Shown here: piece after piece, positions 1 to 64,000 of the stretch
Numbering within the stretch: position 1 is the first letter of the stretch
Layout: every line of letters begins with the position of its first letter
Assembly (NCBI GenBank): GCA_018385135.1
Contig: JAHAWY010000050.1
Location: 1 to 64,000 of the forward strand
DNA from: Oscillospiraceae bacterium
GTDB lineage: Bacteria; Bacillota; Clostridia; Oscillospirales; Oscillospiraceae
Length of the DNA: 64,000 nt
Direction: 5' to 3'
Position numbers and translations under genes: made by a program
Notes under the pieces: generated by a model
Seen by the model: the letters and a program-made list of their open reading frames with translations, nothing else
Told to the model about the DNA's origin: nothing
Database searches by the model: none

Positions 1-1
1 C

Positions 2-400
2 CCGTTCGATGGGTATGCTGGGGAAAGTGTTTTGCTCTTTGACGAATTTGCCAGCAGCTTCCGCATACAGGATATGAACAACTACCTTGACGGCTATCCT
101 TTAGCGCTGCCTGCCCGCTATTCCAACAAGCAAGCCTGCTATGACAAGGTCTTCATTATCAGCAATCTAGACTTGCGAGACCAGTATTCTTTTGCTCGTA
201 TCAATCAGCAAGAGGTGTGGGCGGCTTTCGTCAGGCGCATACATAAGGTCATTCGCTTTTATGCAGACGGCTCACGGCAAGAGTACGAAACGAAAGACTA
301 CCTTGCCCGCACTGACACATGGAAGGAACTGCCCGCAGATATGGAAACGCCTTTTGAAAGTGCGCAAAAAATCCATATGAAAGGAGATAGCGGAGCATGA
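2..400 (+). CDS. C-terminal part of a Rep/helicase-like replication initiation protein of a mobile element (5' end outside window)
   Basis: The frame stays open to the window edge (PFDGYAGESVLLFDEFASSF...). The motif FDEF...YLDGYPLALPARYSNKQACYDKVFIISNLDL resembles Rep proteins of integrative/rolling-circle-type Firmicute elements. Confidence 0.6.
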   Translation, partial: PFDGYAGESVLLFDEFASSFRIQDMNNYLDGYPLALPARYSNKQACYDKVFIISNLDLRDQYSFARINQQEVWAAFVRRIHKVIRFYADGSRQEYETKDYLARTDTWKELPADMETPFESAQKIHMKGDSGA

Positions 401-585
401 ATGAAAGCACAAGTGTTTTCTCCGAATACCCCGATATAGTCACGCCCAATGACCTTATGAAAATGCTCCGCATAGGAAGAAACGCAGCATATAGCTTACT
501 GCAAAACAACACTATTCCGAGCTTCCGAGTAGGCAAGCGATATAAAATAAGTAAGCAAAGCGTTATAGAGTATATTTCACAGTAA
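397..585 (+). CDS. Excisionase-like / helix-turn-helix DNA-binding protein
   Basis: 62 aa, with MTPNDLMKMLRIGRNAAYSLLQNNTIPSFRVGKRYKISKQSVIEYI-type HTH_17 pattern. Overlaps the rep gene by 4 nt and lies directly before the integrase. Confidence 0.75.
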   Translation: MNESTSVFSEYPDIVTPNDLMKMLRIGRNAAYSLLQNNTIPSFRVGKRYKISKQSVIEYISQ

Positions 586-611
586 ATAGAGCGCAAAAAT
601 ACGCGAAATGC

Positions 612-640
612 TTGATAATTCAGCACATTTCTGATATAAT
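612..640 (+). promoter_or_regulatory. Sigma-A-type promoter upstream of the integrase
   Basis: TTGATA (612-617), 17 bp spacer, TATAAT (635-640). The -10 overlaps a CTGATA-N9-TATCAG dyad. Confidence 0.6.
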
Positions 641-685
641 TACGTTATCAGTGATGGGCTGCCTGTTACGAAAGAGAGGTTAGTT

Positions 686-1834
686 TTGACAGGTAGTCTA
701 CAAGTAAAATCCGATACCTTTTATGCAGTCCTTAACTTCAAGGATGATAGCGGAAAGCGTAAACAAAAATGGGTTTGTCTCAATATGCCGGTAAAGAACA
801 ACAAGCGCAAGGCAGAGCAGCGTTTAGCTGAGCTGCTAGCTGAAAACGATGGTACAGCGTATATAGAGCCAACAAAGATTTTGTTTTGTGATTACGTTAA
901 GCTGTGGGTTGAAGGAGAAAGAGGCAAAGTACAAGTAACAACCTATGACAACTATGTTCATATGCTAAACCGGCACATTTATCCTTACTTTAAGAAGCTT
1001 GGTTTGCCGCTTGCCAAGGTCACACCCAGCGTTATACAGAAGTATCATGCTGATAAGCTCTCGGAGGGCTTGAGTCCGAACACGGTTATCAAGCACCACG
1101 CCATAATGAGAACGTCTTTGCAGCAGGCATACAAAGCAAAGCTTGTGAGAGAAAATGTGGCTGACCTAGTTGAAAAGCCCAAACGAGCTAAATACCATGG
1201 AAGCTTCTACAACGCTGACGAATTAAACAAGCTGCTCGCAGTGGCAAAAGGCACGACAATTGAAACGCCGGTGTTTCTAGCTGCATATTTCGGCTTGCGG
1301 CGGTCAGAAATAATCGGACTCCGTTGGGAAGCAGTTGACTTTGTAAGTAAGACGGTGACGGTAAAGCATAAGGTGGTAAGAGCCAAGCTAGACGGCAAGA
1401 TGACAATTCAAGCCACGGACGAACTTAAAACGCAGTCCAGTTACCGTGTCCTGCCGCTCAATGATACGCTTCTTGCATATCTAAAAGATGTCAAGTCAAA
1501 GCAGGAGAGAAACCGAGAGAGGAACTGCAACAGTCACAATCATGAGTATGATGATTATGTGTGAGTCAATGAAATTGGCGATTTAATAAACCCCGACTAT
1601 GTGACAAGCACTTTTGAAAAAATCATCAAGAATAACGGACTAAAGCCGATTAGGTTTCACGACCTCCGGCACTCATGCGCGTCGCTTCTTTTGGCTTTGG
1701 GCTACTCAATGAAGGATATTCAAGGTTGGCTAGGTCACAGTAATTATCAGACAACAGCAAACTTGTACAGCCACGTTGACCCGCAAAACAAGAAAAATAT
1801 GATACAAGGGCTTTCTAACACCTTGACCTTTTGA
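686..1834 (+). pseudogene. Tyrosine recombinase/integrase interrupted by an in-frame TGA at 1562-1564
   Basis: ORFs 686-1564 and 1601-1834 are in the same frame, and the bases between them read on without another stop (...HEYDDYV*VNEIGDLINPDYVTSTFEKI...). Arm, core and catalytic motifs are present (GLRRSEIIGLRW; HDLRHSCASLL; GHSNYQTTANLYSHV). Start is a TTG at 686. Confidence 0.85.
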
Positions 1835-1887
1835 ATGTTAGAAGAATGTTAGAAATGCCGCTAAGGCGCGGGGCGCTTTGAGCATGA

Positions 1888-1922
1888 AAAAGCCCTGTAA
1901 CCATTGCGATTACAGGGCTTTT
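1888..1922. terminator. Rho-independent terminator hairpin between integrase and tRNA-fMet, likely bidirectional
   Basis: Stem aaagccctgtaa / ttacagggcttt, with A/T tracts on both flanks. Confidence 0.8.
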
Positions 1923-1924
1923 GG

Positions 1925-2001
<77 letters not shown>

Positions 2002-2043
2002 ATATTGATTTTCGGAGACTGCGCTCCTTATCAAAGCTTAATT

Positions 2044-2072
2044 AGATTACCACGCATAGATGCGCTTGTCAA
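2044..2072 (-). promoter_or_regulatory. Sigma-A promoter for tRNA-fMet
   Basis: On the minus strand TTGACA (2072-2067), 17 bp spacer, TAATCT (2049-2044). Confidence 0.7.
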
Positions 2073-2266
2073 GTGTTTTGTTGGAAAGACCAAAATGTTA
2101 CAAAAAATACTAATGTGTGAAAAAGAAGATGATTGGACAAAATGTTGTGAAGCTCAAATTTGATGTTTATTAGAATAAAAACTTGTGGTAATATATGAGT
2201 ATGTTGTTAAAAAGTATCCCCGTTGCTTCTTCGCGTGAAGCGAAGATGAGATGAAAGGAAATATTG

Positions 2267-3523
2267 ATGTATATTGATTTACTGAAACTTGAGAATTTTA
2301 AGGGTATTACCAATATGGAACTGCCGTTGAACGGCAGAAGCTCCGTCTTTTTCGGCGTAAACGGAGTCGGTAAGTCTTCTATACTGCTTGCGGTTAATAT
2401 CTTGTTTTCAAATATAATAAACAAAATCGTTGCAAATAGGTTTAAGCAAGGCATTTCGATTGATTTCAACGATATTACTTTTGGAAAAACGAGAGCTAGC
2501 ATAAGCGCTGAGTTTCAGATGGAAGGATTTCCTTGTGGATACGCCAGACATATAGATAAAAATGCTAACAGAAGGACTCACAACAGAATTGAGCTGGATA
2601 ACCTCTACAATTTGTTTGAAGCTCTTTTCTTGGTCGTTCCTGAAGCGAATATGCCAATTCTTGTTAATTACGGCGTTAATAGATCTGTTGTTGACATCCC
2701 TCTCAGAATAAGGACTAAACACGAATTTGACAAACTGTCAACGTATCAGAATGCGATAGAAAGCAAGATAGATTTCCGCACCTTTTTTGAGTGGTACAGG
2801 TATCAAGAGGATTTTGAAAATCAAGTAAAAGTAAGAGAAGATCCAAATTACTCCGATGTTTCCCTGAGGGCGGCGCAGACTGCCATTACATCTTTTATGG
2901 AAGGCTTTTCAAATCTTCGCGTAGACAGAAATCCGTTGGCAATGAAGATTACGAAGCAGGGGCGTGATTTGAGGATTGAGCAGCTCTCTGACGGAGAGAA
3001 ATGTACGATAGCGCTTTTAGGCGATTTGTCCAGACGATTGGCACTTGCAAATCCTTCGTTAGATAACCCGCTTGAAGGTAAAGGAATTGTCTTGATAGAT
3101 GAGATAGAGCTGCATATGCACACCCAGTGGCAAAGGAAGATACTTCCAAAGCTAAAAGAGATCTTTCCCAATATTCAGTTTTTGATTACGACCCATTCAC
3201 CGCAGGTTCTCGGAGAAATTGACGATTCTTACAATCTGTTCTTTTTGGAACGCAGCGGTTATCTAAGCGCCTGCACCCGGATTGACTCGCTCTATGGTTG
3301 GGATTCCAATACGATATTGGAAGACAAAATGAATACTCCGAGCAGGAATAGCGATATTCAGGAAAAATCCAAGCTTATGTTTCAAATGATTTCTGAAAAA
3401 AAGTACAGAGAGGCTTCAGCATTGGCTGACGATATAGCGGTTGTTACAAACGACGCGAATGAAGATGTCACTTATGCTAGAGTGTTGATTGCAAAAGGGT
3501 TGAGAAATGAAAAGAATAGTTAA
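2267..3523 (+). CDS. ptuA: AAA family ATPase, PtuA-like (Septu-type defence ATPase)
   Basis: RecF/OLD-like ATPase: N-terminal LENFKGI...VFFGVNGVGKSSIL Walker A, LSDGEKCTIALLGDLSRRLA signature, GIVLIDEIELHMHTQWQRKILPKLKEIFPNIQFLITTHSPQVL Walker B/switch. Followed with a 17 nt overlap by an HNH gene. ATG 2267 has an AAAGGA RBS; the track uses an upstream TTG. Confidence 0.75.
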   Translation: MYIDLLKLENFKGITNMELPLNGRSSVFFGVNGVGKSSILLAVNILFSNIINKIVANRFKQGISIDFNDITFGKTRASISAEFQMEGFPCGYARHIDKNANRRTHNRIELDNLYNLFEALFLVVPEANMPILVNYGVNRSVVDIPLRIRTKHEFDKLSTYQNAIESKIDFRTFFEWYRYQEDFENQVKVREDPNYSDVSLRAAQTAITSFMEGFSNLRVDRNPLAMKITKQGRDLRIEQLSDGEKCTIALLGDLSRRLALANPSLDNPLEGKGIVLIDEIELHMHTQWQRKILPKLKEIFPNIQFLITTHSPQVLGEIDDSYNLFFLERSGYLSACTRIDSLYGWDSNTILEDKMNTPSRNSDIQEKSKLMFQMISEKKYREASALADDIAVVTNDANEDVTYARVLIAKGLRNEKNS

Positions 3524-4136
3524 GTTATCAGAGCCTCAGACCTTTTCAGCCTGGAAGACAAAATTTCAGGCTGAAAAGGGCAGGATGCCTACATATATGG
3601 ATCTGGTCGGAAAAGAAAAGCAGGATTTAAAAGAAACGCTTCTTGATGAACAGGGATATATTTGCTGTTACTGTATGAAGAGAATTGAGACGTACAATTC
3701 CCATATTGAGCATTTTCGACCTAAATCTGATCCTAAATACAGTGCTTTGGATCTCGACTACAACAATATGTTTGCGTCGTGTAACGGTGCAAAGGAAAAT
3801 GGAGAGAATTGCGGACATCGCAAGGATGCGTGGTTTGACGAGAACACCACTGTATGCCCGCTGGAGGAAGATGTTGAAGAACTCTTTACATATCTCCCGA
3901 ATGGTGAAATCATAGCGGCGAATGGCAACCCCGGAGCTGCCGAAACAATAGCCAGGTTTGGACTTGATACAAAGCTGCTGACTAATCATCGTTATGCAGC
4001 TATTCGGGCGGCGATTAATCAAGGCGCTCTGAAAGATGTTGATGATTGGCTGAGCTTCTTCGAGGAAAAGGATGCCGACGGATGCTATCAGCCTTTTTGC
4101 CAAGCTGTTGTTTGCGTTTTACGCAGTTTAGCATAA
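3507..4136 (+). CDS. ptuB: HNH endonuclease, TIGR02646/PtuB-like
   Basis: LLDEQGYICCYCMKRIETYNSHIEHFRPKSDPKYSALDLDYNNMFASCNGAKENGENCGHRKDAW matches the CxxC...HIEHFRPK...N...SC...CGxxK pattern of the retron/Septu-associated HNH family. Confidence 0.8.
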   Translation: MKRIVKLSEPQTFSAWKTKFQAEKGRMPTYMDLVGKEKQDLKETLLDEQGYICCYCMKRIETYNSHIEHFRPKSDPKYSALDLDYNNMFASCNGAKENGENCGHRKDAWFDENTTVCPLEEDVEELFTYLPNGEIIAANGNPGAAETIARFGLDTKLLTNHRYAAIRAAINQGALKDVDDWLSFFEEKDADGCYQPFCQAVVCVLRSLA

Positions 4137-4202
4137 AAAGTGTTTAAAACCTATTAAACCGGTCAAAAACAAGCATCAACAATAAGCTCCAAAAACAAAA
4201 AT

Positions 4203-4243
4203 GCAGCCCGCAAAATACTGAAATATCAGTGTTTTGCGGGCTG
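4203..4243. terminator. Long inverted repeat between the ptuAB-like genes and tRNA-Arg
   Basis: gcagcccgcaaaatactga / tcagtgttttgcgggctgc, about 19 bp stem with one wobble/mismatch. Confidence 0.75.
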
Positions 4244-4250
4244 CCTGCTT

Positions 4251-4327
4251 TGGTACGCCCTGAGGAATTCGAATCCCCGGCCTTCTGGTCCGTAGCCAGA
4301 CGCTCTATCCAGCTGAGCTAAGGGCGC
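4251..4327 (-). tRNA. tRNA-Arg (anticodon ACG), CCA encoded
   Basis: The reverse complement GCGCCCTTAGCTCAGCTGGATAGAGCGTCTGGCTACGGACCAGAAGGCCGGGGATTCGAATTCCTCAGGGCGTACCA folds as a canonical 77 nt tRNA. Confidence 0.95.
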
Positions 4328-4347
4328 ATATTTTTGAACGCTTGAGT

Positions 4348-4376
4348 ATAATAACACAGGCGTTTACAAAATGCAA
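4348..4376 (-). promoter_or_regulatory. Promoter for tRNA-Arg
   Basis: On the minus strand TTGCAT, 17 bp spacer, TATTAT. Confidence 0.6.
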
Positions 4377-4425
4377 GCCTTTTTTTGCTAAGCTGAAAAT
4401 TTTTTTGGCGACAGGGCGCAGACGC

Positions 4426-4605
4426 CTAGAAGCTCATAGAATCTCCGATGTTTTCAACAATATCGCCCATTGTTTTCAGCGCCTTGCTGATCACGTTTTT
4501 CCTCTTATGCGTTGATTTGCAGGAGGAAGACGTCGCCGCCATGCTGATCGCGGAGCCTACTACCAGTCCAAGCGCCATTCCTTTGGCAAAGTTCATACAA
4601 CCCAT
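4426..4605 (-). CDS. Small hypothetical protein (59 aa), not in the supplied ORF track
   Basis: ATG at 4605-4603 preceded by AAGGAG; translation MGCMNFAKGMALGLVVGSAISMAATSSSCKSTHKRKNVISKALKTMGDIVENIGDSMSF*. Hydrophobic N-terminal segment with a basic/amphipathic tail. Confidence 0.6.
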   Translation of the reverse strand: MGCMNFAKGMALGLVVGSAISMAATSSSCKSTHKRKNVISKALKTMGDIVENIGDSMSF

Positions 4606-4724
4606 CTAATTTGACTCCTTTCCGATTTGTCGATGATAGTATGTGCAGTTCGTTTCAATTATATTTTGCTTTGCGCGAAACGAAAGAGAGCTTTTAGTTT
4701 TTAAGGCATAGAATATGAATTAGT

Positions 4725-4754
4725 TTGCACTTGAACGGGTAGTTATGCTATAAT
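4725..4754 (+). promoter_or_regulatory. Promoter upstream of ymdB
   Basis: TTGCAC, 18 bp spacer, TATAAT (4749-4754). Confidence 0.5.
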
Positions 4755-4837
4755 GCAATTTGTGTAATTGCGCCATTTTCTGCCGAGGCTTATTCAATAC
4801 AGGCACAGGCGCATTTCTCCGAAAGGAAAAGCAGATA

Positions 4838-5614
4838 ATGACAGTCAACATTCTCGCAGTGGGAGACGTTTGCGGAAAGCCCGGTCTGGATTTTCTGCGC
4901 AAGCATCTTTCGACAGTCAAAAAGGATAAAAACATTTCCTTCACCGTGGTTAACGGCGAAAATGCCAATGTTGTCGGCATTACACCCGCGCAGGCGGAGG
5001 AGATCTTCGCCGCCGGGGCGGACGTTGTCACGCTTGGCAACCACACATGGACGCGCTGGGAGCTAAAGGAATATCTTGACGACAACAACAAAATCCTCCG
5101 CCCGGCAAACTTCGCGCTCTGCTGTCCGGGCTATGGTCACGGCGTTTATGAAACAAGCTTCGGCGATGTGGCGGTGATCAGCCTAATGGGGCGCTTTACG
5201 CTTGATGCGAATACGGACAATCCCTACTATGTTGCCGATGAAATACTATCGTCTTTAAAAAATACAAAGCTGATCCTTATGGATTACCACGCGGAGGCTA
5301 CGAGCGAAAAAGCGGCTATGGGCTATTATATGGACGGGAGAGTGTCTGCTGTTTGGGGAACACACACGCACGTTCAGACCTCGGATGCCGGCGTGCTGCC
5401 GAAGGGTACGGGCTATATTACGGATCTTGGCATGACCGGCGCGGCCGTTTCCGTTCTCGGCATCAACCCGCAGCAGAGCATTGATAAATTCCTCGGTGCG
5501 CCGCCTCGGCGCTACGAGTCCGCGCCAGGTCCGGGCAAAATGGAATGCGCCGTTTTTACACTGGATACAGAAACGGGACGTTGTCTTAATGTGGAGGCAT
5601 TGAGAATTCTATGA
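4838..5614 (+). CDS. ymdB: YmdB-family metallophosphoesterase (TIGR00282)
   Basis: MTVNILAVGDVCGKPGLDFLRKHL...VVNGENAN..GITPAQAEEIFAAGADVVTLGNHTW...VWGTHTHVQTSDAGVLPKGTGYITDLGMTG. ATG 4838 with an RBS is preferred over the track start at 4760. Confidence 0.9.
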   Translation: MTVNILAVGDVCGKPGLDFLRKHLSTVKKDKNISFTVVNGENANVVGITPAQAEEIFAAGADVVTLGNHTWTRWELKEYLDDNNKILRPANFALCCPGYGHGVYETSFGDVAVISLMGRFTLDANTDNPYYVADEILSSLKNTKLILMDYHAEATSEKAAMGYYMDGRVSAVWGTHTHVQTSDAGVLPKGTGYITDLGMTGAAVSVLGINPQQSIDKFLGAPPRRYESAPGPGKMECAVFTLDTETGRCLNVEALRIL

Positions 5615-6714
5615 GAGAGATTAAGCTGCTGCACGCGGCAGACCTGCATCTTGACTCCGCGTTTGAATCGCTTTCGCCGGAGCAGGCGAAAGAACGCAGA
5701 CAAGGTCAGAGAGAAATACTGTTCAAGCTCGCCGAGGTAGCTCTGCGCCGCGGCGTTGACGCAGTGCTTCTTTGCGGCGATGTTTTTAACGGCGTGGAAA
5801 ACGACAGGGCAACGGAGCGCGACTTTTGCCGCGCAATGGGCGCGCTGCCTTGTCCTGTGCTGATAGCCCCCGGCAACCACGACCCCTACACCGCCTACTC
5901 AATGTGGGAGACCGTACATCTGCCGGAAAACATATACGTTTTCAAAAACGAGGAGATAGAGGGCGTTGAGCTGCCGGGTGTACACGCGCGCTTTTGGGGC
6001 GCGGGCTTTCAAACTGCCTTTTGCCGTCCGCTGCTGAAGGATTTTCAGGCGCCGGAGAAGCGTCAGGACATTCCGGATATCATGCTGCTGCACGCAGACG
6101 TCGGCAATGGTGAATCCGCCTATAACGGCATCAGCCGCGAGGATATTCTCCGCAGTGGTATGGACTATATCGCCCTTGGGCATATTCATGCGGGTACACC
6201 GCTTAAAATGGCGGGAGAGGTTGCTTACGCATACCCCGGCTGCACCGAGGGGCGCGGCTTTGACGAGACGGGTGAGAAGGGCGCGCTTCTCGTAACGGTT
6301 TCCGATGCGGGCGTGGAGGCGGAGTTCGTCCCCCTCGGCGGCGTGCGCTATGAGATAGTCAGCGTGGATATCTCCGACGGTGAGCCGGTCAGGGCTATTT
6401 TAAAGGCGGTGGCGGGACTTTCCACCAAAGACTGCTGCCGTGTAATACTTACGGGCGAGTGCGATGAGCTGCCGGATATCCCGCAGATACGCAAGGAGCT
6501 TGAAAACTGCTTCGGAGAGCTGCAAATTTTGGATGAAACCGTTCCCAAGCGCGACATATGGGCGCAAACGGGGCAGGACACGCTTTGCGGAATTTTCCTT
6601 TCAAGCCTAAAGGATATGTTTGACAACGCAAAGACCGACAAGGAGCGGCAGGTGATAGAGCTTGCCGTGCGCTTTGGGCTTGACGCTATGGGGAACGGGG
6701 GACAGCAGCCTTGA
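5611..6714 (+). CDS. DNA repair exonuclease, SbcD/YhaO-like metallophosphoesterase
   Basis: LLHAADLHLDSAFE...LCGDVFNG...IAPGNHDPY...ALGHIHAGTPL calcineurin-like motifs. Overlaps the ymdB stop by 4 nt. Confidence 0.85.
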   Translation: MREIKLLHAADLHLDSAFESLSPEQAKERRQGQREILFKLAEVALRRGVDAVLLCGDVFNGVENDRATERDFCRAMGALPCPVLIAPGNHDPYTAYSMWETVHLPENIYVFKNEEIEGVELPGVHARFWGAGFQTAFCRPLLKDFQAPEKRQDIPDIMLLHADVGNGESAYNGISREDILRSGMDYIALGHIHAGTPLKMAGEVAYAYPGCTEGRGFDETGEKGALLVTVSDAGVEAEFVPLGGVRYEIVSVDISDGEPVRAILKAVAGLSTKDCCRVILTGECDELPDIPQIRKELENCFGELQILDETVPKRDIWAQTGQDTLCGIFLSSLKDMFDNAKTDKERQVIELAVRFGLDAMGNGGQQP

Positions 6715-8663
6715 AAATAAACAAAATGACCGCCTCCTTCGGAAAGCTGCAAAATGAAACTCTGGAGCTGGGCGATGGTCTGAATATCATCTTTGCGCCT
6801 AACGAAAGCGGTAAATCCACCTGGTGCGGCTTTATAAAGGCGATGCTTTACGGCATAGACACGGCGACACGCGAAAAAAACGGCGTAAAGCCCGATAAAA
6901 TTAAATACGCTCCGTGGAGCGGCGTGCCGATGAGCGGCACAATGGACATTGAGTACGAGGGCAAAAGAATAACCCTTACCCGCCAGGGCAAGGCGTATGC
7001 GCCGATGAAGGATTTTAAGGCGACGCTCACAGGCACGAACGTCCCAGCCGGCAACATTCCCGCCTCCGCTGTCGGAGAAACGCTCGTAGGCGTAACCAAG
7101 GACGTTTTTGAGCGTTCGGCGTTTATAAGTCAAGGCAAGCTTGCCGTTGCGGGAAGCCCCGACCTTGAAAAGCGCGTTGCCGCCATCGTTCAGACGGGGC
7201 AGGAGAGCGTCTCTTATACCGAGGCGCAGGAACGGCTTCACGCCGAGATACGCCGCCGCAGATATAACCGCAGCGGCAGATTGCCGGAGCTGGAAAAGGA
7301 GATATCCGAAAACCGAGAAAAGCTCATTGAGGCGGTCAAGGAGTCTAAAAAGGGCGATGAGCTGAAGAAAGCCAAGCGCCAAGCCTTAGAGCGCCGTGAC
7401 GAGCTGCTGGACAAGGTTTCCGAGCTTCGCCGTCAGGCACGCTCGGAGTCGCTTGATAAGCTCTCGGGATATCGCGGGCGCATAAAGGCGATTGAAAAGG
7501 AATACGGCGAGCTGAGTAACCAGCTCGGCTTCGCCGGACGCGAGCTGGACGAAGGACTTTTCGGCAGGGAAGAGCCGCAAAAGAGCCGACAGCGCGTCAA
7601 TCTGGAAAAAATGAAGCTGATGAGCGCCGAAAAGGAGGCTCGCAGCGGCGGCACAGTTCCGCTTAACATAGCCATTCTCGCGGCGCTTGTGGTAATTGCC
7701 GCTGTTTTGGCGGTGTTTCAGTTTTACATTCCCGCAGGCGGTGTGGGCTGCTTGGCGATAATTCAGGCGGTGCGCCTTTCCAAGGCTATAAAAAAGGCAA
7801 AAAAAGCCGAGAATATGCGCTATAACATACTTGCACAGTACCGCTGCGAAAGCATGGACGAGGTCGATAAGCTGCTGGACGCTCATGAGGCGGCTTTCAA
7901 ACGCTTTTCCGAGCTGCAAGCTCAGCAGCAGGACGCGGCGGAAAGACTCAACGAGGCAAAGCGCCGTCAGGCTGAGCTTGACACCTCGCTTCTTCGTGAG
8001 CTGGATTTTGCCGATGGAGACAGCGATGCTGCGAAATATACAAAAATGCTTGAGGATGCAGAGCGCAGCCTGCGCAATATCCGCGAGGAGAGCGCCCTCT
8101 GGGAGGGCAAGCAGAGTATGCTGCCCGATATGGACGAGCTTCAAAAAAAGCTTGCCGAGCTAAACCGTGAATATGAGCAGGTAAAAATGGAATATGACGC
8201 GCTGGTGCTTGCCTCTGATGTGCTCGCCGAGGCGGATACCGATATTCAAAGGCGGCTTACCCCTCAGCTTAGCGCGCGCACGGCAGAGCTTTTCTCCCAG
8301 CTTACAGGCTCGCGCTACGACACTATTCTGCTCGACCGCGAGCTTCGCGCGGCGGCACGTCCGGTGGGGGACAGTGTTTCGCGCGAAGCGGCGTTTTTGA
8401 GCGCCGGAACTATCGACCAGCTTTATCTTTCCGTTCGTCTGGCAATATGTGAAATGGCGCTGCCTGAGGACAAGCAATGCCCCATCATCCTCGATGACGC
8501 GCTTGTAAACTTCGATGACGAGCGCTGCCGTTATGCCATCAAGGTTTTGAAGGACATCTCCAAAAAGCGGCAGGTGATACTTTTTAGCTGCCACTCCCGT
8601 GAGGCGGAAATGGCAAAAAATCTTAAATCTGTTAAAATAACGTCGCTTGGCGGCACGAGATAG
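6711..8663 (+). CDS. SbcC/YhaN-like AAA ATPase with coiled coil
   Basis: GLNIIFAPNESGKSTWCGFIKAMLYG Walker A, long coiled-coil with a hydrophobic insert, and a C-terminal ABC-type ATPase half (LSAGTIDQLYLSVRLAICEMA...PIILDDALVNFDD). Confidence 0.85.
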   Translation: MKINKMTASFGKLQNETLELGDGLNIIFAPNESGKSTWCGFIKAMLYGIDTATREKNGVKPDKIKYAPWSGVPMSGTMDIEYEGKRITLTRQGKAYAPMKDFKATLTGTNVPAGNIPASAVGETLVGVTKDVFERSAFISQGKLAVAGSPDLEKRVAAIVQTGQESVSYTEAQERLHAEIRRRRYNRSGRLPELEKEISENREKLIEAVKESKKGDELKKAKRQALERRDELLDKVSELRRQARSESLDKLSGYRGRIKAIEKEYGELSNQLGFAGRELDEGLFGREEPQKSRQRVNLEKMKLMSAEKEARSGGTVPLNIAILAALVVIAAVLAVFQFYIPAGGVGCLAIIQAVRLSKAIKKAKKAENMRYNILAQYRCESMDEVDKLLDAHEAAFKRFSELQAQQQDAAERLNEAKRRQAELDTSLLRELDFADGDSDAAKYTKMLEDAERSLRNIREESALWEGKQSMLPDMDELQKKLAELNREYEQVKMEYDALVLASDVLAEADTDIQRRLTPQLSARTAELFSQLTGSRYDTILLDRELRAAARPVGDSVSREAAFLSAGTIDQLYLSVRLAICEMALPEDKQCPIILDDALVNFDDERCRYAIKVLKDISKKRQVILFSCHSREAEMAKNLKSVKITSLGGTR

Positions 8664-8685
8664 TACCCCTTGAAAGGAAAGGTAA

Positions 8686-9690
8686 ATGAACACTTTCGGC
8701 GAAAACATACGACTTACCATTTTCGGAGAGTCCCACGGAGAGGCGATAGGCATGGTGCTTGACGGCTTTCCTGCGGGTGAGCAGATAGAGCTTGACAGGC
8801 TTAGGGAGGAACTCAAGCGCCGCGCCCCCGGCGGGGCGGAGACCGTAAGCCCGCGCAAAGAGCGCGATGAGCCGGAGTTTTTAAGCGGCATTTTTAACGA
8901 CCATACAACGGGCGCGCCGCTTTGCGCGATCATCAGAAATACCGATGTTGACTCCTCAAGCTATCATCCCGAGCTGCCCAGACCGGGACACGCGGATCTG
9001 GCAGCGCAGATAAAATTCAAGGGACGAGCCGATTTTCGCGGCGGCGGAGCTTTCAGCGGACGGCTCACAGCGCCGATGGTGCTTGCCGGTGCGCTGTGCA
9101 AGCAGGCTCTGGAGCGGCGCAGAGTTTCGGTTCAAGCGCGCATATTGAGTGTTGGCGGCGTTGACCGCAGCGCCGAGGATTTTGACTATGCAGTGCATAA
9201 GGAGATCTTAGAGGCGCGCTCTGTTGGAGACAGCGTCGGCGGTGTGGTCGAATGCGTGGCAAGCGGCGTTCCCGCGGGAATTGGCGGGCTGATGTTCGGC
9301 GGCATGGAAAGCCGCATAGCACAAGCGCTTTACGCTATCCCCGGGGTAAAGGGCGTTGAGTTCGGAGCGGGCTTTGAAATCGCCAAAATGCGCGGAACAC
9401 AGGCAAATGACCCCATTGTTACCGAAAATGGCGTTGTTTTTACGGAGACAAACCACGCGGGAGGCATCAACGGCGGAATAACCAACGGAATGCCGCTGGT
9501 TTTGCGCTGCGCCTTTCGTCCTACTCCGTCCATTAGCCGCGAACAGAAAACCGTTGATTTGATGAAAAAGGAAAACACAACTATTCGCACACTCGGACGT
9601 CACGATCCCTGCATCGTTCCGAGAGCGCTGCCGGTGGTGGAGGCAATGGTTGCTTTCTGCCTGCTTGACGCAATGTGCGAGCCGCGCTGA
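8686..9690 (+). CDS. aroC: Chorismate synthase
   Basis: MNTFGENIRLTIFGESHGEAIGMVLDGFPAGE...RRAPGG...SSYHPELPRPGHADLAAQIKF...GGAFSGRLTAPMVLAGAL...GGINGGITNGMPLVLRCAFRPTPSI. Confidence 0.95.
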   Translation: MNTFGENIRLTIFGESHGEAIGMVLDGFPAGEQIELDRLREELKRRAPGGAETVSPRKERDEPEFLSGIFNDHTTGAPLCAIIRNTDVDSSSYHPELPRPGHADLAAQIKFKGRADFRGGGAFSGRLTAPMVLAGALCKQALERRRVSVQARILSVGGVDRSAEDFDYAVHKEILEARSVGDSVGGVVECVASGVPAGIGGLMFGGMESRIAQALYAIPGVKGVEFGAGFEIAKMRGTQANDPIVTENGVVFTETNHAGGINGGITNGMPLVLRCAFRPTPSISREQKTVDLMKKENTTIRTLGRHDPCIVPRALPVVEAMVAFCLLDAMCEPR

Positions 9691-9826
9691 AACAGCGAAA
9701 AAGCTGTGCCGCGAGGAGAAGCGCCTGCGCGGAAATCAGAAATCGAGATAAGTCAGCCCGTGATTTTCTGTTGAGGGCTGTTTTGAGCAAGTAGTATTTA
9801 GCGTGCAGAGCGCGCAGGAGGTTTAT

Positions 9827-10735
9827 ATGAAGCTGTTTAAGAAAAAGAACTCCGCAGCGGAGGAGCAGACGGAGGAAAAGCTCGACGGCGCAAGCCGGTC
9901 GAACGAAGCCCTCGAGGAGAATGACGCAGCCGCAGTATCAGAGGAAGCTGAAAAGGAAGCAACAAAGCGCGACCTAAGGTTTGCGCTTATCCGCTGCGCC
10001 GCCGCGCTGATATTAGCAGCGGTGCTGCTGCTTGTTTCCGGATTTTCGATAGTGGACCTTGCCGGAGGTCCTGTTGAGTATCAGGCGTTTGAGGAGGCGG
10101 AGCCGGGCAGCTTTGTCAAGTGCGAAATCTCTGCGATTATCGGCTTGTACGGTGAGAATGAGGAGCTTGCGCTCGTTCCCGGCGGTCGTCAGTATGTAAC
10201 GGTGCGTTTTACGGGACGCTATGATGAGTCTGTCAGAGCCGTTGTTGAGGAAACAGAGGGCTTCCTCGCGGGAAATATTTATCCGCTCGATAAATATGTT
10301 GTTGTGCAGGGAACAGTAGAAACGCTTGACGAGGAGCAGAGCGCTCTTTTGAAGGAATGGCTGGAGCTTAACAGAGAAGCTTTGATTTCCAAGGGCGTCG
10401 CTTCCGAAACTATTGATATGGAAAACTACGTTTCCGACAAGGTTCTGCTGGTGGATACCGTAAACGGCAAAAGCCAGACGCTGGTTTTCATCCTTACGGG
10501 TGCGGCCGCGCTGCTCGTGCTTTATATCATCGCGGAGTTTATTATGATGGCATTGGGGTTATATAAAAACAAGAAAGAAAAGCCCGAAGAAAGCCTTGGC
10601 GAGGACAAGGATGAACAGGGCGTCGGAAAGGCGTCTCCCGAGCAGGCACAGCAGACAGCAAATGCAGCAAAGGGCGAGACTTGGGTGACGTCGGCGGAGA
10701 ATACGAGCGAGGCTGAGCCGGAGGAAAAGCAATGA
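9827..10735 (+). CDS. Hypothetical protein with two predicted transmembrane segments
   Basis: Charged N-terminus, TM segments LIRCAAALILAAVLLLVSGFSIV and TLVFILTGAAALLVLYIIAEFIMMALGLY. Confidence 0.6.
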   Translation: MKLFKKKNSAAEEQTEEKLDGASRSNEALEENDAAAVSEEAEKEATKRDLRFALIRCAAALILAAVLLLVSGFSIVDLAGGPVEYQAFEEAEPGSFVKCEISAIIGLYGENEELALVPGGRQYVTVRFTGRYDESVRAVVEETEGFLAGNIYPLDKYVVVQGTVETLDEEQSALLKEWLELNREALISKGVASETIDMENYVSDKVLLVDTVNGKSQTLVFILTGAAALLVLYIIAEFIMMALGLYKNKKEKPEESLGEDKDEQGVGKASPEQAQQTANAAKGETWVTSAENTSEAEPEEKQ

Positions 10736-11844
10736 GCTATACCTTTTGCTGCCCTTGCCATTTTGGAGTCGAGGGGCTGCTTGCCGACGAAATGCGCAGG
10801 CTTGACCTAAAAAACGTACGAGCGGAAAACGGACGCGTGCGCTTTGACGGCGACGGACGCGACCTCGCCCGCGCCAGCATATGGCTGCGCTGCGCCGAAC
10901 GCATCCTGCTTGAAGTAGGAAGCTTTGATGCTATGAGCTTTGAGGAGCTGTTTCAGGGTGTAAAGGCGCTGCCGCTTGAGCAGTTTATTCCCAGGAACGC
11001 AGCCTTTCCCGTTAAGGGCTTCAGCATCAATTCCAAGCTTTTTTCGGTTTCCGATTGCCAGAGCATCATAAAAAAGGCGGCTGTCAGCCGCCTTTCCTCT
11101 CACTACGGCATAGAATGGTTTCCGGAGGATGGGGAAAGAATTCAAATACAGTTTTCCATAATGAACGATGTTTGCACTATCAGCCTTGATACCAGCGGCG
11201 ACGGGCTTCATAAGCGCGGCTACCGTCCTGCCCATGTTGCAGCGCCCCTTTCGGAGACACTTGCCGCGGCGATGGTCTATCTTTCGCGCTACCGCGGCAG
11301 GGAGGATTTCTGCGACCCGTTCTGCGGCAGCGGCACTTTGCCCATAGAGGCGGCGCTTATTGCCAAAAACCGTGCGCCGGGTCTAAAGCGCGCCTTTGCC
11401 GCCGAGCAGTGGTCCTTGTTTGAGAAAAGCATATGGAAGGATGCCCGCGAGGAAGCGCCGGCAAAGGAGTATAATGGCGATTACCGCATTTTCGGCTCAG
11501 ACCTTTCGCCTGAGGCTGTGGAGATATCGCGCAAAAACGCCGAGCGAGCCGGGGTCGGCGATTTAATAGAGTTCAAGCAGGCGGATGCAACGGAGTTTTC
11601 CCGCAAAACAGAGCGCGGCGTTATTGTGACTAATCCCCCCTACGGCGAACGTCTTATGGAAAAGACTGAGGCGGAGAAGCTTTACACCAATTTCGGCAGG
11701 GCGTTTTTTGCAGCACAAAACTGGAAGCTGTATCTGCTCTCCTCACACACGGAGTTTGAGCGAACTTTCGGCAAAAGCGCGGATAAAAAGCGCAAGCTTT
11801 ATAACGGCATGATAAAGTGCGACCTATATATGTATCTCAAATAA
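10732..11844 (+). CDS. THUMP-domain class I SAM-dependent RNA methyltransferase (RlmL N-terminal-like)
   Basis: FCCPCHFGVEGLLADEMRRL...DPFCGSGTLPIEAALIAKNRAPG...IFGSDLSPEAVEISRKNAERAG...VTNPPYGERL. Confidence 0.9.
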   Translation: MSYTFCCPCHFGVEGLLADEMRRLDLKNVRAENGRVRFDGDGRDLARASIWLRCAERILLEVGSFDAMSFEELFQGVKALPLEQFIPRNAAFPVKGFSINSKLFSVSDCQSIIKKAAVSRLSSHYGIEWFPEDGERIQIQFSIMNDVCTISLDTSGDGLHKRGYRPAHVAAPLSETLAAAMVYLSRYRGREDFCDPFCGSGTLPIEAALIAKNRAPGLKRAFAAEQWSLFEKSIWKDAREEAPAKEYNGDYRIFGSDLSPEAVEISRKNAERAGVGDLIEFKQADATEFSRKTERGVIVTNPPYGERLMEKTEAEKLYTNFGRAFFAAQNWKLYLLSSHTEFERTFGKSADKKRKLYNGMIKCDLYMYLK

Positions 11845-12027
11845 TAAATTGTTTACATTTTCCGAAAGTTTGAAACGAGCAATCGGGAGAAAAACAGAGC
11901 AAAACGAAGCTGACAGCAGGAAATTGCAACGCTGTTTTCTCCAGAATATAAATTACGGCGGTTTTGAGCTGATTTTGAGAAAAATACGGCTTGCAGAATA
12001 ACAGCACATGGATTATTATATAATGCG

Positions 12028-12054
12028 TTAGCACTCAGAGAGTTTGAGTGCTAA
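12028..12054 (+). promoter_or_regulatory. CIRCE operator (HrcA site) upstream of groESL
   Basis: Exact TTAGCACTC-N9-GAGTGCTAA, just downstream of a TATAAT box. Confidence 0.97.
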
Positions 12055-12094
12055 ACCGATGAAAGTATATCCAACATCATAGGAGGAATATAAA

Positions 12095-12382
12095 ATGAAG
12101 ATCAGACCCATAGGCGACAGAGTTGTGCTCAAGCAGTTTGAGGCTGAGGAAAAAACAAAGAGCGGCATCATCCTCACCAACAAGTCCAAGGAAAAGCCCC
12201 CCATCTATGAGGTAACAGAGGTAGGCGACGGCGTTCAGAACGACGGCAGCGAGATCAAGATGTTTGTTAAGGTCGGCGATAAGGTCGTCTGCAACAAGTA
12301 TTCCGGACTTTCCGTTATCGTTGAGGAAGAGGAATATGTTATCATCCGCCAGAGCGAGCTGCTCGCAATCGTTGAGGAATAA
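12095..12382 (+). CDS. groES: Co-chaperonin GroES
   Basis: MKIRPIGDRVVLKQFEAEEKTKSGIILTNKSKEKPPIYEV...VGDKVVCNKYSG. Confidence 0.97.
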   Translation: MKIRPIGDRVVLKQFEAEEKTKSGIILTNKSKEKPPIYEVTEVGDGVQNDGSEIKMFVKVGDKVVCNKYSGLSVIVEEEEYVIIRQSELLAIVEE

Positions 12383-12416
12383 TTCCAAACATCAAATTTA
12401 ATTGGAGGTCACATAG

Positions 12417-14078
<1,662 letters not shown>

Positions 14079-14111
14079 TACAGCCCTATGGCATAAAATA
14101 CTGATTTTTCC

Positions 14112-14150
14112 AAAATACCTCGCGGGGTTTTTCCCTGCGAGGTATTTTGC
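14112..14150 (+). terminator. Terminator after groEL
   Basis: aaaatacctcgc / gcgaggtatttt perfect stem. Confidence 0.8.
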
Positions 14151-14152
14151 GC

Positions 14153-14181
14153 TTGACATAGCAGTTAAACAAGGCTAAAAT
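14153..14181 (+). promoter_or_regulatory. Consensus sigma-A promoter for rny
   Basis: TTGACA (14153-14158), 17 bp, TAAAAT (14176-14181), about 255 nt upstream of the rny start. Confidence 0.75.
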
Positions 14182-14442
14182 GAAGTGATGATATTATAGG
14201 ATAGGGGAAATCCTATTAGCTTTCATTATATTTCTCCAAACGCGCGGTTTATTTTAAAAATGTGCGAAATGCGCTGCTTGGAGAGCTCCCATATCTGTTC
14301 TGCTGTCACATTTTAAATTGTGACAGTTCACCTTTCGGATGTGGGGCTGCATCGAACACCCTGGTCCGACAGCTCGGACAATATCACTATTCTCAAGCTA
14401 ACCACCGAAAATTTTTTAAAGAATGGAGGTGTGTTACTTACT

Positions 14443-15996
14443 ATGCCTTCTACTCCAGCTCAATGGATTGTATTCAGCATCCTAGTGGTGTTGGTTTTTG
14501 CAGCTTTCGTTCTTGGCATCATTTACCGCAAGCGCGTTTCCGAGCGTGAGATACAAAGCGCCGAGGACGAGGCTAAAAGAATTATAAATGAGTCGATAAA
14601 AACCGCTGAAAATAAGCGCAGAGAGGCTCTTTTAGAGGCAAAGGAAGAAATACACAAAAGTCGCGCGGAATATGAGCGCGAGGTCAAAGAGCGCCGCAGT
14701 GAGCTGCAAAAGCAGGAGCGCCGCCTTCAGCAGAAGGAAGAAACACTGGACAAAAAGACCGACGCTATCGAAAAGCGCACAGAACAGCTAAACCGCAAGC
14801 TTCAAGCGGCCGAGGCACAGCAGGAGGAAATAAACCTCCTCAAGCGCAGCCAGCTTGAAATGCTTGAAAAAATCTCCGGCTACACGGTTGACGAGGCGAA
14901 AGAGCATATTATCTCCAGCCTTGAAACCGAGGTTACGCACGAAATGGCAATGAAGGTTAAGGAGGTCGAGGCAAAGTATAAGGACGAAGCCGAAACCAAA
15001 GCCAGAGAGCTTATCACCCTTGCCATTCAGCGCTGCGCTGCCGACCACGCCTCTGAGGTCACAGTTTCCGTCGTACCACTCCCCAACGACGAAATGAAAG
15101 GTCGCATCATAGGACGTGAGGGCCGCAACATCCGCGCCATCGAAACGCTTACCGGCATCGATCTTATCATCGACGACACACCGGAGGCGATTACCCTTTC
15201 AAGCTTCGACCCCGTCAGACGCGAGGTCGCAAGACTCACCCTTGAAAAGCTCATTCAAGACGGACGTATCCATCCCGCCAGAATTGAGGAAATGGTTGCA
15301 AAGGCTCAGAAAGAGGTAAATGCTACCATTAAGGCGGAGGGCGAGAGAGCTGTATTTGAAACCAATGTTCACGGCTTGCATCCGGATCTTGTAAAGCTGC
15401 TCGGACGCATGAAATACCGCACCAGCTATGGTCAGAATATTCTCAGCCACTCCATAGAGGTTTCACACATTGCGGGTCTTTTGGCGGCAGAGCTTGGCGT
15501 TAATGTTGCCACTGCCAAGCGCGCGGGACTTCTCCATGACATAGGCAAGGCTATCGACCATGAGGTCGAGGGCAGCCACGTTACCATCGGCGTTGACCTT
15601 GCACGCAAGTACAAGGAAAGCGAGGAGGTCATCCACGCAATTCATGCTCACCACGGCGATGTTGAGCCGCACACCATCATCGCTTGTCTGGTTCAGGCGG
15701 CGGACGCTATTTCCGCTGCTCGCCCCGGAGCGCGGCGTGAGAACATTGAAAACTATGTCAAACGCCTCGAAAAGCTTGAGGAGGTTTCCAAGAGCTTCGG
15801 CGGAGTTGAAAGCTGCTATGCCATTCAAGCGGGTCGTGAGATTCGCATCATGGTCAAGCCAGAGGAGGTAACCGAGGACGATATGGTGCTCCTCGCGCGA
15901 GACATAGCCAAAAAAATTGAAAGTGAGCTGACCTACCCCGGTCAGATTAAGGTTCACGTCCTTAGAGAAACCAAGGCCGTTGAATACGCAAAGTAA
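14443..15996 (+). CDS. rny: Ribonuclease Y
   Basis: N-terminal TM and long charged coiled coil, KH domain ([52 protein letters not shown]), HD domain. ATG 14443 with GGAGG; the track start at 14320 extends into the leader. Confidence 0.95.
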
Positions 15997-16009
15997 ACAG
16001 TGAAAACCG

Positions 16010-16049
16010 GCGCGTATCGGATAGCATTTCTTTCCGATACGCGCTTTTA
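16010..16049 (+). terminator. Terminator after rny
   Basis: gcgcgtatcgga / tccgatacgcgc stem followed by tttta. Confidence 0.8.
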
Positions 16050-16155
16050 CTATTATTTTTTCGGCGCTTTACCAAAATGTATCGCGTCGAAATTTACAAT
16101 CCCCCCAAAATATCGAGCCAAGTCTATAAATGGGTCGTTTTTTGGGCAATAAGTA

Positions 16156-16184
16156 TTGCAATTGCATGGATAATTGTATATACT
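16156..16184 (+). promoter_or_regulatory. Promoter for the peptide ABC transporter operon
   Basis: TTGCAA, 17 bp, TATACT. Confidence 0.5.
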
Positions 16185-16308
16185 GCTAAAGTAATTGTAA
16201 ATATTTCTTTAATATTCCTACCGCGACCCGACTGATGATTACGAAAGATGGCGCGGATGGGTTTTTTATTAGAGAAATGTTATAAATTATTTTAAGGAGA
16301 GCAAAAGA

Positions 16309-17886
16309 ATGAAATTCCCCAAGAGAACACTCGCACTTATTCTGGCGGTTCTTATGCTCACTGCTGCACTGAGCGCCTGCTCCGGCGGCAAGCAGGGCGA
16401 GACCCAGACAGAAACCGATCCCACCCCCCAAAGCGGCAACGCCGAGGGAGCAAACATCGGCGAGCCGGTCATGGGCGGTGACCTCCGTGTCGGCATAGCA
16501 CAGGATCTTGACGACACCTTCGACCCCCACAACATTATTTCGGCAGGCACAAGAGAGGTGCTGTTCAACATCTATGAGGGTCTTGTAAAGCCCGATAACG
16601 ATGGAAATCTTGTTCCTGCGGTAGCTGAAAGCGTTGATATTTCCGAAGCGGGCGACAGCTTTACGTTCACCCTGCGTGAAGGCGTTAAGTTCCACAACGG
16701 AGAAACCGTTACAGCGGAGGACGTTGTATACTCCGTTTCCCGTGCGGCAGGTCTCGGCGCGGACAAGCCCATGATTGACGGTATGCAGATCATCACCTCG
16801 GTTGAGGCTACAGATGAAAAGACCGTTGTTGTCACTCTCGGTGAACCGAACATCGAGATGCTCGCTCTGCTTACAGCGGGCATTATCCCCGCAGGCAGCG
16901 ACCCTGCTGTTGAAACTGTCGGCACAGGACCATTTAAATTCGTTTCCCGCATACCGCAGGAAAGCATTGTAATAGAAAAATTCGACGAGTACTGGGGAAC
17001 TCCCGCCTACGTCGATTCAGTAACATACAAGATTATTGACTCGGGCGAAACCATAGTCATGTCTCTCAAGAGCGGCGCGCTTGACCTCGTTGCCCACCTT
17101 ACCAGCGCGCAGGTAAACGAGCTTGGCGACGACTTTACTGTCCTTGATGGTACTATGAATCTCGTTCAGGCGGTTTACCTCAACAACGCCGTTGAGCCGT
17201 TCAACGACGTTAAGGTTCGTCAGGCTCTTGCTCACGCCATTGACCGTCAGCTAATTATGGACTTCCTGGCTGAGGGCAGGGGAGCGGCTGTTGGCAGCAG
17301 TATGTATCCTGCCTTTGAGAAGTATTTCGTTCCCGAGCTGGTCGATGAATACAGCTACGATCCGGAGCTTGCAAAGCAGCTTTTAGCTGACGCGGGCTAT
17401 CCCGACGGCTTTTCCTTTGACTGCACCGTTCCCTCCAACTATCAGCCCCATATTGATACGGCTGAGGTCGTTGCGCAGGAGCTTCAGGCGGTCGGTGTTT
17501 CTATGAACATCAAGCTTGTTGACTGGGAAACATGGCTGAGTGAGACCTATCTCGGACGCAACTATCAAGCCACCATCGTAGGTGTTGACGCAGCTATGAT
17601 GACAGCGCGCGCCATGCTTGAACGCTTCACAAGCGACGCGGGCAACAACTTTGTCAACTTTTCGAGCGCAGAGTACGATGAGACCTTTGCAGCTGCCATT
17701 TCCTGCACCGACGATGCCGAGCAGACAGAGCTTTACAAAAAGCTCCAGACCATTCTTGCCGAGGAAGCTGCAAACCTCTATATACAAGACCTTTGTGACC
17801 TCGTTGCAATGCGCAAGGGCGTAGGTGGATATGAGTTTTACCCCATCTACGTCATGGATATGTCAAAAGTCTACTTCACAAACTAA
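16309..17886 (+). CDS. ABC transporter substrate-binding lipoprotein, peptide/nickel (SBP family 5)
   Basis: Lipobox LTAALSACSGG; GGDLRVGIAQDLDDTFDPHN...LREGVKFHNGETVTAEDVVYSVSRAAG. Confidence 0.9.
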   Translation: MKFPKRTLALILAVLMLTAALSACSGGKQGETQTETDPTPQSGNAEGANIGEPVMGGDLRVGIAQDLDDTFDPHNIISAGTREVLFNIYEGLVKPDNDGNLVPAVAESVDISEAGDSFTFTLREGVKFHNGETVTAEDVVYSVSRAAGLGADKPMIDGMQIITSVEATDEKTVVVTLGEPNIEMLALLTAGIIPAGSDPAVETVGTGPFKFVSRIPQESIVIEKFDEYWGTPAYVDSVTYKIIDSGETIVMSLKSGALDLVAHLTSAQVNELGDDFTVLDGTMNLVQAVYLNNAVEPFNDVKVRQALAHAIDRQLIMDFLAEGRGAAVGSSMYPAFEKYFVPELVDEYSYDPELAKQLLADAGYPDGFSFDCTVPSNYQPHIDTAEVVAQELQAVGVSMNIKLVDWETWLSETYLGRNYQATIVGVDAAMMTARAMLERFTSDAGNNFVNFSSAEYDETFAAAISCTDDAEQTELYKKLQTILAEEAANLYIQDLCDLVAMRKGVGGYEFYPIYVMDMSKVYFTN

Positions 17887-17934
17887 CAGTGTTGGTGCTG
17901 TGACAAGCCATAAGGCGGACGCAGCCCCAAAAAT

Positions 17935-17990
17935 GCAAAGCGGAGCGGTCTTTGCTTTTGAAAGAGCCGCTCTGCTTTGCTTGCGTGCAT
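17935..17990 (+). other. Long intercistronic inverted repeat between SBP and permease genes
   Basis: gcaaagcggagcggtcttt / aaagagccgctctgctttgc, with one mismatch and one bulge, not followed by a strong T-run. Confidence 0.65.
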
Positions 17991-18085
17991 TTGCGGATAT
18001 TTCGCGCGATACACGCTTGCATCCGCAAAAGGCGGAAAAATGCCGAATTCTCTGAATGCTGACGGCAAATTAGACGGAGGGAAAA

Positions 18086-19027
18086 ATGCGATACGTTCTA
18101 AAAAAAGCCTGTGTATTCGTTGCTACTCTCCTCGTTATATCAGTGTTTGTTTTTCTTGCCTTTCAGATTATCCCCGGCGACCCGACGACCAGAATGCTGG
18201 GAACCCAAGCGACGCCGGAAAAGGTGGAGGCTTTGCGCGAGGAGCTTGGTTTGAACGCTCCTCCCGTGCTAAGATACTTCCGTTGGCTGAAGGGCTTTGT
18301 TACGGGCGATTTCGGTATGTCATACAGCTACAATATGCCTGTCAATGAGCTTCTTTCAGGAAAGCTCGGCATAACGGCAGCGCTTACAGTGCTTAGCTTT
18401 ATTATGGTCGTGCTTATCTCCTTTCCGCTGGGGATACTGCTTGCCCGCTTTGCGCACAGCCTTACTGACAGGTTATTTATGTTGTTTAATCAAATCGTAA
18501 TGTCCATACCGCCGTTTTTTGTCGGCATAATATTTACCTATATTTTCGGTTTGGTGCTTAAGCTTTTCACACCGGGTGAGTTTATTCACCATGCTGATGA
18601 CTCCGCGGGCTTTTGGGGATATTTGTTTTTCCCCGCACTTGCCATTGCTTTGCCGAAAAGCGCAATGGTAGTAAAAATCTTGCGAAGCAGCATGGTCAGC
18701 CAGCTTCAGGAGGACTATGTTCGCACCGCTTTCTCCCGCGGAAACAGCCACTGGCGTGTTTTAAGAATGCATGTGCTGCGAAACGCCATAATTCCGGTTG
18801 TAACCTTTTTAGCGGTAACTTTGGTCGATATCTTTGCTGCCAGCATCATCATCGAGCAGGTTTTTGCCATACCCGGCTTAGGTCGCCTGCTTTTAGGCTC
18901 CATAACGGGACGCGACCTGCCTGTGGTGCAGACGATAATAATGATTATCGCTGTTATCGTTATAACGGTGAATTTTATTGCGGATATTTCCTATAAATAC
19001 ATTGACCCGCGCATTCGCTTCCGCTGA
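18086..19027 (+). CDS. ABC transporter permease, DppB-like
   Basis: MRYVLKKACVFVATLLVISVFVFLAFQIIPGDP... and the EAA loop DYVRTAFSRGNSHWRVLRMHVLRNAIIPVVT. Confidence 0.92.
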   Translation: MRYVLKKACVFVATLLVISVFVFLAFQIIPGDPTTRMLGTQATPEKVEALREELGLNAPPVLRYFRWLKGFVTGDFGMSYSYNMPVNELLSGKLGITAALTVLSFIMVVLISFPLGILLARFAHSLTDRLFMLFNQIVMSIPPFFVGIIFTYIFGLVLKLFTPGEFIHHADDSAGFWGYLFFPALAIALPKSAMVVKILRSSMVSQLQEDYVRTAFSRGNSHWRVLRMHVLRNAIIPVVTFLAVTLVDIFAASIIIEQVFAIPGLGRLLLGSITGRDLPVVQTIIMIIAVIVITVNFIADISYKYIDPRIRFR

Positions 19028-19066
19028 TGCGGAGGCGCTCAAGAGCATAAGTTCAGGAGGGGCATC

Positions 19067-19909
19067 GTGAGAAGAACGCCCAACTACAACTTAATACTAG
19101 GCTGCACCTTAACTGCCGCCACCGTTTCGGTAATAATTCTTGGCTTTTTCTGGACTCCATATGAGCCGGACGCGATGAGCATTGCCGAACGCAGCGTCAG
19201 CCCGTGCGCAGCCCACCTTTTAGGAACGGACAATTTCGGGCGCGATATTCTAAGCCGGGTAATGCAGGGAGCGGGGACAACACTTGAGATCGCCTTCTTG
19301 GCGGTTTCCATTGGAGCGACCTGCGGAACGCTTATCGGAGGCTTAACGGGCTATTTCGGCGGAATCGCCGATGAAATAATAATGCGCGTTAACGACGCGG
19401 TAACAGCATTTCCGAGCGTGCTTTTGGCATTGGTTGCCGTTGCGATCACAGGCGGCGGAAAAACGAATTTGATAATCGTTTTGGGAATCCTGTTTATACC
19501 CAGCTTTGCCCGCGTTGTACGCGGCGAATTTGCAAAGCAGCGCAATATGGACTATGTAAAAAACGCTAAGCTCATGGGCGTTACCAATTTGCGCATCATG
19601 TTTGTTCACATTTTGCCTAATATAGCGCCTGTGCTTTTAAGCTCCATAGCCATTGGCTTTAATAACGCTGTGCTTGCGGAGGCGAGCATGAGCTTTCTCG
19701 GTGTCGGTGTTGGACCGACGGAGAGCGCAAGTCTGGGCAGAATGCTGCTCGACGCGGAGGCATATCTGTTCTCTGCTCCGTGGCAGGCGCTGTCTGCGGG
19801 CTTTGCTATTACCATTCTAATACTTGGCTTTGCACTAATATCTGACGGGATGGGTTACAGACCCACTTGGAGACCCGTTGCGAAACGGAGGCGTAAGGCA
19901 GATGCTTGA
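19067..19909 (+). CDS. ABC transporter permease, DppC-like
   Basis: HLLGTDNFGRDILSRVMQGAGTTLEIA...; EAA loop DYVKNAKLMGVTNLRIMFVHILPNIAPVLL. Start is GTG (19067). Confidence 0.92.
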   Translation: MRRTPNYNLILGCTLTAATVSVIILGFFWTPYEPDAMSIAERSVSPCAAHLLGTDNFGRDILSRVMQGAGTTLEIAFLAVSIGATCGTLIGGLTGYFGGIADEIIMRVNDAVTAFPSVLLALVAVAITGGGKTNLIIVLGILFIPSFARVVRGEFAKQRNMDYVKNAKLMGVTNLRIMFVHILPNIAPVLLSSIAIGFNNAVLAEASMSFLGVGVGPTESASLGRMLLDAEAYLFSAPWQALSAGFAITILILGFALISDGMGYRPTWRPVAKRRRKADA

Positions 19910-20690
19910 TATAAAGAACCTTAAAGTATCCTTTAACGACGGACGCAAGGGCATCGCGGTTTCCGGCATAGATTTGCATATGGAGGCGGGAGACACGCTC
20001 GGTCTTGTTGGCGAGTCCGGCTCTGGAAAAACCGTCACCGCGCTGACTGTTGCAGGACTTTTGCAAAAGGACAGAGCCACCGTTGAGGGTGAGGTTATGT
20101 TTGAGGGCAAGGATCTTCTCAAATGCACCGTTGACGAAATGCGTTTGTTGCAGGGCAAGGACATCGGTGTCATTTTTCAAGAGCCGATGACAAGCCTTGA
20201 CCCGCTCATGCGCATTGGACGCCAAATCGAAGAAACGGTTAAGGTTCATTGCAAGTTCTCGGCAGAGGAGCGCCGCCGCATGGCGCTTGAGGTCATGCGC
20301 CTTGTTGGACTGCCCGAACCTGATGTGACCTATAAAAAATACCCGCATCAGCTTTCGGGTGGTCAGCGCCAGAGAGCGATGATAGCCTCTGCCTTTATCA
20401 CGCATCCCAAGCTCCTTATTCTTGATGAGCCTACTACGGCTTTGGATGTTACAATTCAGGCGCAGATTTTGGAGCTTCTAAAGAAACTCAACGAAAAATG
20501 TGGTGTCAGCCTGCTGTTTATTTCCCACGATCTGCGTGTTGTGCGCCGCGTGTGCAAAAAGGTTGCCGTAATGTATCATGGCGAGATCGTGGAGCAGGGC
20601 GACACAGATCAAGTTTTCAACAACCCCCAGCATGAATACACAAAGCGACTGGTAGAGGCGGTAACCACAAGGAGACGAGCAAATGTCTGA
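19902..20690 (+). CDS. ABC transporter ATP-binding protein, DppD-like
   Basis: [20 protein letters not shown]...[42 protein letters not shown]. Confidence 0.93.
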
Positions 20691-21417
20691 ACCCGTGCTT
20701 GAAGTAAAAAACCTCAGCGCACATTATATAACTCATGGCTTTCTCGGCAAACAGACGCGAAAGCAGGTGCTCGATGACGTCAGCTTCACCGTATATCAGG
20801 GCGAGATTCTCGGTCTTGTGGGTGAATCCGGCTGTGGCAAATCTACACTGTCCAAGGCAATTTTAGGTCTGCACACAGATTACGAGGGTGAGATAATCCA
20901 CCATACCGAGCGTCCGCAGATGGTCTTTCAAGACCCCTTTGGCTCGCTTAACCCGGCAAAAACCATTGAGTGGATAGTTGAAGAACCGCTTCGCGCTTAC
21001 GGTAAATATGGCAAGGCGGAGCGCCACGAGCGAGTTATGGATATGCTGCGCCGCGTCGGTTTGGGTGAGCAATTTGCCGACCGCAAGCCGCGCGAGCTCT
21101 CTGGAGGTCAGCGTCAGCGTGTGGGCATTGCCGTTGCGCTTATTCAGCGTCCTCGCTTCATTATCGCCGATGAGCCTGTTTCCGCGCTCGATGTTACCAT
21201 ACAGGCACAGATTTTGGAGCTGTTGCTCGAACTGCGCGAGGAACTGGATCTGAGCTACCTGTTCATATCGCATGATCTGAATGTAATTCGCCAGATTAGT
21301 GACAGGGTGATGGTAATGAACGAAGGCAAAATAGTTGAGCAGGGTAAGCCTGAGGAGGTTTTCAGTTCTCCAAAGACCGATTACGCAAAGAAGCTCATTT
21401 CAGCTTCGCTAATATAA
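20683..21417 (+). CDS. ABC transporter ATP-binding protein, DppF-like
   Basis: [18 protein letters not shown]...[42 protein letters not shown]. Confidence 0.93.
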
Positions 21418-21452
21418 AAAAAGCAGTCTGCCTGGGCAGACTGCTTTTTTTA
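21415..21452 (+). terminator. Terminator of the peptide ABC operon
   Basis: aaaaaaagcagtctgcc-tg-ggcagactgcttttttt. Confidence 0.9.
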
Positions 21453-21528
21453 TGCAGTATTTATCGGTTATAGAAACGGTTCTGCGATTTTGCTCATTCG
21501 CGGGCAAAGTATGTTCTTTTTCGCTTTT

Positions 21529-23715
21529 TTATTTAACGGTAAATTCGCCGCTTACGCCGCTGAAGCTTGTGTATCTGCCCAAGAGGTTTCGGGCAACGCC
21601 GTTATATCTGAAGCGGTAGATGCCGGGCTCGGCGTCCTTTAAAAGCCATGTAAATGTAATCTGCGAATAGGACGAGAGACTTGCCCCCTGGCGCTCCCAT
21701 TTAAAGGTGGTGTAGGGGTCGGCCTCGGTCAGAAGCGTCTGCCACTCGCCATTTTCGTCTTTAAGCTGAACCTCCATATATGCGAAGCTTTCGGGGTCAA
21801 AGTATTTTTCCAGTGTTTCGCTGCGCTTTAGCTCGGGAATATTTCTGGGGCAGGCTGCCTGGAATACCGCCGTAACGGTTTCGCCATAGCTGTATTCGCT
21901 GTTCACATCGGTAAGCACAGTGCCGAAGCTGCCCGCGTCACGGACAACGCCCGTTGCAGCAGCGGAGGTTTTGATGATTGGATCGCCGCTCTTATCTGGG
22001 GCGCTTGGACCGATGGCGGCGGGAGTGCCGTCAACAAGGGCTTGGCAGAGCTTGTCAAGCTCCTGTGTCAGCGCCGCGCCGCTCCAAGGTCCAAAGAGAA
22101 CGGTTGAGCCTTCATAATTCTGCGCGGCGTATTCCTCGCGCGTTGTAACATACTGGCTGTAAGAATTGGTGAGGGTGGAAAAAACGATCTCATTAATTCC
22201 GGCAGGCTCAAGCGTTTCCATAAGCACTTCCTTCATGCGTCTTGCCTGCATGGCGGTGCATTCAAAGGGAACGCCTATGATGGCGAGGTCGCCGATGGTG
22301 AAAACTTGTAGTGGCTGGATGGTCTGCATAAGGTCTCCAACTGGCAGAGCAACAACCTTCTCCTTTTGAAGCTCGGCGTGTTCATAAGAGCCGAGCACAC
22401 CCTGCGCTGCGGGCCACAGAGGTCCAAGCACATATTGCAGACCATTTAGTTGCAGCGACGTGAAACGGAAGGTGTTTTTAACCCATTTGCCGTCTTTAAA
22501 CTCAAAGGTGTTTTTGACCTCGCCCTCAGCCGCGTAGTCAACCGGCGCGCCTTCCTCGTCACCCGCCATTATGCCTGCGCCAATGCAGGGCTCGCCTGTG
22601 CGCGCGTTGTAAATATCGTCGTAGGGCATGGCGTATTCGCCGATATATGCCGGGTCCACGAGAATGTCGCTGAAATCAACGGTAGTGTAGCGGTAGTCAA
22701 TATCGGATGAGAGCAGTGTTTGTGCGCGGCTATAAAGACTGAGCGCGGCGTCAAGCTCCTTTTGTCCGTGGACGATTTCATTTTCAATAACGGAAAGAGA
22801 AGGGTCAAGCTGGTTGGGGCGAAGGAAGTCAGCCGTGGGGTCGTCAGCCTGAGGCTGGTTGGGGCTTGCGTCGCCGCTTTCGCTTTGAGCAAAGGCGGCT
22901 ACGAAGCCGCTGCCCTTGAGCTGCTCAAACTTGTATGCGGCGTAGCCCTTGTGGTCGCCGGAAACGTAGGTGTTGTCAATGCTGTTGGAGGTGCCGTGAG
23001 AGCCGAACCAGTTTAGAGAGCCAAGCTCCGTACCGTCAGCGCCCTCAAAGCGAAGCAGAGTCATTTCGTTGTTTAAGGTTTGGGGGTATTCATTGGCGTC
23101 AATGTTCCATGAATATGCCTCAAGAGAGCGGTTGTAAACGGCGTTTTCAATATCGCCCTGTGCGATTTTGATGCTGCCGGGCTGCAAGGAATTGTGCGCA
23201 TTTTCGATTGCGTCGGCAATACCGTCGATTATGATGTCGTAATAGAGGTCGTCATAACCGGGAACGCCGTTTACCAAGTCATAAAGCGGATACCAGGACA
23301 CATTCGACGGCGATGAATGGCAGTGTGTTGCTGCGAGCATGACGTTCTGCTCGGTATAAAGGTCACCCAGTCCGCGTGCTTTAAGCTCCTTGAGAACGCC
23401 GGGCTTGATGCTTTCAGTCATATGTACCATTTCGGCACTTACATAGACGATGCGCTCGCCCTGAGGCTCGGCAAGGATGAAGGCTCTTGCGTAAAGCTTC
23501 ATCAAAACTCCCTCCATAATGTCGCCGAGGGAGTTATAGCCGGTGCTTATCTCCGTAACAGGTCCTGTGATGTCGCCGGTGCCGACACCGATGAGCAGTT
23601 CGTTTGATGCTGCTGCCGCCTTTCCCGTTATGGGTGTCGCAACGCAGACTCCAAGCAGCAGCACTGCGCAAAGCGTAATGGAAAGCGCACGGCGCAGGTC
23701 TTTAAAATGTCTCAT
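21529..23715 (-). CDS. Secreted neutral/alkaline ceramidase-like protein
   Basis: Signal peptide, then LLIGVGTGDITGPV; MLAATHCHSSPSN; LNWFGSHGTSNS; AFAQSESGDASPNQPQ; FTIGDLAIIGVPFECTAMQARRMKE; TNSYSQYVTTREEYAAQNYEGSTVLFGPW. Together these track the conserved blocks of neutral ceramidases. ATG at 23715 preferred. Confidence 0.85.
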   Translation of the reverse strand: MRHFKDLRRALSITLCAVLLLGVCVATPITGKAAAASNELLIGVGTGDITGPVTEISTGYNSLGDIMEGVLMKLYARAFILAEPQGERIVYVSAEMVHMTESIKPGVLKELKARGLGDLYTEQNVMLAATHCHSSPSNVSWYPLYDLVNGVPGYDDLYYDIIIDGIADAIENAHNSLQPGSIKIAQGDIENAVYNRSLEAYSWNIDANEYPQTLNNEMTLLRFEGADGTELGSLNWFGSHGTSNSIDNTYVSGDHKGYAAYKFEQLKGSGFVAAFAQSESGDASPNQPQADDPTADFLRPNQLDPSLSVIENEIVHGQKELDAALSLYSRAQTLLSSDIDYRYTTVDFSDILVDPAYIGEYAMPYDDIYNARTGEPCIGAGIMAGDEEGAPVDYAAEGEVKNTFEFKDGKWVKNTFRFTSLQLNGLQYVLGPLWPAAQGVLGSYEHAELQKEKVVALPVGDLMQTIQPLQVFTIGDLAIIGVPFECTAMQARRMKEVLMETLEPAGINEIVFSTLTNSYSQYVTTREEYAAQNYEGSTVLFGPWSGAALTQELDKLCQALVDGTPAAIGPSAPDKSGDPIIKTSAAATGVVRDAGSFGTVLTDVNSEYSYGETVTAVFQAACPRNIPELKRSETLEKYFDPESFAYMEVQLKDENGEWQTLLTEADPYTTFKWERQGASLSSYSQITFTWLLKDAEPGIYRFRYNGVARNLLGRYTSFSGVSGEFTVK

Positions 23716-23831
23716 AATATACACTTCTCTCAATAGTTTTTTGCAGGGCTTTTCCTGCAATTGGAAAAAACAATTTAAACTATTTTACAATAAGCCCGAT
23801 GGATTTTCAATGGTGTTTAATGAAACCGCCT

Positions 23832-24524
23832 CTATTTTATTTTTAAACTGCGCAGATAGTCTTTGCTTTCTTTCGGAATGCGCCTGCTCTCAACGCATTT
23901 TTGAATTGCCTTGTTGTGAGTCCATTTTTCAAGGCGGCATTCCGTGAAATAGGGCATTATGTACTCAGGCTGCTTTGCCAGTGCAGTAGCAAAATACCAC
24001 GCGATCATCATGTTGATGTAGTATTCCTCGCTCTTGACGCAGGCGACCATTTCCGCGTATTCGGGCTTGAACGCCTCATCCAAATAGAAGCTCATCAGCA
24101 TTTCGATGCCGAAGCGGACTGTATAGGTTTTGCCGCTGTCCATCCATTCGCGGATTTTTACGAGAAGCTCAGGCAGGTGCTTTTTAAACACCTTGGGGGA
24201 TATGAGGTCGCAGGTCGCCCAGTTGTCGATATAGGGTAAGAAAGCGTCAACCGCGTGAAGCGCCTCGTCGTAATCCTTTATTGTTTCCAGCAAAAAGCCG
24301 TGGAGATTGTTTTCATCATAGTATTTGTGCGGCAGGATATTAATAAACTCCCGTGCATCGGGCGTTTTGGCAAGGTTCTTTGCAAACGCTCTAAGCTCAG
24401 GTGTGCGCACGCCGATAACGGTATCGGGGTCTATATTCGGCATAAGCCTGCACTGAAAAGCCTTATAATCAAGGTCTTGCAGCGAAAAAAGACGCTTGCG
24501 AATCCTTGTCTCGACATTTGGCAT
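23832..24524 (-). CDS. DNA alkylation repair protein, AlkD-like
   Basis: IGVRTPELRAFAKNLAKTP...HGFLLETIKDYDEALHAVDAFLPYIDNWATCDLISPKVFKK...AWYFATALAKQPEYIMPYF. Confidence 0.9.
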   Translation of the reverse strand: MPNVETRIRKRLFSLQDLDYKAFQCRLMPNIDPDTVIGVRTPELRAFAKNLAKTPDAREFINILPHKYYDENNLHGFLLETIKDYDEALHAVDAFLPYIDNWATCDLISPKVFKKHLPELLVKIREWMDSGKTYTVRFGIEMLMSFYLDEAFKPEYAEMVACVKSEEYYINMMIAWYFATALAKQPEYIMPYFTECRLEKWTHNKAIQKCVESRRIPKESKDYLRSLKIK

Positions 24525-24714
24525 AATTGTCACTTCCTTTCTGTGTTCTGTAAACAATATATCAAAATGAGGGAAACGTGTAAATGACTGCACGCAAAAG
24601 CATATATAAAAACACTATTTACGCTTGCCTGTATCATTTTTCGCCGCGTTTTGGTATAATAGACGAGGCGGCGGACGGTTTCAATACGCGCTCGCTGCAT
24701 TGGAGGATAACAGC

Positions 24715-26292
24715 TTGATAAAAATCAGCAATATTCGCCTCCCACTTGGCGTGGGAGAGCAGCAGATAAAGGAAGCGGCGGCAAAGCGGCTCGGCGTTGC
24801 CCCGGAGGAACTGCGAGATTTTGCGATAAGCAAAATCTCTGTTGACGCGAGGAAAAAAAGCGAAATACACTATATCTGCGCCGTAACGGCGTCGCTGGAT
24901 AATGAAAAGGCGCTGATCTCGGCAAAAAGCAGTATAACGTGCTTTGAGCCTGCCGAATACTCTTTTCCAACGCCTAGGCGAAAAAGTGCGCTGCCGCCCG
25001 TCGTGGTCGGCATGGGACCTGCGGGGCTTTTTGCCGCGCTGGAGCTTGCCAGGGCGGGGCTTTCTCCAATTGTCCTTGAGCGTGGAAGAAATGTTGACGA
25101 GCGCACTGAAGACGTTTCACATTTTTGGAAAACGGGCAGTCTTTCTGGAAGCTCCAATGTTCAGTTTGGAGAGGGCGGAGCAGGTACATTTTCCGACGGA
25201 AAGCTCAATACCGGGGTAAACGACCCGCGTATAAACCATGTTTTTAAAACCTTTGTTGCCCACGGTGCGCCAAAGGATATTCTCTATTCGCAAAAGCCGC
25301 ATATCGGCACTGACGTTTTGCGCTGCGTTATTAAAAGTATGAGACAGGAGCTGCTTGCGCTGGGAGCGCAGATACGCTTTGGAAACACGCTCCATTCGCT
25401 TAATATAAAAAACGGCGTGCTATGCGGCATAACGGTGATGACCGAAACAGGACCATACGAGCTAGCCTGCGACGCACTGGTGCTCGCACCCGGACACTCT
25501 GCGCGTGACACCTTTGATATGCTTTTCCGAGCGGGGCTTCCGATGGAGCGCAAGCCCTTTGCCATAGGTGTTCGCATTGAGCATAGCCAGGAGCTTATAT
25601 CCCGTGCGCAGTTCGGGAGCTTTGCGGATAGGCTTCCGCCCGCGGATTACAAGCTTGTTTGCCATCTTCCTAACGGACGCTCTGCGTATAGCTTTTGTGT
25701 CTGCCCCGGCGGGCAGGTGGTGGCGGCAGCCTCGGAATACGGAGGACTTGTGACAAATGGCATGAGCCTTCGTGCCAGAGACGGCGAGAATATAAACGGC
25801 GGCTTTCTCGTAGGTGTGCAGCCCTCTGATTTCGGCGGAGAGGATCCGCTGGCGGGAGTGCGCTTTCAGCAGCAGTGGGAGCAAAGCGCCTATAAGCTCG
25901 CCGGCGGCGGTTTTTACGCTCCTGTGCAGACGGTCGGTGATTTTTTAAATAAGCGCCCCTCGCGCGATGTCGGAAGCGTCAAGCCCACATATTGCCCCGG
26001 TGTTACGCCGACGGAGCTGCGCAAATGCCTGCCGGCATACGTTTCGGATACTCTTGCGGCGGCACTGCCCGTGCTTGACCGCAGCTTGCACGGCTTTGCA
26101 GACAAAAACGCTTTGCTCACGGGCGTTGAAACGCGAAGCTCCTCACCGGTTCGTATTCTGCGCGGAGCTGATTTTCAATCGCTCATACGCGGCATCTACC
26201 CCTGCGGAGAGGGCGCGGGCTACGCAGGCGGCATAACCAGCGCCGCCGTTGATGGAATAAAAACAGCCGAGGCTCTTGCGTTAGCTGAATGA
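24715..26292 (+). CDS. FAD-dependent dehydrogenase (COG2509-like)
   Basis: PPVVVGMGPAGLFAALELARAGLSPIVLERG...GGAGTFSDGKLNTGVNDPR...PCGEGAGYAGGITSAAVDGIKTAEALA. TTG start at 24715 with GGAGG. Confidence 0.88.
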   Translation: MIKISNIRLPLGVGEQQIKEAAAKRLGVAPEELRDFAISKISVDARKKSEIHYICAVTASLDNEKALISAKSSITCFEPAEYSFPTPRRKSALPPVVVGMGPAGLFAALELARAGLSPIVLERGRNVDERTEDVSHFWKTGSLSGSSNVQFGEGGAGTFSDGKLNTGVNDPRINHVFKTFVAHGAPKDILYSQKPHIGTDVLRCVIKSMRQELLALGAQIRFGNTLHSLNIKNGVLCGITVMTETGPYELACDALVLAPGHSARDTFDMLFRAGLPMERKPFAIGVRIEHSQELISRAQFGSFADRLPPADYKLVCHLPNGRSAYSFCVCPGGQVVAAASEYGGLVTNGMSLRARDGENINGGFLVGVQPSDFGGEDPLAGVRFQQQWEQSAYKLAGGGFYAPVQTVGDFLNKRPSRDVGSVKPTYCPGVTPTELRKCLPAYVSDTLAAALPVLDRSLHGFADKNALLTGVETRSSSPVRILRGADFQSLIRGIYPCGEGAGYAGGITSAAVDGIKTAEALALAE

Positions 26293-26373
26293 ATGATGCT
26301 TCCCGCTGCCAAAGACAGCAGCCTGAGCGGCATCTTTTTGAGTCACAGCGCGGTTCTGAGCGTAAAAGGTTAA

Positions 26374-26421
26374 AAAATCAAGCACCGCAAAAGCATTTTT
26401 GCTTTGCGGTGCTTGATTTTA
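26374..26421. terminator. Bidirectional terminator between convergent genes
   Basis: aaaatcaagcaccgcaaa-N-tttgcggtgcttgatttt. Confidence 0.88.
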
Positions 26422-26422
26422 T

Positions 26423-27301
26423 TTACACGATGCGGCGTGCGCCAACATAGTGCGTGTTGTAATAGTTTGAGTCAAGGTCACTGATGATCACCTTGCCGGA
26501 GCCGGAGCTGGCATGAATGAACTGCCCGTCTCCGATATAAATTCCGACGTGACCGATGTAGCTTGAGTTGCTGGAGAAGCAAATCGCATCGCCAACTTTT
26601 AGCGAAGCTCTGTCAACCGCGTAGCCGTTTTGATAAATCGATGCCGCAGTGCGGTTGATGGTGTATCCACATTCCTTGTAAACATAGTATACAAGTCCCG
26701 AACAGTCAAAGCCGCTCGCTGAGGTTCCGCCCCAAACGTAGGGTACACCCATGTACTTCATTGCCGTATCGACAATGACCTGACCTGCGGCTGACGCCTC
26801 TGATGAAAAATCGTCGGCAACGCCGCCGTTAAGTGCGATGTAATCGCTGTGGATGAAGCCGACGGTGCTGCCGCAGAGTACCTTGTACCAACTGCCGTAA
26901 ACACCGAGAATGTTCACCCTCGTGCCGTTTTGGTGGCTGCCTACCACCGCCGCGGAAAAGTCGGGAGTCGCACGGATAAGAACATCGCTTCCCCGCACGA
27001 TACCGAAGCCTAAGTCTCCGTCCATGACCTCGCTGTAATTTAAATACCTTGAGGACATATAGCCGGTTGCTCCGCGGTAAACTACCTTGTACCACTCATC
27101 GTTCACCTTGCCGCCAACTACGACCAGCGAGCCCGAGGGAGCTACTGTCATAATAGCGGCGCTTGTTGACGGAGCGTTTCTCAGATTGAGAGCATTGGTG
27201 GCTACGGTCGCTCCGCCGCTGCTGGCGGCATTTGCGGAGATGGTCATCGCCGCTGTAAGTACCGCCGTGATTGCCAGTGTTTTCAAGGGTTGTTTAATCA
27301 T
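26423..27301 (-). CDS. Secreted SH3-domain and NlpC/P60 cell wall hydrolase
   Basis: Signal peptide, two SH3_3-like repeats (LNLRNAPSTSAAIMTVAPSGSLVVVGG; VLIRATPDFSAAVVGSHQNGTRVNI), and YMGVPYVWGGTSASGFDCSGLVYYVYKECG...GHVGIYIGDGQFIHASSG. Confidence 0.93.
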   Translation of the reverse strand: MIKQPLKTLAITAVLTAAMTISANAASSGGATVATNALNLRNAPSTSAAIMTVAPSGSLVVVGGKVNDEWYKVVYRGATGYMSSRYLNYSEVMDGDLGFGIVRGSDVLIRATPDFSAAVVGSHQNGTRVNILGVYGSWYKVLCGSTVGFIHSDYIALNGGVADDFSSEASAAGQVIVDTAMKYMGVPYVWGGTSASGFDCSGLVYYVYKECGYTINRTAASIYQNGYAVDRASLKVGDAICFSSNSSYIGHVGIYIGDGQFIHASSGSGKVIISDLDSNYYNTHYVGARRIV

Positions 27302-27367
27302 ACTGTTCCTTTCGTGGTGCGTAGATTCCCGAAAGGCTTGCTGAGATGGAATAGCTTTTTATATCTG

Positions 27368-27658
27368 TTACTGTGCCAGAGCTCGCTCAAGCCAAACGGC
27401 CGCAACGTCCATTGCAGCATAAAGGCTGTCTTTCTCGCTCTTTTTGACAATACGGTCTCTTGAAGTGATGTTGGGGTCTGTTAACTGGAGCTGAACGGAA
27501 ACCTTTGTTGCCACGTCCATATCCTTGACCTTCTTGCTCTCAAGAATTTGCAGGAGAATGATATACTTCTCGGCCATGCTGCCGTAATATATCATGTTAT
27601 CTTTGCGACGGAGGGGGTGGTTTTTATACTCCAATACTGCTGCTTTCTGTTCCGCCAT
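27368..27658 (-). CDS. Conserved hypothetical protein
   Basis: 96 aa ORF with clean intergenic flanks; MAEQKAAVLEYKNHPLRRKDNMIYYGSMAEKYIILLQILESKKV. Confidence 0.65.
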   Translation of the reverse strand: MAEQKAAVLEYKNHPLRRKDNMIYYGSMAEKYIILLQILESKKVKDMDVATKVSVQLQLTDPNITSRDRIVKKSEKDSLYAAMDVAAVWLERALAQ

Positions 27659-27793
27659 TTATTTCATTCCTTTCATAGTATGTGCCAAAAAGAACGCTTC
27701 AAGAACGTAACCAAATTGTAACACATTGTTTCTTAATTGTCAACCATTGTAATTTGCCGCTTTTTGGTGGTCGCTGCCGCTGTGTGGCGGGGC

Positions 27794-30700
27794 TTATTTG
27801 AAGTATTCCACCGCCGAGCGGAAAAGCTGCATATCGAAGCTGCCGGCGACATTTTTGTATAGTCCGCTGCCAATACGCTCACTGTGACCCATTTTACCGA
27901 AGACGCGACCGTCCGGCGAGGTGATGCCCTCGATTGCGCAGGCGCTGCCGTTTGGGTTGAAGCGAATGTCCTGCGTAGCATTTCCTGCGGGGTCAACATA
28001 CTGCGTGGCTATTTGACCGTTTTCGCCGAGACGCTTGATATAGTCCTCCGGGCAGAGGAAGCGACCCTCGCCGTGGGAGATGGGTACGGTGTATATCTCA
28101 CCCGGAGTGGTGTGCATAAGCCAAGGCGAGAGGTTGGAGGCAACGCGTGTGCGGACAAGCTTCGACTGGTGGCGTCCGATGTCGTTAAAGCTGAGTGTGG
28201 GGCATTTTTCGTCGGTGTCGATAATATGACCGTAGGGGACAAGACCGAGCTTTATAAGAGCCTGAAAACCGTTGCAGATGCCGAGCATCAGTCCGTCGCG
28301 CACGGTGAGGAGCTTGTCAACCTCTTTGCGTATCTCCGAGCTGCGGAAAAAGCTGGTTATGAATTTTGCACTGCCGTCAGGCTCGTCGCCGCCGGAAAAG
28401 CCGCCGGGTATGACTATCATCTGGGAGCTTCTAAGCTCCTTGGCGAAAAACTCAACAGATTGTGCAATGTCAGCCGGGCTGAGGTTCTTAATAACAATTG
28501 TCTCGGCTAAAGCGCCTGCCGCCTCGATTGCTCTTACCGTGTCGTATTCGCAGTTCGTGCCGGGAAAAACAGGCACAAGAACCTTGGGACGGGCAACCTT
28601 GAAGCTGGGAAGCTGAATGGGAGTGCTGCGCGTAAAGGTGTGAGCAACGGTGGGCTTGTCCTCGGTGCGGATGTTGCAGGGGTAAACGCCCTCAAGCTTG
28701 GTTTCGTAGCGAAGCAGAAGGTCACGAAGGAGAACGATTTCGCCGCCGTAGTTGATTTCGGGCAGACTTCTGGTCTTGCCGAGGTAAAGACCAAGCGTGT
28801 CGCTGCCGGTGAACTCCAGAATAAACGCGCCGTAGCGATAGCCGAAAATATCGTCAAGGGAGATGTCATAAGAGAAGCTGAAGCCCAGACTGTTGCCGAT
28901 GCACATTTTTAAAATAGCCTCGGCGATGCCGCCGCCGGTGGGCGTATAAACAGAGCAGACCTCGCCGCTTTCGATAAGGCGGGTGACGGTATTGAAATTC
29001 TCAATAAGGGATTGGGGCTTGGGCAGACCGTCACTGTCATACTCCGGCAGCAGCAGACCAACCTTGCGGTCAGCCGCCTTAAATTCGGGAGAGACAATGT
29101 TGGAAACCCTACCTGTCGTAACGGCAAAGGAGATAAGAGTCGGCGGGACGTCAATGTCCTCAAAGCTGCCGCTCATGGAGTCCTTACCGCCGATTGCGGC
29201 AATGCCCAGATCCTTTTGCGCCATGAAAGCACCCAGAAGTGCGGACAGAGGCTTGCCCCAGCGCTTTTCATCACGCAGAGGCTTTTCAAAATACTCCTGG
29301 AAGCTCAAATAAACATCCTTAAACTCAGCGCCTGTGGCGATGAGCTTGGAAACGGATTCAACCACGGCGAGATATGCCCCGTGATAGGGACTGCGCTCGC
29401 TGATATAGGGATTGAAGCCATATGCCATTAGAGAGCAGGTGTCCGTATCGCCGCGCTCAACGGGGATTTTATGTACCATTGCCTGAATGGGAGTGAGCTG
29501 ATTTTTTCCGCCAAAGGGCATAAGAACCGTTCCCGCACCAATGGTCGAGTCAAAGCGCTCGGAAAGACCGCGCTTTGAGCAGACGTTCAGGTCGCCTGCA
29601 AGCGTAAGGTATCCGGCGGTGAAGCTTGTTGGGATTTCATTGAAAATGGGCTTTGGCGCATCGGGAGCGATGGAAATATGCTTTTGCGCACCGTTGCTGT
29701 CCAAAAACTCACGCGAAAGGTCAACAATGGTTCGGTCATTCCAGCTCATCAGCAGGCGCGAATTGCCTGTAACCTGCGCAACGACCGTTGCCTCTAGGTT
29801 TTCCTCGGCGGCAAGGGCGATAAAGCGCGTTGCCATGCTGCGCTCAACGACTACGGCCATGCGCTCTTGCGACTCGCTGATGGCAAGCTCCGTGCCGTTA
29901 AGCCCCTCGTATTTTTTCGGAACGGCGTTGAGGTTGATTTCAAGACCGTCAGCAAGTTCGCCGATTGCTACGGAAACGCCGCCCGCTCCGAAGTCATTGC
30001 AGCGCTTGATCATGCGTGCAGCTTCGGGGTTGCGGAAAAGACGCTGAATTTTGCGCTCCTCGGGGGCATTGCCCTTTTGAACCTCAGAGCCGCAGCTTTC
30101 CAGACTTGAAAGCTTATGTGCCTTTGATGAGCCGGTTGCGCCGCCGCAGCCGTCGCGTCCCGTTTTGCCGCCGAGAAGAAGGATGATATCGCCGGGGACG
30201 GGCTTTTCGCGGCGCACGTTTGCCTCGGGAACGGCGGCGAGAACAGCGCCGACCTCCATATGCTTTGCAACGTAGCCTGGATGATATATCTCGTCAACGA
30301 TGCCCGTGGCAAGACCTATTTGGTTGCCGTAGGAGCTGTAACCGCTGGCGGCTGTGGTAACAAGCTTTTTCTGAGGAAGCTTACCTGGGAGAGTGTCGGA
30401 TATGGGCGCGGTGGGGTCGGCAGCTCCGCTTATACGCATTGCCGAGTAGACGTATCCGCGTCCGGAAAGCGGATCGCGGATAGCACCGCCTATGCAGGTC
30501 GCCGCTCCGCCGAAGGGTTCTATCTCGGTGGGATGATTGTGCGTTTCGTTTTTAAACAGCAGCAGCCAGCGCTCCGTGCCGTGGGTGGTATTAACCGAAA
30601 TCTTAACGGTGCAGGCGTTTATTTCGTCGCTAACGTCAAGGCGGGGGAGCATATCGTTGCGCTTTAGCTCCTTTGCCGCGATGGTGGCAATGTCCATAAG

Positions 30701-31489
30701 CGTCACCGGCTTTGTCGTTCCCATGTGAGCGCGTGTGCGAAGATACTCGTTCCACGCGCGGTTGAGCATGATGTCGTCAAAGTGGACGCTGTCAATGACC
30801 GTGTTGAAGGTGGTGTGGCGGCAGTGATCCGACCAGTAGGTGTCAAGCACCTTGATTTCGGTTATGGTCGGGTCGCGCTGCTCGCTGCGGAAATACTCGC
30901 GGCAGCAGCGCAGGTCGTCTGCGTCCATCGCAAGACCGAGTTCGTCAATATACGCCTCAAGCTGCTCATCGGGCAACTGGCAAAAGCCCTTGAGCGTGGC
31001 GACCTTGTCAGGCGGCTCATGGCTTGCTTTCAGCGTGCTGAAAACCTCCAGCCCCGCCTCACGGCATTCAACGGGATTTATTACATAGCGCTTGATCGCC
31101 TCGACCTCGGCTTCGGTGAAGGTGCCAAACATTATGTAAACCTTTGCGGTCCTCACCACGGGACGCTCGCCCTGAGAAACGATTTGGATACACTGAGCGG
31201 CGCTGTCCGCCCGCTGGTCAAACTGACCGGGCAGGTATTCAACGGCGAAAACAGTGCAGCCTTCTATATCTGTAAGGCGGCTGGTGACGATGTCGAGCTG
31301 AGGCTCGGAAAAAACAGTGGTTTTGCAGCGATGGAAAAGCCCGGCGTCGATATTCTCAACGTCGTAGCGGTTGACTATCCTCAGGTTTTTGAGAGAGGTG
31401 ATGCCCAGAAAGCTGCGGATCTCATTTGCAAGAGCCTTAGCCTCAAGAGCCTCGGAAGGCTTTTTTTCAACGTATACTCTGTGGACCAC
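27794..31489 (-). CDS. purL: Phosphoribosylformylglycinamidine synthase, single-chain PurL-PurQ
   Basis: FGAM synthase motifs (DTYWSDHCRHTTF; LFKNETHNHPTEIEPFGGAATCIGGAIRDPLSGRGYVY) and a C-terminal glutaminase domain (VLVPVFPGTNCEYDT...GLMLGICNGFQALIKLGLVP). Confidence 0.96.
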   Translation of the reverse strand: MVHRVYVEKKPSEALEAKALANEIRSFLGITSLKNLRIVNRYDVENIDAGLFHRCKTTVFSEPQLDIVTSRLTDIEGCTVFAVEYLPGQFDQRADSAAQCIQIVSQGERPVVRTAKVYIMFGTFTEAEVEAIKRYVINPVECREAGLEVFSTLKASHEPPDKVATLKGFCQLPDEQLEAYIDELGLAMDADDLRCCREYFRSEQRDPTITEIKVLDTYWSDHCRHTTFNTVIDSVHFDDIMLNRAWNEYLRTRAHMGTTKPVTLMDIATIAAKELKRNDMLPRLDVSDEINACTVKISVNTTHGTERWLLLFKNETHNHPTEIEPFGGAATCIGGAIRDPLSGRGYVYSAMRISGAADPTAPISDTLPGKLPQKKLVTTAASGYSSYGNQIGLATGIVDEIYHPGYVAKHMEVGAVLAAVPEANVRREKPVPGDIILLLGGKTGRDGCGGATGSSKAHKLSSLESCGSEVQKGNAPEERKIQRLFRNPEAARMIKRCNDFGAGGVSVAIGELADGLEINLNAVPKKYEGLNGTELAISESQERMAVVVERSMATRFIALAAEENLEATVVAQVTGNSRLLMSWNDRTIVDLSREFLDSNGAQKHISIAPDAPKPIFNEIPTSFTAGYLTLAGDLNVCSKRGLSERFDSTIGAGTVLMPFGGKNQLTPIQAMVHKIPVERGDTDTCSLMAYGFNPYISERSPYHGAYLAVVESVSKLIATGAEFKDVYLSFQEYFEKPLRDEKRWGKPLSALLGAFMAQKDLGIAAIGGKDSMSGSFEDIDVPPTLISFAVTTGRVSNIVSPEFKAADRKVGLLLPEYDSDGLPKPQSLIENFNTVTRLIESGEVCSVYTPTGGGIAEAILKMCIGNSLGFSFSYDISLDDIFGYRYGAFILEFTGSDTLGLYLGKTRSLPEINYGGEIVLLRDLLLRYETKLEGVYPCNIRTEDKPTVAHTFTRSTPIQLPSFKVARPKVLVPVFPGTNCEYDTVRAIEAAGALAETIVIKNLSPADIAQSVEFFAKELRSSQMIVIPGGFSGGDEPDGSAKFITSFFRSSEIRKEVDKLLTVRDGLMLGICNGFQALIKLGLVPYGHIIDTDEKCPTLSFNDIGRHQSKLVRTRVASNLSPWLMHTTPGEIYTVPISHGEGRFLCPEDYIKRLGENGQIATQYVDPAGNATQDIRFNPNGSACAIEGITSPDGRVFGKMGHSERIGSGLYKNVAGSFDMQLFRSAVEYFK

Positions 31490-31495
31490 TGCAGA

Positions 31496-32773
31496 TCACT
31501 CCTTGATTATAGCGTCTAACGCCCGTTTTCCAATGTCTTTTCTATAATAGGCATTGTCAAAATGGACGCACCCGATAGTATTATAAGCCATAAGCACAGC
31601 AGAATGCAAATCTTTTGCAGCAGCGGTTGCTCCCAGCACTCTGCCGCCGCTTGTCAAAAGGTGCTCGCCGTCTTTTTTTGCGCCGGCATAAAAAAGCTGC
31701 GCGCCCTCGGGAAGCGGAGCGGTCTGCGTTATTTCAAAGCCCTTTTCGTAGCTTTGCGGATAACCGTTTGACGCCATAATGACGCAGCAGGCGGCTCCGT
31801 CTGAAAACTGCACCTCGGTATCCGCCAGAGTGCCGTTACGGGTCGCAAGCATTATGTCAACTAAATCGCTTTTCAGCAAAGGCAGCACAACCTGCGTTTC
31901 GGGATCGCCGAAGCGGCAGTTATACTCAATGACCTTAGGACCGTTTTTGGTTAACATAAGTCCGAAATAGAGGCAGCCGCGAAACTCTCGTCCCTCGTCG
32001 CGCATGGCGTTTATTGTGGGCAGAAAGATTGTTTTCATGCACTCTTTCGCAATAGCGTCAGTGTAGTAGGGATTGGGAGCAATCGTTCCCATGCCGCCGG
32101 TATTTAGACCTGTGTCACCGTCATGCGCGCGCTTGTGATCCATGCTGGATACCATAGGGCAGATGAAGCGTCCGTCGGTGAAGGATAAAACGGAAACCTC
32201 CGGTCCTTCCAGGAATTCCTCAATGACTATCTGACTTCCGCTTTCGCCGAAGATTTTTTCCTGCATCATCGAGCGCACGGCATCTTTCGCCTGCTCGCGC
32301 GTTTCGGCGATAATAACGCCCTTTCCGAGCGCCAGACCGTCCGCTTTTACAACGGTGGGTATAGGCGCTGTGTCAAGATAGCTAAGCGCCGCGTCCATGT
32401 CTGAAAAAACCTCATACTGCGCGGTGGGGATGCCGTATTTCTTCATCAGGTTCTTGGAAAAGACCTTGCTGCCCTCAATAACCGCGGCGGCTTTATTAGG
32501 ACCGAAGCAGGGGATGCCCGCTTTCTCCAGTTCGTCAACGCAGCCGAGCACCAATGGGTCATCGGGCGCAACGACCGCCAGCTCAATGCCGTTTTTTACG
32601 GCAAAATCCACGATTCTGTCAATTTCCTTTGCGCCGATATCAACGCAAACAGCGTCGGAGGCGATGCCGCCGTTGCCGGGCAGGGCAAAAATCTCGCCGC
32701 ATTTGGGGCTTTCCTTCAGCTTTTTTATGATGGCGTGCTCACGACCGCCGCCGCCGATGACCAGTATTTTCAT
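31496..32773 (-). CDS. purD: Phosphoribosylamine-glycine ligase
   Basis: MKILVIGGGGREHAIIKKLKESPK...HKRAHDGDTGLNTGGMGTIAPNPYY. Confidence 0.96.
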   Translation of the reverse strand: MKILVIGGGGREHAIIKKLKESPKCGEIFALPGNGGIASDAVCVDIGAKEIDRIVDFAVKNGIELAVVAPDDPLVLGCVDELEKAGIPCFGPNKAAAVIEGSKVFSKNLMKKYGIPTAQYEVFSDMDAALSYLDTAPIPTVVKADGLALGKGVIIAETREQAKDAVRSMMQEKIFGESGSQIVIEEFLEGPEVSVLSFTDGRFICPMVSSMDHKRAHDGDTGLNTGGMGTIAPNPYYTDAIAKECMKTIFLPTINAMRDEGREFRGCLYFGLMLTKNGPKVIEYNCRFGDPETQVVLPLLKSDLVDIMLATRNGTLADTEVQFSDGAACCVIMASNGYPQSYEKGFEITQTAPLPEGAQLFYAGAKKDGEHLLTSGGRVLGATAAAKDLHSAVLMAYNTIGCVHFDNAYYRKDIGKRALDAIIKE

Positions 32774-32796
32774 TTTACTTCCTCCGTTTGCCTGCA

Positions 32797-33981
32797 TCAG
32801 TGGTGGAATAAACGCATTCCGGTGAATGCCATGACCATGCTGTTAGCGTTGCACTCGGCGATAACGTCGTCGTCGCGGACGCTGCCGCCGGGCTGCGCAA
32901 CATAGCTTACGCCGCTGCGCCGTGCGCGGATGATATTGTCGCTAAAGGGGAAGAAAGCGTCCGAGCCGAGGGACACGCCCTCGATTTTCGCAAGGTATTC
33001 GCGCTTTTCCTCATAGCTGAGCTTGCGGGGCTGCTCCTTGAAAAACCGTCTCCAAACGTCATCGCCGCGAACATCGTCAGCCTCCTCGGACAGATAAACG
33101 TCGATAGTATTATCACGCACGGCGCGGGGCAGCTCGTCAATAAAGGGCAGCTCAAGCACCCACGGGCTTTGACGCAGATGCCAGTTGTCAGCCTTGCTGC
33201 CGGCAAGGCGCGTGCAGTGAATACGGCTTTGCTGTCCCGCGCCTACACCGATTGCCTGACCGTCTGCGGCAAAGCACACGGAGTTAGACTGCGTGTACTT
33301 GAGAGTGATAAGGCTTATGATAAGGTCGCGCACGGCGGACTCGGGGAGGTTTTTGTTTTCGGTAACGATGTTTTTCAGCAGCTCCGCGTTGATTTTGAAG
33401 TTATTTCTGCCCTGCTCAAAGCTAACGCCGAAAACCTGCTTTATCTCCTGCTTTTCGGGAACATAAGCGGGGTCGATTTTGATAATGTTGTATGCGCCCT
33501 TCTTCTTGCTCTTGAGGAGCTCAAGAGCTTCGGGCTCATAGTCCGGGGCGATAACGCCGTCGGATACCTCACGCTTTATGATGCCGGCGGTCACAAGGTC
33601 GCATTTTTCGGAAAGGGCGATCCAGTCGCCGAAGGAGCTCATACGGTCTGTACCTCGCGCTCTGGCATAGGCGCAGGCGAGGGGGGAGTCGTCAAGCCCC
33701 GGAATGTCATCGACAAAGCAGGCGCGCTTAAGCTCGGTTGACATAACACTGCCGACCGCCGCACTGGTGGGGGAGACGTGCTTAAAGCTGGTGGCGCTGC
33801 ACATATTTGTTGCCTCGGATAGCTCACGAACCAACTGCCAACTGTTGAAAGCGTCAAGCAGGTTTATGTAGCCGGGGCGACCGTTGAGGATTTCGATGGG
33901 GAGCGCAGAGCCGTCCGCCATGTAAATCCGTGCGGGCTTCTGGTTGGGGTTGCAGCCATATTTGAGTTCAAATTCTGTCAT
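32797..33981 (-). CDS. Stand-alone AICAR transformylase (PurH formyltransferase domain only)
   Basis: ELKYGCNPNQKPARIYM...GRPGYINLLDAFNSWQLVREL..SFKHVSPTSAAVG...GAGQQSRIHCTRLAGSKADNW...RSGVSYVAQPGGSVRDDDVIAECN. No N-terminal MGS-like IMP cyclohydrolase domain. Confidence 0.92.
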   Translation of the reverse strand: MTEFELKYGCNPNQKPARIYMADGSALPIEILNGRPGYINLLDAFNSWQLVRELSEATNMCSATSFKHVSPTSAAVGSVMSTELKRACFVDDIPGLDDSPLACAYARARGTDRMSSFGDWIALSEKCDLVTAGIIKREVSDGVIAPDYEPEALELLKSKKKGAYNIIKIDPAYVPEKQEIKQVFGVSFEQGRNNFKINAELLKNIVTENKNLPESAVRDLIISLITLKYTQSNSVCFAADGQAIGVGAGQQSRIHCTRLAGSKADNWHLRQSPWVLELPFIDELPRAVRDNTIDVYLSEEADDVRGDDVWRRFFKEQPRKLSYEEKREYLAKIEGVSLGSDAFFPFSDNIIRARRSGVSYVAQPGGSVRDDDVIAECNANSMVMAFTGMRLFHH

Positions 33982-33993
33982 TTTATATCTCCC

Positions 33994-34707
33994 TCAGCAG
34001 TTTTTGTTGATGATGCGGTATTCGGACTTGCCGCTTTCAAGCTCAATGAAGCGAACATAAAGCGAAACCTTGTTTTCGGCGTTGAGGCTATCCCAAATAA
34101 GCTCGAAAAACTCGTCTATATCGCTGCCGATGGAAACAGCCTTCGGCTCGCCGCTGAAGCTGGGAAGGGGCGAGCCGTCGCCGTCATAGGTGTGCAGGAA
34201 GTGACCTACCCCCGCGACCGGGGCATAGGAGAAGGTGAAGCGGTTGCAGCCTATTCCGAAGCGGTCGGCCGCCTTGAGAATGCTCATTTTGTAGGAATAG
34301 CCGTTGGAAAGGTCGAGCAGTGCGCTTATTCGCGGGGTATAGTTCGGCTCGTCCGGCTCAAAGCAGCGGCTTTCCAGAGCCTTTTCAAAGCTCTCGCCGT
34401 TTAGGAGACAGTCGCGTATCGTATCCGTCTGGTCGCCGTTTGTAACGATCACACGGCTTCCGAGCTGACGAACGGGGTGGTAGATGATAAGGCTGGGGTC
34501 GGTCATTTTTGAAGGGTCAAACGCCTCGGTGCGGATGCCGTCGTCAGTCTCGGAAAAAACGCGGTTGCGGCTGTTTTCACTGCGACCCATGATGAAATAG
34601 GCAAAAACGGCGTGCTTTCCGCCGGAGGAGCGACCTGCAACTATGCCGCGTCCGGGGTATTCGTTGGCTTTCAAAAGCTCACTCAAATCATTGATCATGC
34701 TTGCCAT
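33994..34707 (-). CDS. PurO-type IMP cyclohydrolase (PF07826-like)
   Basis: NEYPGRGIVAGRSSGGKHAVFAYFIMGRSENSRNRVF...IIYHPVRQLGSRVIVTNGDQTDTI. Lies between purN and the stand-alone AICARFT gene. Confidence 0.85.
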   Translation of the reverse strand: MASMINDLSELLKANEYPGRGIVAGRSSGGKHAVFAYFIMGRSENSRNRVFSETDDGIRTEAFDPSKMTDPSLIIYHPVRQLGSRVIVTNGDQTDTIRDCLLNGESFEKALESRCFEPDEPNYTPRISALLDLSNGYSYKMSILKAADRFGIGCNRFTFSYAPVAGVGHFLHTYDGDGSPLPSFSGEPKAVSIGSDIDEFFELIWDSLNAENKVSLYVRFIELESGKSEYRIINKNC

Positions 34708-35320
34708 AGCTGTCTCCCTCGCTTCTTATTTTTTTTGCAACCAGCTCGGCAGCGCGGGGGAGCAGCTTCCATTCGGCTCTCTCCATAACGCGCCTTTGCA
34801 GGCTTTCGGGACTATCCTTTTTATATACGGGGACGGCGCGCTGCAATATAATCTCGCCGCCGTCAGGTATTTCATTTACAAAGTGGACTGTTGCACCGCT
34901 CACCTTAACGCCCTTTTTCAGCGCGGCCTCATGCACGCGAAGTCCATAGTAGCCCTCGCCGCAAAAAGAGGGGATGAGCGACGGATGCACGTTTATAATG
35001 CGCTTTTGCCACTTGGAAACAAATTCCGCCGAGAGAATTGACATGAAGCCCGCCAGAACGACAAGCTCAATGCCGGACGACTCAAGCTCTGCTTGAAGGC
35101 GTGTCTCAAACTCCGCCTGAGATGCGCAGGACTTGCGGGAGACGACAGCGGAGTCTATACCTGCCGCCGCCGCGCGCTCAAGTGCGCGGACGCCCTCCTT
35201 GCTTGATAAAACAAGCACGATTTCTCCGCTTTTGAGTATGCCGCTTTGCTGCGCGTCGATAAGTGCTTGAAGATTGGTGCCGCCGCCGGAAACAAGAACG
35301 GCTATTCTCACTTTCAGCAT
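34688..35320 (-). CDS. purN: Phosphoribosylglycinamide formyltransferase
   Basis: VRIAVLVSGGGTNLQALIDA...LAGFMSILSAEFVSKWQKRIINVHPSLIPSFCG...SGATVHFVNEIPDGGEIILQRAVPV. Confidence 0.96.
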   Translation of the reverse strand: MLKVRIAVLVSGGGTNLQALIDAQQSGILKSGEIVLVLSSKEGVRALERAAAAGIDSAVVSRKSCASQAEFETRLQAELESSGIELVVLAGFMSILSAEFVSKWQKRIINVHPSLIPSFCGEGYYGLRVHEAALKKGVKVSGATVHFVNEIPDGGEIILQRAVPVYKKDSPESLQRRVMERAEWKLLPRAAELVAKKIRSEGDSYGKHDQ

Positions 35321-36351
35321 ATTACAACGCCCTCGTCGCCCTTTATGACCTCACCCATGATGTAAGCTGCCTCGCCTTCGGCACGGAGGATTTCGAGAGC
35401 CTTGTCCGCGTCGTGCTTTGAGACGATAACGCTCATGCCGACGCCCATGTTGTAGGTGTTGAACATATCGCGTTCAGGAATTCCGCCCGTTTCGGCAAGA
35501 TAATCGAAGATGGGCAGAGGCTTCAGAGCGCCGCGCTCGATTTTAGCCGTGCAGCCCTTGGGCAGGCTGCGCGGGATATTTTCATAAAAGCCGCCGCCCG
35601 TTATGTGAGAAACGGATTTTACACTAAGCGCGTCGAAAAGTGCCAGCATGGGCTTAACGTATATCTTCGTGGGGGTCAAAAGAGCGTCCCCCAGAGACGT
35701 GCCGCCGAGGGCGGAAACGGGCTTGCCAAGGTCGATGTGCTCAACATCAAAAACCTTGCGCACCAGTGAAAAGCCGTTGGAGTGCACACCGCTTGAGGGA
35801 AGAGCTATGATAACGTCCCCCTCGGTTACGGAGCTTTTGTCAAGAACCCTTGATTTATCTACCACACCGACGGAAAAGCCCGCAAGGTCGTATTCATCCT
35901 CCGGATAGAAGCCCGGCATCTCAGCCGTTTCCCCGCCAATCAGCGCGCAGCCGGACTGCACGCAGCCTTCGGCGACACCGGAAACTATCTGAGCTATTTT
36001 TTCGGGCACATTCTTGCCGCAGGCGATATAGTCAAGAAAGAAAAGGGGCTTTGCACCGCAGCAGATGATGTCGTTAACGCACATGGCAACGCAGTCAATG
36101 CCGACGGTGTCATGCTTATTTGTTAAAAAGGCAAGCTTCAGCTTGGTTCCGACGCCGTCCGTGCCGGAAACAAGCACAGGATTGGGAGTATCGGACAGGT
36201 CAAGCTCGAACAGACCGCCGAAGCCGCCGATATCGGGAGTGTTTTTGCCGACCATTGTGCGGGCAATATGGCTTTTCATAAGCTCAACTGCCTTGTAGCC
36301 TGCTGTTATATCAACGCCGGCCGCTGCATAGCTATCAGAGAAGCTTTTCAT
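35314..36351 (-). CDS. purM: Phosphoribosylformylglycinamidine cyclo-ligase
   Basis: YAAAGVDITAGYKAVELMKSHIA...LVSGTDGVGTKLKLAF...DIICCGAKPLFFLDYIACGK...ALIGGETAEMPGFY. Confidence 0.97.
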   Translation of the reverse strand: MKSFSDSYAAAGVDITAGYKAVELMKSHIARTMVGKNTPDIGGFGGLFELDLSDTPNPVLVSGTDGVGTKLKLAFLTNKHDTVGIDCVAMCVNDIICCGAKPLFFLDYIACGKNVPEKIAQIVSGVAEGCVQSGCALIGGETAEMPGFYPEDEYDLAGFSVGVVDKSRVLDKSSVTEGDVIIALPSSGVHSNGFSLVRKVFDVEHIDLGKPVSALGGTSLGDALLTPTKIYVKPMLALFDALSVKSVSHITGGGFYENIPRSLPKGCTAKIERGALKPLPIFDYLAETGGIPERDMFNTYNMGVGMSVIVSKHDADKALEILRAEGEAAYIMGEVIKGDEGVVIC

Positions 36352-37790
36352 CAGGCGTCGCTCCTTTCGCTTATCTTCATTTCAAATCTGTTTTTTGCGG
36401 GGGTGCTGGGTATCTCGGTGGAATACTTGCCGTCAAAGCAGGCGGCGCAAAAGCCCGGGTGAGAGCAGCTACCGTTTGTAAGCTTTGTAACGTTTTCAAC
36501 ACTGAGATAGCCTAGAGAATCCGCTCCGACGATTTTAGCGATCTCCTCAACGCTGTTGTGGCAGGCAATGAGGTTTTCGCGGCTGTCGATATCCGTGCCG
36601 TAGTAGCAGGGGTTGAGGAAGGGCGGCGCGGAGATGCGAAGATGGATCTCCTTTGCGCCCGCCTCGCGCAGCAGGCGGACAATGCGCGCGCAGGTAGTGC
36701 CGCGCACGATGGAGTCGTCTATGAGGACGACGCGCTTGCCGCGAACAACGTCAGAAACGGGGTTTAGCTTTATGCGAACCTTGTCCTCGCGGGATTTCTG
36801 ACCGGGGGAGATGAATGTTCTGCCGATATAGCGGTTTTTTATAAGACCGATGCCGTAGGGAATGCCGCTTTGACGGGCAAAGCCTATGGCGGCGTCTATG
36901 CCGCTGTCGGGTACGCCGATTACAACATCCGCCTGCACAGGATGCTCAAGAGCAAGAAAGGCTCCCGCGCGAAGCCGCGCGTTGTGAACGCTGCAGCCCT
37001 CAATCACCGAGTCGGGACGGGCAAAGTAGATATATTCAAATACGCAGAGGGACGGTTCGCATTTGCCGCAGTGGTCGCTTATGGAGCGAACGCCGTTTTT
37101 ATCGAAAACCAGAATTTCGCCGGGCTTTAGGTCGCGCTCCAAAACAGCGCCAACGGAGTTTAATGCGCAGCTTTCCGAGGATACGACATAATCGCCGGAG
37201 GGAGTTTTGCCGTAGCACAGGGGACGAAAGCCGTGCTCGTCACGCGCTGCAATCAGCTTGGTCGGGGACATGACTACCAGAGAATACGCGCCGTGCAGCT
37301 TGTCCATCGCGCGGCTTACCGCCTCCTCGATTGAGCTTGAGTTGATGCGTTCCTTGGTTATTATGTAGGAGATGACCTCACTGTCCGTAGTGGTGTGGAA
37401 AATGCTGCCTTGCAGTTCCAGCTCCTCACGAAGCTCCGCGGAGTTTACAAGGTTGCCGTTATGGGCAAGAGCCATGTTTCCCTTAATGTGGTTTATAACA
37501 AGCGGCTGGGCGTTGTTGCGGTCATTATTGCCCGTGGTACCGTAGCGGCAGTGACCTACGGCAATGCTGCCCTCGCCGAGCTTTGACATGACGGCGGGCG
37601 TGAAAACATCGTTAACAAGCCCCGTGTCCTTATAGGCGGAAAAAACGCCGTCGTCGTTAACAACAATGCCGCAGCTTTCCTGACCGCGGTGCTGCAATGC
37701 GAACAGACCGTAATATACGGTGGACGCAACATCTCGCGTTTCGGCGGAATAAACCCCGAAAACGCCGCATTCTTCATGTATTCCACCCAT
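36351..37790 (-). CDS. purF: Amidophosphoribosyltransferase
   Basis: EECGVFGVYS...YYGLFALQHRGQESCGIVV...VIGVPDSGIDAAIGFA...RVVLIDDSIVRGTT. Confidence 0.97.
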   Translation of the reverse strand: MGGIHEECGVFGVYSAETRDVASTVYYGLFALQHRGQESCGIVVNDDGVFSAYKDTGLVNDVFTPAVMSKLGEGSIAVGHCRYGTTGNNDRNNAQPLVINHIKGNMALAHNGNLVNSAELREELELQGSIFHTTTDSEVISYIITKERINSSSIEEAVSRAMDKLHGAYSLVVMSPTKLIAARDEHGFRPLCYGKTPSGDYVVSSESCALNSVGAVLERDLKPGEILVFDKNGVRSISDHCGKCEPSLCVFEYIYFARPDSVIEGCSVHNARLRAGAFLALEHPVQADVVIGVPDSGIDAAIGFARQSGIPYGIGLIKNRYIGRTFISPGQKSREDKVRIKLNPVSDVVRGKRVVLIDDSIVRGTTCARIVRLLREAGAKEIHLRISAPPFLNPCYYGTDIDSRENLIACHNSVEEIAKIVGADSLGYLSVENVTKLTNGSCSHPGFCAACFDGKYSTEIPSTPAKNRFEMKISERSDA

Positions 37791-38506
37791 CAGACAGTAT
37801 CCCCCAAAAGTCTGCGCATGACCTCGTTGTAGGCATCCTCAACGCCGCCCATGTCGCGGCGGAAACGATCCTTATCAAGCTTTTCGTGCGTGTGAACGTC
37901 CCAAAGGCGGCAGGTGTCCGGGCTGATTTCGTCGGCCAGGACAATCGTTCCGTCTGAAAGCCTTCCAAACTCAAGCTTGAAGTCAACAAGCTCAATGTCA
38001 TGCTCAAGCATAAATGCCTTGAGAAAATCGTTGACCTTAAAGGCATATTTTTTGATGGTGTCGATTTCATCCTGTGTTGCGAGCTTGAGGGCAAGAGCGT
38101 GATAGTCGTTAATAAGAGGGTCGCCCAAATCGTCGTTTTTATAGGAGAATTCAATGGTGGGAGCGGAGAAAACTATTCCCTCCTCAACACCATAGCGCTT
38201 GGCGAAGCTGCCTGCGGAGATGTTGCGGATGATGACCTCAAGAGGAACGATGGAAACCTTTTTTACCAGAGTTTCGCGGTCGGAAAGCTCCTCAACAAAG
38301 TGCGTGGGTACGCCCGCCTGCTCCAAAAGGGACATAAGGCGGTTGGTTAGACGGTTGTTGATGACTCCCTTGCCGAGAATAGTGCCCTTTTTCTCGCCGT
38401 TAAAGGCAGTGGCGTCGTCCTTGTAGGAAACGATGCAAAGATTTTCGTCGGCTGTGGCAAAAACCTTTTTGGCCTTGCCCTCGTAAAGCTGGACTGTCTT
38501 CTCCAT
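37790..38506 (-). CDS. purC: Phosphoribosylaminoimidazole-succinocarboxamide synthase
   Basis: [34 protein letters not shown]...[30 protein letters not shown]. Confidence 0.97.
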
Positions 38507-38541
38507 TTTGACTTCTCCTTCTGTTTTATTTTGAAATAATT

Positions 38542-39057
38542 CTACTTTTCCTCGGATGTCTTATGGGGGCGGTTATACTTTTCCTCATATGCCTTGTTTA
38601 TGAAAAGCGTTTTTGCCGCCGCCGCCTTTCGGCTGGCGGACAGCTTGAGAGCGAGCTGCTCATCGGATACCGCCAGTATCTCAACGGCAAGAAGGGCGGC
38701 GTTTTCAGCCCCATCAATAGCGACCGTTGCAACAGGTATGCCCGAGGGCATCTGAACAGTCGAAAGAAGGGCATCCAAGCCGTCCAACGAAGATTTTACA
38801 GGTATTCCGATTACAGGCAGGGTGGTGTTTGCCGCGAGCGCTCCGGCAAGATGCGCTGCCTTGCCGGCGGCGGCTATTATTACGCCGAAGCCATTGTCCC
38901 TCGCGCTTTGCGCGAACTGCGCCGCTTCGACAGGCGTTCTGTGTGCGGAGAAAACGTGAACATCGCACGGCACGCCAAAATCGCTGAGCCTGCCAATGGT
39001 TTTTTCCACAACGGGCAGGTCGCTTTCGCTGCCCATGATCAAGGCTACTTTTTTCAT
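38542..39057 (-). CDS. purE: 5-(carboxyamino)imidazole ribonucleotide mutase
   Basis: [39 protein letters not shown]...[25 protein letters not shown]. Confidence 0.97.
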
Positions 39058-39486
39058 GTCGTCACCATTCCTTTACAAATTGACAGATTTATTCTAAGTT
39101 CAATTATTAACTGCAAAACAAGGATTGCGCGGCGGCTTTTAACCGAAAAATAAGCAAAGCCTGCTTTTATAATTCTATACGAAAGTGTAAAAACGGTCAA
39201 GGGAAAAGGACAATAAATGACGAAAAACATATACAATATTTACAAGTTTTTGGTTTGTTATTTGGAGAAAGTGGTGCGGCGTTGAAAAATAATCGTCCGC
39301 AATGCAGTTTCAAATGTTATTTACAGTAACCAATAAGGTATCGACTCCTTTACTGAATAGCGATAAAAAGCTTCTTTTTACCAAAAAATCCGGAAGTGCT
39401 TTGTTGATTTTGGTTAGACATATATTTGAAACCGGGTTTTCATATTCCTAACCATCGTTGTATTTCTTTGGAGAAGTGTAGATAAC

Positions 39487-39520
39487 AAAAAGAGGATGAC
39501 CGGTTGGAGCATCCTCTTTC
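39487..39520 (-). terminator. Terminator after the thioredoxin-like gene
   Basis: aaagaggatg / catcctcttt stem with a T-run on the minus strand. Confidence 0.75.
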
Positions 39521-39532
39521 GCGTTCAGCAGT

Positions 39533-39886
39533 TTAAAATCCAAGTTTATTCAGGAGTTTTTCCAGCTCAGAAGAACTCAAAACCTTACCCATAGAGACTA
39601 CCTGCTCATTAACAACTATGGCAGGCATACTGATAGCACCATAAGACATCACTTTTTCCAAGTCTGTTATGTATTCGACTTCAATAGTTGATGCAATGTT
39701 TTTAGCTGCTTCTTTTGCATTTTCATACTGCTGGTGGCAGGATTTACAACCCATACCTAATACCTTGATGCAGCGTATTTCTTGTTCTGCTTCGGGGCAA
39801 CAAGTAGCTTTTATTCCTGTGGACTCTTTCGCAGAACAAGTACAAGCGGGGCTTTTTGCTTCTCCTTTTTTCTTTAAAAATAACAT
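39533..39886 (-). CDS. Small thioredoxin-fold protein with a Cys-rich N-terminal extension
   Basis: IRCIKVLGMGCKSCHQQYENAKEAAKN...VMSYGAISMPAIVVNEQVVSMGKVLSSSELEKLL, as in permease-linked thioredoxins. Confidence 0.85.
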   Translation of the reverse strand: MLFLKKKGEAKSPACTCSAKESTGIKATCCPEAEQEIRCIKVLGMGCKSCHQQYENAKEAAKNIASTIEVEYITDLEKVMSYGAISMPAIVVNEQVVSMGKVLSSSELEKLLNKLGF

Positions 39887-39975
39887 ACGATTCCTCCGTT
39901 CTTAGTTTATAGATTGATAAGAGATTTGTGAATGCAGATAATAGCTGTTTTTTGACATGGTACATCTGTTTAAAA

Positions 39976-40989
39976 CTAAATGAGCAACGGCTGGATAGAA
40001 TTAAAAAAGTATCCAACAATGATAATGCCGACGCAACAAATAGCCACAAAGATACCAAGCAATTTTGGCTTAACCGCTTTTCTCAGCATAATCATTGAGG
40101 GCAATGAAAGGGTTGTTACTCCCATCATGAAGGAAAGTACAACGCCAAGTAATGCTCCTTTTGCCAATAGTGCCTCAGCAATGGGTATCGTTCCAAAAAC
40201 ATCAGCATACATGGGGATGCCCGCAATCGTAGCAATGATAACTCCAAATGGGTTGTTATCTCCAAGCAGTTTAACTATGAATTCTTTTGGTATCCAGTTG
40301 TGGATGATTGCCCCAATGCCTACACCGATCAGAACATAGGGTGCTACTTTTTTGGCAGTAGAAACAACTTGCTCCCAGGCATATTTCATACGGTCTTTGA
40401 AGTGCAGTTTTTCTTGTGGTATATCAATCGAATTTGCTTTTCTGATAAATGCTTCCACCTGATCTTCAAGGTGCAGCCTTTCGATGAGGCTTCCTCCCGC
40501 AACAGCAATGACTAAACCTAATACTACATAGACAATGGCAACTTTCCAGCCAAAGATGCTCATCAGCAAAAGCAATGAACCCAGATCAACCATGGGAGAA
40601 GAAATCAAGAAAGAGAATGTTGCTCCTAATGGAAGTCCGGCACTCGTAAATCCAATAAACAAGGGTATTGACGAACACGAGCAAAATGGTGTTACTGTTC
40701 CCAATAGTGCTGCGATGCAGTTAGCACCAATCCCCTTAAATCGTGCCAGTATCTTCTTTGTCCTTTCAGGGGGGAAGAAGCTCTGAATGTAGGAGATGAT
40801 TAAAATCAGAACGCCAAGCAAAACCATAATTTTGATGGTGTCATAGAGAAAGAACCGGAGGCTTCCTCCTATTCGGGATGTAGTATCCAACCCAAAGCTT
40901 TTGAGTAGACTTTCGATAAGCTTATTGAGCCAGTGCATACCAATCATTTCATTTTGGAAGAAGCTCCAAACAGCTTGTAATGCTTCCAT
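39976..40989 (-). CDS. UPF0718/ArsP-type permease
   Basis: TVTPFCSCSSIPLFIGFTSAGLPLGATFSFLISSPMVDLGSLLLL and multiple TM segments. ATG 40989. Confidence 0.85.
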   Translation of the reverse strand: MEALQAVWSFFQNEMIGMHWLNKLIESLLKSFGLDTTSRIGGSLRFFLYDTIKIMVLLGVLILIISYIQSFFPPERTKKILARFKGIGANCIAALLGTVTPFCSCSSIPLFIGFTSAGLPLGATFSFLISSPMVDLGSLLLLMSIFGWKVAIVYVVLGLVIAVAGGSLIERLHLEDQVEAFIRKANSIDIPQEKLHFKDRMKYAWEQVVSTAKKVAPYVLIGVGIGAIIHNWIPKEFIVKLLGDNNPFGVIIATIAGIPMYADVFGTIPIAEALLAKGALLGVVLSFMMGVTTLSLPSMIMLRKAVKPKLLGIFVAICCVGIIIVGYFFNSIQPLLI

Positions 40990-41064
40990 ATTGAGCCTCC
41001 TAAAACAGTAATATCGAAGTATATCCATGTGTAATTTTTGAAGTAAGCCGTTTCAGTATAAAAC

Positions 41065-41376
41065 TCACTTTTCACAACACGGCTTACTTTCATAAGAACT
41101 AACTGTTGTAAGCGCTTGGAGAAGCTCCATAGCAGTTGCGGCACCTTCGGAAGAGATTGAGTAGTGAGTCCACTTTCCCTCTTTTCTTCCTATAACAATA
41201 CCGGAGTCACAAAGGATTTTCATATGGTGAGATAGTGTAGGCTGGGTGATGCTCAGATCATCCAGCAGAACACAAGCACACTTTTCTCCCGTGATAAGGA
41301 GTTTTAAGATACGAACACGGTTTTCATCACAAAAGGCCTTAAAGACTGTGGCTATATTCTTTTCTTCGAGCAGCAT
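41065..41376 (-). CDS. ArsR-family metalloregulator
   Basis: DENRVRILKLLITGEKCACVLLDDLSITQPTLSHHMKILCDSGIVIGRKEGKWTHYSI wHTH with a CxC motif. Confidence 0.92.
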   Translation of the reverse strand: MLLEEKNIATVFKAFCDENRVRILKLLITGEKCACVLLDDLSITQPTLSHHMKILCDSGIVIGRKEGKWTHYSISSEGAATAMELLQALTTVSSYESKPCCEK

Positions 41377-41414
41377 TCAAATCGCCTCACATTGAAATTT
41401 TTCTATGCGACGCT

Positions 41415-41443
41415 ATTATATTCATAATATAGAAAAATGTCAA
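41415..41443 (-). promoter_or_regulatory. Consensus promoter and candidate ArsR operator
   Basis: On the minus strand TTGACA-17 bp-TATAAT; the ATATTcatAATAT dyad at 41418-41430 overlaps spacer and -10. Confidence 0.7.
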
Positions 41444-41712
41444 TATGTATGGCAGGAAAACTATTGCCGCAATTGTTGAGCGTTGAGACATTGAGTTTCA
41501 TGGCACTTTTGTTTTGTCAATTATACTGATACACTCATATATACCGAGTTTAGGGTCAGTGTATAAATCCGGTTTGACAGTTAAAATTGCCGGAGAAATA
41601 ATCCAAAAGTTTTTGCTTGTCTGTAACTGTTGTTTGATGTATAATAAACTTTGTATGGGCAGATATTTGTAAAATCGCATATCCCCATTTCGGGTGCATG
41701 GAGGTATTACAC

Positions 41713-43113
41713 ATGAAAACAGATATAGTAATCGTCGGAGCCGGACCTGCCGGCATTTTTACCGCTCTTGAGCTTATCCGCAGGGGAAGTAAAAAGAAAA
41801 TAGTCATGGTAGAAAAGGGCGTTGCCGTTGAAAAGCGCCGCTGTCCCAAGGCTAAGACAAAAGACTGCGTCAATTGCAAGCCCTATTGCCATATAACCAC
41901 CGGCTTTTCAGGCGCGGGCGCGTTTTCAGACGGAAAGCTTTCCCTGAGCTATGAGGTCGGCGGCGATTTGCCCACTCTTATCGGTGAGAATACGGCGCAG
42001 GAGCTTATAAACTACGCCGATGGTATCTATCTTGAGTTTGGTGCCGATACAAAGATCGAAGGCGTCAGCGACTACGAGGCGGTCAAGGAGATAAGAAAAA
42101 ACGCAATTCAAGCGGGCTTGAAGCTGGTAGACTGCCCCATCCGCCATATGGGCACGGAAAAAGCTCAGGACATCTACTACCGCATTGAGCAATACCTCAT
42201 CGAAAACGGCGTTGAGCTTATGTTCGGCTACGAATGCGACAACGTGATTTTGCAGGAGGACAAATGCCTGGGCGTTGTCATCCACAAGGGTGAGGAAAAC
42301 CTCGAAATATTTGCCGACAAAACCGTTATTGCCACCGGCAGGCGCGGCGCTGAGTGGCTGGAGAAAATCTGTGCCGAGCACAGCATCGCCCACCAGCCCG
42401 GCACTGTCGATATCGGCGTGCGCGTTGAGGTTCGCAACGAGGTCATGGAAAAGGTGAATGACGTTTTGTACGAGTCTAAGCTCATTGGTTATCCAAGACC
42501 CTTTAAAAACAAGGTGCGCACCTTCTGCCAAAACCCCGGCGGCTTTGTAAGCCAAGAAAACTACGATGACGACCTCGCTGTTGTAAATGGACACAGCTAT
42601 AAGGACAAAAAGTCGGACAATACAAATCTTGCCATCTTATGCTCGCATAACTTCAGCTATCCATTTAACCAGCCCATTGCCTATGCACAAAAGGTTGGCG
42701 AGCTTACAAATATGCTCGGTGCGGGGCACATTATGGTTCAGCGCTTTGGAGACATTCTGGACGGCAAGCGCACTTGGGAAAAGGAGCTTGCTCAGTCCAA
42801 TGTCCGTCCCACGCTTAAAGATGCCGTGGCGGGCGACATCACCGCCGCCATGCCATATCGCTCTATGATAAACATTATCAACTTTATTCAAGCGGTCGAT
42901 CAGGTCGTTCCGGGCTTTGCCTCCTATGAAACGCTGCTATATTCTCCGGAGCTGAAGTTCTATTCCAACCGCGTTAAGATGGATAAGGATCTCAACACCA
43001 ATGTCAAAGGGCTTCACTGCTTGGGTGACTCCAGCGGCTGGACCCGCGGACTGATGATGGCTTCCATTATGGGCGTTCTTATGGGACGCAAGATAGCCGA
43101 GCAAGAGGACTGA
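41713..43113 (+). CDS. FAD-dependent dehydrogenase (second COG2509-like protein)
   Basis: TDIVIVGAGPAGIFTALELIRRGSKKKIVMVEKG...TTGFSGAGAFSDGKLSLSYEVGG...LHCLGDSSGWTRGLMMASIMGVLMGRKIAEQ. Confidence 0.9.
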   Translation: MKTDIVIVGAGPAGIFTALELIRRGSKKKIVMVEKGVAVEKRRCPKAKTKDCVNCKPYCHITTGFSGAGAFSDGKLSLSYEVGGDLPTLIGENTAQELINYADGIYLEFGADTKIEGVSDYEAVKEIRKNAIQAGLKLVDCPIRHMGTEKAQDIYYRIEQYLIENGVELMFGYECDNVILQEDKCLGVVIHKGEENLEIFADKTVIATGRRGAEWLEKICAEHSIAHQPGTVDIGVRVEVRNEVMEKVNDVLYESKLIGYPRPFKNKVRTFCQNPGGFVSQENYDDDLAVVNGHSYKDKKSDNTNLAILCSHNFSYPFNQPIAYAQKVGELTNMLGAGHIMVQRFGDILDGKRTWEKELAQSNVRPTLKDAVAGDITAAMPYRSMINIINFIQAVDQVVPGFASYETLLYSPELKFYSNRVKMDKDLNTNVKGLHCLGDSSGWTRGLMMASIMGVLMGRKIAEQED

Positions 43114-43122
43114 TACAAAAAA

Positions 43123-43157
43123 CGAGGCAGGGACGTGATTTAAGTCCTTGCCTCATT
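43123..43157. terminator. Terminator between convergent genes
   Basis: gaggcagggac / gtccttgcctc stem. Confidence 0.65.
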
Positions 43158-44654
43158 ATTATTAAGAGCGGAAATCAAAAGCCCCCAGCAAAGCCACATA
43201 AACGGAGAAACGATTATAAGACCCAAGCCGAAAAACGCCTGTATCCAATAGCAGACAAGACCGCAGATAAGACATTTCGCCGCCGTCCCGCCATGCTTTG
43301 CTGCCAAAATTACGCTTGCCGCCTGAGCCGCGAGATGGCATAAGAGAGAAAGCAGCCCGGTGTTGATGAGTATGCCAAGATACTCGTTGTGAGCGTTGTC
43401 TACATAGGATCTGAGGGTTTGTCCCGTCTCCTCAACATATCGGGAAAACTCGATATCCACGCGCAGCGGCAGCGTTCCCGGTCCTGAACCGAGCAGCGGA
43501 CGGTCGGAAAAAAGAGCCAGCGTTTCCCGCCAGATAAGCAGACGCGAGGAGCCGAAGCTATCATCAAAATTGCCGTGCAGAACTTGGGAAAGCTCATAAA
43601 GCGTGCCGCTCTCCGGCGGAATATAATAGACCGCCGCGAGTGACGCGAGGACTATGACGCAGGAGAGGGATGCAAAGAAAACTTGCAGCTTTTTTGGGGG
43701 AAAGTCGCTTTTTTTCAAAAGCAGACTTGCAATCGCCGATGATATGGCTAAAATAAGCAGAGCGGCGCTTATGACAGAAGGAGCGAAATCAACCCTGATC
43801 ACGCCGCTTTCTCTGCCGCCTTGAAAGCCTGATGCCAGACAAAAGGCAAAGCACAAAACAGCAAAGCACTCCAAGGCTCGGCAAAGCCGTCCGCCGTTTG
43901 TTATCAAAAGCGGCGGTGCGATGAGCGCGGTGCAGCAGACTGCGAGTAAGCCTGCGGAAACCTTGCATTCAACAAGGCTGAAGCCGAAAATGGCAATGAC
44001 CGGCAAAAGCCAAACAGGGCGCTTCACGGCAAGGATGTAATACGCCGCGCTTATTGGCAGCAGAAGGCACAGGTAGGCGGAAAACAGGTCGGCGTTGCCG
44101 ATTGTGCCGATGAAGATGGCGGAAAACCTGCTGCCGGCATCATAGAAATTATAATCCGAGGGGAAAAGGTCAAAGGGGTTAAAGCCGAAAAGCTGTGCTA
44201 TGCCGATCAGACAACAAATTACCCCCGATGCTGCCGAAGCTGCGAGGTATGCGCATTTAGGCTCGGCAAAGCGAGCCGTTCCAAAAAGGACGGCGGCGCA
44301 AAGGAGAAGGCTCAGCAGCCCGTCAAAGCGCCCCTCGCCCAGAAGAACCGAAGCTCCGTATGGTGAAAAAAGCGCGGACGCGCAGCAGAGTGCGAAATAT
44401 GCCAATATAAGCCGCAACGGAGCATTTCCCGCTCTTGATGTAGCCGCGTCCCTGCTTTTGACCGATGCGGCGACAGTGAGCATAAGCCACAGCAGCGTGA
44501 GCACGGCGAAGAACACGGATTTCGACACGGTGAGCCGTGTATAGCCCCAAAAGCCGACAAACAGCGGGTAAATCAGGAGCATAGCCAATATGTACTTGTC
44601 GGTCAGCCGGCTGGCAGCGCCGGCTTCTTTAATGAAAGCGGACAGCTTTTTCAA
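43140..44654 (-). CDS. O-antigen ligase/polymerase-like multi-TM protein
   Basis: Many TM segments; SSRLLIWRETLALFSDRPLLGSGPGTLPL...VDNAHNEYLGILINTGLLSLLCHL is the Wzy_C-type signature. Likely TTG start at 44654. Confidence 0.8.
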   Translation of the reverse strand: MKKLSAFIKEAGAASRLTDKYILAMLLIYPLFVGFWGYTRLTVSKSVFFAVLTLLWLMLTVAASVKSRDAATSRAGNAPLRLILAYFALCCASALFSPYGASVLLGEGRFDGLLSLLLCAAVLFGTARFAEPKCAYLAASAASGVICCLIGIAQLFGFNPFDLFPSDYNFYDAGSRFSAIFIGTIGNADLFSAYLCLLLPISAAYYILAVKRPVWLLPVIAIFGFSLVECKVSAGLLAVCCTALIAPPLLITNGGRLCRALECFAVLCFAFCLASGFQGGRESGVIRVDFAPSVISAALLILAISSAIASLLLKKSDFPPKKLQVFFASLSCVIVLASLAAVYYIPPESGTLYELSQVLHGNFDDSFGSSRLLIWRETLALFSDRPLLGSGPGTLPLRVDIEFSRYVEETGQTLRSYVDNAHNEYLGILINTGLLSLLCHLAAQAASVILAAKHGGTAAKCLICGLVCYWIQAFFGLGLIIVSPFMWLCWGLLISALNNNEART

Positions 44655-44728
44655 ATGAGATACCACCAAGTATACATAATGTTGGTTAACATAAATATAG
44701 TTTACATAACTGCTTGGAGGACGAAGCA

Positions 44729-45490
44729 ATGATATTTGATACTCACGCCCATTACACTGACGAAGCCTTTGACGAGGATAGAAACGAGCTTATTCAAAGC
44801 CTGCGCGACGGGAGGGTCGGGCTTGTTATGAATAACTCCTGTGACGCTGCCAGCAGTGAGGCGGCTTTGGCTCTTTCGGAGAAATATCCGTTTATATATG
44901 CAGCCGTCGGCTGGCATCCTGAGGGGGCGGAGGAGTTTGACGAGGGCTGTGTCGAGAAGCTTCGCCGCTGGGCAAAGCATCCAAAGGTGAGGGCGATTGG
45001 CGAGATTGGCTTGGACTATTATTATGAAACGCCTGAAAGAGAGCTTCAAAAGCGTGTTTTCCGCCGCCAGCTTGAGCTGGCGGCAGAGCTTGGACTGCCG
45101 GTAGTCGTCCATGACCGAGAGGCACATGAGGATTGTATGGAGATTCTTCGCGCCTTTCCCGAGGTGAGGGGAGAATTTCACTGCTACTCCGGCAGTGCGG
45201 AGATGGCAAAGGAGATTTTGGCGCGTGGCTGGTATTTGGGCTTTACCGGAGTAATAACATTTAAAAACGCGCGTAAGGCTATCGAGGTGCTTGAGATATG
45301 TCCGCCGGAGCGCATACTAATCGAGACTGATTGCCCATATCTGGCACCCGTTCCGCTTCGCGGAAAGCGAAACGATTCACGCAATCTAATATATGTTGCC
45401 GAAAGGATAGCTGAAATCAAGGGCATGAGCACTCAGGAGGTCATATGCCTTACGACCGAAAACGGCAAGCGCTTTTTCGGAATTGAATAA
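44729..45490 (+). CDS. TatD family deoxyribonuclease
   Basis: MIFDTHAHYTDEAFDEDRNELI...GWHPEGAEEF...AIGEIGLDYYYETPERELQKRVFRRQLELAAELGLPVVVHDREAHEDC...LIETDCPYLAPVPLRGKRNDSRNL. Confidence 0.94.
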   Translation: MIFDTHAHYTDEAFDEDRNELIQSLRDGRVGLVMNNSCDAASSEAALALSEKYPFIYAAVGWHPEGAEEFDEGCVEKLRRWAKHPKVRAIGEIGLDYYYETPERELQKRVFRRQLELAAELGLPVVVHDREAHEDCMEILRAFPEVRGEFHCYSGSAEMAKEILARGWYLGFTGVITFKNARKAIEVLEICPPERILIETDCPYLAPVPLRGKRNDSRNLIYVAERIAEIKGMSTQEVICLTTENGKRFFGIE

Positions 45491-45554
45491 AAAGCAAGGC
45501 TGCTTCATTTGCGCCGTGTGGCGGCGAGATGAGGCAGCTTTGCTGTTATTGTTG

Positions 45555-46634
45555 TCAATCCTCAAATTTTGGACCGTAGCAGTCGCTGCCAAGAACCTCG
45601 GCAAGCCCTGTGAGTACGGAGGAAATACCGCTTCTGTGGTAGGCAACGCCCGGTGTGCTGAATTTTGGAGCAGGTGCATTATCAATGGGGAGCATAACGC
45701 GTACATGAGTGCCTTCGCCCTCGCGGCTTTCGATGAGAAGAACGCCCTTGTGAAGACGGGCGATGCTGAAGGAAATGTATAATCCCAGCCCGCCGCTGTT
45801 GTCCGGATTGGTTAAGTCCTGCTCACTTAGGGGCATTTTAAAAAGTCGTGAGAGCTTATCTTGAGGAATGCCGTCTCCGTCGTCGTCTACGGAGAGAATT
45901 ATGCTCTCGCCTGTGCGGCGCAGGGAAACTGTGATGTGGTCGCCTGCTGTTGTATGTTTCAGACTGTTTGAAAGAAGGTTCAAAAGAAGCTGCTCAATAC
46001 GCTCGGGATCAACAACTGCCGTAAGCTCGCTCTCTGAGCAGGTGAAGCTGATTGAAGCGTCGGAACCGGAGCGCAGGGAGGATACTGTGTCCGTTATATC
46101 GGAGCATAGCTTTACTAAGTCCGTAGAGATGGGGGAAAACAGAATATCTCCGCTTTCCAGAGAGGCTGCGCTGTCAACTTGGGTGATCGTGCGAAGAAGC
46201 CGGTAGTAGTAGTGGTAGAGCATGGAGATGTGCTGTTCTTTAGGCTGCTTCCCATCTTCAAGACGTGAAAAGCAATGATCCGCCGCCATTTTAAGCCCCA
46301 TGGCGTTGCCTCGGAGACTGCTGACTATTCGACGGGATATAGGATAAAGGAAGCCTTCGGCTTGCATTCTTTCAATGAATAGCAGCGTTAAGCCGTCCTC
46401 GCGCAGGACAGAAACGGTTGCTTCTATGCCCATTATTTCCGTAGCCATTACGAAGCTGTCTGCGGTGGTTTCCAGCAGCTCGCGGGGTAAAACATCCTTT
46501 GCGGCAGTGCCTGTTAATGAAGTGCCGAAAAGGCTGTCTGCGGCAGGATTGGCAAAAACTATTGTAGAGCCGTCGATTCCAAGCAAAGCCTCGTGAACCG
46601 CAGAGAAGAGCTTTGAGAGCGTTGTGTTGTTCAT
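45555..46634 (-). CDS. Sensor histidine kinase-like protein (PAS plus HATPase_c)
   Basis: PAS-like N-terminus (HEALLGIDGSTIVFANPAADSLFG) and N/G boxes (LLLNLLSNSLKHTTAGDHITVSL...LSVDDDGDGIPQDKLSRLFKMP...GGLGLYISFSIARLHKG). Confidence 0.82.
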   Translation of the reverse strand: MNNTTLSKLFSAVHEALLGIDGSTIVFANPAADSLFGTSLTGTAAKDVLPRELLETTADSFVMATEIMGIEATVSVLREDGLTLLFIERMQAEGFLYPISRRIVSSLRGNAMGLKMAADHCFSRLEDGKQPKEQHISMLYHYYYRLLRTITQVDSAASLESGDILFSPISTDLVKLCSDITDTVSSLRSGSDASISFTCSESELTAVVDPERIEQLLLNLLSNSLKHTTAGDHITVSLRRTGESIILSVDDDGDGIPQDKLSRLFKMPLSEQDLTNPDNSGGLGLYISFSIARLHKGVLLIESREGEGTHVRVMLPIDNAPAPKFSTPGVAYHRSGISSVLTGLAEVLGSDCYGPKFED

Positions 46635-47026
46635 CATAGCGGGCAGCCTCCAATCTGGGGATTAGTATTTGCCGGAAAGAGGAAAATATGTCCGTCGAAT
46701 TATAGTATCAGATTTTCCGAGCTTTTACAATTCTTTTTGACATTATTAATGTCAAAAAGAAATTTTTGCGCCAAAGTATGGGGTTAGACGGGGGGAATTA
46801 CTGTAAGTAATGCCACAGCAGATGACAGACGCGGCGGTAAAAATATGTGCAATGACTTTAATTTTGCTGCAAAGCCGTTCTTTTCCTTGATTTTTGATTT
46901 GCTTTGGTGTAAAGTTATACGGCTTAAAGTTGTGCTTTCGCGGCAGCGCCTTGAAGCAAGAAGCCGGAGTTTTCGGCATATATAATACCGACACGGGTTT
47001 GCCCTGTTTATTTCGGAGGTGGAAAA

Positions 47027-48661
47027 ATGTCGGCATCAAAAAACCAGAATTATCTTCATGGAGCGGCTATTCTTGCCGTTGCGGTCGTAATAGTAAAAAT
47101 CCTCGGCGCGATTTATAAAATTCCTCTGGGCAATATCCTTAACGACGAGGGCTTTGCTCATTTCAATGTCGCTTACAATCTCTATAATGTCCTGCTTACT
47201 CTTTCCACCGCGGGTCTTCCTATTGCGCTTGCAAAGCTGATTTCGGAGGCTAACAGTCTCAATAAGCCGCTTCAGATAAAAAGAACCTTTAATGTTGCGA
47301 TTACCTCGTTTGTTGTTCTGGGCGCGGCGGGTTCGGCGGTCATGCTTGCCTTTCCAACCGAGCTTGCTGCGTTCATGGAGGACGTTGAAGCAAGCCAGAG
47401 CATACTGACGATGGCACCCTCGGTTATACTCGTTTGTATAATGTCTGCTTTCCGCGGCTACACTCAAGGATTGTCGGATATGCGTCCAACCTCGGTTTCT
47501 CAGGTTATTGAGGTCGCGGGCAAGGTGATTTTCGGTCTGGCGGCGGTTTTGCTGCTGGAGCGTCAGGGCGCAAGCCTCCCCATTCTGTCCGCAGGCGCTA
47601 TCTCCGGAGTGTCGTTCGGCTCTCTTGTCGCCTGCGTCTATATTGGCGTTGTTGCCATAAAGCGCATGAAGGACGAGTCTTTGCGCCTTGCAGAGCATCC
47701 CGGGGATGCCGACACGGAAACGGACAGCAGCAAGGCAATTTTAAAGCGCCTTGTCAAAATCGGTATCCCGATAGCCCTCGGCTCGTGCGTTCTTAGCGTT
47801 ATTACGCTGGTCAACACTAAGCTGGTTCTCGGCAGACTTCAAAATGCCGCCGGCTTCTCGTTCGAGGACGCAAAGGTGCTTTTTGGCGTATATTCCAAAG
47901 CGCTGACCCTTTACAATCTTCCCGCTGCGATCATTACACCGCTGACCATCAGCGTCGTTCCCGCCATCGCGGGCTTTCTTGCAAAGAAGCATTACAGCGA
48001 GGCGAAAACCGTCATTGAATCCTCGCTTCGTATTTCCACCATCATCGCCCTGCCAATGGCTGTGGGGCTGAGCGTGCTTTCCGGACCTATTATGGACGGT
48101 CTTTATTACGGCAGCGCCGAGCAGGGAACTACATTGCTTGCAATAATGGGAGCGGCTTCGTTCTTCGTTTGCCTTTCTTTGATGACCACCGCGATTTTGC
48201 AGGCGGGCGGTCGTGAGAGACTGCCTATGTATACTATGCTCATCGGTGGAACGATGAACATAGTCCTCAATTGGTTTCTGGTGGGCAATCCCAATATCAA
48301 TATATTCGGCGCTCCAATCGGCACGCTGCTTTGTTATGTTGTTATGAGCGGGCTCAACCTCTGGTTCGTTATGAATAAGCTCCCGGAAAGACCGAAGCTT
48401 GCAAAGGTCTTTTTAATGCCTGCCATCAACTGCCTTATCATGGGCTTTGTGGCATGGCTGCTTTATCCCGCTGTTTTGGGTCTTATTGGCGCGGGTACGC
48501 AGCCTGAAAGAAAGCTCGTGCTAATCGGTCTTGTTGCCGCCATAGGCGCTGCTATTATTGTATACCTGCTGCTCACCATAGTGACCAGAGCGATCACACT
48601 TGACGACATGAAGCTTGTTCCCAAGGGTGAGAAAATAGCGGAGCTGTTGCATATAAAATAG
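47027..48661 (+). CDS. SpoVB/YabM-like MATE/MOP-superfamily polysaccharide flippase
   Basis: AAILAVAVVIVKILGAIYKIPLGNILNDEGFAHFNVAYNLYNVLLTLSTAGLPIALAKLISE, about 14 TM segments. Confidence 0.9.
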   Translation: MSASKNQNYLHGAAILAVAVVIVKILGAIYKIPLGNILNDEGFAHFNVAYNLYNVLLTLSTAGLPIALAKLISEANSLNKPLQIKRTFNVAITSFVVLGAAGSAVMLAFPTELAAFMEDVEASQSILTMAPSVILVCIMSAFRGYTQGLSDMRPTSVSQVIEVAGKVIFGLAAVLLLERQGASLPILSAGAISGVSFGSLVACVYIGVVAIKRMKDESLRLAEHPGDADTETDSSKAILKRLVKIGIPIALGSCVLSVITLVNTKLVLGRLQNAAGFSFEDAKVLFGVYSKALTLYNLPAAIITPLTISVVPAIAGFLAKKHYSEAKTVIESSLRISTIIALPMAVGLSVLSGPIMDGLYYGSAEQGTTLLAIMGAASFFVCLSLMTTAILQAGGRERLPMYTMLIGGTMNIVLNWFLVGNPNINIFGAPIGTLLCYVVMSGLNLWFVMNKLPERPKLAKVFLMPAINCLIMGFVAWLLYPAVLGLIGAGTQPERKLVLIGLVAAIGAAIIVYLLLTIVTRAITLDDMKLVPKGEKIAELLHIK

Positions 48662-48846
48662 AAAAGTTACAAGATTTTTTGACGTCTGCAAGAAAAAAGT
48701 AAAACTGTAACCGGGTATAAATTGTTTTGATTTTCCTTGAAAAGACTCGTTTTTTTGTAATTCTTTGAATTATATGCACAGTCCCGGTGCAAACTTTTCA
48801 TAGGATTTTACAAAGATAAAATACAGCTTGCGGAAGTGGTGAAATT

Positions 48847-49653
48847 GTGGTAGATTTTGAATGTAAATCGTCGTATGATCTTGACGACTTCAGAAAGGTA
48901 ATTGCGATACTGCGCTCGCCAGGCGGATGCCCGTGGGACATTGAGCAAACGCATGAGAGTATTCGCCGCAATTTGCTTGAGGAAGCCTATGAGGTCTGCG
49001 AGGCGATAGACGAGCGCGACCCCGACCATCTCAAGGAGGAGCTTGGTGACCTGCTGATGCAGGTCATCTTCCACTCTCGCATTGAGGAGGAAAAGGGCGT
49101 TTTCAATCTGGACGATGTGGCGGATGCCGCTGTTAAAAAGCTTATCTTTCGCCATCCTCACGTTTTCGGAGACGTAAGCGTTTCCGACAGCGGCGAGGTT
49201 TTGAAAAACTGGGACGAGCTTAAGCGCCGTGAGAAAGCCCAAACCACCGTTACCAAAACGATGACTGATGTGGCCGAGAGCCTGCCCTCGCTCTGGCGTG
49301 CGGAAAAGGTTCAGAAAAAGGCTTGTAAGGTCGGCTTTGACTGGGAGGATTGCTCCGGCGCGCAGACCAAGCTAACTGAGGAGCTAAACGAGCTTAACGA
49401 GGCAATTGCCGGTGGGGACAAGTCCGCCGTTGAGGAGGAGCTTGGCGACCTGCTTTTTGCATCCGTAAACGTGGCGAGGTTTGTCGGAGTTGATCCTGAA
49501 GCCGCGCTGCATCGAAGCTGCGAAAAATTCATCAGACGCTTTGACTATATCGAAACTCAGGCGCGCTTGGCAGGGCGTGACCTCAAGGATATGAGTCTTG
49601 ATGAGATGGAGGAGCTATACCGGCAGTGTAAGCTGCAAGAGAGCAAGAAATAA
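48847..49653 (+). CDS. mazG: MazG family nucleoside triphosphate pyrophosphohydrolase
   Basis: VIAILRSPGGCPWDIEQTHESIRRNLLEEAYEVCEAIDERDPDHLKEELGDLLMQVIFHS, duplicated MazG domain. GTG start. Confidence 0.95.
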   Translation: MVDFECKSSYDLDDFRKVIAILRSPGGCPWDIEQTHESIRRNLLEEAYEVCEAIDERDPDHLKEELGDLLMQVIFHSRIEEEKGVFNLDDVADAAVKKLIFRHPHVFGDVSVSDSGEVLKNWDELKRREKAQTTVTKTMTDVAESLPSLWRAEKVQKKACKVGFDWEDCSGAQTKLTEELNELNEAIAGGDKSAVEEELGDLLFASVNVARFVGVDPEAALHRSCEKFIRRFDYIETQARLAGRDLKDMSLDEMEELYRQCKLQESKK

Positions 49654-49744
49654 ATCTGCTTAGAGTTTTGCGAGAGAGCTTTGCAAATTTCTATATAATT
49701 CAGTCGGCTTGGAGTCGGCAAAATGTGTTGTTTAGGAGGATATT

Positions 49745-50020
49745 ATGAACAAAGCAGAACTTATCGCCGCAGTTGCGGAGAAGACAGGACTCACAAAGAA
49801 GGACAGTGAGCGCGCAGTTAACGCCACTTTCCAGACCATCACCGAGACCATTGAGACTGGTGAGAAGGTTCAGCTCGTCGGCTTCGGCGTTTTTGATGTC
49901 AAGAATAGAGAAGCCCGCGTTGGTCGCAACCCCAAGACTAAGGAAGAAATCCAGATTCCTGCTTCCCGCGTTCCTGTTTTCAAAGCAGGCAAGGCGCTCA
50001 AGGAAACCATCGATAAATAA
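49745..50020 (+). CDS. hup: DNA-binding protein HU
   Basis: [89 protein letters not shown]. Confidence 0.97.
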
Positions 50021-50076
50021 ATCAACAATACAAAGGCGCGGAGAGCTTCCGCGCCTTTATCATAGGGAGGAGACTT

Positions 50077-50319
50077 ATGCGTCTTGATAAATACCTTAAA
50101 GTGTCAAGACTGATCAAACGCCGTACAGTTGCAAACGAGGCGTGTGACGGCGAGCGTGTATCCGTCAACGGTCGTGTAGTTAAGGCGTCATATGACGTGA
50201 AGATAGGCGACATTATCGAAATTCGATTTGGCTCGCGTACCCTCAAGGTGGAGGTCATGGCGATAGCCGAGGCTGTTGGAAAGGCGGATGCTCCCGCCAT
50301 GTACCGCGAAATCGTTTGA
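50077..50319 (+). CDS. rqcP: S4-domain RNA-binding protein, RqcP/YabO-like
   Basis: MRLDKYLKVSRLIKRRTVANEACDGERVSVNGRVVKASYDVKIGDIIEIRFGSRTLKVEV; downstream of yabM-mazG homologues. Confidence 0.9.
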   Translation: MRLDKYLKVSRLIKRRTVANEACDGERVSVNGRVVKASYDVKIGDIIEIRFGSRTLKVEVMAIAEAVGKADAPAMYREIV

Positions 50320-50341
50320 ACACCGACTTGATACTAATTGG

Positions 50342-50392
50342 AACGAAATGACACAACGAAAGTGCATCATTCGCTGTGTCATTTCGTTTTTG
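50342..50392 (+). terminator. Terminator after rqcP
   Basis: aacgaaatgacaca / tgtgtcatttcgtt 14 bp stem, then ttttg. Confidence 0.85.
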
Positions 50393-50424
50393 TGTATGGT
50401 TTGAGAAAGGTAATATATCGTTTG

Positions 50425-50760
50425 TCAAGATATAACTTTTGTAACCGTTTTGAGATAGAACAGCGAGGAACCAAATTGTGAAAGTAAGCTATGAATATAT
50501 TGTCGAATTCGGTCATTTTTGGGGATGTTCAAAACTCGGTTCATAATGTTGAAAACCATTGAATAATCTAAATTAGCGGTCACGCCTTTCCAAACTGACG
50601 AATATTCACTGCCGGTGAATATGAAGGCTTAGCATCATTTTTAGTCGAAAATTGTTGCAAAAAATGAAACGATGATAAAGCATCTTGACACGAATAAATA
50701 GGGATATCTAAATCAAAGCCGCCATATAGTGTCTTGACGAGGTGGGACAACACCGTATGG
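50425..50760 (-). pseudogene. Decayed, frameshifted coding remnant of unknown family
   Basis: Minus strand frame 1 (...VKTLYGGFDLDIPIYSCQDALSSFHFLQQFSTKNDA) appears to continue after a frameshift near 50630 in another frame: AFIFTGSEYSSVWKGVTANLDYSMVFNIMNRVLNIPKNDRIRQYIHSLLSQFGSSLFYLKTVTKVIS*. Upstream border approximate. Confidence 0.45.
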
Positions 50761-50769
50761 AGGGATGAT

Positions 50770-51912
50770 ATGAGAAAAATGGCTTGTTTACTGGCGTTTG
50801 CGCTGTTTCTTTGCGCTCCGGCGCAGGCAATAACGGTGCTGGAGGGGGAAGCAATTTCCATAACGGCGCCTACTGCCGTGCTTATTGAAAAGGACAGCGG
50901 CGAGCTGATTTACGAAAAGGATGCGCACACTCCTCACCCGCCGGCAAGCGTAACTAAGGTGATGACGCTGCTTTTGGTTATGGAGGAGATAGAAGCGGGC
51001 AGGCTTAGCTATGACGATATGGTAAGCTGCTCGTCGCACGCAGCCTCAATGGGCGGCAGTCAGATCTGGCTCGAGGAGGGCGAGCAGATGAGTGTCAGCG
51101 ATATGATAAAGGCGGTGTCGGTAGTCTCTGCCAATGACTGCGCCGTTGCGCTTGCCGAGCATATCGCAGGCTCGGAGGAGGGCTTTGTTAAGCGCATGAA
51201 TGAGCGCGCCGCGGAGCTGGGAATGAAAAACACCCACTTTGTTGACTGCACGGGTCTGACCGATGATGAGCAGCATTTGATTAGTGCCTATGACATCGCG
51301 CTCATGTCCCGCGAGCTTCTCATGCACGAGAAAATAAAGGAATACACCACTATTTGGATGGATTCGCTGAGAAACGGCAGCTCGGAGCTGACAAACACCA
51401 ACAAGCTTGTGCGCTTTTATAACGGCGCTACGGGGCTTAAAACGGGCTTTACCACCAGAGCCATGTATTGCCTTTCCGCCAGCGCGGAGCGCGACGGCAC
51501 GGAGTTTATAGCCGTTGTTATGCATTGCCAAAGCTCAACTGACCGATTTGAAAGTGCCAAAACGCTTTTGAACTATGCCTTTGCAAATTACGCCGCCTGT
51601 CCTCTGAGACATCCCGAGGCTCTGCCGCCGGTGCGCGTGGAGTTGGGTGTGGCGGACAGTGTGCAGCCGCAATACACGGGTGAGGAAAGTATGCTGATGG
51701 AAAAAAGCACGGTGAAAGACCTTAACTACGAGCTGCTGCTGCCGGAGTGCGTGGAAGCTCCCGTGACGCAGGGAGAGCCGCTGGGCGAGCTTGTAGTGCG
51801 CTCCGGCGATAAAGAGCTTGCGCGTGTGCTGCTGACGGCAGAAACGCCTGTGGAGCGTCTGAGTGTACCGCAGATATACGGAAGAATGCTATCAAGGCTT
51901 TTTGGAGGGTAA
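50770..51912 (+). CDS. dacF: D-alanyl-D-alanine carboxypeptidase (DacF-like)
   Basis: Signal peptide; HPPASVTKVMTLLLVMEEIEAG (SxxK), VVSANDCAVALAEHIAGSEEGFVKRMNERAAELGMKNTHFVDCTGL (SxN), GATGLKTGFTTRA (KTG). Confidence 0.94.
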   Translation: MRKMACLLAFALFLCAPAQAITVLEGEAISITAPTAVLIEKDSGELIYEKDAHTPHPPASVTKVMTLLLVMEEIEAGRLSYDDMVSCSSHAASMGGSQIWLEEGEQMSVSDMIKAVSVVSANDCAVALAEHIAGSEEGFVKRMNERAAELGMKNTHFVDCTGLTDDEQHLISAYDIALMSRELLMHEKIKEYTTIWMDSLRNGSSELTNTNKLVRFYNGATGLKTGFTTRAMYCLSASAERDGTEFIAVVMHCQSSTDRFESAKTLLNYAFANYAACPLRHPEALPPVRVELGVADSVQPQYTGEESMLMEKSTVKDLNYELLLPECVEAPVTQGEPLGELVVRSGDKELARVLLTAETPVERLSVPQIYGRMLSRLFGG

Positions 51913-51991
51913 CATTCTCCACTTTCGCTGCGGAAAAGGTTATTATTTTGTGATTTCCTCCCACAATGGCTATGTTTGATATTTATTTTAC

Positions 51992-52020
51992 TTGTAATGA
52001 TATGTGAAATGTATTACAAT
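51992..52020 (+). promoter_or_regulatory. Promoter for pgi
   Basis: TTGTAA, 17 bp, TACAAT. Confidence 0.5.
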
Positions 52021-52081
52021 AAATGACGAAGCTGTGGTCAATGCGCCGCGGCAGAACTAGCCATGAAAAGAGGAACTGCAA

Positions 52082-53365
52082 ATGGTAAAGGTAGAGCTAT
52101 CCGGAGCGAAGGATTTTTTTGACGTCATTGGACCGGACTATTCAAAGATTTCGGATGCACACAGAACGCTTCTTGAGAAAACGGGCGCGGGCAGCGAGTT
52201 TACGGGCTGGCTGGAGCTGCCTCAGAATATGCTCAAGACCGAGCTGAAGGCTATCCAGTCGGCGGCGGCTCGCATTAAGGGCAACAGCGAGGTGCTTGTA
52301 GTCGTAGGCATCGGCGGCTCTTATCTCGGCGCGCGTGCTGCCATTGAGCTTCTGCGCTCTCCTAACTATAATCTCATAAAGAAAGACACGCCCGATATCT
52401 TCTTTGTAGGCAACGGGCTTTCAGCCGATGCTATCAACGAGACTATCGAGCTTATCGGCGATAGAGACTTCTCCGTCAATGTGATTTCCAAATCCGGCGG
52501 CACGCTTGAGCCTGCGCTTGGCTTTCGCGTATTCAAGGCTTTGCTTGAGAAAAAGTATGGCGCAAATGCCAAAAAGCGCATTTATGCTACAACCGATGCC
52601 GAACGCGGTCTGTTGCACGATATGGCGGCAGCCGAGGGCTGGGAGCGCTTCATAGTACCCGGCGACGTTGGCGGACGTTTCTCCGTTCTCTCCGCGGTCG
52701 GTATTCTGCCTATGGCTGTGGCAGGCATTGATGTTGAAAGCGTTTTAAGCTGCGCTGTGCAGGAGTTACAAGACCTTACGCAGCAGCGCTCCGCCGAAAA
52801 CCCCGCGTGGCAGTATGCCGGCGCGCGCCAGCACCTTTACACACTTGGCAGAACAACGGAAATTCTTGCCTGCTATGAGCCTTCCTTCCGTTTTATGGCG
52901 GAGTGGTGGAAGCAGCTTTTCGGTGAGAGCGAGGGTAAAAATGGCGTTGGCATCTTCCCGGCTTCTGTGGAGTATTCCGCAGATCTGCACTCTATGGGTC
53001 AGTATGTTCAGGACGGTCCGCGCCGCCTGATGGAGAGCGTAGTCTCCTTTGATGAGCCTAACTCCGAGCTTAAAATTCCCTTTGAGCTTGGCAATCGTGA
53101 CGGACTCAACTACCTTGCCGGCCGCGAATACAGCGCCGTGCAGAAAATTGCCGCCAGAGCAGTTGCCGAGGCTCATATAAAAGGTGAGGTGCCGAATATC
53201 TCGATCTCCGTTCCAAAGCGTGACGAGGCGGGCTTTGCCGCTCTCGTGTGCTTCTTTGAAATGAGCTGCGCCCTCTCCGCATATGCCTCCGGAGTCAACC
53301 CCTTTGACCAGCCGGGCGTTGAGGCTTACAAAATCAATATGTTCAAGATGTTGGGAAAAGAGTGA
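52082..53365 (+). CDS. pgi: Glucose-6-phosphate isomerase
   Basis: VVVGIGGSYLGARAAIELL...VNVISKSGGTLEPALGFRVFK...GRFSVLSAVGILPMAVAGID...NPFDQPGVEAYKINMF. Confidence 0.97.
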   Translation: MVKVELSGAKDFFDVIGPDYSKISDAHRTLLEKTGAGSEFTGWLELPQNMLKTELKAIQSAAARIKGNSEVLVVVGIGGSYLGARAAIELLRSPNYNLIKKDTPDIFFVGNGLSADAINETIELIGDRDFSVNVISKSGGTLEPALGFRVFKALLEKKYGANAKKRIYATTDAERGLLHDMAAAEGWERFIVPGDVGGRFSVLSAVGILPMAVAGIDVESVLSCAVQELQDLTQQRSAENPAWQYAGARQHLYTLGRTTEILACYEPSFRFMAEWWKQLFGESEGKNGVGIFPASVEYSADLHSMGQYVQDGPRRLMESVVSFDEPNSELKIPFELGNRDGLNYLAGREYSAVQKIAARAVAEAHIKGEVPNISISVPKRDEAGFAALVCFFEMSCALSAYASGVNPFDQPGVEAYKINMFKMLGKE

Positions 53366-53450
53366 TAGTTTTTATACTAATAACCGTATATTTGGTGTTT
53401 CCACATGATAGCACGTCAATTATTTGTTAATAAAACGAAAAAACTAATCG

Positions 53451-53479
53451 TTGATGTTCAAGGTAATGTATGTTATCAT
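53451..53479 (+). promoter_or_regulatory. Promoter for the small P-loop protein gene
   Basis: TTGATG, 17 bp, TATCAT. Confidence 0.5.
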
Positions 53480-53535
53480 ATTTCTAGGCAGTGGGAGCAC
53501 TATTGCTTACACAATTTTAAAGGAGTGTGTTTAAA

Positions 53536-53946
53536 ATGGTTCATCTAATCATGGGTCTTAAAGGCTCAGGAAAAACCAAGTCGCTTGTTGAGCGTGTAAA
53601 ACACGCGGTCGAGGAAGAAAACGGCAGCGTTGTATGTATAGAGAAGGACAAAAACCTAACTTATGATATCCCCTACACCGTAAGACTTGTTCACGCAAGC
53701 GACTATAATTTCTCGTCAATCGAATTTTTCAAGGGCTTTATCAGTGGACTTCATGCCGCAAACTATGATATCAGCCATGTATTTATAGACAACTTCCTTA
53801 AAATGTTCAACGAAACTGACATGGACAAGGTCGCAGACCTGCTGGACGAGCTTGACGCTTTCGGCGAAAAGGAAGGCATCAAGTTTACCATCAGCGCAAC
53901 GGTTGATCCCGCCACAGTGGGAGACAGAATTAAGAAATATTGCTGA
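53536..53946 (+). CDS. Small P-loop protein of unknown function
   Basis: MVHLIMGLKGSGKTKSLVERVKHAVEEENGSVVCIEKDKNLTYDIPYTVRLV Walker A, YDISHVFIDNFLKM Walker B-like; AAAGGAG RBS. Confidence 0.75.
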   Translation: MVHLIMGLKGSGKTKSLVERVKHAVEEENGSVVCIEKDKNLTYDIPYTVRLVHASDYNFSSIEFFKGFISGLHAANYDISHVFIDNFLKMFNETDMDKVADLLDELDAFGEKEGIKFTISATVDPATVGDRIKKYC

Positions 53947-54003
53947 GGCATCCGCTTTCAGATGTTATACGGATAAACATAATAATTTAAACAAACATAG
54001 AAA

Positions 54004-54043
54004 CGCACCCGAATGAGCTTGATCGTTCGGGTGCGTTTTATTG
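54004..54043. terminator. Bidirectional terminator between convergent genes
   Basis: acgcacccgaa / ttcgggtgcgt stem with T-run. Confidence 0.85.
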
Positions 54044-54046
54044 TAT

Positions 54047-54751
54047 TCATATGGCAAAGCCGCCGTCTGCTCCGATTACCTGACCTGTTATAAAGCTCGC
54101 CTTATCGGAGCAGAGAAAGGCGGCGAGAGATGCCACCTCCTGCGGCGTTCCGAGACGGCAGAGCGGAGTTTCTTCGCACAGGGCGCGTTTGTCATCTGCG
54201 GAAAAGCCTGCCATCATGTCAGTTTCAATAACGCCGGGAGCAATGCAGTTTACCCGCACGCCCGATGGTCCAAGCTCCTTTGCCAGCGCGCGGGTCAGCC
54301 CAATAAGCGCTGCCTTTGACGCGGAGTATGCCACCTCGCAGGAGGCACCATGGACGCCCCAAACCGAGGACATGGTAAGGATACATCCGCGCTTTTGCTT
54401 TATCATATACGGCAGAGCGCGATGGATGCAATTATACGCTCCGTCCACATTAACGGCGAAAACACGCCGCCATTGTTCGGGAGAAAGCTCGGAAAAAAGC
54501 CCGTATTCCGAAATTCCCGCGTTGCAAACCAGAACATCTATGTCTCCGATTTCGTCATACATTCCGCAAACCTGCGAATAGTCCGAAACATCAGCGTGCA
54601 CAGCCCTGCCCGAAAGCTCGGCGGCAAGAGCCGCTGCTTGCTCCTTACTGCGGTTATAGTTTATAAAAACACGGCAGCCGTCCGACGCGAGAGCACGGGC
54701 GATCGACTCGCCAATTCCTCTTGATCCGCCTGTGATAAGCGCATTTTTCAT
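54047..54751 (-). CDS. SDR family oxidoreductase (FabG/YmfI-like)
   Basis: MKNALITGGSRGIGESIARALASDGCRVFINYNRS...VCNAGISEYGLFSELSPEQWRRVFAVN...SSVWGVHGASCEVAYSASKAALIGLTRALAKELGPSGVRVNCIAPGVIETDM. Confidence 0.9.
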   Translation of the reverse strand: MKNALITGGSRGIGESIARALASDGCRVFINYNRSKEQAAALAAELSGRAVHADVSDYSQVCGMYDEIGDIDVLVCNAGISEYGLFSELSPEQWRRVFAVNVDGAYNCIHRALPYMIKQKRGCILTMSSVWGVHGASCEVAYSASKAALIGLTRALAKELGPSGVRVNCIAPGVIETDMMAGFSADDKRALCEETPLCRLGTPQEVASLAAFLCSDKASFITGQVIGADGGFAI

Positions 54752-54976
54752 TTTGTTTCGTTCCCTTCGGGTGAGATGATGTACATATGGCGGAGCAATG
54801 CCGCCGGAGCAATTATAACACGGCATATCGATTTTGGACAACTGATTGAAAAGCGGCCGATAATGTGTTAAAATAGTGCTAATAATCGCCTTGCAGTTGT
54901 GAGTGTGAGGATTTTTGGCAATAACACGGCGTATTATCGCTTTTAACTCAAGGCTGCATTATTTTGGAGGCAAGAG

Positions 54977-56302
54977 ATGCGAACGATAATTTGCAAAAGA
55001 TGCGGTGCTCAAATAGACGCCGAGTTGGGCGTGTGCCCAAGCTGCGGAGCGGTATACTACATACTCTCCGAGGAAGAAAAGCCCACGCAAAGTGCTTCCC
55101 CTGATTACGACGCTAAGCTGTGGGAGCCTTCAGAAAAGGATGTAAACGACATTTTTAACGCCCGCAACGCGAGAGACGCGGAGCTTTTAAACAACGATAT
55201 TTTCAACACCCACGTCATAAAGACTTCGGGAGGCGACGAAACTCAAGTTTTCCGCCCCGTGAGGGAGGAGACGCTCCCGCAGCAGCCTGTAAGACCCGCG
55301 CCGCGCCCGCAGCAGTCTTCGCCAAGACCGCAATATGCTCCCCGCGCTGAAATGCGCGAATATACCAGGCAGAGCAGCGCTGTCAGCGCGCCGAGCAAGA
55401 GTGGGCTTGATAACCGAAAAAAGCAGCTTATCGTTGCAGGAGCTGCACTTTTGGCGCTGCTTACTCTGGTGCTGTGCATCATGGGCGGTGTGTTCAGCTT
55501 TGGCGGCAAGGATTCGGAAAATACAATGCCGCTGCTTGAGGGCTGGAACAGAGACACGGCTATCAGCGTTCTTGAGAGAATGAAAGCCGCCGTTACGGTT
55601 GAGGAGGAATTCAGCGATGCCCCCATAGACACCGTTATTCGACAGAGCGTCAAGGAGGGCGAAAAGGTCAAAAAGGGTACGAAGATAACCATTGTCGTTT
55701 CCAAGGGGCTTGAGGAAAAGACGGACGAGGAAATCGAGTATATCGAAGTTCCGAGTCTGACGGGAATGACCTATGACCAGGCTCGCCGAATGCTGACGGA
55801 GATGGGGCTTGCCATCCGCCGAGGCGAGGATGTATACAGCGATAAGGACGAGGGCGAAATAGTTGACCAGACCCCATATAAGGGCGCGAAGCTTGAAAAG
55901 GGAGAGGTCGTTGAGGTCGTTTTGTCTATGGGACCTGAGCCGTCTCCTTCGCCGGAGTCGCACACTATTACAGTTACCGCCGGAACAGGCGGCAGCATCA
56001 GCCCAAAGGGACTGGTGATGGTCGAAAATGAAAAGGATCAGACCTTCACGATAACTCCGGATGAGGGCTATGAAATCCGTGAGGTCAAGGTTGACGGCAC
56101 AAGCATAGGTGCTGTTGAAAGCTACACCTTCACGAAGGTCACGGGTGACCACGCAATTTACGCTGTGTTCCAGAAAAAGCCTGAGCCAACACCGACACCG
56201 ACACCAACACCTACACCAACACCCACACCGTCGCCTGAGTCCACACCCGTTTCGGGAACAGACGAAACGGGCGCATCGGGCGAGCAGAGAGACGAGTTGT
56301 GA
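54977..56302 (+). CDS. Zinc-ribbon, single-TM, PASTA-domain protein with a C-terminal repeat domain and TP-rich tail
   Basis: N-terminal CKRCGAQIDAELGVCPSCG ribbon, TM, PASTA-like repeats (MPLLEGWNRDTAISVLERMKAAVTVEEEFSDAPIDTVIRQSVKEGEKVKKGTKITIVVSKG; VPSLTGMTYDQARRMLTEMGLAI...), domain ITVTAGTGGSISPKG...DHAIYAVF, then (PT)n. Confidence 0.85.
   Translation: MRTIICKRCGAQIDAELGVCPSCGAVYYILSEEEKPTQSASPDYDAKLWEPSEKDVNDIFNARNARDAELLNNDIFNTHVIKTSGGDETQVFRPVREETLPQQPVRPAPRPQQSSPRPQYAPRAEMREYTRQSSAVSAPSKSGLDNRKKQLIVAGAALLALLTLVLCIMGGVFSFGGKDSENTMPLLEGWNRDTAISVLERMKAAVTVEEEFSDAPIDTVIRQSVKEGEKVKKGTKITIVVSKGLEEKTDEEIEYIEVPSLTGMTYDQARRMLTEMGLAIRRGEDVYSDKDEGEIVDQTPYKGAKLEKGEVVEVVLSMGPEPSPSPESHTITVTAGTGGSISPKGLVMVENEKDQTFTITPDEGYEIREVKVDGTSIGAVESYTFTKVTGDHAIYAVFQKKPEPTPTPTPTPTPTPTPSPESTPVSGTDETGASGEQRDEL
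56188..56235 (+). repeat. Short tandem repeat encoding a Thr-Pro linker
   Basis: accaacaccgacaccgacaccaacacctacaccaacacccacaccg hexamer-like array. Confidence 0.85.
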
Positions 56303-56358
56303 TTTCAGCATAAAGAAGACAAAAAGCGCAAGAATATATGGGATGATGGGAGAGAGCT

Positions 56359-57246
56359 ATGAGCAAAAGCAAGAATAAAAGTGGTGACAACAAGGGAACG
56401 GTGATCGTATATATCGTTTTGCGCTTATTAGTAATTGCTATTATGATTCGTGAAATGATGCTCGGTCAGTGGGATGGCGTGTTCTATTGCATTTTGACCC
56501 TGTTCCTGTTCATGATACCCTTTTTTGTTGAGCGCAAATTTCGCGTTGAATTACCCACCACGCTTGAAATCGTTGTACTGCTGTTTATCTTTGCAGGAGA
56601 GATTTTGGGCGAGATCGAGGCTTTTTTTCTAAAAATCCCCGGCTGGGATCTTATACTGCATACCACCAACGGTTTCATAATGGCGGCAATCGGCTTTGCG
56701 CTGATTGATGTTCTAAACCGCAGTCCAAGAATAAATATGCGGCTTTCCACCTTCTTTGTAGCCTTTGTCGCTTTCTGTTTTTCCATGACCATCGGCGTCC
56801 TTTGGGAGTTTGCCGAATACTCCGTTGATAACTACTTTGGCGGCGATATGCAAAAAGATGAGATCGTAAGCTCTATAGGCTCGGTTACACTAAATCCCGA
56901 GGGCAAAAACAAGGTCGTCTGGATTACGGACATTGACGAAACTGTTATCCACGGCAAGATCAAGGGTGAGGAAAACACAGTTACCATCAAGGGCTATCTT
57001 GACATCGGCTTGCACGACACGATGGAGGATATGTTCGTAAACCTTGTCGGTGCGCTTGTTTTTTCGTTTATTGGCGCTATCTACCTTAAAGGACGAGGAA
57101 AGGGAAAAGGTCAGGTTGCCGGTGCTTTTATTCCGAGAATGCTGACCGAGGAGGAGGCTGCCGAGCGCGACGAGAACGACGAGCAGCTTCGCCGCAGCTT
57201 GTTCAAACGGAGAAATTCGCTAGAGTCTGATGATCCGGGAAAGTAG
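56359..57246 (+). CDS. Conserved multi-TM membrane protein, possibly YjdF/DUF2238-like
   Basis: Several TM segments; PGWDLILHTTNGFIMAAIGFALIDVLNR...FCFSMTIGVLWEFAEYSVDNYFG. Confidence 0.7.
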   Translation: MSKSKNKSGDNKGTVIVYIVLRLLVIAIMIREMMLGQWDGVFYCILTLFLFMIPFFVERKFRVELPTTLEIVVLLFIFAGEILGEIEAFFLKIPGWDLILHTTNGFIMAAIGFALIDVLNRSPRINMRLSTFFVAFVAFCFSMTIGVLWEFAEYSVDNYFGGDMQKDEIVSSIGSVTLNPEGKNKVVWITDIDETVIHGKIKGEENTVTIKGYLDIGLHDTMEDMFVNLVGALVFSFIGAIYLKGRGKGKGQVAGAFIPRMLTEEEAAERDENDEQLRRSLFKRRNSLESDDPGK

Positions 57247-57687
57247 CTCGCCCCTGTCGCTTATTTCAAGCACGGCACAGGTCTGCATTGGCGGATATCC
57301 GGCCGTGCCGGGGTTTATTACCAGTACGCCCTGATCGTAGTAGTTGACCGATTTGTGCGTGTGTCCGAAAAGAACAGCATTCGCGCCGAGCGACACAGCC
57401 TCGCTTATGAGCAGCGATGCTGTGCTCTTAACACTGTAATGATGCCCATGAGTTAAAAAAAGCTTGGCTCCGTTTACGGAAATGATTTCCCTTTCGGGAA
57501 GTGAGCTTGATATATCGCAGTTTCCTTTGACCGCCTTGAGCGGCATATCGGGAAACTGCGATTTTATTTTTGCAATGTCTCTGCCTCCGTCGCCAAGGTG
57601 CAGAACCATATCGGGAGAAAAGTGATCAATTGCGCGCAGCATACGCTCGGAATTGCCATGGGAATCAGAGAAAACCAAAAGCTTCAT
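57220..57687 (-). CDS. YfcE/MJ0936-family metallophosphoesterase
   Basis: MKLLVFSDSHGNSERMLRAID...VLHLGDGGRDI...VKGNCDI...LTHGHHYSVK...LFGHTHKSVNYYDQGVLVINPGTAGYP. Confidence 0.93.
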   Translation of the reverse strand: MKLLVFSDSHGNSERMLRAIDHFSPDMVLHLGDGGRDIAKIKSQFPDMPLKAVKGNCDISSSLPEREIISVNGAKLFLTHGHHYSVKSTASLLISEAVSLGANAVLFGHTHKSVNYYDQGVLVINPGTAGYPPMQTCAVLEISDRGELLSRIIRL

Positions 57688-57758
57688 GGTATACCTCCGT
57701 GTAACCAAAAAAATAAAGAGTGTATATACTGAAATGAAAGACTATCAGGGGGTGCGTT

Positions 57759-57998
57759 ATGAGCGACGTTGAAAAAATCAAAAGGGATTTGTTTTCCGGT
57801 AAAAAAGCGGGCGCAGTCAAGGATGTTGTAAACTCCAAGGAGGGCAGGAGCGTCGGCAAAATGATAGACGGCGACTCCCTTAAAAAGGCGCTCGCCGAGG
57901 GCGACAGCAATACGATGCAGAGCATTCTAAACCAGGTGCTTGCCACCGATGACGGCAAGGCTTTGGTAAAGCAAATCAGCGAACGCTTCGGAAAATAA
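57759..57998 (+). CDS. Small hypothetical protein
   Basis: 79 aa, MSDVEKIKRDLFSGKKAGAVKDVVNSKEGRSVGKMIDGDSLKKAL...; start of a three-gene same-strand cluster. Confidence 0.7.
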   Translation: MSDVEKIKRDLFSGKKAGAVKDVVNSKEGRSVGKMIDGDSLKKALAEGDSNTMQSILNQVLATDDGKALVKQISERFGK

Positions 57999-58018
57999 AC
58001 TGAAAGGAGACTCCCGCC

Positions 58019-58450
58019 GTGAACAACATTGAAAATATGATCAATTCCGTGCTTAGCAATCCGGAGCAAATGAAAATGGTCATGGACGTGGCGGGCAGCA
58101 TAATGGGAAACGCCCCCCCGCCGGAGGAGCTAAACGCTAAGGCGGAAAACGCCGCGGCGGGTACTGCCGACAGCGGCTCGACAATGAGCGCGGGAATGGG
58201 CGCAGGCAAGGGCGGCGGACTTAATCTCGGAAACATACTGTCCGGGCTTACAAATCTGCCCGGAGGTCTTGCGGGTGCTGCAAGCTCATTATTAAACAGC
58301 AGCGCCGGCAATAAGGATAAGACTGAGCTGCTCGAGGCAATGAAGCCGTGGCTGTCCGAAAAGCGCCGAAGCAGGCTTGACGGCGCAATGAAGATTGCCA
58401 GGGTGATGAAGACTGCGGGCGAAGCCTTTTTTGGGAGGGGGCAGACATGA
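58019..58450 (+). CDS. Small Gly/Ala-rich hypothetical protein
   Basis: 143 aa, NNIENMINSVLSNPEQMKMVMDVAGSIMG...LEAMKPWLSEKRRSRLDGAMKIARVMK. GTG start (58019) behind GGAG; overlaps the next gene by 4 nt. Confidence 0.7.
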   Translation: MNNIENMINSVLSNPEQMKMVMDVAGSIMGNAPPPEELNAKAENAAAGTADSGSTMSAGMGAGKGGGLNLGNILSGLTNLPGGLAGAASSLLNSSAGNKDKTELLEAMKPWLSEKRRSRLDGAMKIARVMKTAGEAFFGRGQT

Positions 58451-58728
58451 ACAGGTATGATGCCAAAACCGGCAAAATGGAGTATGTCCCCGAACCTGAA
58501 ACGATTATAATTGAAACGGAAAGCCCGCCCGGTGACGGCAGAGCGGAATATAGAAAGCCGCCGGGCGCGTCGGGCTTTGTCGACTTACTCGGCGGCTTAC
58601 TTGGAAAAGCGAAGCGCGCGGTCCCCGAAACCGAGGATCTTATTCTAATCGCTGTGCTGTATCTTATGTATAGGGAAAGCGGGGATATTGAGTTTTTGCT
58701 TATAGCAGGAATACTGCTATTCACATAG
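58447..58728 (+). CDS. Small hypothetical protein with C-terminal hydrophobic segment
   Basis: 93 aa, ending ETEDLILIAVLYLMYRESGDIEFLLIAGILLFT. Confidence 0.65.
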   Translation: MNRYDAKTGKMEYVPEPETIIIETESPPGDGRAEYRKPPGASGFVDLLGGLLGKAKRAVPETEDLILIAVLYLMYRESGDIEFLLIAGILLFT

Positions 58729-59448
58729 TCATGCGGACGGAGGCGTGAATACGTCATCAGACGGAGTCGAAAGCTCGGTGGTTTTCGACTCCATTTCATA
58801 TATCAGTGTTTCGCCTTCGTATATTTCGGCGGAGACCAACAGACCGGAGTTGACGGAAATGTAGAGCCGGTTTACATAATTATTATCGCCGATATATTCG
58901 GCAAAAATGCATGGCTCATTAAGCTCAATGGAGTAGCCTGCGTCCGTAATTGCGTCGGCTTCAAGCGCGAAAAGCTCCTCATAGGTTATTAGTCTTGCGA
59001 ATTTGTCGGTCTGAGTGTAGTCAAAGCTGTCATAATGCGTGGAGGAAAATACGCCTGTGGCGTCGTTATACCAGATGTATAGCTCGTTGCCGAGAATAAG
59101 CAGGTTTTTGACTGAGCCTGCGTGCGAAATGCTCATACGCAGGTTGTCATCCCGCTGCCAAACGCTGAGAGAGTCCTCGCATTTGCCGCCCTGCCAATAG
59201 CTTTTAACGCTGTAGGTGCGCGAATAGCTCTCCGTGCGCGAGAGTGTGGATACTGCGGTGCAAACGTTTTCCGGCGTAACGCTCAGCGTGTCGGCGCTGC
59301 CGATATCAGCTCCGACGGGTGCGCTGACGGCAGGAGCCGGCAGTGTGATCGTGGGAAATTGGTTGAACTTGTTGTAGGATTTTATAACTACCGCGAGGAT
59401 GAGGAGCAGCGTCGCGCTTATTATTGCGATAAGCATATTCCTTTTCAT
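58729..59448 (-). CDS. Hypothetical single-TM exported/membrane-anchored protein
   Basis: N-terminal anchor MKRNMLIAIISATLLLILAVVIKSYN, then a beta-rich region; overlaps the wecB-like gene by 4 nt. Confidence 0.65.
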   Translation of the reverse strand: MKRNMLIAIISATLLLILAVVIKSYNKFNQFPTITLPAPAVSAPVGADIGSADTLSVTPENVCTAVSTLSRTESYSRTYSVKSYWQGGKCEDSLSVWQRDDNLRMSISHAGSVKNLLILGNELYIWYNDATGVFSSTHYDSFDYTQTDKFARLITYEELFALEADAITDAGYSIELNEPCIFAEYIGDNNYVNRLYISVNSGLLVSAEIYEGETLIYEMESKTTELSTPSDDVFTPPSA

Positions 59449-60590
59449 GGGTGAAAATCCTCCGGTGGCGTCTTGCGTACGCCGAAGCCGTAGGCAATGG
59501 CGTCGGCGGTGCGCTCGCAGGCATGTCCGTCGCCATAGGGGTTTACGGCGCGTGCCATTTTGTCATATGAAGCGGAGTCTGTCAAAAGCTCACTTGCAAG
59601 GCGGAAGATATTCTCCTCGTCAACACCGGCAAGAGCTACCGTTCCCGCCGCAACGGCTTCAGGGCGCTCGGTTTCACGGCGCAGAACCAAGACCGGCTTG
59701 CCCAGTGCGGGAGCTTCCTCCTGAATTCCGCCGCTGTCTGTCATAACGAAAAAGCTTTTTGAGATCAGGCGGTGCATCTCCATTGCGTCAAGCGGCTCGA
59801 TAAGGTGGATATTTGCCTTGCCGCTTAGATATTTTCGCGCTGTCTCGCGCACATAGGGGCTTAAATGGACGGGATATACAATGTCCACATTGTCAAAGCT
59901 CGACGCTATTCGGACAACGGCGCGGAAAATGCTTTCCATCGGCTCGCCGTAGTTTTCGCGGCGGTGGCAGGTAAGGGTGATTACGCGGCGCTTATCGAAA
60001 ACGAGCTTCTTGAGCGTTTCGTCCTTGAAGCTGCCGTCGCCGATTGTGCAGCGCATTGCGTCTATAACGGTATTGCCCGTGATAAAAATATTATCTGTTA
60101 TGCGCTCGCTGCGAAGATTTGCGGCGTTTTGCGCGGTGGGGGCAAAATGATATGCCGCCAAGCGCCCGACCATGCAGCGGTTCATCTCCTCCGGAAAGGG
60201 AGAGTAGCGGTCAAAGGTGCGAAGCCCCGCCTCAACATGACCGACGGGTATGCGCTCATAAAAGGCGGCAAGAGCGCCTGCAAAGGTCGTTGTCGTGTCC
60301 CCATGGACAAGCACCAAATCGGGCTTTTCACTTTTCAAGACCTCGCCGAGACCGTTGAGTACACGGGAGGTTATGTCCGATAGAGTTTGAGCCGACTGCA
60401 TGATGTCCAAATCATAGTCGGGCTTTATGTCAAAGCAGGACAAAACGCCGTCAAGCATCTGACGATGCTGAGCGGTAACGCAAACTAAGCTTTCAAATTC
60501 GTGCCTTTTGCCAAGCTCAAGCACCAGCGGCGCCATTTTGATCGCCTCGGGTCTGGTGCCAAAAACGGACAAAACTTTAATCGGCTTCAT
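59445..60590 (-). CDS. wecB: UDP-N-acetylglucosamine 2-epimerase (non-hydrolysing)
   Basis: KVLSVFGTRPEAIKMAPLVLEL...VHGDTTTTFAGALAAFYERIPVGHVEAGLRTFDRYSPFPEEMNR...MTDSGGIQEEAPALGKPVLVLRRETERPE. Confidence 0.96.
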   Translation of the reverse strand: MKPIKVLSVFGTRPEAIKMAPLVLELGKRHEFESLVCVTAQHRQMLDGVLSCFDIKPDYDLDIMQSAQTLSDITSRVLNGLGEVLKSEKPDLVLVHGDTTTTFAGALAAFYERIPVGHVEAGLRTFDRYSPFPEEMNRCMVGRLAAYHFAPTAQNAANLRSERITDNIFITGNTVIDAMRCTIGDGSFKDETLKKLVFDKRRVITLTCHRRENYGEPMESIFRAVVRIASSFDNVDIVYPVHLSPYVRETARKYLSGKANIHLIEPLDAMEMHRLISKSFFVMTDSGGIQEEAPALGKPVLVLRRETERPEAVAAGTVALAGVDEENIFRLASELLTDSASYDKMARAVNPYGDGHACERTADAIAYGFGVRKTPPEDFHP

Positions 60591-61710
60591 GCTTTATCTC
60601 CTCGCTCTCGGCGCTTATGTCCGCCTTAGCCTCCGGCTTTGAAACGGCGGGTGCGTCGGGCGTTTTATTCTTGTGCAGCTTGCCGTAAACGAACGCCCAC
60701 ACAACAGCACAGATACAAAAGCCGAGGATGAGGATGAGCGCCTTTATTTCACCGCTGGTAGTGATAACAACGGCGGCAAGACCTAAAATTGCGCTGATGG
60801 AATAAAGTATGGCAACTGCCTGCTTCTGACTCAAACCCATGTCGATAAGGCGGTGGTGGAAATGACCTCTGTCCGGATGGAAGGGACTTTGCCCCTTGAG
60901 CATACGGCGGCAAAATGCGAAAATGGTGTCAAAAAGGGGAACTGCCAGTGCAAGCAAGGGCACGGCGAAGCTCACAACTGCGTAAAACTTGAATAGACCC
61001 ATAACAGACATTGTTGCCAGCACATAGCCGAGCAGCAGCGCGCCCGTGTCGCCCATGAAAATCTTCGCGGGGTTGAGGTTATAGGGCATAAAGCCGATGC
61101 AAGCGCCTGCAAGAGCCGCCAGAACCAGCGCAACAGGCGCATCGGCAACGAGCAGGGCGATGACCAGCATTGTTACGCTGCTTATCGTGGAAACGCCCAC
61201 GGCAAGACCGTCAAGACCGTCAATAAGGTTAACGGAGTTGGTGATGCCGACGATCCACAATATGGTAAACGGGATTGAAAGACCGCCGAGTATCCAGTAT
61301 TCCGAGCTGCTCCAGATGATGGGGTTTATAAGCACGTCAATGCGTATGCCGTGCAATACCGCAATAAGCGCCGCAAGGATTTGCAAAACCAGCTTTACCC
61401 ATGCGTTTAGCGAAACAACGTCGTCAACGGCTCCCGTTGCCACGATAATGACACAGCCGAGCAAAACGCCCTGTAGCTGGCGGTCAATATCAACAAAGAG
61501 CAGTACGCTCAAAAGAAAGCCGAGGAAAATTGCCAGACCGCCCATTCGGGGGATGGGGTGGTCGTGAACACGGCGTGCCTCGCCTGGAACATCCATAGCT
61601 CCGACCTTTTGCGCAAAGGATTTGACGATTGGAGTTGCGGAGAAGCTGATAATAAACGCAACTGCTATGGTGAGCAGCAGATGCACGGCAAGCTCTGAAC
61701 TTATAGGCAT
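60577..61710 (-). CDS. MraY/WecA/TagO-family undecaprenyl-phosphate GlcNAc-1-phosphate transferase
   Basis: VPGEARRVHDHPIPRMGGLAIFLGFLLSVLLF...NSVNLIDGLDGLAVGVSTISS...NPAKIFMGDTGALLLGYVL...DRGHFHHRLIDMGLSQKQAV. Confidence 0.93.
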   Translation of the reverse strand: MPISSELAVHLLLTIAVAFIISFSATPIVKSFAQKVGAMDVPGEARRVHDHPIPRMGGLAIFLGFLLSVLLFVDIDRQLQGVLLGCVIIVATGAVDDVVSLNAWVKLVLQILAALIAVLHGIRIDVLINPIIWSSSEYWILGGLSIPFTILWIVGITNSVNLIDGLDGLAVGVSTISSVTMLVIALLVADAPVALVLAALAGACIGFMPYNLNPAKIFMGDTGALLLGYVLATMSVMGLFKFYAVVSFAVPLLALAVPLFDTIFAFCRRMLKGQSPFHPDRGHFHHRLIDMGLSQKQAVAILYSISAILGLAAVVITTSGEIKALILILGFCICAVVWAFVYGKLHKNKTPDAPAVSKPEAKADISAESEEIKHEAD

Positions 61711-61761
61711 GACAGAAATTCCTTTCATCATTGGCAAAGCCGATGGTTAAAGCAAAATGCT

Positions 61762-62766
61762 TTATTTTGCGACAAAGCCAACCTTTTTATAGACCTTGCG
61801 CAGCGTTTTATTTGCGGCATAGGAGGCGCGCTCTGCGCCCTGCTTGTAAATGCCTTCAAGGTATGCCTTATCCGCCATGATGCGCTCTGCCTCCTCGCGG
61901 ATGGGACGCAGCATTTCCACAACGGCTTCGCCAACCTTGAGCTTAAAGTCTCCATAGCCCTTTCCGTCAAATTCGCGCTCGATCTCATCAAAGCCTGCGC
62001 CTGTTGCGACCGAGTAGATCTGCATGAGGTTTGACACGCCGGGCTTGCTTGCAACGTCGTATCGGACGGTGGTTTCGCTGTCTGTTACAGCGCGCTTGAA
62101 GCAGCGAAGGATATCCTCCGGCTTTTGCATAAGATAGATGCAGCCGCCGGGGTCTTTATCGGACTTGCTCATTTTGTTTTCGGGGGAGGTAAGGCTCATA
62201 ATGCGCGCGCCGACCTTGGGAATATAAGGCTCGGGAATGGTGAAAACATCGCCGTAGACGCCGTTGAAGCGGTTTGCAATATCCCGGCATAGCTCAACGT
62301 GTTGCTTTTGATCCTGACCCACGGGGACGAGGTCTGCCTGATACAGCAGAATGTCTGCCGCCATCAGCGCGGGATAGGTAAAAAGACCGGCGTTGATGTT
62401 TTCGGCGTTTTTGGAGCTTTTATCCTTGAACTGGGTCATTCTTGAAAGCTCGCCGAACATCGTGTAGCAGTTTAAAACCCAAGCCAGCTCCGCGTGCGCG
62501 GGAACATGGCTCTGGATGAAGATGGTGTTCTTTTCCGGGTCAAGACCGCAGGCAATGTACTGTGCAAGCTGCTCAAGAGTGCGCCGCCGCAGGTCTGCGG
62601 GGGTTTGGCGCACGGTTATGGCGTGCATATCAACAATGCAGTAGTAGCAGTTATAGTCCTTCTCCAGCTCCACCCAATTTTTGATGGCGCCGAGATATGA
62701 GCCCAGGGTAAGCTCGCCGGAGGGCTGAATGCCGCTGAATATCGTCTTTTTTACGTTTTCGTCCAT
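61762..62766 (-). CDS. trpS: Tryptophanyl-tRNA synthetase
   Basis: TIFSGIQPSGELTLGSYLGAIKNWVELEKDYNCYYCIVDMHAITV...LLYQADLVPVGQDQKQHVELCRDIANRFN...KMSKSDKDPGGCIYLM. Confidence 0.97.
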   Translation of the reverse strand: MDENVKKTIFSGIQPSGELTLGSYLGAIKNWVELEKDYNCYYCIVDMHAITVRQTPADLRRRTLEQLAQYIACGLDPEKNTIFIQSHVPAHAELAWVLNCYTMFGELSRMTQFKDKSSKNAENINAGLFTYPALMAADILLYQADLVPVGQDQKQHVELCRDIANRFNGVYGDVFTIPEPYIPKVGARIMSLTSPENKMSKSDKDPGGCIYLMQKPEDILRCFKRAVTDSETTVRYDVASKPGVSNLMQIYSVATGAGFDEIEREFDGKGYGDFKLKVGEAVVEMLRPIREEAERIMADKAYLEGIYKQGAERASYAANKTLRKVYKKVGFVAK

Positions 62767-62789
62767 TTTGTGATGCGTCCTTTATTGTT

Positions 62790-63983
62790 TTATAGTCCAA
62801 GCTCTTTTGCGAGCTTTTCAAAGCCGGGCAGAGAGCCGCGTATTGTATCGCTGCCGACGCAGTAGGCTATGCGTACATAGCCGGGGCAGGCAAAGGAGGC
62901 TCCGGGAACGACAAGTATGTTATATTTCTTCGCAAGCTGCGCAAACTCCTTGTCGTCGCACGGCGTTTTCATCCAGAGGTAAAATGTGCCCTGCGGATAA
63001 ACGCAGTCAAAGCCAAGTGCCGTAAGCCCATTGTAAAGAAGCTTGCGGTTTGTATCGTATGAAGCGATGTCTGTGCGTTCGTCCAGACATTTTGCAACTG
63101 CGAGCTGTATAAGCGACGGTGCGTTGACAAAGCCCAAAATGCGGTTTGAGATGCTTGCGGCGGAAAAAACAAGCTCGAAATCCTCCACCTCGGAGGGGAT
63201 GAGAAGGTAGCCGATGCGCTCACCCGGAAGGGAGAGCGATTTTGACCATGAATAGCCTACTATCGTGTTGCGGTAAAAACTAGGCAGCCAGGGAACAACT
63301 GCTCCGTCATAGCTCAGCTCCCTATATGGCTCGTCGGATATGATAAAGATAGGATGAGAGTATTCGCGCTGCTTTTCCTCCAAAACGGCGGCTAGCTTTT
63401 TAATCGTTTCCTCGGAGTAGATAACGCCGGTGGGATTGTTCGGAGAGTTGATGATAAGCGCTTTGGTTTTGGGACTTATCGCTTTGCGCAGAGCTTCAGC
63501 GTCAGGCTGAAAGTCCGAAGCGCCGGCGGGAACGATAACAAGCCTTCCGCCGTGATTAGCGATGTAGTTTCCGTATTCAAGAAAGAATGGGGCAAAGCAG
63601 ATAACCTCATCATCGGGGTCGAGCAGCGTTTGCAAGGCGCAGTTTAAGCCGCCCGCCGCGCCGACGGTCATAATTACATTTGCGCTCGAATAGCTCGTTT
63701 CAAAGCGCTTGTTCAAAGACTCCGCAACAGCCTGTCGGACATCGGGAAAGCCCGCGTTCGGCATATAGCCGTGAACGTAATTGACAGCTTCGTTTTCCAA
63801 AACCTCATGTATGGCGGAGCTTACCCTTTCCGGCGCGGGAAAGTAGGGATTTCCGATGCTGAAATCATAGACGTTTTCACGTCCGTAAAGTTTCGCAAGG
63901 CGGTTGCCCTCCTCAAACATTTCGCGCACCGCGCTGTTTTTCTGTGTAAGACCAAGCATCCGTTTAGAAATAGTGCTGCACAT
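62790..63983 (-). CDS. Pyridoxal-phosphate-dependent class I/II aminotransferase
   Basis: VYDFSIGNPYFPAPERV...ALIINSPNNPTGVIYSEETIKKLAAVL...ISDEPYRELSYDG...VGYSWSKSLSLPGERIGYLLIP. Confidence 0.93.
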   Translation of the reverse strand: MCSTISKRMLGLTQKNSAVREMFEEGNRLAKLYGRENVYDFSIGNPYFPAPERVSSAIHEVLENEAVNYVHGYMPNAGFPDVRQAVAESLNKRFETSYSSANVIMTVGAAGGLNCALQTLLDPDDEVICFAPFFLEYGNYIANHGGRLVIVPAGASDFQPDAEALRKAISPKTKALIINSPNNPTGVIYSEETIKKLAAVLEEKQREYSHPIFIISDEPYRELSYDGAVVPWLPSFYRNTIVGYSWSKSLSLPGERIGYLLIPSEVEDFELVFSAASISNRILGFVNAPSLIQLAVAKCLDERTDIASYDTNRKLLYNGLTALGFDCVYPQGTFYLWMKTPCDDKEFAQLAKKYNILVVPGASFACPGYVRIAYCVGSDTIRGSLPGFEKLAKELGL

Positions 63984-64000
63984 ATCTTTACCTCACAATA

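Follow-up and report, generated by a model that had tools for sequence, protein, structure and literature searches.

The closest described relatives of the locus considered here are the Septu type I system of E. coli (PtuA 8ee4, PtuB 8ee7), a two-gene ptuA-ptuB operon, and the effector pairs of the type I-A retrons Ec78 and Ec83, which count as Septu type II and are defined in PADLOC by a reverse transcriptase (RT) preceding ptuAB (PMC8565338). In a stand-alone E. coli Septu both the Walker and the HNH residues are required and tRNA-Tyr is cleaved (PMC13096335), and a review gives the Septu PtuA-PtuB complex as 6:2 (PMC12948488). The PtuAB pair of retron-Eco7 depletes tRNA-Tyr. The 64,000-nucleotide stretch of an Oscillospiraceae genome analysed here (the window) carries near one end a ptuAB pair, very probably a stand-alone anti-phage system of Septu type I that was acquired horizontally and in which PtuA would restrain the PtuB nuclease until infection. 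The pair and its expression signals are as follows.

2190..2275, + strand: leader of ptuA, predicted to fold into a stable hairpin (-20.1 kcal/mol; z -3.84 against shuffles, for a region picked after inspection of the sequence)
2254..2260, + strand: probable ribosome-binding site of ptuA, AAAGGAA (read from the sequence)
2267..3523, + strand: ptuA, Septu ATPase, 418 aa (PADLOC profile, motifs, tree)
3493..3499, + strand: probable ribosome-binding site of ptuB, AAAAGGG, within ptuA (read from the sequence)
3507..4136, + strand: ptuB, TIGR02646-type HNH nuclease, 209 aa (PADLOC PtuB1, TIGR02646, invariant Cys/His/Asn)

The ORF calls place the overlap between the two genes at exactly 17 nt, as the initial annotation had reported, and the complete set of ATPase motifs that it described can be located in PtuA as Walker A GVNGVGKS (residues 30-37), signature LSDGE (240-244) and Walker B LIDE (276-279), with THSP at 309-312. 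PtuB displays the motifs CCYC and HIEH together with N87, C92 and C102, and its residues C53, C56, H66, H69, N87, C92 and C102 are invariant across the three closest clostridial PtuBs; the Walker A, signature and Walker B motifs of PtuA and the HNH and zinc residues of PtuB are thus all intact. The spacing of AAAGGAA suits an ATG start of ptuA at 2267, with an in-frame TTG at 2264 as the alternative. The end of the span originally given for the feature (2228-4136) stands, while its start takes in about 39 nt of leader ahead of ptuA. The leader fold is centred on a CUUCGC/GCGAAG hairpin immediately 5' of the ribosome-binding site, and a 16-bp inverted repeat (94% complementary, 7-nt loop) lies at 3541-3579 in the 5' coding part of ptuB, right past the ptuA stop. 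A terminator scan gave matches at chance level only.

The family identity of both proteins is clear from curated profiles. PtuA matches the PADLOC PtuA1 profile PDLC00271 with 442.8 bits (E=4.5e-133), aligning residues 1-413 to profile positions 1-416 of 421, and PtuB matches the PtuB1 profile PDLC00346 over nearly its full length (E=1.1e-58); these E-values are so low that a chance match is excluded. PtuB also scores above the cut-off of NCBIfam TIGR02646 (92.8 against 52.15 bits). The PtuA/PtuB assignment of the initial annotation is borne out by this PADLOC comparison, which it had itself proposed. With a curated PtuA profile match, an adjoining PtuB HNH protein, intact Walker A/B and H-N-H residues and no RT preceding ptuA, the locus belongs to Septu type I, and it resembles the E. 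coli system in its two-gene, RT-less operon, its Walker and HNH motifs and a PtuA in the range of 400-475 aa that lacks an N-terminal extension. In sequence, however, the window PtuA is far from E. coli Septu: the solved structures most strongly related to the pair come from retron-Septu and Septu systems (Ec83 PtuA 9e8z, Ec78 9vh1 and E. coli PtuA 8ee4, with the matching PtuBs), and the stand-alone 8ee4 scores 102 bits against 135-189 bits for the retron PtuAs. AlphaFold models built from three-row alignments were poor, with mean pLDDT values of 42 and 48.

The surroundings of the pair comprise two tRNA genes and, to the left, the end of an integrated element.

32-400: CRESS-type Rep, C-terminal part (its L092 homologue matches Viral_Rep and RNA_helicase)
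397-585: HTH_17 excisionase-like protein (domain profile)
686-1834: tyrosine integrase (domain profile)
1925..2001, - strand: initiator tRNA-Met, left flank of the pair (ARAGORN, Rfam RF00005)
4203-4244: predicted inverted-repeat terminator beside tRNA-Arg (inverted-repeat search)
4251..4327, - strand: tRNA-Arg(ACG), right flank of the pair (ARAGORN)

Between tRNA-fMet and tRNA-Arg, ptuA and ptuB are the sole genes, as first annotated, with 265 nt separating tRNA-fMet from ptuA; the ARAGORN calls agree with this, and the initiator identity of the left tRNA can be read directly from its C1:A72 mismatch. The lower GC content ascribed to the pair is also confirmed: ptuA and ptuB have 40.2% and 43.9% GC against 53-58% in the neighbouring core genes ymdB, sbcD, sbcC and aroC, and a GC3 of 42-43% against 60-66%. 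The initial description of the locus holds on every point checked. The DNA left of tRNA-fMet is likewise low in GC and is part of the integrated element, the end of which occupies positions 1-1834 (about 1.8 kb) at the 3' side of the tRNA and had gone unmentioned in the initial annotation. Homologous Rep-Xis-Int sets are found in congeners at tRNA-Pro (L092) and tRNA-Ala (L093, L094). Contig C77, from the same genome, terminates in a 98% identical 120-bp copy of positions 1868-1987, which covers the 3' part of tRNA-fMet and its terminator and adjoins a flavodiiron/rubredoxin-like gene; this is likely to be either a distal attachment site or a second copy of the tRNA gene. The tRNA-fMet 3' end is also duplicated exactly over 45 bp in genomes G001 and G002, at distances of 17.5 kb and 5.1 kb, respectively, from the intact gene (L081:9068-9112 and L079:1-45). 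Such repeated copies are consistent with integration at the 3' end of tRNA-fMet and suggest that this site is used repeatedly. The ptuAB pair sits on the 5' side of tRNA-fMet, apparently outside the element, and a search of positions 1800-4500 found no att-like direct repeats bracketing it; a role for ptuAB as cargo of the integrase element is thus unsupported.

The order tRNA-Arg-ymdB is kept on one side in eight congeners, while gene content on the other side of tRNA-Arg is different in each of the five congeners with 2-16 kb assembled there, none of which has tRNA-fMet on that side. The idea that the interval between the two tRNAs is a conserved slot for variable defence cargo is not upheld by these flanks. 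In several congeners tRNA-fMet lies near the AsnRS and gyrase genes, and the AsnRS-gyrA region of the window genome holds no tRNA-fMet. From these differing contexts of the two tRNAs it follows that the present tRNA-fMet-ptuAB-tRNA-Arg arrangement is specific to the source lineage; the exact empty site is not reconstructable from the compared genomes. In one congener (G001) 42 bp of the tRNA-Arg 3' end occur again with 93% identity (L037:9319-9360), 6.4 kb from tRNA-Arg and with S-layer-type genes between the two.

With one genome per species in the comparison, PtuA is found in none of 11 congeners, and 400 other genomes of the family yield no close homologue, only distant matches of which the best full-length one is 27% identical; 12 of 390 other genomes of the class have a PtuA profile match at E below 1e-20. 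Together with the low GC content, this absence and rarity count in favour of a horizontally acquired defence pair. The closest PtuAs found (46-49% identical) come from a Clostridiaceae genome (L045), a Lachnospiraceae genome (L046) and MT839996, a contig from human faeces that is catalogued as phage; a scan of viral contigs gave no relative. These three and a further RT-less clostridial pair (G436) share the architecture of the window locus, but the neighbourhood is unlike in each, the MT839996 copy adjoining Gabija-like genes. Other relatives are carried on plasmids or sit inside a type I restriction operon that has a TnsD gene nearby, and such scattered occurrence is typical of defence genes. 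On a Phocaeicola plasmid the two functions are united in a single 616-aa gene (L101:4001-5851), a natural fusion of a PtuA-like ATPase part with an HNH part, which lies downstream of TIR, SIR2 and RloB-family genes.

Given the higher scores of the retron proteins, the pair might be read as the leftover effectors of a type I-A retron that has lost its RT and msr-msd RNA. PtuA and PtuB of the window are homologous to the retron effectors, including the TIGR02646 domain of PtuB; PtuA matches the PADLOC retron I-A PtuA model PDLC02913 with 310 bits, the solved structures closest to it are retron PtuAs, and the NCBIfam retron-Ec78 equivalog models for both proteins respond, though below their cut-offs (289 against 500 bits and 104 against 150 bits). 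The genome, which is 98.5% complete, nevertheless has no RVT_1/PF00078 match, a search of the 64-kb window with four retron RTs as queries found nothing, and the gene before ptuA is the tRNA-fMet gene on the opposite strand, not an RT. At gathering thresholds Rfam returned tRNAs only and no msr-msd RNA, a collection from which many retron RNAs are absent. For a wider comparison we examined 30 PtuA proteins and the genes around them. An RT lies directly upstream in five of these loci (L131, L132, L133, L137 and L138), and in all five 55-63 residues precede the position that matches residue 1 of the window PtuA, giving proteins of 541-550 aa when complete, as against 418 aa without the extension. 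The other 25 loci, the window included, have no RT in at least about 0.9 kb upstream of ptuA, and their proteins show seven or fewer extra N-terminal residues, the one exception being a distantly related protein from a C. difficile plasmid, which has 26. A long PtuA with an N-terminal extension marks all five RT-linked loci of this comparison, and since these form a single clade it represents one evolutionary event, not five. The window PtuA also has 27 residues from FFEWF to the second half of the ATPase, against 64-75 in the retron I-A PtuAs. In a tree of the 30 proteins it joins four RT-less clostridial proteins with support of 100/100, in a clade nested within a 13-row RT-less group (97/96) that adjoins the retron group (95/88), and a single change suffices to explain RT linkage. 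The topology test does not reject a tree in which the whole clostridial group joins the retrons (p 0.16), but it does reject one that puts the window PtuA alone inside the retron clade (p-AU 5e-8). The four clade mates of the window PtuA lack an RT as well. Because of the missing RT, the missing N-terminal extension and the position in an RT-less clade, the window pair is a stand-alone Septu type I system, as the initial annotation had proposed, and not a retron remnant; we reject the latter as very improbable.

On another reading, the pair once served in defence but has since decayed or fallen silent. This would fit the state of the neighbouring integrase, in which the frame of 382 codons is open save for a single in-frame TGA at codon 293 (1562-1564), while the related integrases in L092-L094 are uninterrupted; decay also occurs in the group, as seen in a Hungatella relative of PtuAB with internal deletions (L047), and a promoter scan at the ptuAB locus found nothing above chance. 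Against loss of function, neither gene is interrupted, no motif residue is missing, each gene keeps its ribosome-binding site and the 17-nt overlap is preserved, and we regard a silent pair as unlikely. The initial annotation had also named two outcomes that would tell against defence, namely placement of the ATPase in a housekeeping RecF/OLD family and invariant presence across the clade. PtuA does share the common AAA_21/AAA_15/SMC_N ATPase fold by domain profiles, as a RecF/OLD-like repair protein would, but models of the RecF/OLD type score far lower on it than PtuA models do, with 31.5 bits for RecF (cut-off 172) against up to 443 bits, the HNH partner is specific to Septu and retrons, and the pair is missing from all 11 congeners. 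These profile scores and this absence rule out a housekeeping repair pair, a reading to which we give almost no weight.

For the pair as a Septu type I system, the oligomer, trigger, target and activity can be modelled on characterised homologues. PtuA, an ABC/SMC-type ATPase, would assemble into an oligomer to which PtuB is bound and by which it is restrained before infection, acting as ATP-dependent sensor and scaffold of an abortive-infection pair in which PtuB is the nuclease. An infection signal would then free the HNH nuclease to cut an essential nucleic acid, which may be a tRNA such as tRNA-Tyr or phage DNA, and this cutting would abort the infection. With the characterised stand-alone Septu coming from E. 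coli and its 8ee4 scoring only 102 bits, this mechanism is transferred between distant homologues; the natural PtuA-PtuB fusion in a relative counts in favour of the Septu reading.

In itself the pair consists of ordinary defence genes of the already known Septu type I. It provides a clean example of a stand-alone Septu in a clostridial clade that has been thinly sampled. The nearness of the window PtuA to the retron I-A effectors, combined with its lack of both an RT and the N-terminal extension, makes it a handy comparison for finding the part of PtuA needed in control by msDNA. It is possibly close to the stock that gave rise to the retron I-A effectors. More speculatively, and we think this rather doubtful, no stand-alone PtuAB may be much closer to those effectors than the RT-less clostridial clade. 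If this is true, the clade could show how PtuAB is silenced without msDNA and which type of PtuAB gave rise to the retron effector by gain of the N-terminal extension.
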